DNA of 64,000 bases from Saccharothrix luteola (GTDB lineage: Bacteria > Actinomycetota > Actinomycetes > Mycobacteriales > Pseudonocardiaceae), in contig NZ_JAJHUO010000046.1 in NCBI RefSeq assembly GCF_020859565.1, positions 1 through 64,000 of the forward strand, in the 5' to 3' direction. Position 1 is the stretch's first letter. Every line of letters begins with the position of its first letter. Below, one piece after another: positions 1-64,000 of the stretch. A program made the translations under genes and the position numbers. The notes under the pieces were generated by a model. It worked only from the letters and a program-made list of their open reading frames with translations, was not told where the DNA came from and did not search any database.

Positions 1-121
1 GATCGCTCCGAACAACACTGACAAGTAATGTCAGTTGTCCAGTAACAATCTCAAAGGAAACCTCTTGACGAGGTTCATAAATTTACTGGCTATTCGGCAC
101 GCTGTTGAGTTCTCAAAGAAC
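1..121 (-). other. 5' leader of a leftward rRNA operon (16S off the left edge)
   Basis: Read leftward, positions 121-103 give GTTCTTTGAGAACTCAAC, the conserved leader motif that precedes actinobacterial 16S genes and carries antitermination and processing signals. It is followed by stem-loops: AACCTC/GAGGTT at 59-75, CTGACA/TGTCAG at 18-34, and an outer pairing CCAGTAA (39-45) with TTACTGG (83-89). No mature rRNA is visible, so the 16S gene must start just left of position 1. The assignment rests on the leader motif and structure. Confidence 0.8.
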
Positions 122-261
122 ACGCGCACATCATCACTCGCCGCTGTGACGCGGTTCGATCCGAGGCTTGTGATTCAGCTAAAGCTTGTGTTGGGAAACA
201 AGACGCCCTGGTCGCTCGGCTCAGACGAGCCCCGACTGGGTCTTCCGTTCCGCGGTCACCC

Positions 262-290
262 ACTCTACCACGCTAGCGGGAGCTTGGTTC
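262..290 (-). promoter_or_regulatory. Second, weaker rRNA promoter candidate
   Basis: TAGAGT (262-267, minus strand) is a good actinobacterial -10 hexamer. About 17 nt upstream lies only a weak -35 (GAACCA, 285-290). Tandem promoters are normal for rRNA operons, and this one sits between the stronger promoter at 347-375 and the leader. Confidence 0.4.
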
Positions 291-346
291 GTGACCTGCC
301 GCACTCCGTTCCGGTGTTCCCGGCCCGTTCCGCGCTGACATGGAGA

Positions 347-375
347 AAGTTACACGCAGCCGAACCGGAGGTCAA
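347..375 (-). promoter_or_regulatory. Strong vegetative promoter of the rRNA operon
   Basis: On the minus strand TTGACC (370-375) is followed after 17 nt by TAACTT (347-352). The -35 is near consensus and the spacing ideal. It drives transcription leftward into the rRNA leader. Confidence 0.65.
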
Positions 376-499
376 ATCGGGGGCGCAGCACCGCGCCACA
401 GGCTGAAACCGCAGGTCAGCAGCCCGTGCCGCACTCCAGTCCACGCTATCCGACCCGGTCCACCGGCAACAGTGTGACCGCGATCACACTCAAACGTGG

Positions 500-536
500 C
501 GAAGGCCGCCGGTCCGGGTGGGACCGACGGCCTTCG
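500..536 (-). terminator. Terminator hairpin after tyrS
   Basis: CGAAGGCCG (500-508) pairs with CGGCCTTCG (528-536), with an inner stem CGGTCC/GGGACCG around a short loop. It begins about 30 nt past the tyrS stop and separates tyrS from the downstream rRNA promoters. There is only a modest T-run, as is common in actinobacteria. Confidence 0.75.
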
Positions 537-567
537 ACGTCACGCTCGGAGAGCCTGTTCGCGCAGG

Positions 568-1851
568 TCAGAGGAGCACCCGCAGGCCGGCGGTGTTGCG
601 CTTGCCGCGCCGCACGACCAGCCACTCCCCGTGGAGGAGGTCCTCCTTGGTGGGCACCCACTCCTCGTCGGTGACCTTGGAGTTGTTCACGTACGCGCCG
701 CCTTCCTTCACGGTGCGCCGCGCCGCGCCCTTGCTGTCCGCGAGCCCGGAGCTGACCAGCAGGTCGACGATGGTCGGCGCGTCGGCCAGGCGGACCTCGC
801 CGGTCGGCGCCTCGGCCATCGCGGCCACCAGCGTGGACAGGTCGAGCTCGCGCAGCTCGCCCCGGCCGAACAGGGCCTGGCTCGCCGCGATGACCTGCTG
901 CGTCTCGTGCTCGCCGTGCACCAGGTTGGTGAACTCCTCGGCCAGCCTCTTCTGCGCGGCGCGCAGGTGCGGGGCCTCGGCGGTCTGCCGCTCCAGGTCG
1001 GCCATCTCCTCCTGGGACAGGAAGGTGAACAGCCGCAGGTAGCGGAGCACGTCGGCGTCGCCCACGTTCACGAAGTACTGGTACCAGGCGTACGGCGAGG
1101 TCATCTGCGGGTCGAGCCACACGTTGCCGCCGCCGGTGGACTTGCCGAACTTGCGGCCCTCGGCGTCGGTCACCAGCGGCGCGGTCAGCGCGTGCACGGA
1201 CTTGCCGTCGACCTTCCGGACCAGGTCGACGCCGCCGAGGATGTTGCCCCACTGGTCGGAGCCGCCGACCTGCAGCGTGGTGCCGTACCTCCGGTTGAGC
1301 TGGAGGTAGTCGTGCGACTGCAGGAGCAGGTAGCTGAACTCGGTGTAGGACATGCCGTCGCCGTCGAGGCGGCGCTTGACCGTGTCACGGGCGAGCATGA
1401 CGTTGACCGAGAAGTGCTTGCCCACGTCGCGCAGGAAGTCCAGCACGGGCATCCGGCCGGTCCAGTCCAGGTTGTTGGCCACGATCGCGCCGGTCGGGCT
1501 GTCGTCGAACTCCACGAACCGCTCCAGCTGGCCGCGGATGCGCCCGGCCCACTCGGCCACGGTGTCCAGCGGGTTGAGCGCGCGCTCCGCGGTGTCGCGC
1601 GGGTCGCCGATCATCCCGGTGGCGCCTCCGGCGAGGACGATCGGCCGGTGCCCGGCGCGCTGGAAGCGGCGCAGCATGAGCAGCGGGACGAGGTTGCCGG
1701 CGTGCAGGCTGGGCGCGGTCGGGTCGAACCCGCAATAGAGGGTGAGCGGTCCCGCGTCGAGATCCTTCCGCAGCGCGTCGAGGTCGGTGGAGTGCGCGAT
1801 CAGGCCGCGCCAGGACAGCTCATCGAGGATGTGCTCGCTCACGGTTCCCAT
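568..1851 (-). CDS. tyrS: Tyrosyl-tRNA synthetase
   Basis: Class I aminoacyl-tRNA synthetase that charges tRNA-Tyr with tyrosine at the expense of ATP in the cytosol. The 427-aa length is normal for a bacterial TyrS. The HIGH-type signature is HAGN at residues 50-53 and the KMSKS-type loop is KFGKS at 234-238. An S4-like RNA-binding domain forms the C-terminus (about 355-427). The ATG at 1851 lies 38 bp downstream of the DUF554 stop, so tyrS is probably read as the last gene of the P450-NRPS cassette unless it has its own promoter. Codons about 4-17 are duplicated at 6666-6706, which suggests the region upstream of tyrS was replaced by an insertion. Confidence 0.97.
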
Positions 1852-1889
1852 CTTCGCCTACCGCGTCCAGCGGTTTCGTCCAGGTGGGG

Positions 1890-2630
1890 TCAGCTCACCG
1901 CGACCGCCAGTGCGGTGAACAGCGGGGCGAACAGCAGCGCGGGAAGCAGGTCCCCGGTCGGGAAGTCCTTGAGCTTGAGCAGGCGCAGCCCCACTCCGGC
2001 CAGGAGCAGGCCGCCGGTGGCGTCGAGCGCGGCGACGTGCGGGTCGGGCAGGACGCCGCCGAGCGCGAACCCGGCGACGGTGAACAACCCCTGCACCACC
2101 AGCACAGACAGGCCCGCGGCGGCCACGCCCCAGCCGAACGAGGCGGCGAACGCGATCGCGGTGAAGAAGTCGAGCATGGACTTCAGGGCGAGCTGGTCGA
2201 TGCCTCGGCCGAGGCCGTCGGACAGCGCGCCGAGCACCGCCAACGGCCCGACCGAGAAGACCAGCGAGGAGGAGACGAAGCCCTCGACGAAGCGGTGATC
2301 GCCGCCGCCGTCGTCGCGGAGGAACCGCTTCTGCAGGCCCCCGCCCAGCCGTTCGAGCCACCGCTCGATGCCGAGCAGGGAGCCGATCACGCCGCCGACG
2401 AGCATGGCCCCGAGCACGACGAGCACCGGGACGCCGCGTCCCATCGCGCCGGACAGCGCGGGGTCGGTCACGCTGACCGCGCTGAGCGCCGCGACCAGGA
2501 GGGTGACCATGCCCAGTCCCTGGGTGATCACCTCCCTGGTCCGCTCCGGGAACCTGTGCCCGACCAGCGACCCGATGGTCGCCCCGGCGAGGATGGCACC
2601 GACGTTGAGCGCCGTGCCGAGCCCGATCAT
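1890..2630 (-). CDS. DUF554 family membrane protein
   Basis: 246-aa polytopic membrane protein of the DUF554 (YdfK/YqgA-like) family. The N-terminus (MIGLGTALNVGAIL) and the GxxxG-rich membrane helices are typical, and the length is complete. Family members are thought to be transporters or channels, but no substrate is established. Its start overlaps the hydrolase stop as ATGA (2627-2630), so the two are translationally coupled. As third gene of the P450-A-PCP cassette it could export or import the cassette's product, though context is the only support for that. DUF554 proteins also occur outside biosynthetic loci. Confidence 0.85.
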   Translation of the reverse strand: MIGLGTALNVGAILAGATIGSLVGHRFPERTREVITQGLGMVTLLVAALSAVSVTDPALSGAMGRGVPVLVVLGAMLVGGVIGSLLGIERWLERLGGGLQKRFLRDDGGGDHRFVEGFVSSSLVFSVGPLAVLGALSDGLGRGIDQLALKSMLDFFTAIAFAASFGWGVAAAGLSVLVVQGLFTVAGFALGGVLPDPHVAALDATGGLLLAGVGLRLLKLKDFPTGDLLPALLFAPLFTALAVAVS

Positions 2631-3391
2631 GTGGAGAGTCCCCCAGAAAGAGTGATCAGTTCCGCGAACGCCGCCGGGTGGGTGACGTGGGCCGCGTGGC
2701 CGGCTCCCGGGATCTCCCGGAAACGCCCGTTCGGCGCCAGCGCGGCCAGGTGCAGCGCCGTCTCGCGGTGGTGCGGCAGCGTATCCGCCGCCGCCCCCGC
2801 GCCGACCACGACCGGCACGTCCAGCGCGATCGGGTCGAACAGGGGCGTGTCGAGGCTGCGGTCACCCATCTCGGTGACGAGTGCGGCCCCGTCCTCCTCC
2901 AGCTGGTGCCGGGGAGTCGCGGGTGGCCGTCCGGTGACGGCGCGGAGCAGTTCCTCGGCGACGGCCGCGGGGCCGTTCGGCTCGGTGTCGCGGACCAGCT
3001 GCTCCCACGGCGCGCTCGGCGGCCACCACGGCAGCCACCGCACGGGCGGTTCGTAGGCCACCACGGCCCGGACCAGCTCGGGTGAGCGGGCCGCGGCGCA
3101 CAGGGCGACGAGCCCGCCGTAGCTGTGCCCGGCGACGACGGACCCCGGTTGTGCCGCCAGGATGGCGGTCAGGTCGTCGACGTGGTCTTCGAGGGTGGTG
3201 GTGGCGTCGCCCAGGGCTCGGGAACCGCCCCAGCCGCGTCGGTCGTAGCCGATGACCGTCCACTCGGACAGGTGCGCGGCGACCTGGCGGAAGCTGGTGT
3301 GCCGGTCGAGTGAGCCGTGCACGAGGACGACCTTGTCCGGTCCGCCCGCGCGTTTGACGATCGTGGGTCGGCGTCCGGTTCGCGTGGTCAT
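2627..3391 (-). CDS. Alpha/beta hydrolase (type II thioesterase-like)
   Basis: 254-aa alpha/beta-hydrolase. It shows the oxyanion HGS motif near residue 26, a nucleophile elbow GHSYGG, and a late catalytic His in GAGHAAH. The ATG at 3391 overlaps the stop of the P450-A-PCP gene as ATGA, so stoichiometric co-expression is likely. That upstream megaprotein has a carrier domain but no thioesterase. By analogy with NikP2 in nikkomycin biosynthesis, this enzyme may release the aminoacyl product from the carrier or clear misloaded thioesters. It could also be a general esterase. There is no signal peptide. Confidence 0.8.
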   Translation of the reverse strand: MTTRTGRRPTIVKRAGGPDKVVLVHGSLDRHTSFRQVAAHLSEWTVIGYDRRGWGGSRALGDATTTLEDHVDDLTAILAAQPGSVVAGHSYGGLVALCAAARSPELVRAVVAYEPPVRWLPWWPPSAPWEQLVRDTEPNGPAAVAEELLRAVTGRPPATPRHQLEEDGAALVTEMGDRSLDTPLFDPIALDVPVVVGAGAAADTLPHHRETALHLAALAPNGRFREIPGAGHAAHVTHPAAFAELITLSGGLST

Positions 3392-6300
3392 GCCGTCGCC
3401 AGGATCCGGTCGGAGATGCGCGCGGGGGTGGGGTCGGCCAGCAGCTGCTCGACGTCGAGCACGTGGTCGACCTCCTGCTCGATCTTGGTCAGCAGGGTCG
3501 CGACGGCGAGCGAGTCGCCGCCCAGGGCGAAGAAGTCGGAATCGGCCTTGACCTCGGCCTGGCGGATGCCGACGCAGGTCGCGAAGAACTGGGCGATGCG
3601 CCACGTGAGCCGGGCGCGCCTGCGGTCGGGCTCCGGTGCGGTTCCCAGCGTCGGCACGGGTGGCGGTGCGGACGTCCGTGCGGGTTCCGGTGTCGGTGCG
3701 GGGAGCGCCGCGACGGGCTCCGGGGTTGGGCTTGCGGGCTGTGGCCTTGCGGGCTCGGTGGGCGTTCCGGTCCGGTCGGCCTTGCCGGTGATGCTCCTGG
3801 GCAGCTCGGCGACGACGGTGAGCGTCGCCGGGACCATGCCGCTGTGCAGGTGCATCCGGAGGTGCTTCCACACGACCGTCTCGTCGAGGTCGCCAACCAC
3901 CTGCGCTTCCAGCCGCCCGGCGCGCTCGGACACCACGGCGGCCTCCACGCCCGGTGAGGCCTCCAGCACCCGTTCGACCTCGTCCAGCTCGACCCGCTGG
4001 CCGCGGATCTTGACCTGGCGGTCGCGCCGGCCGAGGTACTCGATCGAGCCGTCCGGCAGCCACCGCGCCCGGTCGCCGGTGCGGTAGAGCAGCCTGCCGG
4101 GCTCGGCGGCGAACGGGTCCAGCCGGAACCGCTCGCGCATCAGCTCGTCGCGGCCCAGGTAGCGGCCGACGCCGAGACCGCCGACGCACAGCTCGCCCGG
4201 CTCGCCGACCGGCACCGGGCGCAGGTCGGCGTCCAGCACGTAGACCTGCTTGTTGGCGACCGGCCGGCCGATCGTCGGCGTGGTGCCGGTGTCGGTGCAC
4301 TCGTGCCAGGTGGCCATCACCGCGGTCTCGGCCGGGCCGTAGAGGTTGAGGAACCGCCGTCCGGGCACGAGCCAGCGGGCGAGCACCGCGGTGGTGAGCC
4401 GCTCACCGGCCGCCGCGGCGACCCGCAGGTCCGGCAGCGGGCCGTCCGGCAGCGCGAGCCACACCGACGGGGTGAGGATGACGGCGGTGACCCTCCGCTG
4501 CGCGAGCAGGCGCACCAGGGGCGGGCCGACGACGAGTCGCGCGGTCGGCGCGACGACGAGGGTGGCGCCGTTGAGCAGCGCGAGGACCAGGTCGGCGAAG
4601 CAGCCGTCGAAGTTCGGCGACAGGAATTGCAGCACGCGGTCGGTCGGTGCGAGCCGGAAGATGCGGCGCTGCCCGATGTGCAGGTTCACCGCGCCCTCGT
4701 GGCTGATCGCGATCGCCTTGGGCCGCCCGGTCGTGCCGCTGGTGAACACCACGTAGGCCGTGTTGCCCGAGGTGACGCCGGTGATCGGCGGGTCGTCGCG
4801 CTCGGCGGAGGTGTCGACCTCGGTCAGCACGACGCGCGCGCCGGACTGCTCGACCATGGCGCGCAGCCGTTCCGGCGGGCACGTGGGTTCGGCCAGCATG
4901 AACGCGCCGCCCGCCTTGGCGACGGCGAGCACGGAGATGACGAAGTCGACCGTGCGCTCCATGACGACGCCGACCACGGACTCGGGCTGCACGCCCCGTG
5001 CGCGCAGGTCGTGCGCGAGCGCGTTGGCCCGCCGGTCGATCTCGCCGTAGGTGTGCTCGCGGCCCTGGTCGTCCACCGCGACGGAGTCCGGCGCGAGCCG
5101 GGCGCGGTGCTCGAAGACCTGGTGCCAGCCCGCGTGCGGGCCCAGCGGGGCGGAGTGGTCGTTGAACTCGACGGTCACCCGGTGGCGTTCGACGTCGGAG
5201 AGGGCGGGCGGCGCGGTCCGCACCTCGACGGGGGCGTGCGCCGGGCAGCGGGTGTTCGCGTGGTGGCCCCACCGCACCTCGCCCGCCGGCCGGTAGTGCG
5301 GGTACCGGTCGAGGAAGCCGCGGATGGCCCACCCGCCGAGCCGTTCCGCGTACGGCGCGCCGACGCAGTAGTGGCGGCCCATGCCGAAGCCGAGGTGGCG
5401 CGTCCCGTTGCGCCGGATGTCGAGGTCGCGCGGGTGGTCGAAGACGCGCGGGTCGAGGTTGGCCGCGGCGAGGTGGACCAGGACCGTCTGCCCGGCCCGG
5501 ATCGTGGCGCCGCCCAGGTCGACGTCCTCGACGGCGAGGCGGGCCAGGTACTGGCTCGACCCGTTGCGCCGCATGAACTCGTCCACCGCCGACTCGATCA
5601 GCTCCGGCTCCTCGCGCAGGGCGCGCAGCTGGTCCGGGTGGTCGTGCAGCTGGAGCAGGCCGGTGGTCACCAGGTGGGTGAGGGTCTGGTAGCCGCCCCC
5701 GACCAGCACGATGCAGTTCGCGGCCACCGAGAACAGCTCCTCGTCGGTGCCGTCGATGCCGTCGACCAGCGCGGAGACCAGGTCGTCGCCGGGGTCGGCC
5801 ATGCGGCGGCGGGCTTGGTCGCGGAAGCCGGCGACGGCCTCGTCCAGCACGGCGACCACTTCCCGGTCGCGGACGTCGGGGAGGCTGGACAGGCTGCCGA
5901 GCAGCCGTTCGTAGGCGTCCGCCCACCGGGTCAGCAGTTCCTCGTCGCCTTCCATGCCCAGCAGGTGCGCCACGAGCTTGGCGGGCAGCTTCGCGGCGTA
6001 GTCCCCGACCAGGTCGAGCACGCCCTCCTCGGGCAGATCCGCGAGCGCCTCGTCCACCATTCGACGCATGACGTCGTCACGTGCCCGGATTTGGGCCTTC
6101 GTGAATTGGTCCCGAATGCGCGCGCGAATTGCGGCGTGCTCCGGCGGGTCCATGAAGAGCATTTGTTCGGAGACGATGCCGGCGGCGCTGGAAGCGGCGT
6201 CCAGGCCTCGTTCGTCGAGTGCCGATGCCTTGCGCGTGCGGGCCGAGGAGAACCGCCGGTGGTCGGTGAGGACGCGGGCCGCCTCGGCGTAGCCCGTGCA

Positions 6301-6450
6301 CACCCACACGCCGCCTACCTGGTCGTAGAACAGCGGACCGAGCTCGGTGACGGCGTCGATGTAGATCAACGGGTCGGCCACCACTGCGGCACGGCCGAGG
6401 TTGTGCGTGCCATGGCGCGCACGGTCGTACCCGGATGGGTTGGACAACAT
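3388..6450 (-). CDS. Cytochrome P450 - NRPS adenylation - carrier protein fusion
   Basis: 1,020-aa single polypeptide with three units. Residues about 1-410 are a bacterial P450: ExxR is EFMR (291-294), the heme loop is FGMGRHYCVG with Cys362, and the I-helix reads GGGYQT, where the usual acid before Thr is Gln. Residues about 440-890 are an NRPS adenylation domain, with A3 VFTSGTTGRPKA (568-579), LYGPAET (703-709), YRTGD and the A10 Lys890. A Pro/Ala/Thr-rich linker (893-940) leads to a carrier domain with the phosphopantetheine site FFALGGDS (Ser980). There is no condensation or thioesterase domain. Likely role: activate one amino acid, tether it and oxidise it in cis. The ATG at 6450 is preceded by a GGGGGG Shine-Dalgarno. 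The substrate is not predictable, although Asp615 in the FDG motif fits an alpha-amino acid. Confidence 0.9.
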   Translation of the reverse strand: MLSNPSGYDRARHGTHNLGRAAVVADPLIYIDAVTELGPLFYDQVGGVWVCTGYAEAARVLTDHRRFSSARTRKASALDERGLDAASSAAGIVSEQMLFMDPPEHAAIRARIRDQFTKAQIRARDDVMRRMVDEALADLPEEGVLDLVGDYAAKLPAKLVAHLLGMEGDEELLTRWADAYERLLGSLSSLPDVRDREVVAVLDEAVAGFRDQARRRMADPGDDLVSALVDGIDGTDEELFSVAANCIVLVGGGYQTLTHLVTTGLLQLHDHPDQLRALREEPELIESAVDEFMRRNGSSQYLARLAVEDVDLGGATIRAGQTVLVHLAAANLDPRVFDHPRDLDIRRNGTRHLGFGMGRHYCVGAPYAERLGGWAIRGFLDRYPHYRPAGEVRWGHHANTRCPAHAPVEVRTAPPALSDVERHRVTVEFNDHSAPLGPHAGWHQVFEHRARLAPDSVAVDDQGREHTYGEIDRRANALAHDLRARGVQPESVVGVVMERTVDFVISVLAVAKAGGAFMLAEPTCPPERLRAMVEQSGARVVLTEVDTSAERDDPPITGVTSGNTAYVVFTSGTTGRPKAIAISHEGAVNLHIGQRRIFRLAPTDRVLQFLSPNFDGCFADLVLALLNGATLVVAPTARLVVGPPLVRLLAQRRVTAVILTPSVWLALPDGPLPDLRVAAAAGERLTTAVLARWLVPGRRFLNLYGPAETAVMATWHECTDTGTTPTIGRPVANKQVYVLDADLRPVPVGEPGELCVGGLGVGRYLGRDELMRERFRLDPFAAEPGRLLYRTGDRARWLPDGSIEYLGRRDRQVKIRGQRVELDEVERVLEASPGVEAAVVSERAGRLEAQVVGDLDETVVWKHLRMHLHSGMVPATLTVVAELPRSITGKADRTGTPTEPARPQPASPTPEPVAALPAPTPEPARTSAPPPVPTLGTAPEPDRRRARLTWRIAQFFATCVGIRQAEVKADSDFFALGGDSLAVATLLTKIEQEVDHVLDVEQLLADPTPARISDRILATA

Positions 6451-6516
6451 TAATTCCCCCCAAGGAATTGGGGGCACCCGGTACCGGTGCCGCGACTTAC
6501 CGGCACCGTGAACCGC
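6448..6516 (-). promoter_or_regulatory. Candidate translation-control leader with competing hairpins
   Basis: In the mRNA leader of the P450-A-PCP gene, GGTGCCG can pair with CGGCACC, or CGGCACC can pair with the following GGGTGCC. That last segment runs into CCCCC, which can pair with the GGGGG Shine-Dalgarno just before the ATG. Alternatively AATTCC/GGAATT closes a hairpin with the Shine-Dalgarno in its loop. This 1:2 / 2:3 / 3:4 layout is typical of leaders that switch initiation on and off. The function is inferred from sequence alone. Confidence 0.4.
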
Positions 6517-6540
6517 CCCCTCGGTTAACACCCCGCGGCG

Positions 6541-6570
6541 AGTCTAGGCACAGCCGCCAGAATCGGTCAA
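6541..6570 (-). promoter_or_regulatory. Promoter of the P450-A-PCP cassette
   Basis: Minus-strand TTGACC (6565-6570), an 18-nt spacer and TAGACT (6541-6546) make a strong vegetative promoter. Transcription would start near 6534, giving a leader of about 85 nt before the ATG at 6450. The -35 overlaps the end of the tyrS-like remnant frame. Confidence 0.65.
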
Positions 6571-6704
6571 GACAGGATCAGCAGGGGTGTATCAATCAGC
6601 GGGACGGACGAACTGCGAACTGCACTTATTCCACGGCGGTGGGAAATGGAACAACTCTTTCGGACGCCGCGCCGGGACAGCTCGTCGAGGATGTGCTCGC
6701 TCAC
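6570..6704 (-). pseudogene. tyrS 5'-end remnant
   Basis: Positions 6666-6706 match the start of intact tyrS (1804-1844) at 39 of 41 bases, in the same orientation. The frame from GTG (6704) reads [10 protein letters not shown] like TyrS, then diverges after about 14 codons and stops near 6570. The two differences are a synonymous GAT/GAC and a Trp-to-Arg change. This is a decayed fragment of a tyrS copy or the scar of a recombination or insertion event. It is not a functional synthetase. The rest of 6451-6799 holds the cassette promoter and leader. Confidence 0.75.
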
Positions 6705-6799
6705 GGGCAGCCATTCCCCCGCTGCCTGGTCACCTCAGTTTGAGGCGGTGCCGCCGGTGGGTAGTCGACCCGAGGGCTCTACTGAGAGGACCACGGCTG

Positions 6800-7258
6800 A
6801 TGACCTACCCGAACCGCGACAGACGTCCCGCCGACCGTCCCACCGAGCACCTGCGCCCGACCGAGCCCGCGTACCGGGAGGAGTTGCCCTACCAGCGCGA
6901 GGAGGAGGTCGTCGAGCGCGGTGACGGCCGGGTGCGCGCCGTGCGCGTGGTGTGCGCCGTCATCGACGTGCTGTGCTGGCTGTTCGCGATCGTGCTGGCG
7001 ATCCACATCTTCCTGGTCATCGGCGGCGCCAACCCGGCGAACGGGTTCGCGCAGCTGATCGACTCGTGGTCGGCGGCGGTGTCCCTGGGCCTGCGCGACC
7101 TGTTCACGCCCGCGAACGTCGGTGTCCGGACGTTGTTCAACGACGGCCTCGCCGCGTTGCTGTGGCTGCTGATCGGCGCGGTGCTGACCAGCGTGATCAG
7201 CCGGGTGGCGTTGCCCGCGCACGAGCGCCGCGTCTGGTACCGCCGCACGGTGCGCTAG
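6800..7258 (+). CDS. Small two-helix membrane protein
   Basis: 152-aa protein with a charged, Arg/Glu-rich N-terminal cytoplasmic segment (about 1-50), a strong membrane helix (VVCAVIDVLCWLFAIVLAIH), a loop of about 45 residues, a second helix (LAALLWLLIGAVLTSVI) and a basic tail. The ATG at 6800 follows GAGAGGA, a good Shine-Dalgarno. I do not recognise a family. It is transcribed divergently from the P450-NRPS cassette, separated by the tyrS remnant, so before the insertion it would have been the divergent neighbour of tyrS. Confidence 0.75.
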   Translation: MTYPNRDRRPADRPTEHLRPTEPAYREELPYQREEEVVERGDGRVRAVRVVCAVIDVLCWLFAIVLAIHIFLVIGGANPANGFAQLIDSWSAAVSLGLRDLFTPANVGVRTLFNDGLAALLWLLIGAVLTSVISRVALPAHERRVWYRRTVR

Positions 7259-7414
7259 TCCGCCCCGCCGGTGTGGGTGACGGCGGTCGGGCGGCGTGCC
7301 TGCTTGCGCCCGACCAGGCACTACCGACCGTCACCGCGATGTCACTCGGGCGCGCAGAGGTTTGCCCCGGCTGGTCAATTGTCCTCGTCGCGTTCCCCGA
7401 CCAAGTTTGCTTGC

Positions 7415-7936
7415 GTGGCCAGCGACTTGCAGCGGAAGAAGACCTCCATCGTGTTCACCGCGATGGACTCGAACGGTGACGGGTTCCTCGAGCGGGCCGA
7501 TTTCGAGGCGTTGACGGACCGGTGGGTGCACCTCCGGGGCGCGGCCGACCCGGAACGGTTGCGGGAGATCATGATGGGCTGGTGGGACGCGCTGCGGGCG
7601 GCGTCCGACCACGACCGCGACGACAAGATCACGGTGGACGAGGTGCTGACCGTGGTGGAGGACCTCGGCACCATGCTCGACCTGGTGGTGGCCACGGCGG
7701 AGTCGATGTTCGAGGCGGTGGACGAGGACGGCGACGGCCTGGTCTCCGCGCCCGAGTACGGCCGGATGATCCACGCCTGGACCGGCGACGACGCCCCGAC
7801 CGACGCCGTCTTCGCCCGGCTCGACCTCGACGGCGACGGCTCGATCTCGAAGTCCGAGTTCGTGCAGCACTGGGTGGAGTTCTGGGCGGGCGACGACGCG
7901 GACGCGCCCGGCGCCCACGTGTTCGGCGAGGTCTAG
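7415..7936 (+). CDS. EF-hand calcium-binding protein (calerythrin-like)
   Basis: 173-aa cytosolic protein with four EF-hand loops at residues 18-29, 65-76, 103-114 and 137-148. All carry Asp at positions 1, 3 (Asn in loop 1) and 5, and an acidic residue at 12, so all four look able to bind calcium. Length and layout match calerythrin of Saccharopolyspora and other actinomycete sarcoplasmic-type calcium buffers. The GTG at 7415 (VASDLQRKK) is chosen because family proteins begin this way. No clear Shine-Dalgarno is seen, so translation may be leaderless or weak. The role is presumably calcium buffering or sensing. Confidence 0.9.
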   Translation: MASDLQRKKTSIVFTAMDSNGDGFLERADFEALTDRWVHLRGAADPERLREIMMGWWDALRAASDHDRDDKITVDEVLTVVEDLGTMLDLVVATAESMFEAVDEDGDGLVSAPEYGRMIHAWTGDDAPTDAVFARLDLDGDGSISKSEFVQHWVEFWAGDDADAPGAHVFGEV

Positions 7937-8429
7937 AAGGACCCGCGCACGAACCGCACCGGCACCGGCGCGCCGAACCACGTCGCCCACTCGGCCGCGT
8001 GAGCCGGCGAGTCCTGCCGGAGGAGCCCGGCCGCGGCCAGGCCGGCCGGTGGCGCGTCGAACCGGTGCCACTGGTCGGCGTGCAGGGTGAGGAACGCGGC
8101 CTCGGGCAACGAGTCGAGGTTGGTCACGACCGCGCCGCCGAGGTGCAGCTCGACCAGCCGCGGCCACGGCGGCACCTCGACCGTCGCACCACCGGAGACC
8201 GGTCGGTGTTGATGCGCAGCTCCAGGTCGGTGCGGCCGAAGTGGGTCGCCGGCCGCTCGCTCAAGCCGTGCTCGGGCCGCCCCCGCACCCGGCCCTCGCC
8301 GTCCACGTCCTCGTGGCGCGAGAACCAGCCCTCGCCGAACTCCGCGCGGCGGCCGATCGCCCGCCACGCGCCGTCACAGCGGTCCACCACGTCCTGGCAC
8401 AGGCGTGCGAGCAGCTCTTCTTCGTCCAC
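7933..8429 (-). pseudogene. Frameshifted conserved hypothetical gene
   Basis: Two overlapping frames on the minus strand make one protein if a single base is restored. The first runs from ATG 8429 (MDEEELLARLCQDVV...) to about position 8200. The second continues (SGGATVEVPPWPRLVE...FVRGSF) to a TAG at 7933. The total of 497 nt is one short of 166 codons, giving about 165 aa when repaired. The break lies near 8195-8205, in CCGGTCTCCGGTGGTG. Either a real one-base deletion or a sequencing error would explain it. I do not recognise the family. It follows the DNA glycosylase gene by 24 bp on the same strand, and its stop overlaps that of the convergent EF-hand gene. Confidence 0.6.
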
Positions 8430-8453
8430 CGTGACTCCCCCGGAAAAAGGGTG

Positions 8454-10470
<2,017 letters not shown>

Positions 10471-11398
10471 CTACGTCGCGGCGATCTTGTCCGGCAGGTT
10501 CCGCGATCTTCCCGAGCCCACGGCGAAGTCGGACAGCGACTCCTCGCCGCGCCGGCCGGTGACGACCGCGCGGCCACCGTGCAGCACGAGCCGGACCTCG
10601 CCGGACACGTGCCGCTGGGTGGTGTCGATGAAGCTGTCCAACGCCTGCTTGAGCGGGGAGAACCACAGACCTTCGTGCACCAGTGCACCCCAGCGCCGCT
10701 CGACCTGCCGCTTGAAGCGGAGCAGGTCGGGCTCCAGGGTGACGTCCTCCAGCTGTTGGTGAGCGGTGGTCAACGCGCTCGCGCCCGGCGTCTCGTAGGC
10801 CCGGACGCCGGTGAGGCGGCCGACCCCCGAGACGCCCGCCCTCCGGTTCAGCTCCCGGACGGCTTGCGGCATGGTCACGGTCTCGCCGTCGATGGCGACC
10901 GGCGTGCCCCGGTCGAACGCGAGCACGAGCTCCTCGGGGTCGCCCGGCTCGATCCGGCCCACCGGGCGGTCCTCCGCCGGGGCGTCGGCCGTTGCGACGG
11001 CGACGACCGCGAGGTCGGGCGCCAGGGCGGCGACACCGGCCTCGAAGCGGATCCGGTCGGCGCCGGCGCGGTCGTGCGCCACGGTCGTCGCGCCGTGCCG
11101 GCGGGCGGCCTCGACCACGTGCCCGGCGACGAGCGGCGCGACCAGCGCCGAGGCCGGGTGCAGGGCGTTGGCGCGCAGCGCGGGCAGGCAGTACTGGTCG
11201 GCGAACTCGTCGCGGGCGTCGGCGACCACGGCCTCGACCGCGCCGCAGTCCAGCGCCCGGCGGCGGGTGGTCTCCAGGTCGTCCCCGCCCCGGCCGAGGT
11301 CGACCACGACCGCGACGACCTCGGCGCCGGTCTCCTCGGCGAGCCGGCCGATGGCGACCGGGGCGTCGAACCCGCCGGAGTACGCGAGGACGACCCGC

Positions 11399-11406
<8 letters not shown>
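10471..11406 (-). CDS. Shortened argininosuccinate-synthase-like protein, probably not catalytic
   Basis: 311 aa, against about 400 for ArgG. The N-terminal fold, the central ELNRRAGxxGVGR and the C-terminal tetramerisation region (FKRQVERRW...[19 protein letters not shown]) are clearly ArgG. However, the ATP loop SGGLDTS is SGGFDAP (10-16), the CTGKGNDQ substrate loop is replaced by DRAGADR (112-118), the roughly 45-residue segment with SIDQNxWGR is absent near residue 145, and the C-terminal NLATYDxGDxFDQ stretch is missing. The frame is uninterrupted and the ATG overlaps the argR stop by 8 bp, so it is still expressed. It is either decaying or repurposed as a structural or regulatory paralogue. 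A true argG should exist elsewhere. Confidence 0.85.
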
Positions 11407-14011
<2,605 letters not shown>

Positions 14012-14015
<4 letters not shown>

Positions 14016-14895
14016 GCCTCGCCCGCCCCAGTCCGTTCGGTCACCATCGTTCCGACGCCCTCGGAGGTGAAGACCTCCAACAACACCGAGTGCGCCAGCC
14101 TGCCGTCGATCACGTGCGCCTCGGGGACGCCGCCGCGCACCGCGCGCAGGCAGGCCTCCATCTTCGGCACCATGCCGCTGTCCAGGTCCGGCAGCATCTT
14201 CTCCAGCCGCTCGGCGTCCACCCGGTGCAGCAGCGAGCTCTTGTCCGGCCAGTCCGCGTACAGGCCCTCGACGTCGGTGAGCACGACCAGCTTCTCGGCC
14301 TTCAGCGCCACGGCCACCGCGCCCGCCGCCGTGTCGGCGTTGACGTTGTGCACCACGCCGTCGGCGTCCGGTGCGACCGTGGACACGACCGGGATGCGGC
14401 CCGCGCGCACGATGTCGAGCACCGCGTCCGGGTTGACGTCCACGATGTCGCCGACCAGGCCGATGTCGACCGGCGCGCCGTCCACGATGGCCGGTCGCCG
14501 GGCGGCGGTCAGCAGGTGGGCGTCCTCGCCGGACAGGCCGACCGCGAGCGGGCCGTGGGAGTTGATCAGGCCGACCAGCTCGCGCTGCACCTGGCCGACC
14601 AGCACCATCCGGACCACGTCCATGGCCTCGGGCGTGGTGACGCGCAGGCCCCCGCGGAACTCGCTGTCGATGCCGAGCCGCTTGAGCATCGCGGCGATCT
14701 GCGGCCCGCCGCCGTGCACCACGACCGGGTGCAGGCCCGCGAGCTTGAGGAACACCATGTCCTGCGCGAACGCGCGCTTCAGCTCGTCGTCCACCATGGC
14801 GTTGCCGCCGTACTTGACGACCACGATCGCGCCGCGGAAGCGCTGCAACCACGGCAGCGCCTCGATCAGGATCCCGGCCTTGGCCTGTGGCGTGA

Positions 14896-14899
<4 letters not shown>
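14012..14899 (-). CDS. argB: Acetylglutamate kinase
   Basis: 295-aa amino-acid kinase that phosphorylates N-acetylglutamate. It has the ATP-binding KYGGNAM near the N-terminus, VVHGGGPQI, and the C-terminal [14 protein letters not shown] that carries a conserved Lys. The long N-terminal helix ([16 protein letters not shown]) is typical of arginine-inhibited hexameric enzymes, so feedback inhibition is likely. The ATG at 14899 overlaps the argJ stop as ATGA. Confidence 0.97.
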
Positions 14900-17153
<2,254 letters not shown>

Positions 17154-17188
17154 TCATGCTTTCCTGTACGGGAACTGGGGGGTTCATC

Positions 17189-17602
17189 GTGATACACCAT
17201 CCGCACGACCACGCACGGGGGCACTTCTCACCCGGACCACGACGTCCGCGCGACGGCTATCCGGGTCCGCTCGCCGGACGGCCGTGGCTGAACCTGCTCG
17301 CCTGGCTCGGCGTGCTCACCGCGATCGTGGGGATGACCGTCATCGGCCTGGACGTGGTGTGCGACTCCGCGCCGACACCCGTCGGCTCGGTGCACTCCGA
17401 CGGGTTCCCGGGCCGCGACCCGTTCCCGGGCGCCCCGATCCCCGCCGGCGACCCGGCCGCCGGGAGCAGGCCGGCCCGACCCGGCGACGCGGGCTTCGGC
17501 ATCGGCCTGGTCTTCGGCGGCTTCGCGCTCGCGGCCGTCGCGGGCCTCGGGCGCTCGCCGCGCCGCCGTCACCACGTCACGGGCAGTGCCCCGAGGCCGT
17601 AG
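17189..17602 (+). CDS. Small single-span membrane protein
   Basis: 137 aa from GTG 17189, chosen because GGGGGG precedes it. It has a His/Pro/Arg-rich N-terminus, a membrane helix (LNLLAWLGVLTAIVGMTVIGL), a Pro/Gly/Asp-rich middle and a second short hydrophobic stretch (FGIGLVFGGFALAAVAGLG) before a basic tail. I do not recognise a family. It is divergent from argC, and its 3' end overlaps the convergent P450 gene by 34 bp. Confidence 0.55.
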   Translation: MIHHPHDHARGHFSPGPRRPRDGYPGPLAGRPWLNLLAWLGVLTAIVGMTVIGLDVVCDSAPTPVGSVHSDGFPGRDPFPGAPIPAGDPAAGSRPARPGDAGFGIGLVFGGFALAAVAGLGRSPRRRHHVTGSAPRP

Positions 17603-18762
17603 ACGATCCGCTGGGAGCGGTAGTCGGGTTCCGGCCCGACCAGGCGCAGACCGGGGAACCGGCGCGCCAGGGCGGGGAAGGCGATCCGCATCTCGATCCT
17701 GGCCAGCGGCGCGCCGAGGCAGTGGTGGACGCCGTGGCCGAACGCGACGTGGCCGCCCGCGTCACGGGTGATGTCCAGCCCGTCCGGGTCCGGCACGAGA
17801 TCGGGGTCGCGGTTGGCGGTGGGCAGCGAGCAGAGGATCAGCTCGCCGGGGCCGAGGGTGTGACCGCCGAGCTCCACCTCGGCGGTCGTGATCCGCGGCA
17901 CGCCGGTGTGCACGACCGTCAGCCACCGCAGCAGTTCCTCCACGGCCGCGTCGGCGCGCTCGGGCTCGTCGCGCAGCAGCCGGAGCTGGTCGGGGTGGCG
18001 CAGCAGGGCGAGCACGCCGAGGCCGAGCATGTTGGCCGTGGTCTCGTGGCCGGCCAGCAGGAGCAGGTCCGCGATGCCGACCATCTCGCGGTCGTCGAGG
18101 GCGGCGGCCTCGTCGCGCGCGAGCATGCCGAGCAGGTCGTCGCCCGGCTCGACCCTGGCCCGCGCGACCAGGTCGGCCAGGTACGCCTTGGTCTCGTACT
18201 GCAGGGCGAGCCGCTCCTCGAACGACAGCGCCGCGTCGAAGAACCTCGTGTAGCGGTCCTGGAAGGTGTCGCGGTCCTCGAACGGCACGCCGAGCAGCTC
18301 GCAGATCACCAGCGCCGGCACGGGCAGCGCGAAGTCGGCCACCAGGTCGGCGGGCGGCCCCTTGCGCTCGATCGCGTCGAGGTGGTCGCGCACGATGTCG
18401 TGGACGCGCGGTTCCAGCCGGCGCATCCGGCGGGCGGTGAACTCCGGCGCCAGCGTCCGGCGCAGTCGGGTGTGCTCGGGCGGGTCGAACGCGAGCATGT
18501 TGCCCGGCCGCACGGCGGCCAGCTCCTCGTCGGTCAACGCGGGCGCGCCCGGCACCAGGTGGTGGGCCGAGATGCCGAACCGCCGGGAGTCGCTGTAGAC
18601 CACCCGGACGTCCTCGATCCGGGTGACCACCCACACCGACGTGCCCAGCGCGGGCGAGTCGATCCGGCGCACCCCGCCGTCCTCGCGGATCTCCGTCAGG
18701 TCGGGGTGGGGGTCGAACCCCACCCGGCGGTAGATCAGGGGCGTCGTCGGCTTCGCGGCCAT
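17569..18762 (-). CDS. Cytochrome P450
   Basis: 397-aa soluble bacterial class I P450 that needs a separate ferredoxin system. The I-helix LLLAGHETTANML has the normal acid-Thr pair, the ExxR is EELLR, and the heme loop FGHGVHHCLGAPLARIE carries the Cys ligand. Overall it resembles CYP105/CYP107-type oxygenases. The ATG at 18762 follows GGAGG at good distance. No ferredoxin or biosynthetic genes adjoin it, so the substrate is unknown. It contrasts with the NRPS-fused P450 at 3388-6450, which lacks the I-helix acid. Confidence 0.93.
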   Translation of the reverse strand: MAAKPTTPLIYRRVGFDPHPDLTEIREDGGVRRIDSPALGTSVWVVTRIEDVRVVYSDSRRFGISAHHLVPGAPALTDEELAAVRPGNMLAFDPPEHTRLRRTLAPEFTARRMRRLEPRVHDIVRDHLDAIERKGPPADLVADFALPVPALVICELLGVPFEDRDTFQDRYTRFFDAALSFEERLALQYETKAYLADLVARARVEPGDDLLGMLARDEAAALDDREMVGIADLLLLAGHETTANMLGLGVLALLRHPDQLRLLRDEPERADAAVEELLRWLTVVHTGVPRITTAEVELGGHTLGPGELILCSLPTANRDPDLVPDPDGLDITRDAGGHVAFGHGVHHCLGAPLARIEMRIAFPALARRFPGLRLVGPEPDYRSQRIVYGLGALPVTW

Positions 18763-18880
18763 GCCGCCTCCAACCCTCGGGGTCCTGCGAAAAAACGTAG
18801 CGACGTGGCGCGGTCGTGCGCGAGCCTTCGCACGAGTGAGTCGCCGACTACCCACCGTGATGACGAGGAGCGTGCCGCCG

Positions 18881-19510
18881 ATGGCCGGACGCCTGCGGGC
18901 CGTGATCTTCGACTGGCGGGGGACGCTCGTGCTCACGCCCACGTTCCGCGGGTGGGTGGCGGAGGCGTTGCGCCGGATCGGCCGCGGCACCGACCGGACC
19001 GCCGAGGTGATCGCGGCGCTGGACGTGACCGGGCTGGACGCGCCCGGCGTCGACGCGGACGCCGCGCTGCACCGGGAGACCTACTACGGGGCGTTCCGGG
19101 CGGCCGGGCTGGACCAGGAGCTGGCCGACTCGCTGTACGCGGTGGAGTCCGACCCGGCGTTCACCCCGTTCGCGGTGGACGCCGGGCCGACGTTGCGGGC
19201 GCTGCGGGAGGCCGGCGTGCGGATCGGGGTGCTCAGCGACATCCACTTCGACATCCGGCCCGCGTTCGCCGACCTGCCGGTCGACTCGTTCGTGCTGTCC
19301 TTCGAGCACGGCGTGGTGAAGCCCGACCCGGCGATCTTCCGCCTCGCGCTGCGCGAGCTCGACACCGCGCCCGAGGAGACGCTGATGGTCGGCGACCGCT
19401 CGACGCACGACGGCGCGGGCGTCGAGGTCGGCCTGCCGACGTTGCTCGTGCCGCCGCTGCGGGACGTCGACGACGCCCGCCTGCACCTCGTCACGACCCT
19501 GCTCGCGTGA
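18881..19510 (+). CDS. HAD-superfamily hydrolase with atypical motif I
   Basis: 209-aa HAD-like protein: motif I FDWRGTL near the N-terminus, motif II LSDIHF, a Lys motif in FEHGVVKPDP, and motif IV VGDRSTHDGAG. The general acid expected two residues after the nucleophilic Asp is Arg. Phosphatases normally have Asp there, whereas dehalogenases lack it. It may therefore be a dehalogenase-like enzyme or a non-phosphatase. The ATG at 18881 follows GAGGAG. An in-frame ATG at 18860 is an alternative. It is divergent from the P450. Confidence 0.85.
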   Translation: MAGRLRAVIFDWRGTLVLTPTFRGWVAEALRRIGRGTDRTAEVIAALDVTGLDAPGVDADAALHRETYYGAFRAAGLDQELADSLYAVESDPAFTPFAVDAGPTLRALREAGVRIGVLSDIHFDIRPAFADLPVDSFVLSFEHGVVKPDPAIFRLALRELDTAPEETLMVGDRSTHDGAGVEVGLPTLLVPPLRDVDDARLHLVTTLLA

Positions 19511-19523
19511 TCGGGGCTCGCGA

Positions 19524-20951
19524 TCAGGAGCCGAAGCGCTCCAGCGCGCGCATCTTGTTCGTGGCGTCCAACGCGGCCACCTTGTACGCCTCGGACAGCG
19601 TCGGGTAGTTGAAGACGGTGTCCACCAGGTAGTCCACCGTGCCGCCGCACGCCATGACCGCCTGCCCGATGTGGACGAGGTCGGTCGCGCCGGTGCCGAA
19701 CAGGTGCACGCCGAGCAGCTTGCGGTCCACAGTGGACACCAGCAGCTTGAGCATGCCGTAGGCGTCGCCGACGATCGAGCCGCGCGCCAGCTCGCGGTAC
19801 CGCGCCAGCCCCACCTCGTACGGCACGGCGGACGACGTCAGCTCGGCCTCCGTGGCGCCGCAGTAGGAGATCTCCGGGATGGTGTAGATCCCGATCGGCT
19901 GCAACGAGGACAGCTCGCGCGCCTGCTCGCCGAACGCGTGGTAGGCGGCGAGGCGGCCCTGGTCCATCGACGTGGCGGCCAGCGCCGGGAAGCCGATCAC
20001 GTCGCCGACCGCGTAGATGTGCTCGACGGGCGTGCGGTAGTGCTCGTCCACGGTCAGCCGGCCGCGGTGGTCCGCTTCGAGGCCCGCCTTGTCCAGGTCG
20101 AGCGCCTCGGTGTTGCCCTGCCTGCCCGCCGAGTACATCACCGCGGCGGCGGGGATGCGCTTGCCGCTGGCCAGCGTGGTGACCGTGCCGGAGTCGGACA
20201 CGTCGACGTTGACGACCTTCTCGCCGAACCGGAACGTCACCGCCAGGTCGCGCAGGTGGAACTTCAGCGACTCCACGATCTCCGGGTCGCAGAAGTCGAG
20301 CATCCGGTCGCGCTGCTCGACCACCGTGACCCGGCTGCCCAGCGCGGCGAACATCGACGCGTACTCGATGCCGATCACGCCCGCGCCCACCACGACCAGG
20401 GACGACGGGATCTCCTCCAGCGCCAGCACCTCGTCGGAGTCCAGCACCCGGATCTCGTCGAAGTCCACCTGGTCCGGTCGGGCGGGACGGGTGCCGGTGG
20501 CGATCACGACGTGCCCGGCGGTGATCAGGTGGTGCTCGCCGCGGTGCCCGCCGTCCACCGCGACCGTGTGCGGGTCGACGAACCGGGCGGTGCCGGTGAG
20601 CAGGTCGACCTGGTTGCGGTGCAGCTGCGCGCGCACGACCTGGACCTCGCGGCCGATCACGTGCTGCGCGCGGGAGAGCAGGTCGCTGATCGTGATGTCC
20701 TGCTTCACGCGGTAGCTCGCGCCGTACAGGTCGCGCTGGCTCAGGCCGGTCAGGTACATCACGGCCTCGCGCAACGTCTTCGACGGGATGGTGCCGGTGT
20801 TCACGCACACGCCGCCCACCATGTCGGCGCGGTCGACGATCGCGACCCGCTTGCCGAGCTTGGCGCCCGCGATGGCGGCCTTCTGCCCGCCCGGGCCCGA
20901 GCCGATCACCAACAGGTCGTAGTCGTACTCGCGTGCGCCCGCAGCAGTCAT
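19524..20951 (-). CDS. sthA: Soluble pyridine nucleotide transhydrogenase
   Basis: 475-aa flavoprotein that exchanges reducing equivalents between NADH and NADPH. FAD-binding [10 protein letters not shown] is at the N-terminus. The disulfide region reads [15 protein letters not shown], where the second redox Cys of dihydrolipoamide dehydrogenase is Thr. That is the mark of SthA rather than a disulfide reductase. The NAD site [17 protein letters not shown] and YSAGRQGNT are present, with the dimerisation domain at the C-terminus. The ATG at 20951 is chosen over an upstream in-frame start because the alignment begins there. It is convergent with the HAD gene, 13 bp apart. Confidence 0.93.
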
Positions 20952-21063
20952 ACGCCGAAGCGTCGCACACACCGCCGCTCCGCGGTGGCGGCTCCGCGGA
21001 CGTGCTCACCCGTGTCGGCGATCCGGCAGGCGTCGGCGGCGCTCCCGGGGAAGCCGGCACCCG

Positions 21064-21555
21064 TCAGGTGCGCGCCGCCCGACCCGAGTAGGTCAGCGGG
21101 AACACGAGGTCCTTGCACGCGCCCGGCACGTCGTGCGCGATCCGCACGACCATCTCCACCTCGACCTCGCCCGCCGGCGGGATGGTGACCGGCTCGGCCA
21201 TCGGCACCACGGTCAGCACGCCGGACGGGCAGTCCGGCACCCGGTTGCGCGCGGCGTCCAACGGCTGGCCCGGCTCGGCCTCCAGCGTCAGCACCACGAT
21301 GTCCACGGTGTTCGGGTTCGACAGCCGCACCAGGCGGAAGCCCTCGCTGCCCGGCGTCAACTCGACCGCGCCGCCGGAGACGTCGTTGATCTCGAAGGGC
21401 TCCAGGTTCGACACCTCGCCGCCGCTCACCGAGTACGCCATCGCGGGCAGTTCGGGTTCGGGCCAGGTCAGGTGCATGGCAGCCACCACGGCGGCACCCA
21501 CGCCGAGGATGGTCATGGCGACGGCGACTTCCATCCGCGGGCCCAAGCTGCGCAT
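21064..21555 (-). CDS. Membrane-anchored exported protein of unknown function
   Basis: 163 aa with an N-terminal membrane helix (VAVAMTILGVGAAVVAAMHL) that probably acts as an uncleaved anchor, followed by a beta-rich extracytoplasmic domain with two Cys (CPSG, ACKDL) that could pair. The domain resembles a small Ig-like fold of secreted actinobacterial proteins, but I do not recognise a named family. GAGGTT precedes the ATG at 21555. Confidence 0.65.
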   Translation of the reverse strand: MRSLGPRMEVAVAMTILGVGAAVVAAMHLTWPEPELPAMAYSVSGGEVSNLEPFEINDVSGGAVELTPGSEGFRLVRLSNPNTVDIVVLTLEAEPGQPLDAARNRVPDCPSGVLTVVPMAEPVTIPPAGEVEVEMVVRIAHDVPGACKDLVFPLTYSGRAART

Positions 21556-21861
21556 GAGGCAACCTCACTCGATTGCTGCTCCAGGCGGTGGGTTCGCCGC
21601 TAGCTCCCCGTCGGACCGGCGACCAGACTCGCCCGGCGGTTCATCGCTTCGCCCCTCGGCCCAGCGGGCCGCGAAGCCAATCTTGGAGAACGTTCAACCT
21701 GTGCGCAAGGACCTGGCCGACCCGGAAAGACAGGCCTTTGGACCTCTTGACACGTCACGCGACCGCGCGTGAACTGCACGTTCTCCGGTATCCGCCACCG
21801 GGTGATTCACCCGCGCGGCGTAGTCCCGGACCCGCAGTGGTGCGGATCCGGGACACCCGCG
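21556..21861. other. Intergenic region
   Basis: 306 bp between the anchored protein start and the pheT stop. It holds the pheT terminator (21824-21853) and presumably the promoter of the leftward gene. A GAACGTTC palindrome (21687-21694) is present but lacks the spacing of an SOS box. No gene is supported. Confidence 0.5.
21824..21853 (-). terminator. Terminator after pheT
   Basis: TCCCGGACCCGCA and TGCGGATCCGGGA form a 13-bp stem (one wobble) with a GTGG loop, 8 bp beyond the pheT stop. It closes the pheST operon. Confidence 0.8.
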
Positions 21862-24339
21862 TCAGCTTCTCAGCACGGCGCCGAAGCGCTCCGCCGCGGC
21901 GGCCACGGCCGCGTCACGCGCCGCCGTCGCCTCCTCCACGGTCAACGTGCGGTCCGGCGCGCGGAACCGCAGCGAGTACGCCAGCGACCGCTTGCCGTCG
22001 CCGACCTGGTCGCCGGTGTAGACGTCGAACAGCCGGATGTCCTCCAGCAACGCCCCACCGCCCGCGCGCAGCACCCGTGCCACCTGCTCGGCGGGCACGT
22101 CCACCGGCACGACCACGGCCACGTCCAGCAGCACCGGCGGGTACGCCGACACCACCGGCGCGGGCCGGTTGTCGCTCAACGGCAGCGCGTCGAGGTCCAG
22201 CTCCATCGCCACGGTCCGCTTCGGCAGCCCCAGCGCCTCCACGACCTTCGGGTGCAGCTCGCCCGCGTGACCCACGGGCCAGTCGCCGACGCGCAGCTCG
22301 GCGCACCGGCCGGGGTGCCACGGCGCGAGGTCGGAGGCGACCACGGTCAGCTCCACCCCGTAGGCCTGGCCGACCAGCCGCGCGGCCTGCACCGCGTCCG
22401 CCCAGTCCGCCTGCCTGCCCTTGCCCCACCAGCCCGCCCGCTCGCGGTGGCCCGCCAGCACGGCCGCCACGTGCACCGGCTGCTGCGGCAGCGCCGCCAG
22501 CAACGACGCCACCTGCGCGTCCGACGGCCGCTCGCCCACGCCCACCTGCGGCACCGGCACCTGCTGCGTGCGCGGCAACGTCACCTGGGCGATGGAGTAG
22601 AGCGCGATGTCCTTCTGGCCGCGCGCCAGGTTCCGCTGCACGGTCTCCAGCAGCCCCGGCACCAGCGTGGTCGCCAGCGCGTGCTTGTCCGACTCCAACG
22701 GGTTCAGCACGCTCACCGTGTTGCGGCGCACGTCGCCCTCGGGCAGGCCCAGCTCGTCGAACACCGACGGCGCGACGAACGGGAACGGCTTCACCTCGAC
22801 GAACCCGTTCTCCGCCAACGCGCGCGACACCGTGCGGCGACGGCGCTGCTGCTCGGTCAACCCCCGGCCGGCGGGCGCGGGCGGCAGCGTGGACGGGATC
22901 GTGTCGTAGCCCTCCAGCCGCAGCACCTCCTCCACCAGGTCCGCGGGCTGGGTCAGGTCCGCGCGCCACGTCGGCGGGACCGCGGTGACCATGGTCGCGC
23001 CGTCGTCGCCCGTGGTGACCTCGACGAGGCAGCCGATCTGGCCGAGCCGGCGCGCGGTCACGCCGCGGGCGTAGTTCACGCCGGCGACCCGGTCGGGCAG
23101 GTTGATCGGCATCGACACCGGCAACGGCTGCGCGGGCGTGCCGACGTCGGTGCGGCCGGGCTTGATGCTGCCGTCGCCGAACATGTCCAGCAGCCGGGCC
23201 GCGCGCTCCAGCGCGACCGGCGCCAGCGCCGGGTCCACCGTGCGCTCGAACCGCTTCGCCGCCTCGCTGGGCAGCTTGTGCCTGCGCACCGTGCGCGCGA
23301 TGGACGCCGGGTCCCAGTTCGCCGCTTCCAGCAGGATGTCCGAGCTGGTCGTGGACACCTCGGTGCTCGCGCCGCCCATCACGCCGGCCAGCGAGATCAC
23401 GCCGGTGTCGTCGGCGATCACGATGTCGTCCGGGTCCAGGACGCGGACCTGCTCGTCCAGCGTGGTCAGCTTCTCGCCGGCCGCCGCGCGCCGCACCACC
23501 AGGCCGCCCTTGACCGACTGCGCGTCGAACGCGTGCAGCGGCTGGCCCAGTTCCAGCATCACGTAGTTGGTGACGTCCACCGGCAGGGAGATCGACCGGA
23601 TGCCCGCCAGCATCAGCCGCCGGCGCATCCACCACGGCGTCGGCGCGGTCGGGTCCACCCCGCTGACGCGGCGGGCCACGAACCGGGGGCACGCGCGCTC
23701 GTCCTCGATGGTGACCGGCAGGACCTCGCCCTCGCCCTCGGGCACCTCGGCCGTGCCGGGGTCGCGGTAGGGAACGTCGAACGCGCACGCGATCTCGCGG
23801 GCCAGGCCGCGCACGGAGAACGCGTAGCCGCGGTCCGGCGTCGGCGCGACCTCGATCACCGTGTCGCCCAGGCCGAGCAGCTCCAGGGCGTCGTCACCGG
23901 GCTGCGCGGTGCCGCTGGGCAGCACCATGATCCCCGCGTGGTCGTCGCCGAGGCCCAGCTCGCGGGCCGAGCAGATCATGCCGTTGCTGGTCTTGCCGTA
24001 GGTCTTGCGCGCCGAGATGGTGAAGTCGCCGGGCAGCACCGCGCCGGGCAGCGCCACCACGACGGTGTCGCCCTCCTGGAAGTTCGACGCGCCGCAGACG
24101 ATGCCGTTGATCTGGTCCGGGCCGACCTCGACCTGGCAGTAGCGGATCGGCTTCTTGAACTCGGTCAGCTCCTCGATCTCCACCACGCGACCCGCGACGA
24201 GCGGGCCGGTGACCGAGTCGAGCTTGTGGACGTCCTCGACCTCGATGCCGATCCGGACGAACGCCTCGGCGAGCTGCTCGGGCGTGGGCGTCTCGGCGAA
24301 CTCGAGGTTCTCGACCAGCCAGGTAACCGGAATGCGCAC
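21862..24339 (-). CDS. pheT: Phenylalanyl-tRNA synthetase beta subunit
   Basis: 825-aa beta chain of the alpha2-beta2 synthetase. It has an N-terminal tRNA-binding EMAP-like domain (about 40-150), B3/B4 editing domain, B5 domain, a synthetase-like core and a C-terminal anticodon-binding ferredoxin fold (VVVPVDVPAEQVARVLR...). Length is normal. The GTG start at 24339 is 3 bp after the pheS stop. Confidence 0.97.
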   Translation of the reverse strand: MRIPVTWLVENLEFAETPTPEQLAEAFVRIGIEVEDVHKLDSVTGPLVAGRVVEIEELTEFKKPIRYCQVEVGPDQINGIVCGASNFQEGDTVVVALPGAVLPGDFTISARKTYGKTSNGMICSARELGLGDDHAGIMVLPSGTAQPGDDALELLGLGDTVIEVAPTPDRGYAFSVRGLAREIACAFDVPYRDPGTAEVPEGEGEVLPVTIEDERACPRFVARRVSGVDPTAPTPWWMRRRLMLAGIRSISLPVDVTNYVMLELGQPLHAFDAQSVKGGLVVRRAAAGEKLTTLDEQVRVLDPDDIVIADDTGVISLAGVMGGASTEVSTTSSDILLEAANWDPASIARTVRRHKLPSEAAKRFERTVDPALAPVALERAARLLDMFGDGSIKPGRTDVGTPAQPLPVSMPINLPDRVAGVNYARGVTARRLGQIGCLVEVTTGDDGATMVTAVPPTWRADLTQPADLVEEVLRLEGYDTIPSTLPPAPAGRGLTEQQRRRRTVSRALAENGFVEVKPFPFVAPSVFDELGLPEGDVRRNTVSVLNPLESDKHALATTLVPGLLETVQRNLARGQKDIALYSIAQVTLPRTQQVPVPQVGVGERPSDAQVASLLAALPQQPVHVAAVLAGHRERAGWWGKGRQADWADAVQAARLVGQAYGVELTVVASDLAPWHPGRCAELRVGDWPVGHAGELHPKVVEALGLPKRTVAMELDLDALPLSDNRPAPVVSAYPPVLLDVAVVVPVDVPAEQVARVLRAGGGALLEDIRLFDVYTGDQVGDGKRSLAYSLRFRAPDRTLTVEEATAARDAAVAAAAERFGAVLRS

Positions 24340-24342
24340 CGG

Positions 24343-25485
<1,143 letters not shown>

Positions 25486-25687
25486 CTAGGTGATCGGCCC
25501 CGACCGGCCTGCGGCACCGCCCGTTCGGGCCGTTCTCCGTGACGTCCATCCCGCGACCGAGTGATCGGAACGCGACGTCGTGAACCACCGGCGTGGCAAT
25601 TCCGCCGTTTCGCCGAATGACGATGACGCCGTCACATGACCGACGGGCCCCTTGTCCGGCGCAGGCGTTCCGCTCGAATCGCCAGCC

Positions 25688-26068
25688 CTACGTCTGCGCA
25701 TCCGGATTCGGCGGCGACTGCCGCGTGCGCATTCCATGGGCCGCTGCCGCGGCGAAGTCGTAGCCGCAACCCGCGCACGCCGTCGCACCGCGCTTGACCG
25801 AACGGCCGCAGACCGGGCAATCGCGCGTCTTACGCCGGGTGATCAGCCAGAGCACGCCTAGGATGACGTCCGCAGCGAGCCAGAATGCCACGATCAGGGA
25901 CACGCCGATGCCCGTGCCCACGGCCCTGGCCGCGTCACACGCCTCTTGGTCGAGGCCCTCGCACGGGGTGTCGGCGCTCCCACTCACACCCGCGATGATC
26001 CAGATCAGGAACAAGAGGTTGATCGCGAGGATGAACCACGTGAAGAAACGAAATCGCGGAAACCGCAT
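25688..26068 (-). CDS. Membrane protein with C-terminal zinc ribbon
   Basis: 126 aa. Two membrane helices (FFTWFILAINLLFLIWIIAG and GIGVSLIVAFWLAADVILGVLWLI) are followed by a zinc ribbon CPVCGRSVKRGATACAGCG, two CxxC knuckles 12 residues apart. This layout is common in small actinobacterial membrane proteins of unknown role. The ATG is at 26068. About 280 bp upstream of pheS (25411-25687) hold no other gene. Confidence 0.75.
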   Translation of the reverse strand: MRFPRFRFFTWFILAINLLFLIWIIAGVSGSADTPCEGLDQEACDAARAVGTGIGVSLIVAFWLAADVILGVLWLITRRKTRDCPVCGRSVKRGATACAGCGYDFAAAAAHGMRTRQSPPNPDAQT

Positions 26069-26430
26069 GACAGCCCTCTCGGAGCAGCGCCCACCACCCG
26101 ACCGGGCGCTCCAATAGGTCCATTTGGAGTATGAACCTCGAAATCACGCGGCGTAAGCCCGGGCGACGACTCGTCCGGCAGGACGGACCGCGTCACACCG
26201 AGCAGGGTCGACCGACCACCCGCTGTGTCCGCCACGCACCGGCGGCTCGGACGGCCGGGCGTGCGGCCGACCGGCTCTTCGGTTCCGGGAATTGTCGGTG
26301 GGGCGTGGCAGTCTCTACCGCGCGAGCAGGACCCCGGCGGGCGATCAGCGGAAAACCGGGTCACAAGCCGCCGGCACGCCCTTAGAATCGTCCCTCCCCC
26401 GTGACCTGACCCGAGGTGAACTCCACTCCC
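26069..26430. other. Divergent intergenic region with a candidate HSP90-operon promoter
   Basis: 362 bp without a supported gene. TAGAAT (26383-26388) is a strong -10 for the rightward HSP90 operon. The -35 (GTCACA, 17-bp spacing) is weaker. Transcription would begin near 26395, leaving a leader of about 36 nt with GAGGTGA before the ATG. Confidence 0.45.
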
Positions 26431-28218
26431 ATGGCACACACCTTCGGTGTCGACCTGCGCGGGATCATCGACCTGCTCAGCCACCACCTCTACAGCAGCC
26501 CCCGCGTGTACGCGCGCGAGCTCCTGCAGAACGCGGTGGACGCGATCACCGCCCGCCGCGCGCTGCAACCGGACGCGCCGGGCGAGGTCGTGATCGAGCC
26601 GGTCGGGTCCTCCGGCGGCACCCTCCGCATCACCGACACCGGCATCGGCCTGACCGAGCGCGAGGTGCACGACCTGCTGTCCACGCTCGGCCGCACGTCC
26701 AAGCGCGACGACCTGGGCTTCGCCCGCCAGGGCTTCCTCGGCCAGTTCGGCGTCGGCCTGCTGTCGGCGTTCCTGGTCGCCGAGCGCATCCGGCTCGTCA
26801 GCCGCTCGGTCAAGGGCGGGCCGGCCGTGCGGTGGACGGCCGACGCGGCGGGCAACTACGAGGTGGAGGTCGTCGGCGGAGCCGACAATCCGACTTCAGC
26901 CGACGCCGCCGACCTCGACATTCCGGTCGGCACCACCATCGAGCTGGTGCCGCACCGCGACTCCGAGCACTGGCTCGAGCACGACGTGGTCAAGGCGCTC
27001 GTCACCGAGTACGGCGCACTCCTGCCGGTGACGGTCCGCGTCGGTGACGAGGTCGTCACCCACGGCGAGCTGCCGTGGGTCGAGGACGCCCTGGCCTACG
27101 GCGAGAAGGTGCTGGGCGTCCAGCCGTTCGACGCGATCCCGGTCGAGGTCCCGACCGTCGGTCTCAAGGGCGTCGCCTACGTGCTGCCGCGCGGCGTGCA
27201 CCCCGGCGCCCGCCAGTCGCACCGCGTGTACCTCAAGCGGATGCTCGTCGGCGACTCCATCGAAGGCCTGCTGCCGGAGTGGGCGTACTTCGTGCGCTGC
27301 GTGGTCGACTCGACGTCGCTGCGGCCCACCGCGAGCCGCGAGTCGCTCTACCAGGACGAGACGCTGCTCGCCGTGCGCGAGGAGCTGGGCCGCCAGGTCC
27401 GCGACTGGCTGGTCCGGCTCGACGCGACCGACCCCGACCGCACCCGGGCCCTGCTCGACGCGCACCACCTGGGCATCAAGTCGCTGGCCAGGGTGGACGA
27501 CGAGATGCTGCGGCTGGTCGAGCGGTGGCTGCCGTTCGAGACCACCGACGGCCCGCAGTCGCTGCGCCAGTTCCGCCGCAAGCACGGCGTCATCGCGCAC
27601 GTGCCGGACGTGGACGAGTTCCGCCAGCTCGCGCCGGTCGCGCACGCGCAGGGCATGGGCCTGGTCAACGCGGGCTACGCCTACGACGCGGAGATCATGG
27701 AACGGCTGGTCGCCCTGGACGGCCCCACCGCCGCGCGCCGGGTCGCGCCGAGCGAGGTGCTGGCCGCGTTGGGCGACCCGGACGCCGAACTGGAGCGCGC
27801 GTTGCGCGAGCGGCTCACCTCGGCCAAGGACGTGCTGGAACGGCACGACTGCGAGGCCGTGCCGCGGGACTTCGACCCGGGCTCGCTGCCCGCGCTGCTG
27901 GTCACGAACGTGGAAGCGGAGCGCAAGCGGGACGCGCAGCAGGTCGGCGAGCAGGCCGACCCGCTGTGGGCGGAGCTGCTGGGCAGCCTGGTCGAGTCGA
28001 CGTCGGACGCGGCGCAGCGGCTCGTGCTCAACTGCCGCAACCCGCTGGTGCGGCGGCTGGCGCAGCTGACCGACCCGGCGCTGGTGGAGCTGACCGTGGA
28101 GTCGCTGTACGTGCACGCACTGCTGCAGGCACGGCGTCCGATGCGCCCGAAGGACACCGCGGCGCTGAACCGCTCGTTCCTGGAACTGCTGGACCGCGCT
28201 GTGGGGGATCACCTGTGA
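26431..28218 (+). CDS. HSP90-family ATPase (HtpG-like)
   Basis: 595-aa HSP90-family protein. The N-terminal GHKL ATPase has ELLQNAVDA (Glu30, Asn34, Asp37), DTGIGL (69-74), GRTSKR and GQFGVGLLSAF (104-114). The middle domain carries the catalytic-loop-like TASRESLYQ, and a C-terminal dimerisation region follows. It is slightly shorter and more divergent than housekeeping HtpG, so it is probably a specialised paralogue. GAGGTGA precedes the ATG at 26431. Its stop overlaps the GTG of a 933-aa TPR protein, implying a dedicated chaperone/cochaperone pair. The client is unknown. Confidence 0.92.
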   Translation: MAHTFGVDLRGIIDLLSHHLYSSPRVYARELLQNAVDAITARRALQPDAPGEVVIEPVGSSGGTLRITDTGIGLTEREVHDLLSTLGRTSKRDDLGFARQGFLGQFGVGLLSAFLVAERIRLVSRSVKGGPAVRWTADAAGNYEVEVVGGADNPTSADAADLDIPVGTTIELVPHRDSEHWLEHDVVKALVTEYGALLPVTVRVGDEVVTHGELPWVEDALAYGEKVLGVQPFDAIPVEVPTVGLKGVAYVLPRGVHPGARQSHRVYLKRMLVGDSIEGLLPEWAYFVRCVVDSTSLRPTASRESLYQDETLLAVREELGRQVRDWLVRLDATDPDRTRALLDAHHLGIKSLARVDDEMLRLVERWLPFETTDGPQSLRQFRRKHGVIAHVPDVDEFRQLAPVAHAQGMGLVNAGYAYDAEIMERLVALDGPTAARRVAPSEVLAALGDPDAELERALRERLTSAKDVLERHDCEAVPRDFDPGSLPALLVTNVEAERKRDAQQVGEQADPLWAELLGSLVESTSDAAQRLVLNCRNPLVRRLAQLTDPALVELTVESLYVHALLQARRPMRPKDTAALNRSFLELLDRAVGDHL

Positions 28219-31016
28219 ACGAGGAGAAGGAAGCCGCCGAGCGGCAGTTCGTCGAGGCCTACCACATGCCGGAGGGCATGGCGCGGCACGAGGCGCTGGA
28301 GCGCGCGGCCCGTGCCGCGGACGCGCTCGACCACCTGCCGCTGGCCGTGAGCTGTCGGATCGCCCTGATCCGCTCGGCCTACGACCTCGGCCGCTACGAC
28401 CTGATGCTGGCCCCGTTCGCCTGGTGCGGCACGGCCGAGCAGCGCGACCCCACGGCGTTCGACGAGTGGGAGACGCACAGCTACGACTGGGCGCACAAGT
28501 GGATCGTCAGCGGCCTGATCGCGGACCCGCGGTTCACGCTGGCGCAGATCGGGTCGTTCGTCGACCAGCTCGCCGAGCGCTACCAGCGGCTCGGGTACTC
28601 GATGCAGCCGGTGCACGGCGCGCGGGCCGACCTGGCCGCGCACGTCGGCGACGACGAGGCTTACCGGGAGCACTTCGCGAAGTACCTGGCGATGGACCGG
28701 GGCCCGATGAGCGACTGCGAGGCGTGCGTCGTCGAGGAGCAGGCCGGGCACCTGATCCGGCAGGGCAGGCACGCCGAGGCCGTCGCGCACGCCGAGCACC
28801 AGCTGGAGCAGGACACCGGCTGCGCCACCCAGCCGCAGGGCATCCTGACCACGTTGACGCCCGCGTTCGTGGCGCTCGGCGACGTGGACCGGGCCCGGCA
28901 GGCGCACGTCGTGGCGTACCGGCTGGTGCGCGACGACCTGGTCGGCGGCTACCTGGACGACCACCTGGAGTTCTGCGCGACGTCGGGCAACGTGCGGCGC
29001 GGCGTGGAGCTGCTGCGCGGCCACCTGCACCGGGTGCACCACTCCACCAGCCCGTCACGGGCCATGCACTTCGCCGCGGGCGCGGCGCTGCTGCTCAGCC
29101 GGGTGTCGGCGGACGAGGAGTTCGCCGTGCCGCGGGACGGGCGGACGACCGTGCTGACCGCGCCGGAGCTGCGCGAGCTGCTCCAGGCGCAGGCGCTGGA
29201 GATCGCGGCCAGGTTCGACGCGCGCAACGGCAGTGACGCGGTGAGCACCCGCATCCGGCGGACGCTGGCCGCGCCGGACACGATCCCCGTGGCGCTGGCC
29301 GTGCCGATCCCGTCCACGCCCGCTCCGGTCGTGGACGAGGAAGACCCGGTGACGGTCGCCGACCCGGTGGAGCTGGCGCAACAGCTGTGCGACGCGTTCG
29401 ACAGCGGCGAGTTCATCACCGGCATGCGGCTGCTGAGGTCGTTGCCGGAGGACATGGACCCGTTGCTGCCCGAGTCCCTGGGCGCGCTGGTCGCGGCGCG
29501 GCGGGCGATCGTGAGCGCGCACGTGCGGCCGAAGGCGGAGGTGCTGGTCGAGCTGGACGCGGCGGTCGAGCGGCTGGTCACGTGCGGCGAGCACGACCTG
29601 GCCAACCGGTTCCGGGCGCGGGGCGCGGGGTTGCGCGTCGAGGACGACGGGCCGGCCGCGTCCATCGCGGTGGCGCGCACGTGCCTGGCCGAGGCGGAGG
29701 TCGCGGGCACCCCGTACACGCGGGTGCTGACCAGGCTGCTGCTGGCGGACCTGCTGGCGGACGAGGACGAGACCGACGAGCTGGACGCGTTGACCGCCGA
29801 GGCGTTGGAGCTGGCCCGGGCCGAGGTCCCGGAGCTGGTGGCGCGGGCGCGCTGCGACCGGGCCCAGCACCTGGCCACCACGGGTCACCTGGACGAGGCG
29901 CACGCCGAGGTCGTGGCCGTGCTGGCGGACGCGCCGTCGTCCTCGGTGCGGTTCGACGCGCTGCGCCTGCAGCTGAAGATCCGGACCGTGCGCGGTGAGG
30001 AGGACGCGGTGCGCGTCGCCGCCGAGTTCGTCGGCGCGTTCAGCACGCCGCGCGGACCGTGGACGGCCGAGACGCACCGGCAGCGGGTGGCGTCGATCGA
30101 ACGGCTGGGGCTGGAGGCCGAGCACCTGGTGGAACTGCGTGACGCGGTCGCCATCGGGCACGAGGTCGGCGTGCCGGACGACGTGGCGAAGGCGTGCTAC
30201 GCGCTGGCCGGCGGCTACCTGAAGGCGGGCCGATTCGTCGAGGCCGCCGAAGCCCTGGAAGAGGCCGTGCGCGTGATCGACGGCGGTGAGGTGGACCCGG
30301 ACGTCATCGTCCCCGTCCGCTACCGCCTGGGTCAGGTGTGCGCCCGGCTGGACGAGACCGAGGCCGCCCGTCGGCACCTGGAAGTCGCCCTGGGCCTGGT
30401 GCCGGCCGACGAGCCGTGGCGGCGTGCCATGGTCCTGGACGTCCTGGCGGGAGTCCTGCGCCGCCTCGACCTGCCGCTGGAAGCCGCGTCCGCCTACCAG
30501 GGCGCCGCGGCGGCGTGGCAGGAGGTGTCGGAACCGGCCGAGGCCGCGGGCTCCCTGGTCGAAGCCGCCGCCGCGCTGCCGAACGAAGAGGCCGCCGAGT
30601 GCGCGACCACCCTGACCGCGGCGGAACAACTCCTGCCCGCCGTGGAGGACCCCGACCACCGCACCCACCTGACCGCGCGCATCGCCGCGATCCGGGCGTT
30701 CCTGCACGTCCAGGCTGGCGAACACGCGGCGGCGATCGAGCAGAACGGCATCGCCGAAGAACTGGCCGCCCAGCTGGGTGACCTGGACTGGCAGACGTTC
30801 CTGGTGGCGCGCGGTGCCAGGTTCCTCCTGGAATCGGGCGACCCGACCAACGCGGAAGCCGAAGCCCGCCGCGCGGGGACCCTGATCACCGACGAGACGC
30901 CGCCGCAGATCCTCGGCGACATCGCGAACGTGCTCGAAGAAGCCCTCCGAACCCAGTCCAAGCCGACCTCGCGCGACCCCCTGCTCCGCACCCTGACCAG
31001 CCGCCTGGACACCTGA
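28215..31016 (+). CDS. Large TPR-repeat protein paired with HSP90
   Basis: 933-aa all-helical, acidic, Ala/Leu/Glu-rich protein with tetratricopeptide-like repeats throughout, clearest at about 620-900 (for example AKACYALAGGYLKAGRFVEAAEALEEAVRV). A Pro-rich linker (about 355-385) separates N- and C-terminal repeat blocks. There is no signal peptide, membrane span or enzymatic motif. The GTG at 28215 overlaps the HSP90 stop (GTGA), so expression is coupled. In eukaryotes TPR proteins are HSP90 cochaperones, while bacterial HtpG normally lacks them, so a functional partnership is a reasonable inference. Confidence 0.88.
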   Translation: MNEEKEAAERQFVEAYHMPEGMARHEALERAARAADALDHLPLAVSCRIALIRSAYDLGRYDLMLAPFAWCGTAEQRDPTAFDEWETHSYDWAHKWIVSGLIADPRFTLAQIGSFVDQLAERYQRLGYSMQPVHGARADLAAHVGDDEAYREHFAKYLAMDRGPMSDCEACVVEEQAGHLIRQGRHAEAVAHAEHQLEQDTGCATQPQGILTTLTPAFVALGDVDRARQAHVVAYRLVRDDLVGGYLDDHLEFCATSGNVRRGVELLRGHLHRVHHSTSPSRAMHFAAGAALLLSRVSADEEFAVPRDGRTTVLTAPELRELLQAQALEIAARFDARNGSDAVSTRIRRTLAAPDTIPVALAVPIPSTPAPVVDEEDPVTVADPVELAQQLCDAFDSGEFITGMRLLRSLPEDMDPLLPESLGALVAARRAIVSAHVRPKAEVLVELDAAVERLVTCGEHDLANRFRARGAGLRVEDDGPAASIAVARTCLAEAEVAGTPYTRVLTRLLLADLLADEDETDELDALTAEALELARAEVPELVARARCDRAQHLATTGHLDEAHAEVVAVLADAPSSSVRFDALRLQLKIRTVRGEEDAVRVAAEFVGAFSTPRGPWTAETHRQRVASIERLGLEAEHLVELRDAVAIGHEVGVPDDVAKACYALAGGYLKAGRFVEAAEALEEAVRVIDGGEVDPDVIVPVRYRLGQVCARLDETEAARRHLEVALGLVPADEPWRRAMVLDVLAGVLRRLDLPLEAASAYQGAAAAWQEVSEPAEAAGSLVEAAAALPNEEAAECATTLTAAEQLLPAVEDPDHRTHLTARIAAIRAFLHVQAGEHAAAIEQNGIAEELAAQLGDLDWQTFLVARGARFLLESGDPTNAEAEARRAGTLITDETPPQILGDIANVLEEALRTQSKPTSRDPLLRTLTSRLDT

Positions 31017-31022
31017 CAATCC

Positions 31023-31058
31023 GGCGTGCTGACCATCAAACCCGCTGGTCAGCACGCC
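31023..31058 (+). terminator. Terminator after the HSP90-TPR operon
   Basis: A perfect 12-bp stem, GGCGTGCTGACC / GGTCAGCACGCC, with a 12-nt loop begins 7 bp after the TPR stop. There is no T-tract. The rest of the gap to 31280 contains no supported gene. Confidence 0.8.
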
Positions 31059-31280
31059 GCCACCGCCGAAGGACGGATGTCAAGCATGATCACCAGATCG
31101 AGCGAAACACCGTCCCGGCGAGAACCAAATCGAACTCGTGCGTCGCCTAGAACAAGAAAGGAGGCCGGCCAAGGCACCAGCACCACGTGCCCCACCCCAC
31201 CCGCCACCGACCCTCACCACCAGGCCGCACAAGCCCCGAGAAAAGCCCCCAGCAGACAGACCCCGCCGAGCCACGAGCTA

Positions 31281-32129
31281 TCAGACCCGCTGAGCGCGAG
31301 CCGAAGCGTAAAGGCACACCGCCGCGGCAGTCGCGAGGTTGAGGCTCTCGGCCCCGCCGTAGATCGGCACCTTCAGCGAAGCGTCCAAGCCCGCCACGAC
31401 CTCATCCGGCAACCCGTGCGCCTCGCTGCCGAACACCCACCCCGTGGGCGCCGCGAGATCACCGCGCAAGTCGGCCGTCACCAGGTCCTCCGGCGCGTAC
31501 CCGTCCGCCGCGACCAGCCGCAGCCCCGCCTCCCGGCACGCCGCGAACGCCGCACCCGCGTCCCGCACCCGCGCGATCGGCAGGTGGAACACGCTGCCCG
31601 TGGACGCGCGCACGCACTTGCCGTTGTGCGGGTCGACCGTGTCGCCCGCGAAGATCACCGCGTCCGCGCCCGCCGCGTCCGCGACGCGCACCACCGTGCC
31701 CGCGTTGCCGGGATCCGCCACGCCGTGCAGCACGGCCACCAGCCGGACGCCCGGCGCGAGCGCCTCCGCCACCGGCACGTCCACCAACGAGCACAAGGCA
31801 ACGATGCCCTGCGGCGTCACGGTCTCCGACAGCGCCGCGGCGGCCTTGTCGGTCACGGCGCTGACCGGCACACCGGCGTCGACCGCGGCATCCACCAGCG
31901 GACGGTTGCGGGTGGTGGCGTCGGCGGTCACGAAGAGTTCGTGCACCCGGCCGCGCCCGGCTGCCGCCCAGGCCAGGGCCTCGCGCACGGCCTGCGCACC
32001 CTCGGCGAGGAACCGTTCGGCGCGGTCGCGGCCGGAACGCCTGGTCAGCCGCCTAGCGGCAACGACCCGGGGAGTCCGTTCGGTGAACGGAGCTTCCCCG
32101 GGTCGTGGTGCGCGATCGTCCGCGCTCAG
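31281..32129 (-). CDS. SpoU/TrmH-family RNA 2'-O-methyltransferase
   Basis: 282 aa if begun at CTG 32129. The SPOUT knot motifs are [21 protein letters not shown] (motif 1), [15 protein letters not shown] (motif 2) and [22 protein letters not shown] (motif 3). An N-terminal L30e-like substrate domain includes RFLAEG. It methylates a ribose in rRNA or tRNA. No ATG, GTG or TTG exists between the rplT stop and the conserved [13 protein letters not shown] region. CTG overlaps the rplT stop (CTGA) after a GAGGA, so a CTG start with translational coupling fits best. A strong hairpin (32062-32106) lies just inside this start. Confidence 0.85.
32062..32106 (-). terminator. Strong hairpin directly after rplT, inside the trmH start region
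   Basis: ACGACCCGGGGA pairs perfectly with TCCCCGGGTCGT (12 bp), and CCGTTC/GAACGG forms an inner 6-bp stem. It begins about 20 nt past the rplT stop. It may terminate or attenuate infC-rpmI-rplT transcription before trmH. No T-run follows, so it may instead stabilise mRNA. Confidence 0.55.
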
Positions 32130-32515
32130 GCCTTGTCCTCGACGGGCGCGTTGACGTCGCTCGGCAGAGCGGCGCGAGCGGCCTCGACCAGCGCGGTGAA
32201 CGCGCCGGGGTCGCTGACGGCCAGCTCGGCGAGGATCTTGCGGTCCACCTCGATGCCGGCGAGCCGCAGGCCCTGGATGAAGCGGTTGTACGTCATGCCG
32301 TTGGCGCGGACACCGGCGTTGATGCGCTGGATCCACAGCTTCCGGAAGTCACCCTTGCGGGCGCGGCGGTCCCGGTAGGCGTAGTTGAGCGAGTGGAGCA
32401 CCTGCTCCTTGGCCTTGCGGTACAGCCTCGAACGCTGGCCGCGGTAGCCGCTGGCGAGCTCAAGGGTGGTACGGCGCTTCTTCTGGGCGTTCACTGCCCT
32501 TTTGACGCGTGCCAC
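32126..32515 (-). CDS. rplT: 50S ribosomal protein L20
   Basis: 129-aa L20, a 23S-rRNA-binding assembly protein. The N-terminal basic tail ([26 protein letters not shown]) and [17 protein letters not shown] are conserved. The GTG start at 32515 is fixed by family alignment. The C-terminus has a slightly longer acidic tail (VEDKA) than many homologues. In infC operons L20 is often the autoregulator that binds its own leader. Confidence 0.97.
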
Positions 32516-32614
32516 GGGTCCATCCTGTCGATCTCGTGGGGCCGGTGGGGGCCGACCCCGGTGTTCAAGGGGGTGAAGGTCTTAGGCCTCGGAGGCTCGG
32601 ACGGCCTCGGACGT

Positions 32615-32809
32615 TCAGAGGCCGAGCAGCTTCTTCAGCCGTGGCACGTCGTTCTTCGCGACCTCGGTCGTGCCGGCGAGACGGCGCGTCAGCTTGCTGG
32701 ACTTCTTCTCCAGCAGGTGGCGCTTGCCGGCCTTCTCGCGGACGAGCTTGCCGCTGCCGGTGACCTTCACGCGCTTGGAGGTCCCGCTGTGGCTCTTGTT
32801 CTTGGGCAT
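32615..32809 (-). CDS. rpmI: 50S ribosomal protein L35
   Basis: 64-aa L35 ([21 protein letters not shown]...RLKKLLGL). The ATG at 32809 is the family start, and the frame extends further upstream without homology. It lies between infC and rplT in the universal infC-rpmI-rplT order. Confidence 0.97.
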
Positions 32810-32882
32810 TTCCGTCCTCAGTCTCGTGCAGCCACCGGGGATGGGGGCGGCCATGCTTGCTCCCGGCCCGGAGGCCGGGAGA

Positions 32883-33458
32883 TCACTCTTCGACAGACTC
32901 GTCCGTCGCCTCGTCGGCGCCGTCGTTCTTGATCGGACGGGTCTTCGTGGTCTTGTGCGGCGCCAACACCATGATCATGTTGCGGCCGTCCTGCTTCGGG
33001 TTCGACTCGACGAACCCCAGCTCGGCGACGTCCTCGGCGAGCCTCTGCAGCAGTCGGTAACCCAGTTCCGGCCGGGACTGCTCACGGCCGCGGAACATGA
33101 TGGTCACCTTGACCTTGTTCCCGTGCGACAGGAAGCGGGCCACGTGGCCCTTCTTCGTCAGGTAGTCGTGCGGGTCGATCTTCGGCCGGAGCTTCTGCTC
33201 CTTGATGACCGTCAGCTGCTGGTTGCGGCGCGATTCACGGGCCTTCTGCGCGCTCTCGTACTTGAACTTGCCGTAGTCCATGAGCTTGCAGACCGGCGGC
33301 CGAGCCTGTGCGGCGACCTCGACGAGGTCGAGATCCGATTCCTGGGCGAGTCGGAGCGCGTCCTCGATGCGAACGATCCCGACCTGCTCGCCGTTCGGCC
33401 CGACCAGACGAACCTCGGGCACGCGGATGCGGTCGTTGATGCGCGGCTCGGTGCTCAC
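32883..33458 (-). CDS. infC: Translation initiation factor IF-3
   Basis: 191 aa from GTG 33458 ([13 protein letters not shown]), where actinobacterial homologues begin. IF-3 keeps ribosomal subunits apart and checks start codons. The N-domain ([18 protein letters not shown]), the Lys-rich linker ([15 protein letters not shown]) and the C-domain ([23 protein letters not shown]) are complete, with a short acidic tail. An in-frame ATG at 33488 with a better Shine-Dalgarno (AAAGGA) would add 10 residues and is a real alternative. An attenuator-like leader precedes it. Confidence 0.95.
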
Positions 33459-33526
33459 CGGAGCACCTCGGTTCGAGGGACTTGTCATTCACGTCCTTTG
33501 TGACTCGTTGTGCGCCAAAGACAAGA

Positions 33527-33681
33527 GGCCCCACACCTGCCCGGTGTGAGGCCCGCTTCCTACCGATCGCACAACGAAGGGCGCAGTCGACCCTTCGATG
33601 GACCGGACCCGGCCACCTGCACGAAGCGGCAGACTCGGGTGGGAGCGGGGCTCCACTTGCCGTCCCCACACGTGTGGGGAC
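33527..33681 (-). promoter_or_regulatory. infC leader with terminator and competing palindrome (attenuator)
   Basis: In the leftward transcript a 20-nt perfect palindrome (GTCCCCACAC and its complement, 33662-33681) comes first. About 110 nt later, GGCCTCACACC pairs with GGTGTGGGGCC (33527-33553) and is followed by TCTTGTCTTT, a plausible intrinsic terminator ahead of infC. The first palindrome shares the CCCCACAC/GTGTGGGG sequence, so its arms could pair with the terminator arms instead. That gives terminator and antiterminator states. A TTGACA element lies at 33713-33718. Confidence 0.55.
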
Positions 33682-33755
33682 TGGTCGCGCGGAGAATAGT
33701 AGCAGACGGCCTTGTCAACCCCCGAATCGGCGACCGGTCGGGGGCGGTTGCGAGA

Positions 33756-34106
33756 ATGGCTCCCGTGACCGACCTGCCTTCGAACAACGTCCGCGACCTG
33801 TCCGATGTTCCCAGCGTCGAGGTGATCAGCAAGGCGGCGATCATGCTGCTCTCCTCCGCCGCCGAACGCCTCGGCCTGGCCGACGAGGACCCCGAGCACA
33901 GCCCCCGCCGCGACCTCGACGAGGCGCGCCGCCTGATCACCGCGCTGGCCGGCCTGGTCACCGCGTCCGCCGAGTACCTGGGCCCGCACGCCGGGCCGCT
34001 GCGGGAGGGGTTGCAGTCCGTGCAACGGGCGTTCCGCGAGGCCTCGGCGTACCCGGACGAGCCGGGCCAGGGCCCGGGCGAGAAGTACACCGGCCCCGTG
34101 TACTGA
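33756..34106 (+). CDS. DUF1844 family protein
   Basis: 116-aa cytosolic protein. The DUF1844 core (SVEVISKAAIMLLSSAAERLGL...LITALAGLVTASAEYL) is clear, with a C-terminal flexible tail. It is commonly found next to infC in actinobacteria, divergently transcribed as here. Function is unknown. The ATG at 33756 or the GTG at 33765 could serve as start. Confidence 0.85.
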   Translation: MAPVTDLPSNNVRDLSDVPSVEVISKAAIMLLSSAAERLGLADEDPEHSPRRDLDEARRLITALAGLVTASAEYLGPHAGPLREGLQSVQRAFREASAYPDEPGQGPGEKYTGPVY

Positions 34107-34149
34107 GCGTTGAACTCAGGTGTTCCGAACGTAGGACACACGGGTGCCG

Positions 34150-34188
34150 AAGGTTCGACACGCGGGACCTGGAGGTTCGACACGCGGG
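34150..34188 (+). repeat. Two-copy 22-bp tandem repeat
   Basis: AGGTTCGACACGCGGG occurs at 34151-34166 and 34173-34188 (period 22). A degenerate third copy is suggested just upstream around GTGTTCCGAACGTAGGACAC. It lies in the promoter region of the subtilisin gene, so it could be a regulator binding array. Confidence 0.6.
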
Positions 34189-34254
34189 CGTGCCAGGGTC
34201 GGAGGGGTTCGCGCGAACTCCTGATCCTCGACCCTGCACGAGGGAGAACCCGAC

Positions 34255-35784
34255 ATGGGAGAGTTCCGCGCGCCCTGGATTCGATCAGACCGAGCGGTCG
34301 GTGTCGGTGCGGCGGTGGTGTTGGCGGCGGCGTTGGCCGTGACGCCCGCGCAGGCCGCCGAACCGCAGATCCGCGACGCCGGCGGCCCGACGGCCGTTCC
34401 GGGCAGCTACATCGTGGTGCTGGAGGACGGCGCCGGCACGGACGTGCTGGCCGCGAAGGTGGGCGCCCGCGTCACCCACCGCTACCGGTCGGCGCTGAAC
34501 GGTTTCGCCGCCACCATGAGCGAACGGGCGGCGAAGCGGTTGGCGGCCGACCCGGAGGTGGCCTACGTCGCCCAGGACCAGCGGGTGGACGTCCTGGCCG
34601 ACCAGCCGAACCCGCCGTCGTGGGGCCTGGACCGCGTCGACCAGCGCGACCTGCCCCTGAACGCGAACTACGGCTACGCGACCACGGCGGGCAACGTGCA
34701 CGCCTACATCATCGACACCGGCATCCGCGCCACGCACGCGGACTTCGGCGGTCGGGCCACCTTCGACGCCAACACCACCGGTGACGGCAACAACACGGAC
34801 TGCAACGGCCACGGCACGCACGTCGCGGGCACGGTCGGCGGCACGGCGCACGGTGTGGCGAAGGCCGTCCGGCTGCACGGCGTGAAGGTGCTCACGTGCT
34901 CCGGTTCGGGCACGATCGCGGGCGTCGTGGCGGGCGTGGACTGGGTCACGGCGAACGCGCAGAAGCCCGCCGTGGCGAACATGAGCCTCGGCGGCGGCGC
35001 GAACGACACGCTGGACGCGGCCGTGCGCCGGTCCATCGCGTCGGGCGTCACGTACGCCGTCGCGTCCGGCAACTCGAACGCCAACGCGTGCTCGTACTCC
35101 CCCGCCCGGGTGGCGGAGGCGATCACGGTCAACGCCTCGGACAGCTCCGACGCGAGGGCGACGTTCTCGAACTGGGGCACGTGCACGGACGTGTTCGCGC
35201 CGGGCGTGGGCATCACGTCGGCGTGGAGCACGGGCGACACCGCCACGAACACGATCAGCGGAACGTCGATGGCGTCGCCGCACGTGGCGGGCGCCGCCGC
35301 GCTGGTGCTGGCGGGCAGCCCGGGCGCGTCGCCGCAGCAGGTCCGGGACGCCTTGGTGTCCGCCGCGACGCCGAACAAGGTGGGCAACCCGGGCACGGGC
35401 TCGCCGAACGCGCTGCTGTTCACCGGTTCCGCGCCGCCGCCGCAGCCGGGCGCCGACACGCTGGTCCGGGGCGAGAGCCTCGGCGCGGGCCAGGCCAAGG
35501 TGTCCCAGGACGGCCGGTTCACGCTGGTCATGCAGGGTGACGGCAACCTGGTGCTGTACACGGCGGCCGGTCAGGCGCTGTGGCACACCAGCACGCACGG
35601 CACGGGCGCGGCCCGGGTGGTCCTCCAGCACGACGGCAACCTGGTGATCTACACGGCGGCCGGTCAGCCGGTGTGGCACACCAGCACGCACGGCACGGCG
35701 GCCGACCGGCTGATCGTGCAGAACGACTCGAACGTGGTCCTCTACGGCCCGACGGGCCAGGTCTTCTGGCACCGCCTGGCCTGA
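34255..35784 (+). CDS. Secreted subtilisin-family protease with C-terminal mannose-lectin domain
   Basis: 509 aa. Sec signal peptide (1 to about 34, cleavage after AQA); I9 inhibitor prodomain (about 49-115, SYIVVLEDG); S8 catalytic domain with Asp154 (DTG), His186 (GHGTHVAGT) and Ser338 (GTSMASPHVAG). A short Pro linker (about 392-400) leads to a bulb-type lectin domain with three QxDxNxVxY motifs (427-435, 458-466, 489-497). It is secreted and auto-processed, and the lectin probably targets it to mannose-bearing glycans. GAGGGAG precedes the ATG at 34255. The fusion of S8 and B-lectin is uncommon but known in actinomycetes. Confidence 0.95.
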   Translation: MGEFRAPWIRSDRAVGVGAAVVLAAALAVTPAQAAEPQIRDAGGPTAVPGSYIVVLEDGAGTDVLAAKVGARVTHRYRSALNGFAATMSERAAKRLAADPEVAYVAQDQRVDVLADQPNPPSWGLDRVDQRDLPLNANYGYATTAGNVHAYIIDTGIRATHADFGGRATFDANTTGDGNNTDCNGHGTHVAGTVGGTAHGVAKAVRLHGVKVLTCSGSGTIAGVVAGVDWVTANAQKPAVANMSLGGGANDTLDAAVRRSIASGVTYAVASGNSNANACSYSPARVAEAITVNASDSSDARATFSNWGTCTDVFAPGVGITSAWSTGDTATNTISGTSMASPHVAGAAALVLAGSPGASPQQVRDALVSAATPNKVGNPGTGSPNALLFTGSAPPPQPGADTLVRGESLGAGQAKVSQDGRFTLVMQGDGNLVLYTAAGQALWHTSTHGTGAARVVLQHDGNLVIYTAAGQPVWHTSTHGTAADRLIVQNDSNVVLYGPTGQVFWHRLA

Positions 35785-35791
35785 TCGCGAG

Positions 35792-35825
35792 GTGACGCCG
35801 GGGTCGACGGAGGCCCCGGCGTCAC
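35792..35825. terminator. Bidirectional terminator between convergent genes
   Basis: GTGACGCCGGGG / CCCCGGCGTCAC form a perfect 12-bp stem with a 10-nt loop, lying between the protease stop (35784) and the stop of the leftward membrane protein gene (35822). Confidence 0.75.
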
Positions 35826-36418
35826 GGTCGGACGCCGCTGGCCCGCAGCCGCCGGTCGGCCAGTGCCTTGATGGTCCCGGGGTCGCGGCGCCGCCAGCCC
35901 TCCACCGGGTCGCCGGGGAACGCCGCCAGGTCGCGCAGCGACAGCGTGGTCAACGCGTGGAGCGCGAGCAGGTCGAACCGCTCCTGGTCACGCAGCCGCC
36001 GCGCCACCGCGGCCCGTCGGGCGAACCGCAGCCGCAGCGGCAGCCACGTGATCAGCACGAACGCCAGCGGGATGGCGATGAGCGCGGTGGTGAGCCACAG
36101 CGCGGTGGACTCGACGGCCTGCACCTGGGCCTGGCCCGCGTCGGTCAGCGTGCCGCCCGCGGACCGGCCGCGTTCGAGCGCGTCGGCGAGCTTCCCGCCG
36201 ACCAGCGGCACCTCGCGGGCCTTGGCGGCGGCGTCGCCGAACGTGTCGGCCAGGCTCTGCCCGGCCTGGGACAGGCCGTCGCCGGGCGCGCGCAACGCGC
36301 GGACCGCGTCGCCCACCGCCCTGGCGACGTCGACCCAGAACCACGTCCAGGCGACCGCGAGCAGGTCGGCGACCACTTGCCACACCAGCCGGGGCGGGCG
36401 ATCCGCGTACCACTTCAT
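35822..36418 (-). CDS. Membrane protein of unknown function
   Basis: 198 aa from ATG 36418 (MKWYADRPP). A first hydrophobic segment (LVWQVVADLLAVAWTWFWVDVA), a soluble stretch of about 70 residues rich in Ala/Gly, a second helix (ALWLTTALIAIPLAFVLITWLPL) and a basic C-terminal domain of about 70 residues are visible. It is recognisable as a conserved actinobacterial protein but has no named function that I know. Confidence 0.7.
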   Translation of the reverse strand: MKWYADRPPRLVWQVVADLLAVAWTWFWVDVARAVGDAVRALRAPGDGLSQAGQSLADTFGDAAAKAREVPLVGGKLADALERGRSAGGTLTDAGQAQVQAVESTALWLTTALIAIPLAFVLITWLPLRLRFARRAAVARRLRDQERFDLLALHALTTLSLRDLAAFPGDPVEGWRRRDPGTIKALADRRLRASGVRP

Positions 36419-36519
36419 GAGGTGTGGTCTTACCACGCGGGCGTTACGGGAAACCGACGTGACGGTCGTCGCCGCGACCGCGGGTCGGTGTCGCGGCCGG
36501 TGGCACTAATGTCGCAAGC

Positions 36520-38817
36520 GTGGGGATGACGTTCGGTGAGCTGCTGCGCGCACACCGGCTGCGGGTCCGGTTGACGCAGGAGGAGCTGGCGGAGGGTTCC
36601 GGGGTCAGCGTGCGGGCGATCAGCGACATGGAGCGCGGTCGCGCGAAGGGGCCCCAGCGGCGCACGGTGGAGGCGCTGGCCGGTGTGCTCTCGTTGGCGG
36701 AGCACGAGATCCGGGAGTTGCTGGACGCGGCCAAGGAGGGTCGGGCGCGGCGCGCGCCGTCGCCCGCGACGCCGTCGGCGCTGCCACCGGACGTGGCCGA
36801 CCTGACGGGTCGCGAGGGCGAGCTGGCCGAGTTGGCGGCGGTGGCGGAGGGGACGCGGACGACGTCGTTGGTCGTGGTGCACGGTCCGCCGGGCGCGGGG
36901 AAGACGGCGTTGGCGGTGCGGGCGGCGTACCGGTTGGCGTCTCGTTTCGCGGACGGGTGCTTCTTCTTCAACCTGCGCGGGATGGACGTGCGGCCGGTGC
37001 ACCCGTCGGAGGTCGTGCACCGGATGTTGTTGGCGCTGGGCGTGCCGGAGAAGGAGATCCCGGCGGGTGAGGCGGAGCGCTCGGACCTGTACCGGGCGCG
37101 GTTGCGGGAGCGGTCGACGTTGTTGGTGCTGGACAACGCGTCCGACGAGGCTCAGGTGCGGCCGTTGTTGGCGACGGGGTCGGGGTCGTTGGTGCTGGTG
37201 ACGTCCCGGTTGGTGCTCGGCGGGTTGGAGGCGGGCCGTCGGCTGGGGTTGGACGTGCTGGACCCGGTCGAGTCGTTCGACCTGCTCGGCGCGATCGCCG
37301 GGCGGGCCAGGGTGGGCGCGGAGCCGGTGGCGACGGCGCGGGTGGCGAAGCTGTGCGGTCACCTGCCGCTGGCGCTGCGGATCGCGGGCAACCGGCTCGC
37401 GAGCCGTCCGAAGTGGACGATCGGGCACCTGGCCGGGCAGCTGGTGGACGAACGGCGGCGGTTGTCGGCGTTGACGGCGGGTGACCTCCAGGTGCGGACG
37501 GCGTTCGAGATGTCGTACCGGCAGCTCGGGGCGAAGGCGGCGGTGTTGTTCCGGCGGTTGTCGCTGGTGCCGGGCGCGGACTTCGGGCCGGACCTGGCCG
37601 CGGTGCTGGCCGATGTGGACCGGTTCGCGGCCGAGGACACGTTGGAGGAGTTGGTGGACATGAGCCTGCTGGACACCGCGGAGGTGCCCGGCCGGTACGT
37701 GTTCCACGACCTGATCCGGGTGTTCGCCGGTGAACGGCTGGTCGACGAGGAGCCGGCGCCGGTGGTGGCGCAGGGGTGGCGGCGGATGGCGGACTGGCTG
37801 CTGGGCACGGCGGTGACGGCGGCCGGGTTCTTCGGACCGGACGCGCGCACGACGCCGTCGGGGCCGTTGAGCAACCAGGAGGACGCGGACGCGTGGTTGA
37901 CGGCGGAGGCCGCGAACTGGTTGGGCGCGCTGCGGTGGGCGGGCTCGAACGGGTTGCACGCGGAGGTGTTGCGGCTGGCCACGGCGATGCACTGGTACTC
38001 GGACCAGCGCGGGCGGGCCGAGACTTGGGTCGAGGTGTTCACCGCGGGGGTGGCGGCGGCGCGGGCGTTGGGCAGCGTGCGCGACGAGGCCGTGCAGCTG
38101 AACTTCCTGACGTGGACGCTGTCGGTGCTGATGCGCCGGTACCCGGAGGCGTTGGCGTTGTACGAGGAGGCGTGGCGCGCGTCGGTGGCGGCGGGTGACG
38201 TGACGGAGCAGGGCTGGGCCGTGCACTACCGGTCGGTGTCGGAGCTGCGGACCGGGCGGTTGGAGGAGGCGCAGGTCAGCGCGGTGCGGGCGCAGGAGCT
38301 GTTCCGGCAGGCGGGGTTCCCGCTGGGTGAGCAGATCTCGTTGTCGTGCTTGGGGTTGGTGCTCGACGGGTTGGCGCGGTACGAGGACGCGGTGCGGGTG
38401 CACCGGGAGCTGCTGGCGAACGTGCGGTCGGGGAAGCTGGACCTGGCGCCGGTGATGGCGAGCGAGATGTCGGCGACGCTGCTGGTGCGCACGGCGGACA
38501 CGCTGGGCCGGTTGGAGCGGTGGCCGGAGGTGCTGGCGGCGGTGGACGAGGCGCTGGAGCTGCTGCGGGCGACGACCGCGCTCTCGAGCCTGTGCGACGC
38601 GCTGTACCTGCGGGGGTTGGCGCTGCGCGAGCTGGGTGACGCGGTGGGGGCGCGGGCCGAGCTGGTGCGGGCGGTGGCGGTGGCCGAGGAGCACGAGCAC
38701 CCGCGCTTGGCGGTGGTGCTCGGCGCGTTGGCCGATGTCCACGAGGCCCTGGGCGACCCGGTCGAGGCTGGGGTGTCCCGCGACCGGGCCGCGGCCGTGG
38801 AGTCAGCCGATCGGTGA
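36520..38817 (+). CDS. STAND-type regulator: XRE HTH - NB-ARC - TPR
   Basis: 765 aa. An XRE helix-turn-helix (about 5-60, TQEELAEGSGVSVRAISDMERG) is followed by an NTPase with Walker A GPPGAGKT (122-129), Walker B LLVLDNAS and GHLPLALRIAGNRL, then a winged-helix segment and TPR-like repeats to the end. Such proteins act as ligand-gated transcription switches in streptomycetes. A TAATGT -10 (36507-36512) sits 8 bp before the GTG at 36520, so the mRNA may be leaderless. ATG 36526 is the alternative start. It is divergent from the membrane protein gene. Its target is unknown. Confidence 0.88.
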   Translation: MGMTFGELLRAHRLRVRLTQEELAEGSGVSVRAISDMERGRAKGPQRRTVEALAGVLSLAEHEIRELLDAAKEGRARRAPSPATPSALPPDVADLTGREGELAELAAVAEGTRTTSLVVVHGPPGAGKTALAVRAAYRLASRFADGCFFFNLRGMDVRPVHPSEVVHRMLLALGVPEKEIPAGEAERSDLYRARLRERSTLLVLDNASDEAQVRPLLATGSGSLVLVTSRLVLGGLEAGRRLGLDVLDPVESFDLLGAIAGRARVGAEPVATARVAKLCGHLPLALRIAGNRLASRPKWTIGHLAGQLVDERRRLSALTAGDLQVRTAFEMSYRQLGAKAAVLFRRLSLVPGADFGPDLAAVLADVDRFAAEDTLEELVDMSLLDTAEVPGRYVFHDLIRVFAGERLVDEEPAPVVAQGWRRMADWLLGTAVTAAGFFGPDARTTPSGPLSNQEDADAWLTAEAANWLGALRWAGSNGLHAEVLRLATAMHWYSDQRGRAETWVEVFTAGVAAARALGSVRDEAVQLNFLTWTLSVLMRRYPEALALYEEAWRASVAAGDVTEQGWAVHYRSVSELRTGRLEEAQVSAVRAQELFRQAGFPLGEQISLSCLGLVLDGLARYEDAVRVHRELLANVRSGKLDLAPVMASEMSATLLVRTADTLGRLERWPEVLAAVDEALELLRATTALSSLCDALYLRGLALRELGDAVGARAELVRAVAVAEEHEHPRLAVVLGALADVHEALGDPVEAGVSRDRAAAVESADR

Positions 38818-38935
38818 TGCGTTCCTAGCCATCGCCGGGTCCTTCCCTGCCTGCGTGCTACTTGGGGGTGCACCCAGTCAATCGCCTGCACCATCCCGGC
38901 ACCACGCAGAACAACCGGCAGAAGTACGTGCGTTC

Positions 38936-38990
38936 GCCCGTTCGGGCAACTGCCGGTGCGGTTGGCCGCCCATTCGGGCAAGTGCCGGTG
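38936..38990 (+). repeat. Paired direct repeat with palindromic core
   Basis: GCCCGTTCGGGCAACTGCCG (38936 on) recurs as GCCCATTCGGGCAAGTGCCG (38968 on), a 32-bp period of about three helical turns. Each copy has a GCCC-N4-GGGC palindrome. It lies just upstream of the pentapeptide gene, between it and the STAND regulator, and may be an operator pair. Confidence 0.55.
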
Positions 38991-39010
38991 GGACTGGCAG
39001 TGTGTCCAGC

Positions 39011-40003
39011 ATGAGGGATGTCGACCCTGCCTGGTCACGGAAGCTCAGGAGCGCGGAGCAGAGGAAGAGGCTGCGGACGGTCGCGCGGCGAACACTGCTG
39101 GCGTTGGCCCTGCTCGCGCTGGCCGTCGCGGCCGGGCCGCCGCTCCTCGCGCTGCTGGCTCACTTCATTGTGGGTCTGTCGGCCTTCATGTGGGCGAATA
39201 CCGGCTGGGGCCGCGACATGGTGCCCCTGATGGTGGTTGCCTCGGTCGCCGGTGTGCTGCTGTGGCTGGCCGCCCGGCGCTTCCGCGAGCGCACGGCGAG
39301 CGGTGGGCAGAGGTCCGCCTGGGCGTCGATGTCGGTCTCCGAGCGGACGTCCCTGATCACGTCGGTGACCGCGGTCGTGGCACTGGCCGTCACCGCGTTG
39401 TCCGTGCAGGCCACCCGCGAACAGGTCGAGCTGGCCGCGCGGGGCCAGGTGAACGACCGGTACGACAAGGCGGTGGGGCAGCTCGCCTCGGACAAGCCGG
39501 AGGTTCGCGTCGGCGGCATCCTGGCGCTGGAACGGGTGGCCATGGATTCCCCCGGCGAGGCCGGGATCGCGGCCGGGCTGCTCGCGGCCTTCATCCGGTC
39601 CGCGGCACAGCGGCAGGCACGCCCCTGCGATTCGGCCGACGACGTGAGGGTAGCGGTCTCGACGCTCACCAGGTTGGCGGTCTACGACAGTACGAGCGCC
39701 CTTGACCTGCGGAACACCTGCTTGTCGGGCACCTCGTGGCTCCGTGCGCAGCTGGTCGGCGCCGACTTCAGCGGCGCCGACCTCGAAGGCGCGCAGTTCG
39801 TGCAAGCCGAGCTGGGCAACTCGCGGTTCGTCGGCGCGAACCTCGGCAACGCCGTGTTCGTCGGCACGTCGCTCGCACACGCGGACCTCAGCGGCGCCAG
39901 TCTGCGTGGCGTCGACCTGACAGACGCAAACTTGAGGGGGGCGAAGCTGAGCGGGGCGGACGTGGGGCAGGCGAAGCTGCCCCCGGACGCCCCGACTCCC
40001 TGA
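39011..40003 (+). CDS. Pentapeptide-repeat membrane protein
   Basis: 330 aa. A basic N-terminus is followed by three membrane helices (LLALALLALAVAAGPPLLALL, MVPLMVVASVAGVLLWLAA, SLITSVTAVVALAVTALSV), a cytoplasmic helical region and about 15 pentapeptide repeats near 225-315 (A[DN]L[SR]GA pattern: ADFSGADLEGAQF...ADLSGASLRGVDLTDANLRGA). Pentapeptide coils form right-handed quadrilateral helices. Some mimic DNA and block gyrase, but the membrane anchor argues for a scaffold or sensor. ATG 39011 is used. It may be controlled by the upstream STAND protein through the paired repeat. Confidence 0.85.
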   Translation: MRDVDPAWSRKLRSAEQRKRLRTVARRTLLALALLALAVAAGPPLLALLAHFIVGLSAFMWANTGWGRDMVPLMVVASVAGVLLWLAARRFRERTASGGQRSAWASMSVSERTSLITSVTAVVALAVTALSVQATREQVELAARGQVNDRYDKAVGQLASDKPEVRVGGILALERVAMDSPGEAGIAAGLLAAFIRSAAQRQARPCDSADDVRVAVSTLTRLAVYDSTSALDLRNTCLSGTSWLRAQLVGADFSGADLEGAQFVQAELGNSRFVGANLGNAVFVGTSLAHADLSGASLRGVDLTDANLRGAKLSGADVGQAKLPPDAPTP

Positions 40004-40006
40004 CGG

Positions 40007-40390
40007 CTACTCCACGACCGCGAGCGCGTCGATCTCGACCAGCAGCTTGTCGGGCAGGCCGACGTAGACGGTGGTGCGGGCGGGGAACGGCTCTTCGGTG
40101 ACGAACTCGCCGTAGGCGGCGTTCATCTCGGCGAAGTGCGCGGTGTCGGTGAGGTAGACGCGCAGCATCACCACGTCGGCGAGGGTCGCGCCGCCGGCCG
40201 CCAGCACGGCGATCACGTTGCGCATCGCCTGCCTGGTCTGCTCGGCCGCGGTGTCGCCGACGATGGTGCCGGTGGCCGGGTCGAACGCGACCTGGCCCGC
40301 CACCTGGAGCACGGGGCCCTTGCGGACGCCCTGGGAGAACGCGGCCACGGGGGTGGGCGCGTCGGCGGTCCTGATCTCGGTCTTCGCCAT
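40007..40390 (-). CDS. RidA-family enamine/imine deaminase
   Basis: 127-aa RidA/YjgF/YER057c/UK114 protein. It hydrolyses reactive imine/enamine intermediates released by PLP enzymes to the keto acid plus ammonia. The trimer-forming fold and motifs (FSQGVRKGPVLQVAGQ, RVYLTD, FPARTTVYVG with the substrate Arg, and VEIDALAV) are intact. It follows the IclR gene by 58 bp on the same strand. Its placement beside a D-amino-acid deaminase is a sensible metabolic match. Confidence 0.93.
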   Translation of the reverse strand: MAKTEIRTADAPTPVAAFSQGVRKGPVLQVAGQVAFDPATGTIVGDTAAEQTRQAMRNVIAVLAAGGATLADVVMLRVYLTDTAHFAEMNAAYGEFVTEEPFPARTTVYVGLPDKLLVEIDALAVVE

Positions 40391-40448
40391 GGGTCGTGCG
40401 TTCCTCTCTCTGGTGGTCCGTCGGCCGCGTGGCGGCGGTGACGGTTCG

Positions 40449-41198
40449 TCAGTCGCGCGGCGTCCAGCCGCACTCGACGGAGGCGGCCCGCGCGGTGGCG
40501 AGCAGGTCGGGCACGTGGCCGAGCAGCCCGTCGAAGTCCAGCAGCACCTTGGGCACGGACATCGACACGGCGGCGACGACCTCGCCGCGGGCGCCGCGGA
40601 CGGGCGCGGCGACGCAGTGGATGAAGTCCTCGTGCTCGGCGTTGTCGACGGCGTAGCCGGCGGCGCGGACGCGGTCCAGCTCGGCCAGGTAGGCGTCCGG
40701 CGTGGTGATGGTGTTCGCGGTCAGCGGCACGTAGTCGATGGACCGGGCGACCTCGCGGCGGCGTGGCTCGGGCAGGTCCGCCAGCAGCACCTTGGCGACG
40801 GCGGTGCAGTGCAGCGGGGCCCGTCTGCCGATGCGCGAGTACATCCGCATCGGGTGGGTGCTGTCGTACTTGTCGATGTAGATGACCTCGCCGTCCTCGT
40901 AGGAGGCCAGGTGGACGGTGTAGCCGGTGCGGGCGTTGAGGTCGCGCAGGGCGTTCTCGGCGCTGCGCCGCACGTCCCGCTCCTCCAGCGCCCGGTTGGC
41001 CAGGTCGAACAGGGCGGTGCCCAGCCGGTAGTGGTGCACGCCCTCGCGCTGCACGAACCGGTGCGACTCCAGCGTGCGCAGCAGCCTCATGGTGGTCGAC
41101 TTGTGCACCTCGATGACGCCCGACAGCTCGTCCAGCGTCTTCGGCCCGGTGGCCAGTTCCCCCACCAGGGTCAGCGCCCGGTCCAGGCTTTGGCTCAT
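40449..41198 (-). CDS. IclR-family transcriptional regulator
   Basis: 249 aa. The N-terminal winged helix-turn-helix (KTLDELSGVIEVHKSTTMRLLRTLESH) is followed by the IclR effector domain (YEDGEVIYIDKYDSTHPMRMYSRIG...LHCTAVAKVLLADLP). The start overlaps the sugar-kinase stop as ATGA. It is the likely local regulator of the D-amino-acid locus, acting at the divergent promoter around 42164-42281. Confidence 0.94.
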   Translation of the reverse strand: MSQSLDRALTLVGELATGPKTLDELSGVIEVHKSTTMRLLRTLESHRFVQREGVHHYRLGTALFDLANRALEERDVRRSAENALRDLNARTGYTVHLASYEDGEVIYIDKYDSTHPMRMYSRIGRRAPLHCTAVAKVLLADLPEPRRREVARSIDYVPLTANTITTPDAYLAELDRVRAAGYAVDNAEHEDFIHCVAAPVRGARGEVVAAVSMSVPKVLLDFDGLLGHVPDLLATARAASVECGWTPRD

Positions 41199-42163
41199 CG
41201 ACGTCTCCTCAGGTGTGCGGCGGCCCACGTGCGGGAATCGGCGTCCAGCAGTGGCACGGTCACCGCGGGCGGCAGCGACTCGCCGACATCCTCCCTGGTG
41301 AGCAGCGCGGAGGCGGCTTGGAGGTGCCCGGCGCGCAGTCGGCGCGTCGGCGGCTCGCCGGCGAGGTGCGCGGCGAGGTAGCCGGCGGCGAACGCGTCGC
41401 CCGCGCCGACGGGTTCCACCACGTCCACCCGCAGTCCCGGCTGGAACGTCGACGCACCGCCTTCGACGACGGTCGCGCCGCGTGCGCCGTGCTTGACCAC
41501 GAGCGTCGTCGGTCCGGGCAGCAACGCCCTCAGCTCCGCCGGATCGCCGACACCCCACACGGCCTGCGCCTCGTCGGCGCCGGCGAGCACGATGTCCGCC
41601 GCGTCGGCGAGTCCCCGCAGCACGGCCGGGTCGCGGTCGCGCCACAGCGCGGGCCGCCAGTTCAAGTCGAACGACACCGGCGCGGACCGCGGCCGGCGCA
41701 GGACGGCGCGCAGCAGTTCGAGGCAGCTGTCCGAGAGAGCCGCGGTGATGCCGCTGACGTGGATCAGCGCGATGTCGTCCCAGCGCAGGCGGTCCAGCGT
41801 GGCCGGCCCCATCGCGGACGCCGCCGAGCCGCGCCGGTAGTACCGCACCGGGCTGCCGGCGGCGTCGGCTTCCTTGACGTAGAGGCCGGTCGGCCGGTCG
41901 GGGTCGACGCGCACGCCGGTGACGTCCACGCCCGCGCCGCCCACCGCGTCGAGGACCGCGCCGCCGAACGCGTCGTCGCCGACCGCGCTCACCCAGCGGC
42001 TGCGCACGCCGAGCCGGGCCAGGTGGATGGCCACGTTGGACTCGGCGCCGCCGATCGCCCTGGTCCACGTGCGCGCCGCGCGCACCGGGCCGGGTTCGGC
42101 GGGCACCAGCACCGCCATGGTCTCGCCCAGGCACACCACGCCGCCCGGCAGGTCGAACCGCAT
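41195..42163 (-). CDS. PfkB-family sugar kinase (2-keto-3-deoxygluconate kinase-like)
   Basis: 322-aa ribokinase-fold kinase. N-terminal GETMAVLVP and GGAESNVAIHLARLG, substrate-contact SFDLNWRPALW and the catalytic GAGDAFAAGY (Asp as base) are present. It most resembles KDG kinases. The ATG at 42163 is first in a leftward operon with iclR and ridA. In similar actinobacterial loci a KDG kinase accompanies D-amino-acid deaminase genes. The metabolic connection is not obvious from sequence. Confidence 0.9.
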   Translation of the reverse strand: MRFDLPGGVVCLGETMAVLVPAEPGPVRAARTWTRAIGGAESNVAIHLARLGVRSRWVSAVGDDAFGGAVLDAVGGAGVDVTGVRVDPDRPTGLYVKEADAAGSPVRYYRRGSAASAMGPATLDRLRWDDIALIHVSGITAALSDSCLELLRAVLRRPRSAPVSFDLNWRPALWRDRDPAVLRGLADAADIVLAGADEAQAVWGVGDPAELRALLPGPTTLVVKHGARGATVVEGGASTFQPGLRVDVVEPVGAGDAFAAGYLAAHLAGEPPTRRLRAGHLQAASALLTREDVGESLPPAVTVPLLDADSRTWAAAHLRRRR

Positions 42164-42247
42164 CCGGACTCCTTGATCGACGGTGTCGGCTGATTGACGG
42201 GCAGGCGACCGAATGTTACACACTCCAGCAGCACATCGCGCAATAGC

Positions 42248-42266
42248 CGTTGCAATATACGCAACG
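42248..42266. promoter_or_regulatory. Inverted repeat, likely IclR operator, in the divergent promoter
   Basis: CGTTGC-N7-GCAACG is a perfect 6-bp inverted repeat centred between the divergent kinase and deaminase genes. GCAATA also recurs at 42241 and 42252. A rightward promoter candidate TTGACG-N16-TTACAC lies at about 42193-42220. IclR proteins bind such short palindromes, so this is the best operator candidate for the locus regulator. Confidence 0.5.
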
Positions 42267-42281
42267 TTAGGAGCGGGAGAC

Positions 42282-43535
42282 GTGGATCTCGACGCTGTGG
42301 CCGCCATCCGCGACGAGCGGGTCGACTGGCGGTTCAAGGGCCTGCCCGCCGACGCGTTCGGCGCCACGATCGGCGAGGTCGCGGCCCGCCGGCTCGACCT
42401 GTTCGCCGACGGGTTCGTCGGCCCCCTGGTCGTGCTGGACGCCGCCGCGCTGGAGCACAACCTCGCCACCATGGCCCGCTGGTGCGCCGACCGCGGCGTG
42501 CTGCTGGCGCCGCACGGCAAGACGACCATGGCCCCGCAGCTGTTCGCCCGCCAGTTGGCGCACGGCGCGTGGGGGATCACCGCGGCCAACACCAGCCAGC
42601 TGCGGGTGTACCGGGCGTTCGGGGTGGAGCGGGTGGTGCTGGCCAACCAGCTCGTCGACCCCGCCGGGCTGCGGTGGCTGGCCGCGGAACTGGCCGCCGA
42701 CGACACGTTCGAGTTCACCTGTTGGGTGGACTCCGTCGCGGGGGTGGCGCGGATGACCGAGGCGCTCGGCGCGGTCGAACGGCCGGTCGACGTGCTGGTC
42801 GAGCTCGGGGCGCGCGGCGGGCGGACCGGCGCGCGTGACCAGGCCACCGCGCTGGAGGTGGCGCGGGCCGCCGCCGCGAGCCCCGCGTTGCGCCTGGCCG
42901 GCGTCGGCGGCTACGAGGGCGCGCTGGCGCACGACGCGTCACCGGCGGCGCGGTCCGTCGTGGACGGTTACCTGGACTCGGTGCGCGAGTTGGCGATCGC
43001 GCTGCGGGACGTGTTCGAGGTCGACGAGCCGATCGTCACGGTGGGTGGCAGCGCGTACTTCGACCAGGTGGCGGCGAAGCTCACCGAGCCGTGGCCGTTC
43101 CCGGTGCGGCCGGTGCTGCGCAGCGGCGCGTACATCACCCACGACGACGGGTTCTACCGCGGCATCTCACCCCTGGGCCGCACGCCCGGCGCGCAACCGT
43201 TCCGCAGCGCGCTGCGCGCGTGGGCGCAGGTCACCTCACGCCCGCAGCCCGACCTGGCGCTGCTGACGCTGGGCAAGCGGGACGCGTCGTTCGACGAGGG
43301 CCTGCCCGAACCGCAGGTGGTGCGCGGCCGGGACGGCGTCGAGCGGCCGTTCGCCGCCGAGGTCACCGCGCTCAACGACCAGCACGCGTTCGTGCGGCTG
43401 TCCGGTGACGAGGTCGAGGTCGGCGACTGGGTCGGCCTCGGCCTGTCGCACCCCTGCACGGTGTTCGACAAGTGGCCGCTGATCCCGGTGGTCGAGGGCA
43501 CCACCGTGGTCGACCTGGTGCGCACCTACTTCTAG
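42282..43535 (+). CDS. PLP-dependent D-amino-acid deaminase/dehydratase (DSD1-like)
   Basis: 417 aa. An alanine-racemase-type PLP barrel holds Lys80 in LLAPHGKTTMAP. The C-terminal D-serine-dehydratase-like domain carries a Zn-binding His-x-Cys pair (SHPCTVFDKW). Such enzymes deaminate D-serine, D-threonine or related amino acids to 2-keto acids. The GTG at 42282 follows GGGAG and is preferred over the upstream in-frame start because homology starts there. It is the first of a rightward operon with the deacylase and the GntP permease. Confidence 0.9.
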   Translation: MDLDAVAAIRDERVDWRFKGLPADAFGATIGEVAARRLDLFADGFVGPLVVLDAAALEHNLATMARWCADRGVLLAPHGKTTMAPQLFARQLAHGAWGITAANTSQLRVYRAFGVERVVLANQLVDPAGLRWLAAELAADDTFEFTCWVDSVAGVARMTEALGAVERPVDVLVELGARGGRTGARDQATALEVARAAAASPALRLAGVGGYEGALAHDASPAARSVVDGYLDSVRELAIALRDVFEVDEPIVTVGGSAYFDQVAAKLTEPWPFPVRPVLRSGAYITHDDGFYRGISPLGRTPGAQPFRSALRAWAQVTSRPQPDLALLTLGKRDASFDEGLPEPQVVRGRDGVERPFAAEVTALNDQHAFVRLSGDEVEVGDWVGLGLSHPCTVFDKWPLIPVVEGTTVVDLVRTYF

Positions 43536-43545
43536 GGGGTTCGGC

Positions 43546-45135
43546 GTGGACATCGTCTTCCGGGGCGCACGGGTCGTGGACGGCACCGGCGCGCCCTCCT
43601 ACCGGGCGGACGTGGGCGTGCGCGACGGGCGCATCGCCGAGATCGGCGACCGGCTCGACGGGCGGCGGGTGGTCGACGCCGACGGCCGGGTCCTCGCGCC
43701 CGGCTTCATCGACATGCACTCCCACTCCGACCTCCAGGTGCTGGCCGACCCCGGCCACCTGGCCAAGGTGTCGCAGGGCGTCACCACGGAGGTCCTCGGC
43801 CAGGACGGGCTGTCCTACGCGCCCGTGGACGACGACGTGCTGGCCGTGCTGCGCGCGCAACTGGCCGGGTGGAACGACGACCCGCCCGGCTTCGACTGGG
43901 ACTGGCGCTCCGTCGGCGGGTACCTGGACCGCCTCGACCGGGGCATCGCGGTCAACGCCGCCTACCTCGTGCCGCAGGGCACGCTGCGGATGCTGTGCGT
44001 CGGCTACGACGACCGGCCCGCCACCGACGCCGAGCTGGACCGGATGCGCGAGGTGCTGGCGCGGTCGTTGCGCGAGGGCGCGATGGGCATGTCGTCCGGC
44101 CTGACCTACACGCCCGGCATGTACGCCGACACCGCCGAGCTGACCGAGCTGTGCCGGGTCGTCGGCGAGCACGGCGGGTTCTACAGCCCGCACCACCGCA
44201 GCTACGGCGCGGGCGCGCTGGAGGCGTACGCGGAGATGGTGCGCGTGTCGCGGGACGCCGACTGCCCCCTGCACCTCGCGCACGCCACGATGAACTTCGA
44301 GGTCAACCGGGGTCGGGCGGGCGAGCTGCTCGACCTGCTCGACCGGGCCATCGCGGCCGGCGCGGACATCACCCTCGACACCTACCCCTACCTGCCCGGC
44401 GCGACGTACCTGTCGGCGCTGCTGCCGAGCTGGGCGGGCGCGGGCGGACCGGAGGCGACCCTGGCGCGGCTGTCCGATCCGGACACCCGCGAGCGGATCC
44501 GGGTCGAGGTCGAGGAGACCGGCTCCGACGGCTGCCACGGCGTGCCGGTCGACTGGTCGACCATCGAGGTCAACGGCGTGCGCAAGGCCGAGAACGCGCA
44601 CCTGGTCGGGCACTCGGTCGCCGAGTCGGCGCGCCGGGCCGGCCGGCCGCCCGCCGAGCTGTACTTCGACGTCCTGCTCTCCGAGCGGCTGGGCACCTCG
44701 TGCCTCATGCACGTCGGCCACGAGGACAACGTCCGCGCGATCATGCGGCACCCGGCGCACACCGGCGGCAGCGACGGCCTGCTGGTGGGCGACCGGCCGC
44801 ACCCGCGCGCGTGGGGCACGTTCCCCCGCTACCTCGCCCGGTACGTGCGCGAGCTCGGCGTGCTGGGCCTGGAGGAGTGCGTGGCGCACCTGACCGGCCG
44901 GGCCGCGCGGCGGCTCCGGCTCGCCGACCGGGGGCTCGTGCGCGAGGGGCACGCGGCCGACCTCGTGCTGTTCGACCCCGACGCGATCGCCGACACCGCG
45001 ACGTTCGACGAGCCCCGGCAGGCCGCCGCGGGCATCACCCACGTCGTCGTCAACGGGGTGCCCGTGCTCGACGACGGCGTGCGGACCGACGCGCTGCCCG
45101 GCCGTTCCCTGCGACACCACCGGAGCCGTTCGTGA
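43546..45135 (+). CDS. N-acyl-D-amino-acid deacylase (D-aminoacylase)
   Basis: 529-aa amidohydrolase-superfamily enzyme that removes acyl groups from N-acyl-D-amino acids to feed the deaminase. The metal-binding HSHSDLQVL, the downstream HHRSYG, HLAHATMNF and the SDGLLVGDRPHPRAWG motif are conserved. The C-terminal beta-sandwich (GHAADLVLFDPD) is normal. The GTG at 43546 is 10 bp after the deaminase stop. Its stop overlaps the permease start (GTGA). Confidence 0.94.
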   Translation: MDIVFRGARVVDGTGAPSYRADVGVRDGRIAEIGDRLDGRRVVDADGRVLAPGFIDMHSHSDLQVLADPGHLAKVSQGVTTEVLGQDGLSYAPVDDDVLAVLRAQLAGWNDDPPGFDWDWRSVGGYLDRLDRGIAVNAAYLVPQGTLRMLCVGYDDRPATDAELDRMREVLARSLREGAMGMSSGLTYTPGMYADTAELTELCRVVGEHGGFYSPHHRSYGAGALEAYAEMVRVSRDADCPLHLAHATMNFEVNRGRAGELLDLLDRAIAAGADITLDTYPYLPGATYLSALLPSWAGAGGPEATLARLSDPDTRERIRVEVEETGSDGCHGVPVDWSTIEVNGVRKAENAHLVGHSVAESARRAGRPPAELYFDVLLSERLGTSCLMHVGHEDNVRAIMRHPAHTGGSDGLLVGDRPHPRAWGTFPRYLARYVRELGVLGLEECVAHLTGRAARRLRLADRGLVREGHAADLVLFDPDAIADTATFDEPRQAAAGITHVVVNGVPVLDDGVRTDALPGRSLRHHRSRS

Positions 45136-46527
45136 TCGACTGGTTGCAGCACACCGCGGGAGGGCTGCTGACGCTGTCCGCGCTCAGCATCGCCCTGCTC
45201 CTGGCCATGATCATCAGGTGGAAGGTCGAGCCGTTCATCGCGCTGCTCGTCGTCGGCCTGCTGGTAGCGCTCGCCGCCGGCCTGCCCGTGGAGACGCTGG
45301 TCGGCTCGGCGCAGAAGGCCTCGGACTCGTTGGTGGAGAAGGGTTTCGGCGGCATCCTCGGCCACGTCGCCGCGATCATCGGCCTCGGCACGCTGCTCGG
45401 CTCGATCCTGGAGGCCTCCGGCGGCGCGGAGGTGCTGACCCGGTCGCTGCTGCGGGCGTTCGGCGAGAACCGCGCCCCGCTGGCCATGGGCCTGTCGGGG
45501 TTGATCTTCGGCGTGCCGGTGTTCTTCGACATCGGCATCTTCGTGCTCGCTCCCCTGGTCTACGTGGCCGCGAAGCGCAGCGGCCGGTCGATCGTGCTGT
45601 ACGCCATGCCGCTGCTGGCCGGGCTGTCGGTGACGCACGCGTTCATGCCGCCGCACCCCGGCCCCGTCGCGGCGGCGGGCATGCTCGGCGTCGAGCTCGG
45701 CTGGATCATCGTCATGGCACTGGCCGTGGCGATCCCGTCGTGGTTCATCGGCGGCGTGCTGTTCTCGGCGTGGATGGGCAAGCGGCTGCACGTGCCCGTG
45801 CCGGAGGAGATGCTGGCCGCCGCGGAGAAGGCGCGCGGCGAGCAGGCCAAGGGCGAGCCGCCGCTGTCGCTGGTGCTGGGGATCATCGCGGTGCCCCTGG
45901 TGCTGATCCTGGCGGGCACGTTCGGCAGCATCCTGCTGCCCAAGGGGTCCACCGCGCTGGGGGTGTTCACGTTCTTCGGCACCCCCGCGGTGGCGTTGAC
46001 GATCGCCGTGCTGGTGGCGTTCTGGCTGCTGGGCTTCCGCCGGGGCATGACGCGCGAGCAGGTGACCGAGCTGTCCGCCGCGTCGTTGCGGCCGGTGGCG
46101 ATGATCCTGCTGGTGGTCGGCGCGGGCGGCTTCTTCGGCGCGGTGCTGTCCGCGACGGGCGTCGGCAAGGTGCTCGCCACGTCGCTGGCCGACGTCGGGC
46201 TGCCGGTGATCGCGCTGTCGTACGTGATCAGCTGCGGGATGCGCATCGCGCAGGGCTCGGCCACCGTCGCGATCGTGACCACGACCGGTATCGTCGTGCC
46301 CGTCGTGGCGGACCTGGACTTACTCGCAGCCGCAGCTGGCGCTGCTGGTCATGTCGATCGCGGCGGGCTCGATCATCGCCTCGCACGTCAACGACGGCGG
46401 GTTCTGGATCGTGTCGCGCTACTTCGGCCTGTCGGTGAAGGAAACCCTCCAGACGTGGACCGTGCTGGAGACGATCCTGTCCGTGGTCGGCTTCGTGGTG
46501 GCCGCGCTGCTGAGCCTGGTGGTGTAG
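45132..46527 (+). pseudogene. GntP-family permease, frameshifted near the C-terminus
   Basis: A GntP-type proton symporter, probably for D-amino acids or their N-acyl or keto derivatives here. The frame from GTG 45132 encodes about 396 normal residues (multiple helices, FFDIGIFVLAPLVY, HAFMPPHPGPVAAA, ISCGMRIAQGSATVA). It then leaves frame at a TT pair (46320-46321). Removing one T restores YSQPQLALLVMSIAAGS, then HVNDGGFWIVSRYFGLS and a TAG at 46525-46527, giving 464 aa. The conserved end is in place, so the lesion is a single extra base: recent mutation, error or a programmed shift. Confidence 0.85.
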
Positions 46528-46560
46528 CGGGCGCCTCCCGCCGTCTCCCCCGGCCGCCTC

Positions 46561-47451
46561 TCAGGCGCCGGCCTTCGTGCCGTCCGGCCTGGCGGCGAAC
46601 CACACGCCGCCGACGCCGTGGCCCTTCGCGTCGCCGCACACCACGTCGTCGGCGAACAGGTACAGCGGCCACCCGGCGACCGTGGCCTGCCGCGTGCCGT
46701 CCGCGCGGGTCACCGAACCCACCAGCGCCTGGTCCACGCCCCGCACCTCGAACCGCGGCGAGTCCACCAGCAGCGGCGGCCACTTCGTCGCGCAGTCGCC
46801 GTCGCAGTTGGACGCCGAGGGGTTCGCGCGGTCCTCGTCGAACCGGTAGAGCGTCATGCCGTCCTTGTCGGTCAGCACGGTGCCGAGCCGGCCCACCGAC
46901 GCGGTCGTCAGCACCAGGCCCGCGGCGGGCGCGGCCTTCCTGCCGTCCGGGGCGGCCACGAACCACGTGCCGCCGACGCCCTGCCCGTTGGCCTGGCCCG
47001 GTGCGGTGTCCTGGGCGAACCGGTACACGGGCCAGCCGGCCACGGTGACCTGCCGCACGCCGTCGGGGCGGTCGAGCGTGGCCACGAGCGACTGGTCGAC
47101 GCCCTGCACCCGCACGTCGCCGGAGGTCGCCGGCACCGGCGGCCACTGCTCCGCGCAGCCACCGTCGCAAGTGGACAGCGAGGGTTTCGCCGAGTCCCGG
47201 TCGAACCGGTAGAGCGTCAGGCCGTCGCCGTCGGTCAACACCGTGCCCAGGCCCGGCACCACGGCGGTGGCGATGTCGGCGGACTCTTGCGGCGCGACCT
47301 CGTTGCCGGCCCTTTCCGGTTGTGCGCCAAGGGGACCGGCCCCCTGCTCCTGAGCGGCGGGCCGTGCGGCGCCGGTGTGCGGCGTGGTGCCGCAAGCGCC
47401 GAGCAGGGTGATGCCGAGGAGAGCGACGGCGGCTGCACGCGTGCGGGTCAT
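46561..47451 (-). CDS. Secreted lipoprotein with duplicated COG4315-type repeats
   Basis: 296 aa. A lipobox LGAC ends a short signal peptide. Two tandem copies of about 115 residues follow. Each pairs GTVLTDxDGxTLYRFDxD with CDGxCAxxWPP (two Cys) and VTVAGWPVYxFAxD...GVGGxWF. This is the lipoprotein repeat family of unknown function common in streptomycetes, predicted extracytoplasmic. The internal duplication is clear at sequence level. Possible heme or redox roles have been suggested for relatives, but not shown here. Confidence 0.88.
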   Translation of the reverse strand: MTRTRAAAVALLGITLLGACGTTPHTGAARPAAQEQGAGPLGAQPERAGNEVAPQESADIATAVVPGLGTVLTDGDGLTLYRFDRDSAKPSLSTCDGGCAEQWPPVPATSGDVRVQGVDQSLVATLDRPDGVRQVTVAGWPVYRFAQDTAPGQANGQGVGGTWFVAAPDGRKAAPAAGLVLTTASVGRLGTVLTDKDGMTLYRFDEDRANPSASNCDGDCATKWPPLLVDSPRFEVRGVDQALVGSVTRADGTRQATVAGWPLYLFADDVVCGDAKGHGVGGVWFAARPDGTKAGA

Positions 47452-47505
47452 GGCGGACCTCCCTGAGGCGACCGGATGCCACCCACACGGACAGCGGACC
47501 CGAAC

Positions 47506-47531
47506 GGTTCACCGGATTCGGTGGTTTTTTG
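47506..47531 (+). terminator. Rightward terminator-like hairpin with T-tract
   Basis: CACCG-GATT-CGGTG followed by GTTTTTT is a textbook intrinsic terminator, but it faces rightward and no rightward gene precedes it. It may stop antisense transcription entering the monooxygenase gene. Confidence 0.4.
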
Positions 47532-47536
47532 TGCGC

Positions 47537-48715
47537 TCAATCGAGGCCGTGATCACGGAACGCCGCACGCTTGAGCGGCGGCACCGCCTCGAACAGCCGC
47601 AACACCGACTTGAACGCCACCCGGCCGACCGCGTTGCCCGACACGAACTGCCGCGCGCTGCGCAACGACGCCGTCACCGCCGCGAAGCCGTACTCCCGCA
47701 TCCGCCGCTCGTAGTCCGCGATCGCGTCCAACGGCTCGCGCTCGACCAGGTTGCGGCACAACGTCATCGCGTCGCGCAACGCGGTGTTCGCCCCGATCCC
47801 GCGCATCGGCGTCATGCTGTGGATCGCGTCGCCGAGCAGCGTCACGGCGGTCGTCGGCCACGGGTCCACCGGCACTGACGTGCGGATCGGCTAGTGCGAC
47901 ACCGAGTCGTGCGGCGACTCGCGCACCACCCGCACCAGGTCCGGGTGCCAGCCGGTGATCGCGTCGGCCACCACGTCCCGCAGCGGCCGGTTCGCGGGCA
48001 GCACCAGGCCGGCCGCGGCGTAGGCCCACATCAGGTAGCCGTCCTCGGCCAGTTCGTGCGGCGCGAGGAACATCCCAGCCGCCGCGCGCGGGATCACCGA
48101 GTGGGCGTGTGCGACGAGCTCCGGCGGCAGCCAGGCACGCGTGCGCGGGGTCAGCGGCAGCTTGCCCGCGACGGCCGTGATGCCGGTGTCGACGCGTTCG
48201 GCGTGCGGGAGGTACTGGGCTCGCACCGCCGAGTTCGCGCCGTCCGCGCCCACCAGCACGTCGCACCGGGTGCTCGTGCCGTCGGCGAAGTGGACCGTGA
48301 GGCGGCCGTCCTCGTGCTCGTAGCGGGTGAACCGACGGCCGAACCCCACCACGTCGTCCAGGCCGGTCAGCAGGATCTCCCGCAGCGTGATGCGACTGAC
48401 CGAGTGGTGGGCGCGGGCCGGGACGTCCGCCGGGTTCTCGACGGTGAGCAGCCGTCGGAGCCGCTCGTCCAGGAACCCGAACCCGCCGCCGCCACGGCCG
48501 GTGGTGGCGACGAACCGCTCCCACAGCTCCGGCGGCAGGCACTCGTGCAGCGCGCGTGCGCCGATAGGGCTGATGTGCAGCCGATATCCCTGCAACCGGT
48601 CGGTCGACGTCACGTCCCGCTCGTGCACGGACACGCTCACCCCGTTCCGCGTCAACCCCTGGGCCAGGCACAACCCGCCCACACCGCCACCGACGACCGC
48701 CACGTGAAGACTCAT
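47537..48715 (-). pseudogene. FAD-dependent monooxygenase interrupted by an amber codon
   Basis: A flavin monooxygenase of the PHBH/UbiH type: GGGVGGLCLAQGL (FAD Rossmann, N-terminus), a DVLVGADGANS motif, and GDAIHSMTPMRGIGANTALRDA (C-terminal FAD site). From ATG 48715 the frame reaches an in-frame TAG (47891-47893) after HDSVSH and continues in the same frame with PIRTSVPVDPWPTTAV to 47537. With the amber read as one residue it is 392 aa, a full-length enzyme. The truncated product would lack the second FAD motif and be inactive. It is divergent from the TetR gene, which likely controls it. Confidence 0.85.
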
Positions 48716-48726
48716 GCGGCCCACTA

Positions 48727-48763
48727 TCATCCAAACGTTTGATTAAGTCAACCAGACGGCTGA
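48727..48763. promoter_or_regulatory. Two TetR-type operators between the monooxygenase and tetR
   Basis: TCATCCAAACGTTTGA (48727-48742) and TCAACCAGACGGCTGA (48748-48763) share the pattern TCANCC-N4-GNNTGA and are spaced 21 bp centre to centre, two helical turns. Flanking CACTATCA/TGATAGTG arms extend the symmetry of the pair. They sit between divergent starts, so one regulator can control both. Confidence 0.7.
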
Positions 48764-48791
48764 TAGTGCGTGATCGGCTACGGTTGACCGC

Positions 48792-49382
48792 GTGCCCCGC
48801 CGCTCACCCGACGCCACCGAACGCAAGCGCGACCCCGAGCGCACCAAGGCCCGGATCCTCGAAGCGGCGACGGCCGAGTTCGGCGCGAAGGGCTACGCGG
48901 CGGCCCGGGTGAGCGCCATCGCCGACCGCGCGGGCGTGAACAAGCAGCTGATCTCGTACTACTTCGGTGGGAAGGAAGGCCTCTACCGCGAGCTGTCCGG
49001 GCGGTGGCAGCGGCAGGGCGGGGAACTCACCGACGGCCCGTTGGCGGAGGTCGTGCGCGGGTTCGTGCTGTCGACGCGCTCGCAGCGGGACTGGGCGCGG
49101 CTGATGGTGTGGGAGAACGTGTCCGGCGACGACACGCCGGACGAGGGGGACACGGAGTTCCTGCGGGCGCAGGTGGAAGCGCTGCGGGCCAGGCAGGAGG
49201 CCGGCGAGCTCCCCACCGACCTCGACCCGGCGTGCCTGCTGCTGGCCCTGACGGCAGCCGCGAGCGCGACCGTCTTCATGCCGCGGATGGTGCGCCGGAT
49301 CACCGGGGAGGACCCGGAGTCGGACGAGTTCGCCGAGCGCTACGCCGAGCAACTGGCCCGACTCGTCCGACACCTCGGCTAG
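48792..49382 (+). CDS. TetR-family repressor
   Basis: 196 aa. The N-terminal HTH (RILEAATAEFGAKGYAAARVSAIADRAGVNKQLISYYFGGKEGLY) is classical TetR. The C-terminal all-helical ligand domain is of the TetR_C type seen with flavin monooxygenases. GTG start at 48792. It is divergent from the broken monooxygenase and very probably binds the paired operators in between, responding to that enzyme's substrate. Confidence 0.94.
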   Translation: MPRRSPDATERKRDPERTKARILEAATAEFGAKGYAAARVSAIADRAGVNKQLISYYFGGKEGLYRELSGRWQRQGGELTDGPLAEVVRGFVLSTRSQRDWARLMVWENVSGDDTPDEGDTEFLRAQVEALRARQEAGELPTDLDPACLLLALTAAASATVFMPRMVRRITGEDPESDEFAERYAEQLARLVRHLG

Positions 49383-50168
49383 CTCCGACACCTCGACCGG
49401 CTCCGGCGCGGGCTGGTGTCGCACCTCGACCATCTCCGGGACCGGCCCGCACTCCGGCGCGCCGCGGCTCAGCGCGCTGCGGGCTCGGGCTGCACTTCAG
49501 CCAGCTCCACCGGCGCGGGCTCGGCCTCTCGGGCGGCTCGGACCGGCTCCGATTTGAGCGGCATTTCGGCCGCCACCACCTTCAGCCGGCACCGCCCCGG
49601 GCGAACGCTCGACTGGCGCGGGCTCGGCCTCTCGGGCGGCTCGGACCGGCTCCGACTTGAGCGGCATTTCGGCCGCCACCACCTTCAGCCGGCACCGCCC
49701 CGGGCGAACGCTCGACTGGCGCCGGCCCGGCTCGATCAAGCTCTCGCGCGGCTCGGGCAGGATGGATCGGGCGGGATGGATCGGGCGGGATCTCGACCAG
49801 CTGCGGCCTGAGTTCGCCTTTCGCGGCTCTCGCGCTCCTCGGGCGCGACACGGGCTCGGGTGGCGACTCCCCCTCGGCCTCGGGCATGGCTTGGGCTCCG
49901 GCGGCGGTTCGGGCTCTGGCGGCGCTCGGCTCGGACTCAGACGACAGCTCAAACTCTCGGCGTGGCTCGGGCTCGGCCGACAGTTCGGCTAGCTCTCGCG
50001 CGGCTCGGGCTCGGGTGCAGCTCAGGCGAGGCTCAAACTCTCGGCGCGGCTTGGGCTCCGGCGGACGGCGGCGCGGCTTGGGCTCCGACGGGCGGCCGTG
50101 GCTCGGGTTCGAGCGGGCGGCGGCGCGGCTCGGGTTCGGGTGGGTGCTTCAGCGGGCCGGCAGCTCGG
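49383..50168. repeat. Gene-free repetitive region with a 103-bp tandem duplication
   Basis: 786 bp with no supported gene. It is built of imperfect GGCTCGGGCTC/GGCTCGGAC-type units. Within it a 103-bp block (49512-49614) is repeated next to itself (49615-49717) with one clear base difference (GATTTGAG/GACTTGAG). The period is not a multiple of three and the frames differ between copies, which argues against a coding repeat. It lies between a TetR gene and a convergent SRPBCC gene. It may be a slippage hot spot or a degraded low-complexity gene. Confidence 0.65.
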
Positions 50169-50654
50169 TTAGCAGTTGCCCAGAGCCGCGTGGAACCCGG
50201 CCAGGTAGGTGCGCAGACCCCGCTGGCCGCTGCGCATCATCAGCTCGTGGTTGGCCAGGAGCAGCGGCCGGGCGAGGAGGGCCACGCGGCGCAGCAGAGG
50301 TTTGCGCACGACCACCTCCTGGTCGTAGACCAGGCGCGAACCGCGGCCCTCGGCGAAGATCCGCCAGCTCGCCGTGCCGTCGAGGTCTCCGACGAGGTCC
50401 GCGCGCAGCAGACCCGCCGCCGGCTCGCGGGCGTTGTGGCGGGCCTGGAACACCAGGTCGTACGGCAGCGCCGAGCGGCACCGCAGCTCGGCCACGTCGT
50501 CGGCGACCCGGCGGGCCGTGCGCACCTGCGGCCACCACTGCGGGTAGCTGCCCAGGTCGGCGAGGACGTCGAAGGTCCGCTCGGGGGTGCTGTCCACCGA
50601 CCAGACGCTGCGGAAGCGGTACGTGTTCGGTGACATGACGCCAGTGTTCGACAT
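50169..50654 (-). CDS. SRPBCC (START-like) family protein
   Basis: 161 aa. The polyketide-cyclase/START-like fold is suggested by WSVDSTPERTFDVLADLGSYPQWWPQV at the start and LVYDQEVVVRKPLLRRVALLARPLL near the end, which forms the capping helix of a hydrophobic cavity. It binds small hydrophobic ligands. ATG 50654 (MSNTG) or 50636 (MSPNT) could be the start; neither has a clear Shine-Dalgarno. The C-terminus ends in a lone Cys (ALGNC). Confidence 0.8.
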   Translation of the reverse strand: MSNTGVMSPNTYRFRSVWSVDSTPERTFDVLADLGSYPQWWPQVRTARRVADDVAELRCRSALPYDLVFQARHNAREPAAGLLRADLVGDLDGTASWRIFAEGRGSRLVYDQEVVVRKPLLRRVALLARPLLLANHELMMRSGQRGLRTYLAGFHAALGNC

Positions 50655-50811
50655 GGCGCCATAGTCACGTACACCGGTCGTGTGCGCGAGCACCCGTGGC
50701 CGCGGGGATGGTGGGTGACCGGGGCCGCCGCGTCTCCCCATCATTTCCGGCAACGCTATCCGGCTTTCCATTCATACCCGGAGACCGTGACGCCTTTGGG
50801 TGATCTTGGGG

Positions 50812-50853
50812 CGGCTGACCGGCCAGGTCGAGGCGGCCCGGCCGGGTCAGCCG
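50812..50853 (-). terminator. Terminator after uvrA
   Basis: CGGCTGACCGGCC (50812-50824) pairs with GGCCGGGTCAGCCG (50840-50853) with one bulged G. The hairpin begins 10 nt past the uvrA stop. Confidence 0.75.
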
Positions 50854-50862
50854 CTCCAACGG

Positions 50863-53736
<2,874 letters not shown>

Positions 53737-53766
53737 AACGGTTCCCTTCGGTTCTTGACCTTCCCC

Positions 53767-53780
53767 CGAACAGACGTTCG
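53767..53780. promoter_or_regulatory. SOS box (LexA operator) of uvrA
   Basis: CGAACAGACGTTCG is a perfect CGAAC-N4-GTTCG palindrome, the actinobacterial LexA/SOS consensus, 30 bp before the uvrA start. It predicts LexA-controlled induction of uvrA. Confidence 0.85.
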
Positions 53781-53983
53781 AAAAGCGTATCGGACCACCA
53801 CGCCGGCCCTGCCACCGCGTCGGCCCTGTCGGGGAGGGCGTCAACCATGCTAGGGCCGGGTACCGACAAATCGTGACGGGCACACTCCCACGATCGTGCG
53901 CCAACGGCTCTACCGGTCGGTAGTCAACGCCCCTACGCTGGGGTGATAGGCCGTTCGGCCGCAAACGCCGGGATGAGGTGCCC

Positions 53984-54775
53984 ATGAGCTTCGCTGATGC
54001 CGCCCAGGTCCGATCCGCCCAGACGAGCGTACCCGCGCCCCGCGAGCAGTCGGCCGCGGTCCAGGACGCGGTCGCCGGGCTCGCCGAGGTCGAACGGGCG
54101 ACAGGCGCGTTGTACGAGGTCGTGGCGGCCCTGGACCTCTCCGCGCTGCGCGGTCCGAGCCTGCTGCCGGGCTGGAGCCGGGCGCACGTGGTGACGCACC
54201 TCGCACGCAACGCCGACGCCCTGGTCAACCTGCTCATGTGGGCGAAGACGGGCGTCGAGCACCAGATGTACCCGAGCGCGGCAGACCGCGACGCCGACAT
54301 AGCCGAGGGCGCGGGACGGTTGCCGCAGCTGCTGCGGGCGGACCTGGACGCGGCGTGCCAGCGGTTCGCCACGGCCGCCCGCGAGCTGCCCGCCACGGCG
54401 TGGGAGGCGGAGGTCGTGCACCCGACGTCGGGTCCGTTCCTGGCGCACCGGGTGCCGTGGCTGCGGCTGCGCGAGGTGTGGTTCCACCTGGTCGACCTGG
54501 ACCGGGGCGTCGGGTTCGCCGACCTGCCGCCGGAACTGCTGGAGCACTTCCTCGAGGAGGCCGTCGGCCAGTACGCCGACCGGGCCGACACGCCGTCGGC
54601 GCGGGTGGAGGTGGTGTTCCCGGACGGCCGTCAGCGCGGCTGGGCGCTGACCGCGGACAGCGCGACGTCGCCCGCGGTCGGCGGCCCGGCGGCGGACGTG
54701 CTCGGGTGGCTGACCGGACGCCACAGCGGCGCCCGGCTGAACGGGACGGTGCCGACGCTGCCCAAGTGGCTCTGA
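53984..54775 (+). CDS. Maleylpyruvate isomerase / DinB-family mycothiol-dependent enzyme
   Basis: 263 aa. The DinB-like helical bundle with [27 protein letters not shown] (metal-ligand His) and the C-terminal MDMPI-type domain are typical of mycothiol-dependent maleylpyruvate isomerase relatives. Mycothiol is an actinobacterial thiol, consistent with the host. The exact substrate is unknown. GAGGTG precedes the ATG at 53984. Its last 145 bp overlap the 3' end of the convergent acyltransferase. Confidence 0.88.
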
Positions 54776-55815
54776 GCGGCGTGCAGGCGGGCGGTGAGCA
54801 GCAGGCCGGCCAGGGTCGGCCGACTCGCCGTCAGGGCCCGGTGCGCCGGGCGTTCCACGAACTTGGTGAGCAGCCAGCCGAGCAAGACGGCCGACCCGGT
54901 GAAGAACGCCAGTTCCAGCCACGGCCCGCCGTAGGGTGAGACCTTGGCCATGACGACGTAGCCGAGCTCCTGGTGCACCAGGTACACGCCGTAGGAGATG
55001 CCTGCCAGCCACTTGATCGGCCGGGAGAGCAGGCGCACGGGAGCGACGTCCCAGTCCGGGCCGCCCGCCGCCGCGCACACGCCGATCAGCAGGACGCCGA
55101 AGCCGACGGTCGACGCGAGGTCGCCGCTGTGCCCGACCTGCACCAGGAGGGTCGCCGTGAGCAGGGCGAACAGGTGCCGGTCGCCGAGGCGTCCCTTGGA
55201 CCACAGCCAGATCGCGACGCCGATGGCGAACAGCTGCGCGCGCTGGGCGCCGAGGCCGTTGTACAGGGTGTGGACGAGGCCGGGGTCGGCCGTCCAGTCC
55301 CTGATGGCCAGGGGGACGACGATGAGGACCCAGAGCAGCGCCTTGACCGCCCGGCCGCGGATCCGCGACGCCAGCAGGGCGCCCGCGACGAACCCCGTGA
55401 CCTGGATCGGGAGCGTCCAGTAGGAGACGTCGACCAGGCGTGCGTCGGGGAACCAGCTCTGGAGCATGAGGACGTTGACGAGCAGGTCGCGCGGTTCGAG
55501 TTCGCTCCAGCCGTCCGGCGTGAGGTGGCGCAGCACGGTGTAGGTGCACACGGCGGCGACCACGTAGGCGGGCAGCAGGCGGGCCAGGCGGTTGTGCAGG
55601 AAGCGGCCGGGTTCGCCCTTGGCCAGCGAGGCGCAGGCGAAGAAGGCGGAGATCACCACGAGCGTGCTGGCGCCGAACTCGAAGCCGAAGACGAACGACG
55701 GCCGGCTGAGCTCCGGGTGGTTGGCCGGGCCGACGCGGGTGGCGTGCTGGAGGAGCACGCACAGCACGGCGAGGATGCGCAGGACGTCCCAGTTGATCCG
55801 ACGTTTGGTAGGCAC
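54631..55815 (-). CDS. Acyltransferase 3 (OafA-type) membrane protein
   Basis: 394-aa integral membrane O-acyltransferase with about ten helices. The family hallmark is RINWDVLRILAVLCVLLQHATRV with the conserved His, and ARLLPAYVVAAV follows. Such enzymes acetylate cell-surface polysaccharides or secondary metabolites. The C-terminal 50 or so residues (after RPTLAGLLL) read through the opposing gene and look non-homologous, so an ancestral stop was probably lost. The start ATG 55815 precedes a conserved core. Confidence 0.9.
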   Translation of the reverse strand: MPTKRRINWDVLRILAVLCVLLQHATRVGPANHPELSRPSFVFGFEFGASTLVVISAFFACASLAKGEPGRFLHNRLARLLPAYVVAAVCTYTVLRHLTPDGWSELEPRDLLVNVLMLQSWFPDARLVDVSYWTLPIQVTGFVAGALLASRIRGRAVKALLWVLIVVPLAIRDWTADPGLVHTLYNGLGAQRAQLFAIGVAIWLWSKGRLGDRHLFALLTATLLVQVGHSGDLASTVGFGVLLIGVCAAAGGPDWDVAPVRLLSRPIKWLAGISYGVYLVHQELGYVVMAKVSPYGGPWLELAFFTGSAVLLGWLLTKFVERPAHRALTASRPTLAGLLLTARLHAAQSHLGSVGTVPFSRAPLWRPVSHPSTSAAGPPTAGDVALSAVSAQPR

Positions 55816-55931
55816 GAGGAAGAAGAACCCTAATCAGACGTTATCGGCGGAGCGGCGGAGAGTGTTACCAACCCTATGGGGTCGACCTGTGGGAGCCCTG
55901 AAGGGTGCCCGGTCGGATACGGTCGGCCATT

Positions 55932-56609
55932 GTGGACGTACTAGAGGACTACAAGGGGCACGTGTCGCCGGGCGGCCCGGCGGCGCGGCGGACCCTCGAC
56001 GCGCTGACCATCACGAAGGTCTCGGTCGGCCCGATGGACAACAACGCGTACCTGCTGGTCTGCCGCGCGACGAACGAGGGTCTGCTCATCGACGCGGCGG
56101 CCGACCCGGAGCGGCTGTCGGACGTGGTCGGCCACGAGGTGGACCGGCCGAGGTTGAAGACGGTCGTGACCACGCACCGGCACCAGGACCACTGGGGCGC
56201 CCTCGGCGCGGTCGCGGGCGCGAACGGCTCCAACACCATCGCGCACGAGGCGGACGCGGAGGTGCTGCCGATCCCGCCGGACGTCCTGGTGGCGCACGGC
56301 GACACGGTGCACGTCGGCGAAGTCCCCTTGACGGTGATCCACCTGCGCGGCCACACGCCGGGCTCGATCGCCCTGCTGTACCGCGACCCAACCGGACACC
56401 CCCACCTCTTCACCGGGGACTCGCTGTTCCCGGGAGGGGTCGGCAGAACCACGTCGCCCGAAACCTTCACTTCGCTGATCGACGACGTGGAGACCCGGAT
56501 CTTCGCCGAACTGCCCGACGACACGTGGGTCTACCCGGGTCACGGCGACGACACCACCCTGGGGCGTGAGCGACCTCACCTGGCCGAGTGGCGCGCGCGG
56601 GGTTGGTGA
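55932..56609 (+). CDS. Metallo-beta-lactamase-fold hydrolase
   Basis: 225 aa from GTG 55932. The Zn site THRHQDHWG (HxHxDH), LRGHTPGSIALL, FTGDSLFPGG and YPGHGDDTTLG give a complete glyoxalase-II-like set. Substrates for this subgroup include hydroxyacylglutathione-type thioesters or, in actinobacteria, mycothiol conjugates. A similar gene neighbours uvrA in mycobacteria. There is no signal peptide. An upstream GTG in the same frame is less likely. Confidence 0.92.
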   Translation: MDVLEDYKGHVSPGGPAARRTLDALTITKVSVGPMDNNAYLLVCRATNEGLLIDAAADPERLSDVVGHEVDRPRLKTVVTTHRHQDHWGALGAVAGANGSNTIAHEADAEVLPIPPDVLVAHGDTVHVGEVPLTVIHLRGHTPGSIALLYRDPTGHPHLFTGDSLFPGGVGRTTSPETFTSLIDDVETRIFAELPDDTWVYPGHGDDTTLGRERPHLAEWRARGW

Positions 56610-56652
56610 CGGAGGGCACGCGGACGGGGTCGAGCAGCGGCCCCGGCCGTGG

Positions 56653-56931
56653 TCACTCGACGATCGTGATGAACCCCTCGGTCCACGCGTCCTCGTCGAT
56701 CTCGTGCGGGTCGACCATGAAGCAGTCCGGCTCGTCGGCGAAGCCGGGCGTCGACTTCGCGCGCTCGATCCGCTCCCTGGCACGGCTCTCCGTCGAGTAG
56801 ACGCCCAGCAACTTCAGGTCGTCGCCGTCCCACTCGTCCCAGGTCAGCTCGCCGTCTCCGTCGACGTGCTCGACCGGGGAGCCGTCGAGGTCGCGGGCGT
56901 GGCGGACGTGCCAGAGCAGGAAGACTTGCAC
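56653..56931 (-). CDS. Small conserved acidic protein
   Basis: 92 aa, beginning MQVFLLWHVRHARDLDGSP, with a middle VYSTESRARERIERAKSTPGF and a Trp/Asp-rich end (DEDAWTEGFITIVE). It looks like the DUF7336-type family of small bacterial proteins, recognisable by VFLLWHVR at the start, though I hold that name loosely. It is acidic and soluble, with no known function. Confidence 0.7.
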   Translation of the reverse strand: MQVFLLWHVRHARDLDGSPVEHVDGDGELTWDEWDGDDLKLLGVYSTESRARERIERAKSTPGFADEPDCFMVDPHEIDEDAWTEGFITIVE

Positions 56932-56941
56932 GCACCCGATC

Positions 56942-57364
56942 TTACGAGGACGAGCCCTCGGCGCGTGACTGCTCGTCGGGGGCGGTGGGGCGGGCGAACA
57001 CGTCCTCCGGGAGGAAGCAGCCGTAGTCCTGCAACGGCTGCGGCTCGTCCAGGACGAGTTCCTGGACGCGGCCGGCGGGCGACAGGCCGTCCGGGCGGTC
57101 CGGGACGCGGGCGCCGGGCAGTGGCGGGTCGCCGGCGCGGGCGGAGTCGGGGACGAGGTCGCCGTCGCGGTCGATCAACGCGTACGCGGCGTCGGCGACG
57201 TCGGCGACCGCCTCGGCCACCTCGGCGTCGGTGAGGCCCGGGTTCAGCTCCCGGTACGCCGCCCGTGCGGCGGCCATGAAGCGCTCCGGGTCGACCACCA
57301 CGACGTCCCGGCGGGTTCGCACGCTGATCGTCATGCCGGCCACGGGGCCGCTCGGTTCGTCCAC
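56942..57364 (-). CDS. Hypothetical protein
   Basis: 140 aa from GTG 57364; MTISVRTRRD at residue 11 is an alternative start. It is acidic and Ala/Asp/Pro-rich, with a helical middle (VDPERFMAAARAAYRELNPGLTDAEVAEAVADVADAAYALID) and a Pro/Asp-rich C-terminal tail. No family is recognised. It lies 10 bp upstream of the small acidic protein gene on the same strand, so the two may be cotranscribed. Confidence 0.6.
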   Translation of the reverse strand: MDEPSGPVAGMTISVRTRRDVVVVDPERFMAAARAAYRELNPGLTDAEVAEAVADVADAAYALIDRDGDLVPDSARAGDPPLPGARVPDRPDGLSPAGRVQELVLDEPQPLQDYGCFLPEDVFARPTAPDEQSRAEGSSS

Positions 57365-57379
57365 CTCACGATCGTAGGA

Positions 57380-57979
57380 TCACCCGATCCGGTTCACGGC
57401 GTCGAGCACGTCGAGGTAGCCGTCACTCACCCGCCACAGGGCGTCCGAGACCGTCGTGAGCTTGCCGGGGCTCCAACGCCTGTCCTCGTAGGCACGCGTC
57501 TGGCGGCGCAGTGCCCGCAGGCTCACCGCCAGTTCGTCGCGCAGCCGGGACCGCAGCTCGTCCGCTCCCGGGGCAGGCAGCCTGACCTGCTCGCCACGCC
57601 CGTCGGCGAGCGCGGCGACCGTCTCCTCCACCAGCCCGTCCGCCGCGTCCCAGACCAGGGCGGGCCGGTCGACGTGGTGGTTCCAGACCGGTGCGCGCGC
57701 CGAGCGCCACAGCGCTCGGACCGGGTTCCTGGCCACTCGCGTCGCGTTGGCCCAGTGCTCCGAGCCGTGCGGCTCGCTCAACCACGGAACGTCGTCGACC
57801 GGCAGATCCACCACCACTGCGACGGTCACCTGTTCGAGATCACGTGGTGCACCGAGGATGTCCCCCACTGCCCACAGGCGCACCGCCCGCAACGGGTGGA
57901 TCGAACCCGGCAGGCTCGCCAACTCGCCGCACTTGGCCGCCAACTCCTCGACGTGCCGCACCGCCCGTGACCACTTCAC
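57380..57979 (-). CDS. Conserved actinobacterial protein of unknown function
   Basis: 199 aa. A conserved N-terminus (MKWSRAVRHVEELAAKC), a beta-rich core (VTVAVVVDLPVDDVPWL) and a long C-terminal helical region (LRDELAVSLRALRRQTRAYEDRRWSPGKLTTVSDALWRVSDGYLDVLDA) are seen. It resembles the DUF7711-type family. The helices suggest a small nucleic-acid or signalling role, but nothing decides this. The stop lies 15 bp upstream of the next gene's start on the same strand. Confidence 0.75.
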   Translation of the reverse strand: MKWSRAVRHVEELAAKCGELASLPGSIHPLRAVRLWAVGDILGAPRDLEQVTVAVVVDLPVDDVPWLSEPHGSEHWANATRVARNPVRALWRSARAPVWNHHVDRPALVWDAADGLVEETVAALADGRGEQVRLPAPGADELRSRLRDELAVSLRALRRQTRAYEDRRWSPGKLTTVSDALWRVSDGYLDVLDAVNRIG

Positions 57980-58159
57980 CCGACCATCCTCACCCGTTCC
58001 CGGACGTCGGCAGGTCCGCCATCACGGCACGCGGCAGCGACGGGTTCGCGGCGGTGGTCGCGCAGGCAGGGCGCGAGCGCCCGCGGCAAGGTGTGGGGGG
58101 TGGCGGGCGATCTCGCGGTAGACCTTGGGCGGAGTTCGGCCGCGACGCGGTGCGGACCG

Positions 58160-58939
58160 TCACCGCCGCCCGGTCAGCACGGTGACGTGGACGTGCTCGG
58201 TGAACGGCGCGTGCGGCTCCAGGGCGTCGCGGACCAGGTCGGTGAACGCCCGGCGGTCCGCCGGCAGCCGGTCGGCGGGCAGCGCCGAGAGGACACCGCC
58301 CACTATGGACTCCAGGTCCAGCGTGTCGGTGTAGTCGACCCCGTGCACGTCGACCCGGAACCCGGCGGCGGCCAGGCTTTCCCGGTACCGCGCCTGGCTC
58401 TCCTCGTCGGTGCCGCACGCGCTGCCGGCGGGCGTGCCCAGCCACTGCTCCAGGCACTCGCGCAACGCCCGCGACCAGTCCTCGTCCTGCAACCACAGGG
58501 GCGTGCCGTTGGTCAGCACGGCCACCCCACCGCCCGGCCTGACCAGCGGGTGCACCGCCCGGAACAGCTCGTCGTGCCGCATCCAGTGCAGCGCCTGACC
58601 GATCGTGACCACGCCGACCGACCCGTCGCCGAGCACCGCGCGCACCGCGGGCACGTCCGCGTCCGTCCCCACCACCCACGCCAGGTTCGCCGCACCCCGC
58701 TCCTCCCCCGCGCGGCGGGCGTGCGCCAGCATGTCCGGCTCGGGGTCGACGCCGATCACGGCGCGGACCCGGGCCGCCAGGGGCACGGTCACCTGGCCCG
58801 TGCCGCAGCCGAGGTCCACCGCGACGTCGTCCGGTGTCAGCCCGAACACGTCGACCACCGCGTCGAACACCGCCGGCGGGTACCCGCGCCGGTAGCGGTG
58901 GTAGAACTCGGCCACGTCACCCCGGAAGCCCTGTGCCAT
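58160..58939 (-). CDS. SAM-dependent methyltransferase
   Basis: 259-aa class I methyltransferase. The SAM motif VDLGCGTGQVTVPLA (about residues 35-50), the acidic end of beta2 VIGVDPEPDML, GTDADVPA and LHWMRHDELF motifs match the ubiquinone/biotin-pathway (UbiE/BioC-like) fold. ATG 58939 (MAQGFRGDVAEFYHRYRRGYP) is the usual start. Small-molecule or tRNA substrate is unknown. Confidence 0.9.
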   Translation of the reverse strand: MAQGFRGDVAEFYHRYRRGYPPAVFDAVVDVFGLTPDDVAVDLGCGTGQVTVPLAARVRAVIGVDPEPDMLAHARRAGEERGAANLAWVVGTDADVPAVRAVLGDGSVGVVTIGQALHWMRHDELFRAVHPLVRPGGGVAVLTNGTPLWLQDEDWSRALRECLEQWLGTPAGSACGTDEESQARYRESLAAAGFRVDVHGVDYTDTLDLESIVGGVLSALPADRLPADRRAFTDLVRDALEPHAPFTEHVHVTVLTGRR

Positions 58940-59093
58940 GCCGGACAGCGTGCCCACGCCCGCCGCACGGGCGGAAGCGATTGCGCTCACGGCGGAACGA
59001 CGTCCACCTGGCGTGTGACGCGCGGGCCGATGTCCTGATCCCGCAGCGCAAGCCGTGTCCCGAGCGGCTCGAACCGGTCGGTATGTTCCCCGC

Positions 59094-59579
59094 ATGGAGC
59101 AGGTGGTGGAGATCTACACCGACGGCGCGTGCAGCGGCAACCCCGGACCGGGCGGGTGGGGCGCCGTGCTGCGGTACGGGGCGCACGAGCGCGACCTGTT
59201 CGGCGGGGAGTCGTCGGCCACCACCAACAACCGGATGGAGCTGATGGCGCCGATCCGCGCGTTGGAGACCCTGAAGCGGCCGTCGGTCGTGCGGATCTAC
59301 ACCGACAGCACGTACGTCCGCAACGGCGTCCTGTCGTGGATGGCCAAGTGGAAGGCCAACGGCTGGCTCACGTCGGCCAAGCAGCCGGTCAAGAACGTCG
59401 ACCTGTGGCAGCGCCTCGACGCTGCCGCCACGCCCCACGAGGTCGAGTGGCACTGGGTGAAGGGGCACGCCGGGCACCCGGAGAACGAACGCGCGGACCG
59501 GCTGGCGGTCCGCGGCGTCCGGGCGGCGATGGAGTCAGATCTGCGGGCAGACGTCGTACATGATGCGGAACAGGCGTGA
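59094..59579 (+). CDS. rnhA: Ribonuclease HI
   Basis: 161-aa endonuclease that cuts RNA in RNA:DNA hybrids. The carboxylate site is complete: [17 protein letters not shown] (first Asp), [15 protein letters not shown] (Glu), [11 protein letters not shown] (Asp) and [11 protein letters not shown] (His, Asp). TATGTT about 10 bp before the ATG at 59094 suggests a leaderless transcript. Its last 45 bp overlap the convergent coiled-coil gene. Confidence 0.97.
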
Positions 59580-60020
59580 GGACTCCGGGCTCTGCTCCGG
59601 CGGCAGGTCGAAGTAGCCCTTGGCGGCCTCGACGCACCGGGTGAGCAGGTCGTGCTCGGTGGACAGGGTGAACTCCCGGGACCGGTTGGTCTCCAGGGTC
59701 GCGTCGGCCTCCTCCTGCTTGCCCGACACGTCGGCGAGCGTGCGCTCCTGGTCGGCCCTGGTGGCCGCGAGCGCGTTGCGGTCGGCGCGTTCGCCCAGGT
59801 AGAGGACGGTGAACAAGCCCGCCACGAGGGCGAACACGGCGGCCAGCGCGGTCAGCGCGACGATCGGCGCCCGGCTGGGGCGCGCGGGTGGCGGCGGCGT
59901 GGGCTGGTGCTGCATCGACACGCCGTTCGGCGGGGTCGGCGGGGTCGGCGCGAACGAGGTCGGCGCGGGCGGGTTCGACGAGGGCGGCGTGAACGCCCGG
60001 TCGGGTTCTGGCGTGGTCAT
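59535..60020 (-). CDS. Single-span membrane protein with coiled coil (paralogue 1)
   Basis: 161 aa. A Pro/Thr-rich cytoplasmic N-terminus (1-50) precedes one membrane helix ([23 protein letters not shown]), an extracytoplasmic coiled coil ([33 protein letters not shown]) and a C-terminal segment with two Cys ([18 protein letters not shown]) that could form a disulfide. It shares its layout with the next gene upstream (60035-60424). Function is unknown. Confidence 0.75.
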
Positions 60021-60034
60021 GTCGGCTCCCCGGC

Positions 60035-60424
60035 TCAGCAGTTGTCCGAGGCGCGGTCGACGGCGGGCCCGAGGGCCGCGTCATCGTCGTCCCGCGCCGC
60101 GATGATCGAGTCCCTGGCCGGGTCGGCGCACTTGTGCAGCTCGGCGTTCTGCGCCTCCAGCGTGGAGATCCGCCCGATGACGGTGTCGTTGGCCGACTCG
60201 GTCTCCTCCAGCCGCTCCTCGGCCTCGGCGAGCGACCGGCTCGTCTGGTCCAGGCGCTGGACCTCCAGGCCGTGCTCCTCCTTCGCCCCGGCGTACAGCA
60301 CGATCGCCAGGACGGACGCGCCGACCAGGACCACGGCGAGCAGGCCCAGCAGCACGACGGCGGCACGTGGCCGGGGCCGCGGCGGTGGTGGCGGTGACGG
60401 GATCGACAGCGCGTGGTCGGTCAT
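60035..60424 (-). CDS. Single-span membrane protein with coiled coil (paralogue 2)
   Basis: 129 aa from ATG 60424 (MTDHALSIPSPPPPPRPRPR). A Pro-rich start, a membrane helix (AAVVLLGLLAVVLVGASVLAIVLY), a coiled coil (EVQRLDQTSRSLAEAEERLEETESANDTVIGRISTLEAQNAELHKC) and a short end with Cys (DRASDNC) are present. It has the same order of parts as its downstream neighbour, so the two are likely an old tandem duplication and form a two-gene operon with a 14-bp gap. Confidence 0.75.
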   Translation of the reverse strand: MTDHALSIPSPPPPPRPRPRAAVVLLGLLAVVLVGASVLAIVLYAGAKEEHGLEVQRLDQTSRSLAEAEERLEETESANDTVIGRISTLEAQNAELHKCADPARDSIIAARDDDDAALGPAVDRASDNC

Positions 60425-60573
60425 GTGGCCCCCTTGTTCCCTTGAGATGCCACGAAAGTAGGGACACCGGGGGTCACCGGCCAAGTGTCGGGCCGCCGGA
60501 AACTTCCGCTACCTGCCGGGGACCGCGCGCAACCCGTCCCCGGACCGGGCCGGTCCGCCGGATCCGGGGTCGC

Positions 60574-61179
60574 TCAGAGCCAGCCGTTGTCGTGCGCGGT
60601 GACGTAGGCCTCCGACCGGCTCGCCGCGCCGAGCTTGGCCACCGCCGCGGCCAGGTGGTTGCGCACCGTCCCGGCGGACAGGTGCGTCCGGCGCGCGATC
60701 ACCGCCACCGGCGTGTCGTACTCCGCCAGCCGCAGCACCTCCAGCTCACGCGGCGTCAACGGGCACGGCGGCGTGGTCAGCGCGTCCGCCGCCAGCTCCG
60801 GGTCGACGTACCGGGCGCCGCCGTGCACCCGCCGGATCACGTCCGCCAGCGTGCCGCCCGGCGACCCCTTCGGCAGGAAGCCCTTCGCGCCGGTCGACAG
60901 CGCGCGTTGCAGGTGGGGCGGTTTGCCGCGCCCGGTCAGGATCACCACCGCGCACCCCGGCAACGACGAGGCCAGCGCCGCGGTCACCTCGAACCCGTCC
61001 AGCTCCGGCATCTGCAGGTCGACCACGGCCACGTCCGGCCGGTGCGCCAACGCCGCGCGCACCGCCTCCCGGCCGTCACCGGCCTGCGCCACGACCTCGA
61101 TGTCCGGCTCCAGCCCGAGCAACGCCGCCACCGCGACGCGGATCAGCTCCTCGTCGTCGGCGAGCAGCACGCGTATCAC
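60574..61179 (-). CDS. NarL/LuxR-type response regulator
   Basis: 201 aa. The receiver domain has LLADDEELI (phosphate-binding Asp pair), the phosphoacceptor Asp in VAVVDLQMPELDG, and the Lys in GFLPKG. A LuxR-type HTH is at the C-terminus (LTPRELEVLRLAEYDTPVAVIARRTHLSAGTVRNHLAAAVAKLG). GTG 61179 overlaps the histidine-kinase stop (GTGA), so it is the cognate partner. Target genes are unknown; the small four-helix membrane protein next to the kinase is a candidate. Confidence 0.94.
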   Translation of the reverse strand: MIRVLLADDEELIRVAVAALLGLEPDIEVVAQAGDGREAVRAALAHRPDVAVVDLQMPELDGFEVTAALASSLPGCAVVILTGRGKPPHLQRALSTGAKGFLPKGSPGGTLADVIRRVHGGARYVDPELAADALTTPPCPLTPRELEVLRLAEYDTPVAVIARRTHLSAGTVRNHLAAAVAKLGAASRSEAYVTAHDNGWL

Positions 61180-62255
61180 GTCCGCACGGTCGCCACCAGC
61201 GTGAACACCCCGTCCTCCTCCCCGGTGCGCACCGTCCCGCCCACCCGGGCCAGCCGCTCGGCCAGCCCGCTCAACCCCGACCCGCGCGGCCCGCGCGCGC
61301 CGCCGGCAGCGCCGTCGTTCGCCACGGTCAGCCGCACCTCGTCGGCGCCCGCCACGACGTCGACCGAGCACCACCGCGCCCGGCTGTGCCGCAGCACGTT
61401 CGTCCCCGCCTCCCGCAACGCCCACGACAGCTCGCGCGCGGCCGCGGGCAACTCCGCCGGAACCGACACGGTGCACCGCACCCCGGCCGAGGTCAACACC
61501 TGCTCGATCGCCGACGCCTGCTCGGCCAGCTCCACGGTCCGGTACCCGCGCACGGCCTCCCGCAGCTCCGACAACGCCACCGACGCCAGCGCGCGCACCT
61601 CGTCCGCCTCCGCGGCCGCCCGCTCACCGTCCACGACCGCCAGCCGCGACGCCAGCTCCGCCTTCAGCGCGATCACGGTCAACCGGTGCCCCAGCAGGTC
61701 GTGCACGTCCCGGGCGAACCGCAGCCGCTCCTCGATCACCGCCAGCCGCGCCCGCGCCTCACGCCCCCGCTGCGCCTGCACGACCAGGTCCCACAACCAC
61801 ACCGGCAGCACGTGCATCAGCGCCAACCCGACACCGACGCCACCGGCGACCACCAACGCGCGCAACGGATCCGGCGACACCACCGCGGCCACCGCGACCA
61901 CCAGGGGCGCCACCGCCCACGACCGCCGCCGAACCAGCACCGGCGCCGTGGCGACGAGCGCCGCGCCGACCCATGCCCACGTGTCCCACCGCCCCACGGC
62001 CACGGGTGCCAGCAACGGCACCGACAGCAGCGACGCCGCCACGAACGCCACGTCCCACCGGCCCCGCGCCACACCCGGCGTCACGGCCGCGTAGAGCACG
62101 CCCGCGTGCGTGGCGCCGAACAGCACCACGCCGACCAGCCCCGCCACCACCCAGGCCGGCCGGGTCTCCAGCAGCACGCCGACACCCGGCCCGACCAGGC
62201 TGGTCGACCACGCCACGCCCAGCGACACGAGCGTGAGCACCCTCGCCTGCCGCAT
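61176..62255 (-). CDS. Sensor histidine kinase (HisKA_3 type)
   Basis: 359 aa. About five or six N-terminal membrane helices form the input domain. The dimerisation/phosphoacceptor helix is RFARDVHDLLGHRLTVIALKAEL (His in RDVHDLLGH). The GHKL ATPase has ELSWALREAGTNVLRHS and GSGLSGLAERLARVGG. It is typical of DesK/LiaS-like kinases that sense membrane or envelope state. ATG 62255 is chosen; GTG 62258 precedes it directly. It forms an operon with the response regulator. Confidence 0.92.
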   Translation of the reverse strand: MRQARVLTLVSLGVAWSTSLVGPGVGVLLETRPAWVVAGLVGVVLFGATHAGVLYAAVTPGVARGRWDVAFVAASLLSVPLLAPVAVGRWDTWAWVGAALVATAPVLVRRRSWAVAPLVVAVAAVVSPDPLRALVVAGGVGVGLALMHVLPVWLWDLVVQAQRGREARARLAVIEERLRFARDVHDLLGHRLTVIALKAELASRLAVVDGERAAAEADEVRALASVALSELREAVRGYRTVELAEQASAIEQVLTSAGVRCTVSVPAELPAAARELSWALREAGTNVLRHSRARWCSVDVVAGADEVRLTVANDGAAGGARGPRGSGLSGLAERLARVGGTVRTGEEDGVFTLVATVRT

Positions 62256-62262
62256 CACGCGC

Positions 62263-62652
62263 TCACCATGCCAGCGACACGCCGACGAACGCGTCGACCA
62301 CGGCGCACGCCAGCGCGTACCAGGTCGGCACGACGAGGTTGGCGCGGAAGTGCGCGAGGTCCCAGCCGGCGTGCGCCAACCAGCCCGCCGCGACCAGGTA
62401 GCGGCCGACCTCGGGGTCGACCAGCAGGGCGATCCCCGCCACCGCGCCGAACCCGACCACACCCGCCACCTGCGCCCACACCAGCCGGGTGCGGCGCACC
62501 TCGGCGCGCAGCAGCCCCGCGACCAGGTAGACCAACGCGCACGCGACCAGGCCCCACGTGCCGAACCCGGTCCAGTCGTCGTCGCCGTCGGACACGATCG
62601 CGATGCCCAACGCCGTCGAGATCACCAAGGAGAGGATCGAAGAACGTCTCAT
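62263..62652 (-). CDS. Small four-helix membrane protein
   Basis: 129 aa from ATG 62652 (MRRSSILSLVISTALGIAIVS). Four hydrophobic segments are visible (about 6-22, 32-52, 60-83 and 88-125), with charged Arg between. No named family is recognised. Being immediately upstream of the kinase on the same strand, it is probably cotranscribed and may be a membrane partner of the sensor. Confidence 0.65.
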   Translation of the reverse strand: MRRSSILSLVISTALGIAIVSDGDDDWTGFGTWGLVACALVYLVAGLLRAEVRRTRLVWAQVAGVVGFGAVAGIALLVDPEVGRYLVAAGWLAHAGWDLAHFRANLVVPTWYALACAVVDAFVGVSLAW

Positions 62653-62739
62653 GGCCACCACGTTGGGGCCGGCCGCGCACAAGCCCCACCCCCGCGGTGT
62701 CACGAAGAACCCGTGCGAAACGCATGGTCCGACCATGCG

Positions 62740-63873
62740 TCAGCGCAGCACGGTCGCCAGCCGCCGCATCCCCTCGACGATCTCGTCCACCGCGTTGGTG
62801 GTGAACGACAGCCGCAGCGTCGACCGGTCCGGCGTCGTCGCGTAGAACGGCGCGCCCGGCACGAACGCCACGTCCCGCGCCAACGCCGCCGTGATCAACG
62901 ACGAGGTGTCCACCTCGCCCGGCAGCTCCACCCACACGAACATGCCGCCGTCCGGGTCGCTCCACCGCGTGCCGGCGGGCACGGTCGAGGGCAGCGCGCC
63001 GATCATCGCGTCCCGCCGCTCCCGGTAGGCCGCGCACAGCCCGCGGATGTGCTCGTCCAGGTCGTTCGCCTTCAGGTACGCCGCCGCCGCGGCCTGGTCG
63101 ATGGTCGACGTGTGCAGGTCCGCCGCCTGCTTCACGATCACCAGCGTGCGCATGATCGACGCGGGCGCGCGCAGCCAGCCCAGCCGCATGCCGGGCGCGC
63201 CGACCTTGGAGAAGCTGCCCGCGTGCAGCACGCGGTCGCTCATCGAGGCCAGCGACGGCACGGGCTCGCCCCGGTAGCGCAGCTCGCCGTACGGGTCGTC
63301 CTCGACGATCCACAGGCCGTGCCGGTCGGCCACCGCGGCGATCTCGGTCCGCCGCCGCGCGGTCAACGTCCGGCCGGTCGGGTTCGCGAACGTCGGCACC
63401 AGGTACAGCAGCTCCGGCCGTTCCCGCTCGATCACCTCGGCCAGCGCGGCCGGGTCCATGCCGTGCTCGTCACCCGCGACGGGCACGATCCGGGCGTCGG
63501 CGAGCTGGAAGCACTGCAACGCGGCGAGGTAGGTCGGCTCCTCCACCGCGACGACCGCGCCCGGCTCCAGCAGGGCGGTCACGACCAGCGTCAACGCCTG
63601 CTGCGAGCCGGACGTGACCAGCAGGTCCTCGACCGCGGTCGGCAGGCCGCGCCGGGTCAGCCGGTCGGCGACCAGGCCGCGCAGGTCCACGTCGCCCTCG
63701 GTGGGCGCGTACTGGAGGGATCGGCGTGACAGGGCCTGGTCGAACGCCGTGCGCAGGCCCTCGACGTCGAACAGCTCGGGCGCGGGCAGGCCGCCCGCGA
63801 ACGAGATGACCTCGGGCCGGGAGGTGAGGGCGAGCAGGTCGCGGACCGGCGAGCCGGCGAACGTGCGCGGCAT
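62740..63873 (-). CDS. PLP-dependent class I/II aminotransferase
   Basis: 377 aa. N-terminal ISFAGGLPAPELF, PLP-phosphate and ring contacts (LQYAPTEGDVDLRGLVADRLTRRG, VTSGSQQALTLV), the PLP lysine in GSFSKVGAPGMRLGW, and a C-terminal DGGMFVWVELP are conserved. It resembles 2-aminoadipate/valine-type (LysN/MocR-like without the HTH) transaminases. ATG 63873. TAGGAT, a good -10, lies about 90 bp upstream. The remaining sequence to 64000 shows only this promoter region and an incipient rightward TTGACA near 63984. Confidence 0.92.
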   Translation of the reverse strand: MPRTFAGSPVRDLLALTSRPEVISFAGGLPAPELFDVEGLRTAFDQALSRRSLQYAPTEGDVDLRGLVADRLTRRGLPTAVEDLLVTSGSQQALTLVVTALLEPGAVVAVEEPTYLAALQCFQLADARIVPVAGDEHGMDPAALAEVIERERPELLYLVPTFANPTGRTLTARRRTEIAAVADRHGLWIVEDDPYGELRYRGEPVPSLASMSDRVLHAGSFSKVGAPGMRLGWLRAPASIMRTLVIVKQAADLHTSTIDQAAAAAYLKANDLDEHIRGLCAAYRERRDAMIGALPSTVPAGTRWSDPDGGMFVWVELPGEVDTSSLITAALARDVAFVPGAPFYATTPDRSTLRLSFTTNAVDEIVEGMRRLATVLR

Positions 63874-64000
63874 GGGAGGGCTCCTCGAAAGGTCGAGCGG
63901 AAGGGTTCACGCGGTTGTGCCACGCATGAGGTAGGCCGCACTGGGGTCGAGGCGCCGAACCCATCCTACCTTTCCGACTCGTGTTGACAGCGTATATGCC

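Follow-up and report, generated by a model that had tools for sequence, protein, structure and literature searches.

The genome of Saccharothrix luteola contains two adjacent genes, one encoding a cytochrome P450, an adenylation (A) domain and a carrier (PCP) domain in a single chain and the other an alpha/beta hydrolase, which most likely form a tethered tyrosine ring hydroxylase with its own release enzyme. Judging from the sequence, we give a probability of roughly two in three that this pair yields free 3-hydroxytyrosine and not a beta-hydroxy amino acid. The reading follows from the homology of the fusion to BsmF of the bosamycin cluster, together with a similar A-domain code. The domains, the key residues, this homology and the gene order shared with bosamycin-type BsmF-BsmG are observed, and from them we infer the substrate, the position of hydroxylation, the role of the hydrolase and what becomes of the product in S. 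luteola.

The fusion protein and its neighbourhood

The genes lie near the start of the 64,000-nucleotide stretch analysed (the window), and their coordinates are given in Table 1.

Table 1. Features of the fusion locus in the window.
Feature	Position	Strand	Remarks
P450-A-PCP fusion, BsmF homologue, 1,020 aa	3388..6450	minus	ORF and Pfam
Domain limits of the fusion	P450 ~aa 1-408, A ~441-905, PCP ~948-1020		
I-helix motif, codes VLVGGGYQTL	5681..5709	minus	Gln255 before Thr256
Alpha/beta hydrolase, BsmG homologue, 254 aa	2627..3391	minus	nucleophile elbow GHSYG; overlaps the fusion gene by ATGA
DUF554 gene	1890..2630	minus	ATGA overlap with the hydrolase gene
tyrS, tyrosyl-tRNA synthetase	568..1851	minus	downstream of the fusion gene, co-directional
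41-bp copy of the tyrS 5' end (39/41)	6666..6706	minus	upstream of the fusion gene

The original prediction placed a P450, an A domain and a carrier in one chain of 1,020 aa lacking condensation and thioesterase domains. This agrees with the uninterrupted reading frame (ATG at 6450, stop at 3390-3388, zero internal stops on frame translation) and with the Pfam scan of the protein, which gave p450, AMP-binding and PP-binding only and found no condensation or thioesterase domain. An alternative in-frame GTG is located upstream at 6531; the ribosome-binding-like GGGGGGAA directly precedes the ATG, and a matching start residue is present in all three homologues aligned across the N-terminus. The heme Cys362 (within GMGRHYCVG), the ExxR motif and the I-helix Thr are all present in the P450, and Ser980 of the PCP lies within LGGDS. 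Residues 251-256 of the I-helix read GGGYQT, with Gln255 where an acid is usual, although in P450s in general an acid before this Thr is not universal. Cys362, Ser980 and the motif without acid were found exactly where they had been predicted. The ten-position A code, DGAIAALVMK, previously read by eye, was recovered letter for letter from an alignment anchored by eye on GrsA-type motifs, with the corresponding position numbering. The original prediction was silent on the strand of the fusion, which is the minus strand. The AlphaFold model of the 1,020-aa protein (8 sequences; mean pLDDT 57.1, pTM 0.39) was too poor and was therefore left out of the argument.

The hydrolase, which probably frees the product from the carrier, is 48-49% identical to two bosamycin-type hydrolases and 51-55% identical to those of the five lyase cassettes described below. 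The tyrS gene is probably a core gene outside the pathway, and the short copy of its 5' end is possibly an insertion scar.

Relationship to bosamycin BsmF, BsmG and BsmH

The position-specific residues of a bosamycin-type assembly line could be read in the Streptomyces genome G1597, which carries such a cluster including P450-A-PCP, hydrolase and methyltransferase. Its A codes, which when assigned by comparison with known specificity codes follow the bosamycin peptide, are, in module order, DASTIAAVCK, DASTIAAVCK, DAWMVGAVCK, DLTPLGVVNK and DVWHFSLVDK, then, after a TauD-family oxygenase, DASTIGAVCK, DAWMVGAVCK and DILQLGVI-K; beyond the last code come MbtH, P450-A-PCP, hydrolase and methyltransferase, in that order. 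Over the full length the S. luteola fusion is 55.0% identical to the fusion of G1597 and 54.6% to that of a second genome, G1504, and the comparison with bosamycin BsmF runs through these two homologues in place of the published MN509472 (the DbmF counterpart being MW740414). The A code had been thought to match no code that could be named; nevertheless it lies only two or three positions away from those of the two BsmF homologues, being identical at 7/10 positions to DGSIAALIWK (G1597) and at 8/10 to DGSIAALVWK (G1504). It differs from both at 239 and 331 and from one also at 330. Moreover both bosamycin-type fusions have the I-helix LVAGGYQT, with the same Gln.

The P450-A-PCP architecture has a precedent in the bosamycin and depsibosamycin clusters, so that the novelty implied for it was not borne out. 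In PMC8303602, bsmF/dbmF are described as "NRPS (P450-A-PCP)", bsmG/dbmG as alpha/beta hydrolase and bsmH/dbmH as O-methyltransferase, and 5-OH tyrosine is credited to the stand-alone NRPS BsmF. The S. luteola locus resembles BsmF/G and DbmF/G in having the three domains in one chain with an alpha/beta hydrolase next to it. Unlike in these clusters, the genes flanking the pair include neither an NRPS assembly line nor an MbtH or O-methyltransferase gene. In addition, a search of the genome with the MT2 methyltransferase of the lyase cassettes gave no BsmH-like match at E<=1e-25. The lack of a BsmH match, along with DUF554 and tyrS as neighbours, makes this fusion a BsmF homologue outside a bosamycin cluster. 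The solitary pair, together with the lyase-cassette and KASIII/ATP-grasp-type settings described below, suggests that fused tyrosine hydroxylases of this type are not bound to the bosamycin NRPS.

The fusion family in other genomes

Among the matches listed in searches for proteins of this architecture, as had been proposed, were nine further in-frame fusions in other genomes, with 54.6-59.1% identity to the S. luteola protein. Chance or a frame error is excluded by these, and the fusion is a genuine single protein and no frame artefact. The heme Cys, the I-helix Gln and Thr and the PCP Ser are conserved in all ten fusions (S. luteola included), as are Asp235 and Lys517 of the A domain and the carrier GGDS, and ExxR is kept in the eight inspected. 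Within the first eight fusions compared, identity of the others to the S. luteola protein is 56-63% in the P450 and A domains, 36-50% in the PCP and 10-38% in the linkers. An unrooted tree places the S. luteola protein among the lyase-cassette fusions and not with the bosamycin ones (support 83/89, not starred), and residue 331 of the A code varies by group (M, L, W). The homologues of genomes G141 and G145 have the code DGFNMALVWK and no adjoining hydrolase, and members of the family may therefore differ in what they do. The fusion is also found near KASIII/ATP-grasp-type genes.

Tyrosine phenol-lyase cassettes

In five genomes, among them Streptomyces sp. AA1529, the bsmF-G-H homologues are joined by genes for a tyrosine phenol-lyase and a further methyltransferase. 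Transposase genes lie within 0.8 kb, and this five-gene cassette is apparently mobile. The pocket of the cassette lyase is naturally altered in all five (F36G, M288L, M379T). Tyr71, Arg381 and Phe448/Phe449, hallmarks of tyrosine phenol-lyase, are kept in 5/5 cassette lyases and in both halogenase-linked ones described below; Arg381 is lost in the three tryptophanase-like proteins. The NCBIfam equivalog TIGR02618 was the best-scoring model for both of the lyases scanned out of the seven, L011 (679.1 bits) and L033 (660.9 bits), each below its cut-off of 720.7 bits. The controls comprised three ordinary lyases and three tryptophanase-like proteins, two of which, L038 and L039, had been selected as lyases before their tryptophanase-like character emerged. 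All six controls retain Phe36, whereas each of the seven cluster lyases has a different residue there. At site 379 the three tryptophanase-like controls likewise have a small residue (V, V, A), so this site alone proves nothing. The natural changes fall at positions that were randomised in engineering work to widen the tyrosine phenol-lyase pocket, and in PMC4583198 an engineered M379V enzyme makes 3-methoxytyrosine.

A parallel locus in G141 and G145 contains genes for a halogenase with A-PCP, a thioesterase and a tyrosine phenol-lyase with Cys36 and Val379. The G141 halogenase is closest to 3e1t (CndH). According to PMC8407142, CndH-type (variant B) flavin halogenases act on carrier-tethered tyrosine-like substrates, and CndH's own substrate may be decarboxylated. 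In those systems a tethered aromatic substrate is modified, as here, but the reaction is a chlorination and the flavin enzyme is not fused to the A-PCP protein. A tethered-substrate-type halogenase followed by the lyase would give chlorophenol.

The combination of bsmF-G-H homologues, a second methyltransferase and an altered lyase predicts a short route from tyrosine to a guaiacol-type product. Tyrosine would be tethered, hydroxylated at C3, released and O-methylated by the BsmH homologue, and the lyase would then remove the side chain, leaving guaiacol or, if the second methyltransferase then acts, a dimethoxybenzene-type volatile. We regard as a tentative proposal, with somewhat less than even chances, that a compact mobile cassette with related fusions turns tyrosine into an ortho-substituted phenol, that the halogenase locus runs in parallel to chlorophenol and that the S. 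luteola operon corresponds to the first half. The open-access literature searched gave no description of a tyrosine phenol-lyase in a gene cluster with P450 and adenylation functions, and the use of such a cassette for small scented phenols is perhaps new. IptA-type clusters, as described in PMC3617294, also modify the amino acid first and carry a lyase of the TPL/tryptophanase family (indole prenyltransferase with tryptophanase), but they differ in using tryptophan, prenylation and no carrier protein. If true, tethering, decorating and releasing before the lyase step would make up a hitherto undescribed way of forming small phenols, and a cassette making guaiacol-like volatiles would offer a directly testable new tyrosine route as well as natural lyases with the kind of altered pocket that otherwise has to be engineered.

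No tyrosine phenol-lyase was found in the S. luteola genome. A lyase homologue there (45%, contig C23) is tryptophanase-like, with Leu at the Arg381 site, and was set aside as unrelated; its reading as a lyase-methyltransferase fusion like that of genome G098 was dropped, the open frame being 836 aa and the lyase itself 455 aa. It adjoins a Trp_DMAT prenyltransferase.

Proposed reaction and alternatives

In the proposed reaction the A domain would adenylate L-tyrosine and load it on the C-terminal PCP, at the phosphopantetheine carried by Ser980, and the PCP would present Tyr-S-PCP to the N-terminal P450. Hydroxylation of ring carbon 3 (= 5) would give 3,4-dihydroxyphenylalanyl-S-PCP, and the translationally coupled hydrolase would cut the thioester to release L-3-hydroxytyrosine (L-DOPA). 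Ring position 3 is hinted at independently, because the lyases of five relatives are altered at sites of the ortho-substituent pocket. The self-contained machine of the original prediction holds in part: a single chain probably both loads the amino acid and oxidises it while it is bound to that chain's carrier, and release probably falls to the adjacent hydrolase. The modest identity to the BsmF homologues, the differing code positions, the tree grouping apart from the bosamycin fusions, the divergent code in G141 and G145 and the lack of a partner for the product in this genome count against the model. The pair occurs alone in S. luteola and inside the lyase cassette elsewhere, and a loading and oxidising enzyme with its own release enzyme would be a handy unit for L-DOPA or 3-methoxytyrosine.

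P450s of the nikkomycin (NikP1/NikQ/NikP2) and novobiocin (NovH/NovI) systems act on an amino acid tethered to a separate A-PCP protein, and the nikkomycin system has a free-standing release enzyme. The P450 studied here is likewise predicted to serve an A-PCP-tethered amino acid, but those systems use separate proteins and beta-hydroxylation. In the strongest alternative, itself unlikely, the P450 would act like NikQ, NovI or OxyD and hydroxylate the beta carbon of the tethered substrate, as the original prediction implied, and the hydrolase would then set free a beta-hydroxy amino acid. The nikkomycin system has the same functions plus a hydrolase. NikQ beta-hydroxylates PCP-bound histidine according to PMC3943440; however the closest characterised system, the homologous bosamycin one, is credited with ring hydroxylation in PMC8303602, and a beta-hydroxyl would vanish in the lyase step of the five cassettes. 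Among the 60 listed of 401 PDB sequences matching the P450 profile, headed by P450 BioI with its ACP, none is named as a beta-hydroxylase of carrier-bound amino acids, a weak comparison because many of these names are generic.

Slightly less probable still is that the A domain activates a different amino acid, such as Phe, Trp or a modified tyrosine, in which case the product would be something other than 3-hydroxytyrosine. Its code is unlike the tyrosine-type DASTIAAVCK and DASTIGAVCK of the bosamycin-type assembly line and position 331 differs between groups, but the codes of the BsmF homologues are equally unusual and that gene is nevertheless credited with hydroxytyrosine. Because Gln replaces the I-helix acid, in all ten fusions, the P450 might be inactive or perform another oxidation; this is very improbable, since Thr, the heme Cys and ExxR are conserved as described and both fusions from bosamycin-type clusters have the same Gln. 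The joining of two genes by a sequencing or assembly error, for which nothing was found beyond the 8.84% contamination listed for the assembly, is already refuted by the nine in-frame fusions, with Cys and Ser kept throughout.

A tblastn search of plasmids with the fusion matched 2,529 records, 24 of them matching over 80% or more of the query at a single place. Among the 15 listed of these 24, nine (H1, H3, H5, H6, H8, H11, H13, H14 and H15) annotate P450 and NRPS/AMP-binding separately; the other six are unannotated, and in H9, the one of these whose frames were read, the P450 is encoded in a different frame from the A-PCP.

The P450-adenylation-carrier fusion and its relatives

The original prediction of a single 1,020-aa chain with cytochrome P450, adenylation (A) and carrier (PCP) domains was borne out in its facts, and only the strand, which is minus, had been omitted. 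Pfam recovered p450, AMP-binding and PP-binding in this protein, and Cys362, Gln255-Thr256, ExxR at 291 and Ser980 are all there. The NCBIfam model TIGR01733 (amino-acid adenylation domain) scored 375.5 bits, above its cut-off of 317.4, and the P450 half (residues 26-394) aligns with the solved P450 3ejb. The window belongs to a 10.3-Mb genome in 59 contigs and its DNA is high-GC; third-position GC is 0.93 for the focal frame, counted from the GTG at 6531. Glutamine replaces the I-helix acid in all ten fusions and is a family trait, not damage.

Scanning of genome contigs returned three full-length fused relatives with 53-55% identity over the best segment. A degenerate pattern for VLVGGGYQTL was also run on four overlapping genome sets and matched 4 of 390, 2 of 394, 1 of 394 and 2 of 341 genomes, in total 7 of 1,437 distinct genomes (G000, the focal genome, and G098, G141, G145, G642, G1014 and G1371). 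Exact 200-bp matches showed that G1014 and G1371 hold the loci already seen in AA1529 and A. rubrisoli, and within the 390-genome set the motif was found in 0 of 24 other genomes of the focal genus. When the AA1529 fusion was searched against 229 genomes of its own genus (protein search, E<=1e-130) three matches were obtained, G1014, G1597 and G1504. The last two escape the pattern because their motif reads LVAGGYQT, and the pattern counts are therefore lower bounds; as the sets were picked by kinship, an overall rate cannot be derived from them. Ten loci were read: the focal one, L011, L012, L013 and those of G098, G642, G141, G145, G1597 and G1504.

Coordinates of the genes and loci discussed
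Feature	Location	Coordinates (strand)	Remarks
P450-A-PCP fusion	Window	6450-3388 (-)	Single open frame
Alpha/beta hydrolase	Window	2627-3391 (-)	254 aa; GHSYG; ATG overlapped by fusion stop codon
DUF554 gene	Window		Overlapped by hydrolase gene in like manner
tyrS	Window		Downstream of DUF554 gene
Copy of tyrS 5' end	Window	6666-6706 (-) vs 1804-1844 (-)	41 bp (39/41); ends ~215 bp upstream of fusion start
Lyase cassette	L011, Streptomyces sp. AA1529	7340-14919	Found by contig scan
Lyase cassette	L012, S. diastatochromogenes NRRL B-1698	2932-10483	Found by contig scan
Lyase cassette	L013, Actinomadura rubrisoli	7302-15014	Found by contig scan
Lyase cassette	L018, G098	5824-13401
Lyase cassette	L022, G642	6491-14136
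Lyase and MT1 in one frame	L018, G098	10822-13401 (-)	859 aa
Halogenase locus	L032, G141	~9126-15619	Also antiporter-like gene; lyase with natural Cys36 and Val379
Halogenase locus	L033, G145	~9191-15711	As L032
A domains split between frames	L045/L046	G1597:C1:402265-403742, 416747-418196
Tryptophanase-like gene	L034, focal contig C23	9272-11740 (-)	Adjoins Trp_DMAT prenyltransferase

Relationship to the bosamycin system

The observation behind the original prediction stands, and its reading stands in part only. The P450-A-PCP architecture is already in print. PMC8303602 covers both the bosamycin and the depsibosamycin clusters. It lists bsmF/dbmF as "NRPS (P450-A-PCP)", bsmG/dbmG as alpha/beta hydrolase, bsmH/dbmH as O-methyltransferase, bsmE as MbtH and bsmC as dioxygenase, gives the peptide as Tyr-Tyr-Leu-(OH-Asp)-Ser-(5-MeO-Tyr)-Leu-Gly, and credits this stand-alone NRPS, through its P450 domain, with generating the 5-OH tyrosine. 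The focal gene is thus not the first of its kind.

Genomes G1597 and G1504 carry, in order, an NRPS, an MbtH gene, the fusion, a hydrolase and a methyltransferase, and a thioesterase domain was confirmed in the G1504 NRPS. The G1597 modules, the first two of which lie on the opposite strand, were read in their presumed assembly order. The first five A codes are DASTIAAVCK, DASTIAAVCK, DAWMVGAVCK, DLTPLGVVNK and DVWHFSLVDK; a TauD-family ORF follows, and then DASTIGAVCK, DAWMVGAVCK and DILQLGVI-K. By the usual A-domain codes these are presumably Tyr, Tyr, Leu, Asp-like, Ser, Tyr, Leu and Gly, the bosamycin order, and the G1597 fusion is therefore very probably BsmF. Two of the A domains are split between frames in the assembly, either by a sequencing error or as a true split, and were left so in the code reading. 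The G1597 fusion has 55.0% identity with the focal protein and 49.6-51.2% with the fusions of the five cassettes, and the focal hydrolase shows 48-49% identity to the two bosamycin-type hydrolases.

Judging by these ties, tyrosine would be loaded on the carrier of the fusion as Tyr-S-PCP, converted there to 3-hydroxy-Tyr-S-PCP and released as free 3-hydroxytyrosine. The specificity codes of the focal protein (DGAIAALVMK), of all five cassettes (DGAIAALVLK) and of the bosamycin-type fusions (DGSIAALIWK, DGSIAALVWK) are in line with this mechanism, and the G141 and G145 fusions stand apart with DGFNMALVWK. The tree places focal and cassette proteins against those of bosamycin type and G141/G145 with support of 83/89, under the tool's own threshold.

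The tyrosine phenol-lyase cassette

Five loci carry a tyrosine phenol-lyase, a methyltransferase (MT1), the fusion, a hydrolase and a second methyltransferase (MT2), with Pfam run on the L011 set, and all five have a transposase-family ORF (Transposase_mut or DDE_Tnp_4) within 0.8 kb. Its predicted products are methoxyphenols derived from tyrosine, and methylation may come before or after lysis. MT2 (n=5) shows 56-58% identity with the two methyltransferases of bosamycin type and has in common with them the motif ILSDW, the Ser of which is His in MT1. MT1, of which the AA1529 protein was compared, is 30-31% identical to them, and MT2 is thus BsmH-like.

The AA1529 lyase matched tyrosine phenol-lyase best (571 bits; top tryptophanase 466), though with 679.1 bits it falls below the TIGR02618 cut-off of 720.7. 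Tyr71, Thr124, Arg381 and Phe448/449 are kept in all five cassette lyases. At sites 36/288/379 ordinary lyases (n=3) have F, M, M, cassette lyases (n=5) G, L, T, the halogenase-linked lyases (n=2), which also have Pro, not Thr, at 124, C, L, V, and tryptophanase-like proteins (n=3) F, F and then V, V or A. A small residue at 379 is therefore not special to the cluster lyases; loss of Phe36 is, being found in 7/7 of them against 0/6 controls. In PMC4583198 the sites Phe36, Met288, Met379 and Phe448 were randomised, and a Met379Val variant, unlike the wild type, converted 2-methoxyphenol to 3-methoxytyrosine. Taken with those variants, the pocket changes make the cassette lyases look adapted to tyrosines substituted at C3; the Pro at 124 of the halogenase-linked pair is a point against. 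Such a tyrosine is what the chemistry of BsmF, BsmG and BsmH would give, and the lyase is taken as an independent witness. In the cassette the P450-A-PCP architecture seems to be put to a new use.

Loci of G141 and G145

These two genomes, of one genus, have the fusion without an adjoining hydrolase (L019, L020). Genes nearby encode KASIII, acyl-CoA dehydrogenase, an FlK-type thioesterase, a pre-ATP-grasp protein and a class-III aminotransferase; inspection by eye adds transporters and a carrier protein. Both genomes have a second locus, in which the gene of the Val379 lyase is accompanied by those for an A-PCP protein, a flavin halogenase and a thioesterase (Pfam covered the halogenase in G141 and the other three in G145). 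The best solved match of the G141 halogenase is 3e1t (515 bits), which PMC8407142 identifies as CndH and classes with halogenases of carrier-tethered substrates; according to that paper, the CndH substrate may be a tyrosine analogue that has lost its carboxyl group. The locus is predicted to yield chlorophenols and appears to follow the same logic of tethering, modification, release and lysis, with chlorine for oxygen. Modification of the amino acid as the opening step has a precedent in a cluster with a prenyltransferase and a tryptophanase (PMC3617294).

The focal genome

Searched with the AA1529 lyase (E<=0.001), the focal genome gave no tyrosine phenol-lyase, the sole match being tryptophanase-like. 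The A. rubrisoli MT2 as query matched nothing there at E<=1e-25. Free 3-hydroxytyrosine is therefore the probable end product of the fusion and hydrolase, to be consumed elsewhere in a further step. The tryptophanase-like gene and its Trp_DMAT neighbour resemble the IptA/tryptophanase clusters described in PMC3617294. Two pairs of matches had identical scores on contigs C8 and C26, and 8.84% contamination is listed for the assembly, some of which may be present in duplicate.

ORFs as far as ~16 kb, recognised by eye, include arginine-biosynthesis and other core genes. The copy of the tyrS 5' end looks as if genes had been inserted at tyrS, and is possibly an insertion scar or a captured tyrS promoter region.
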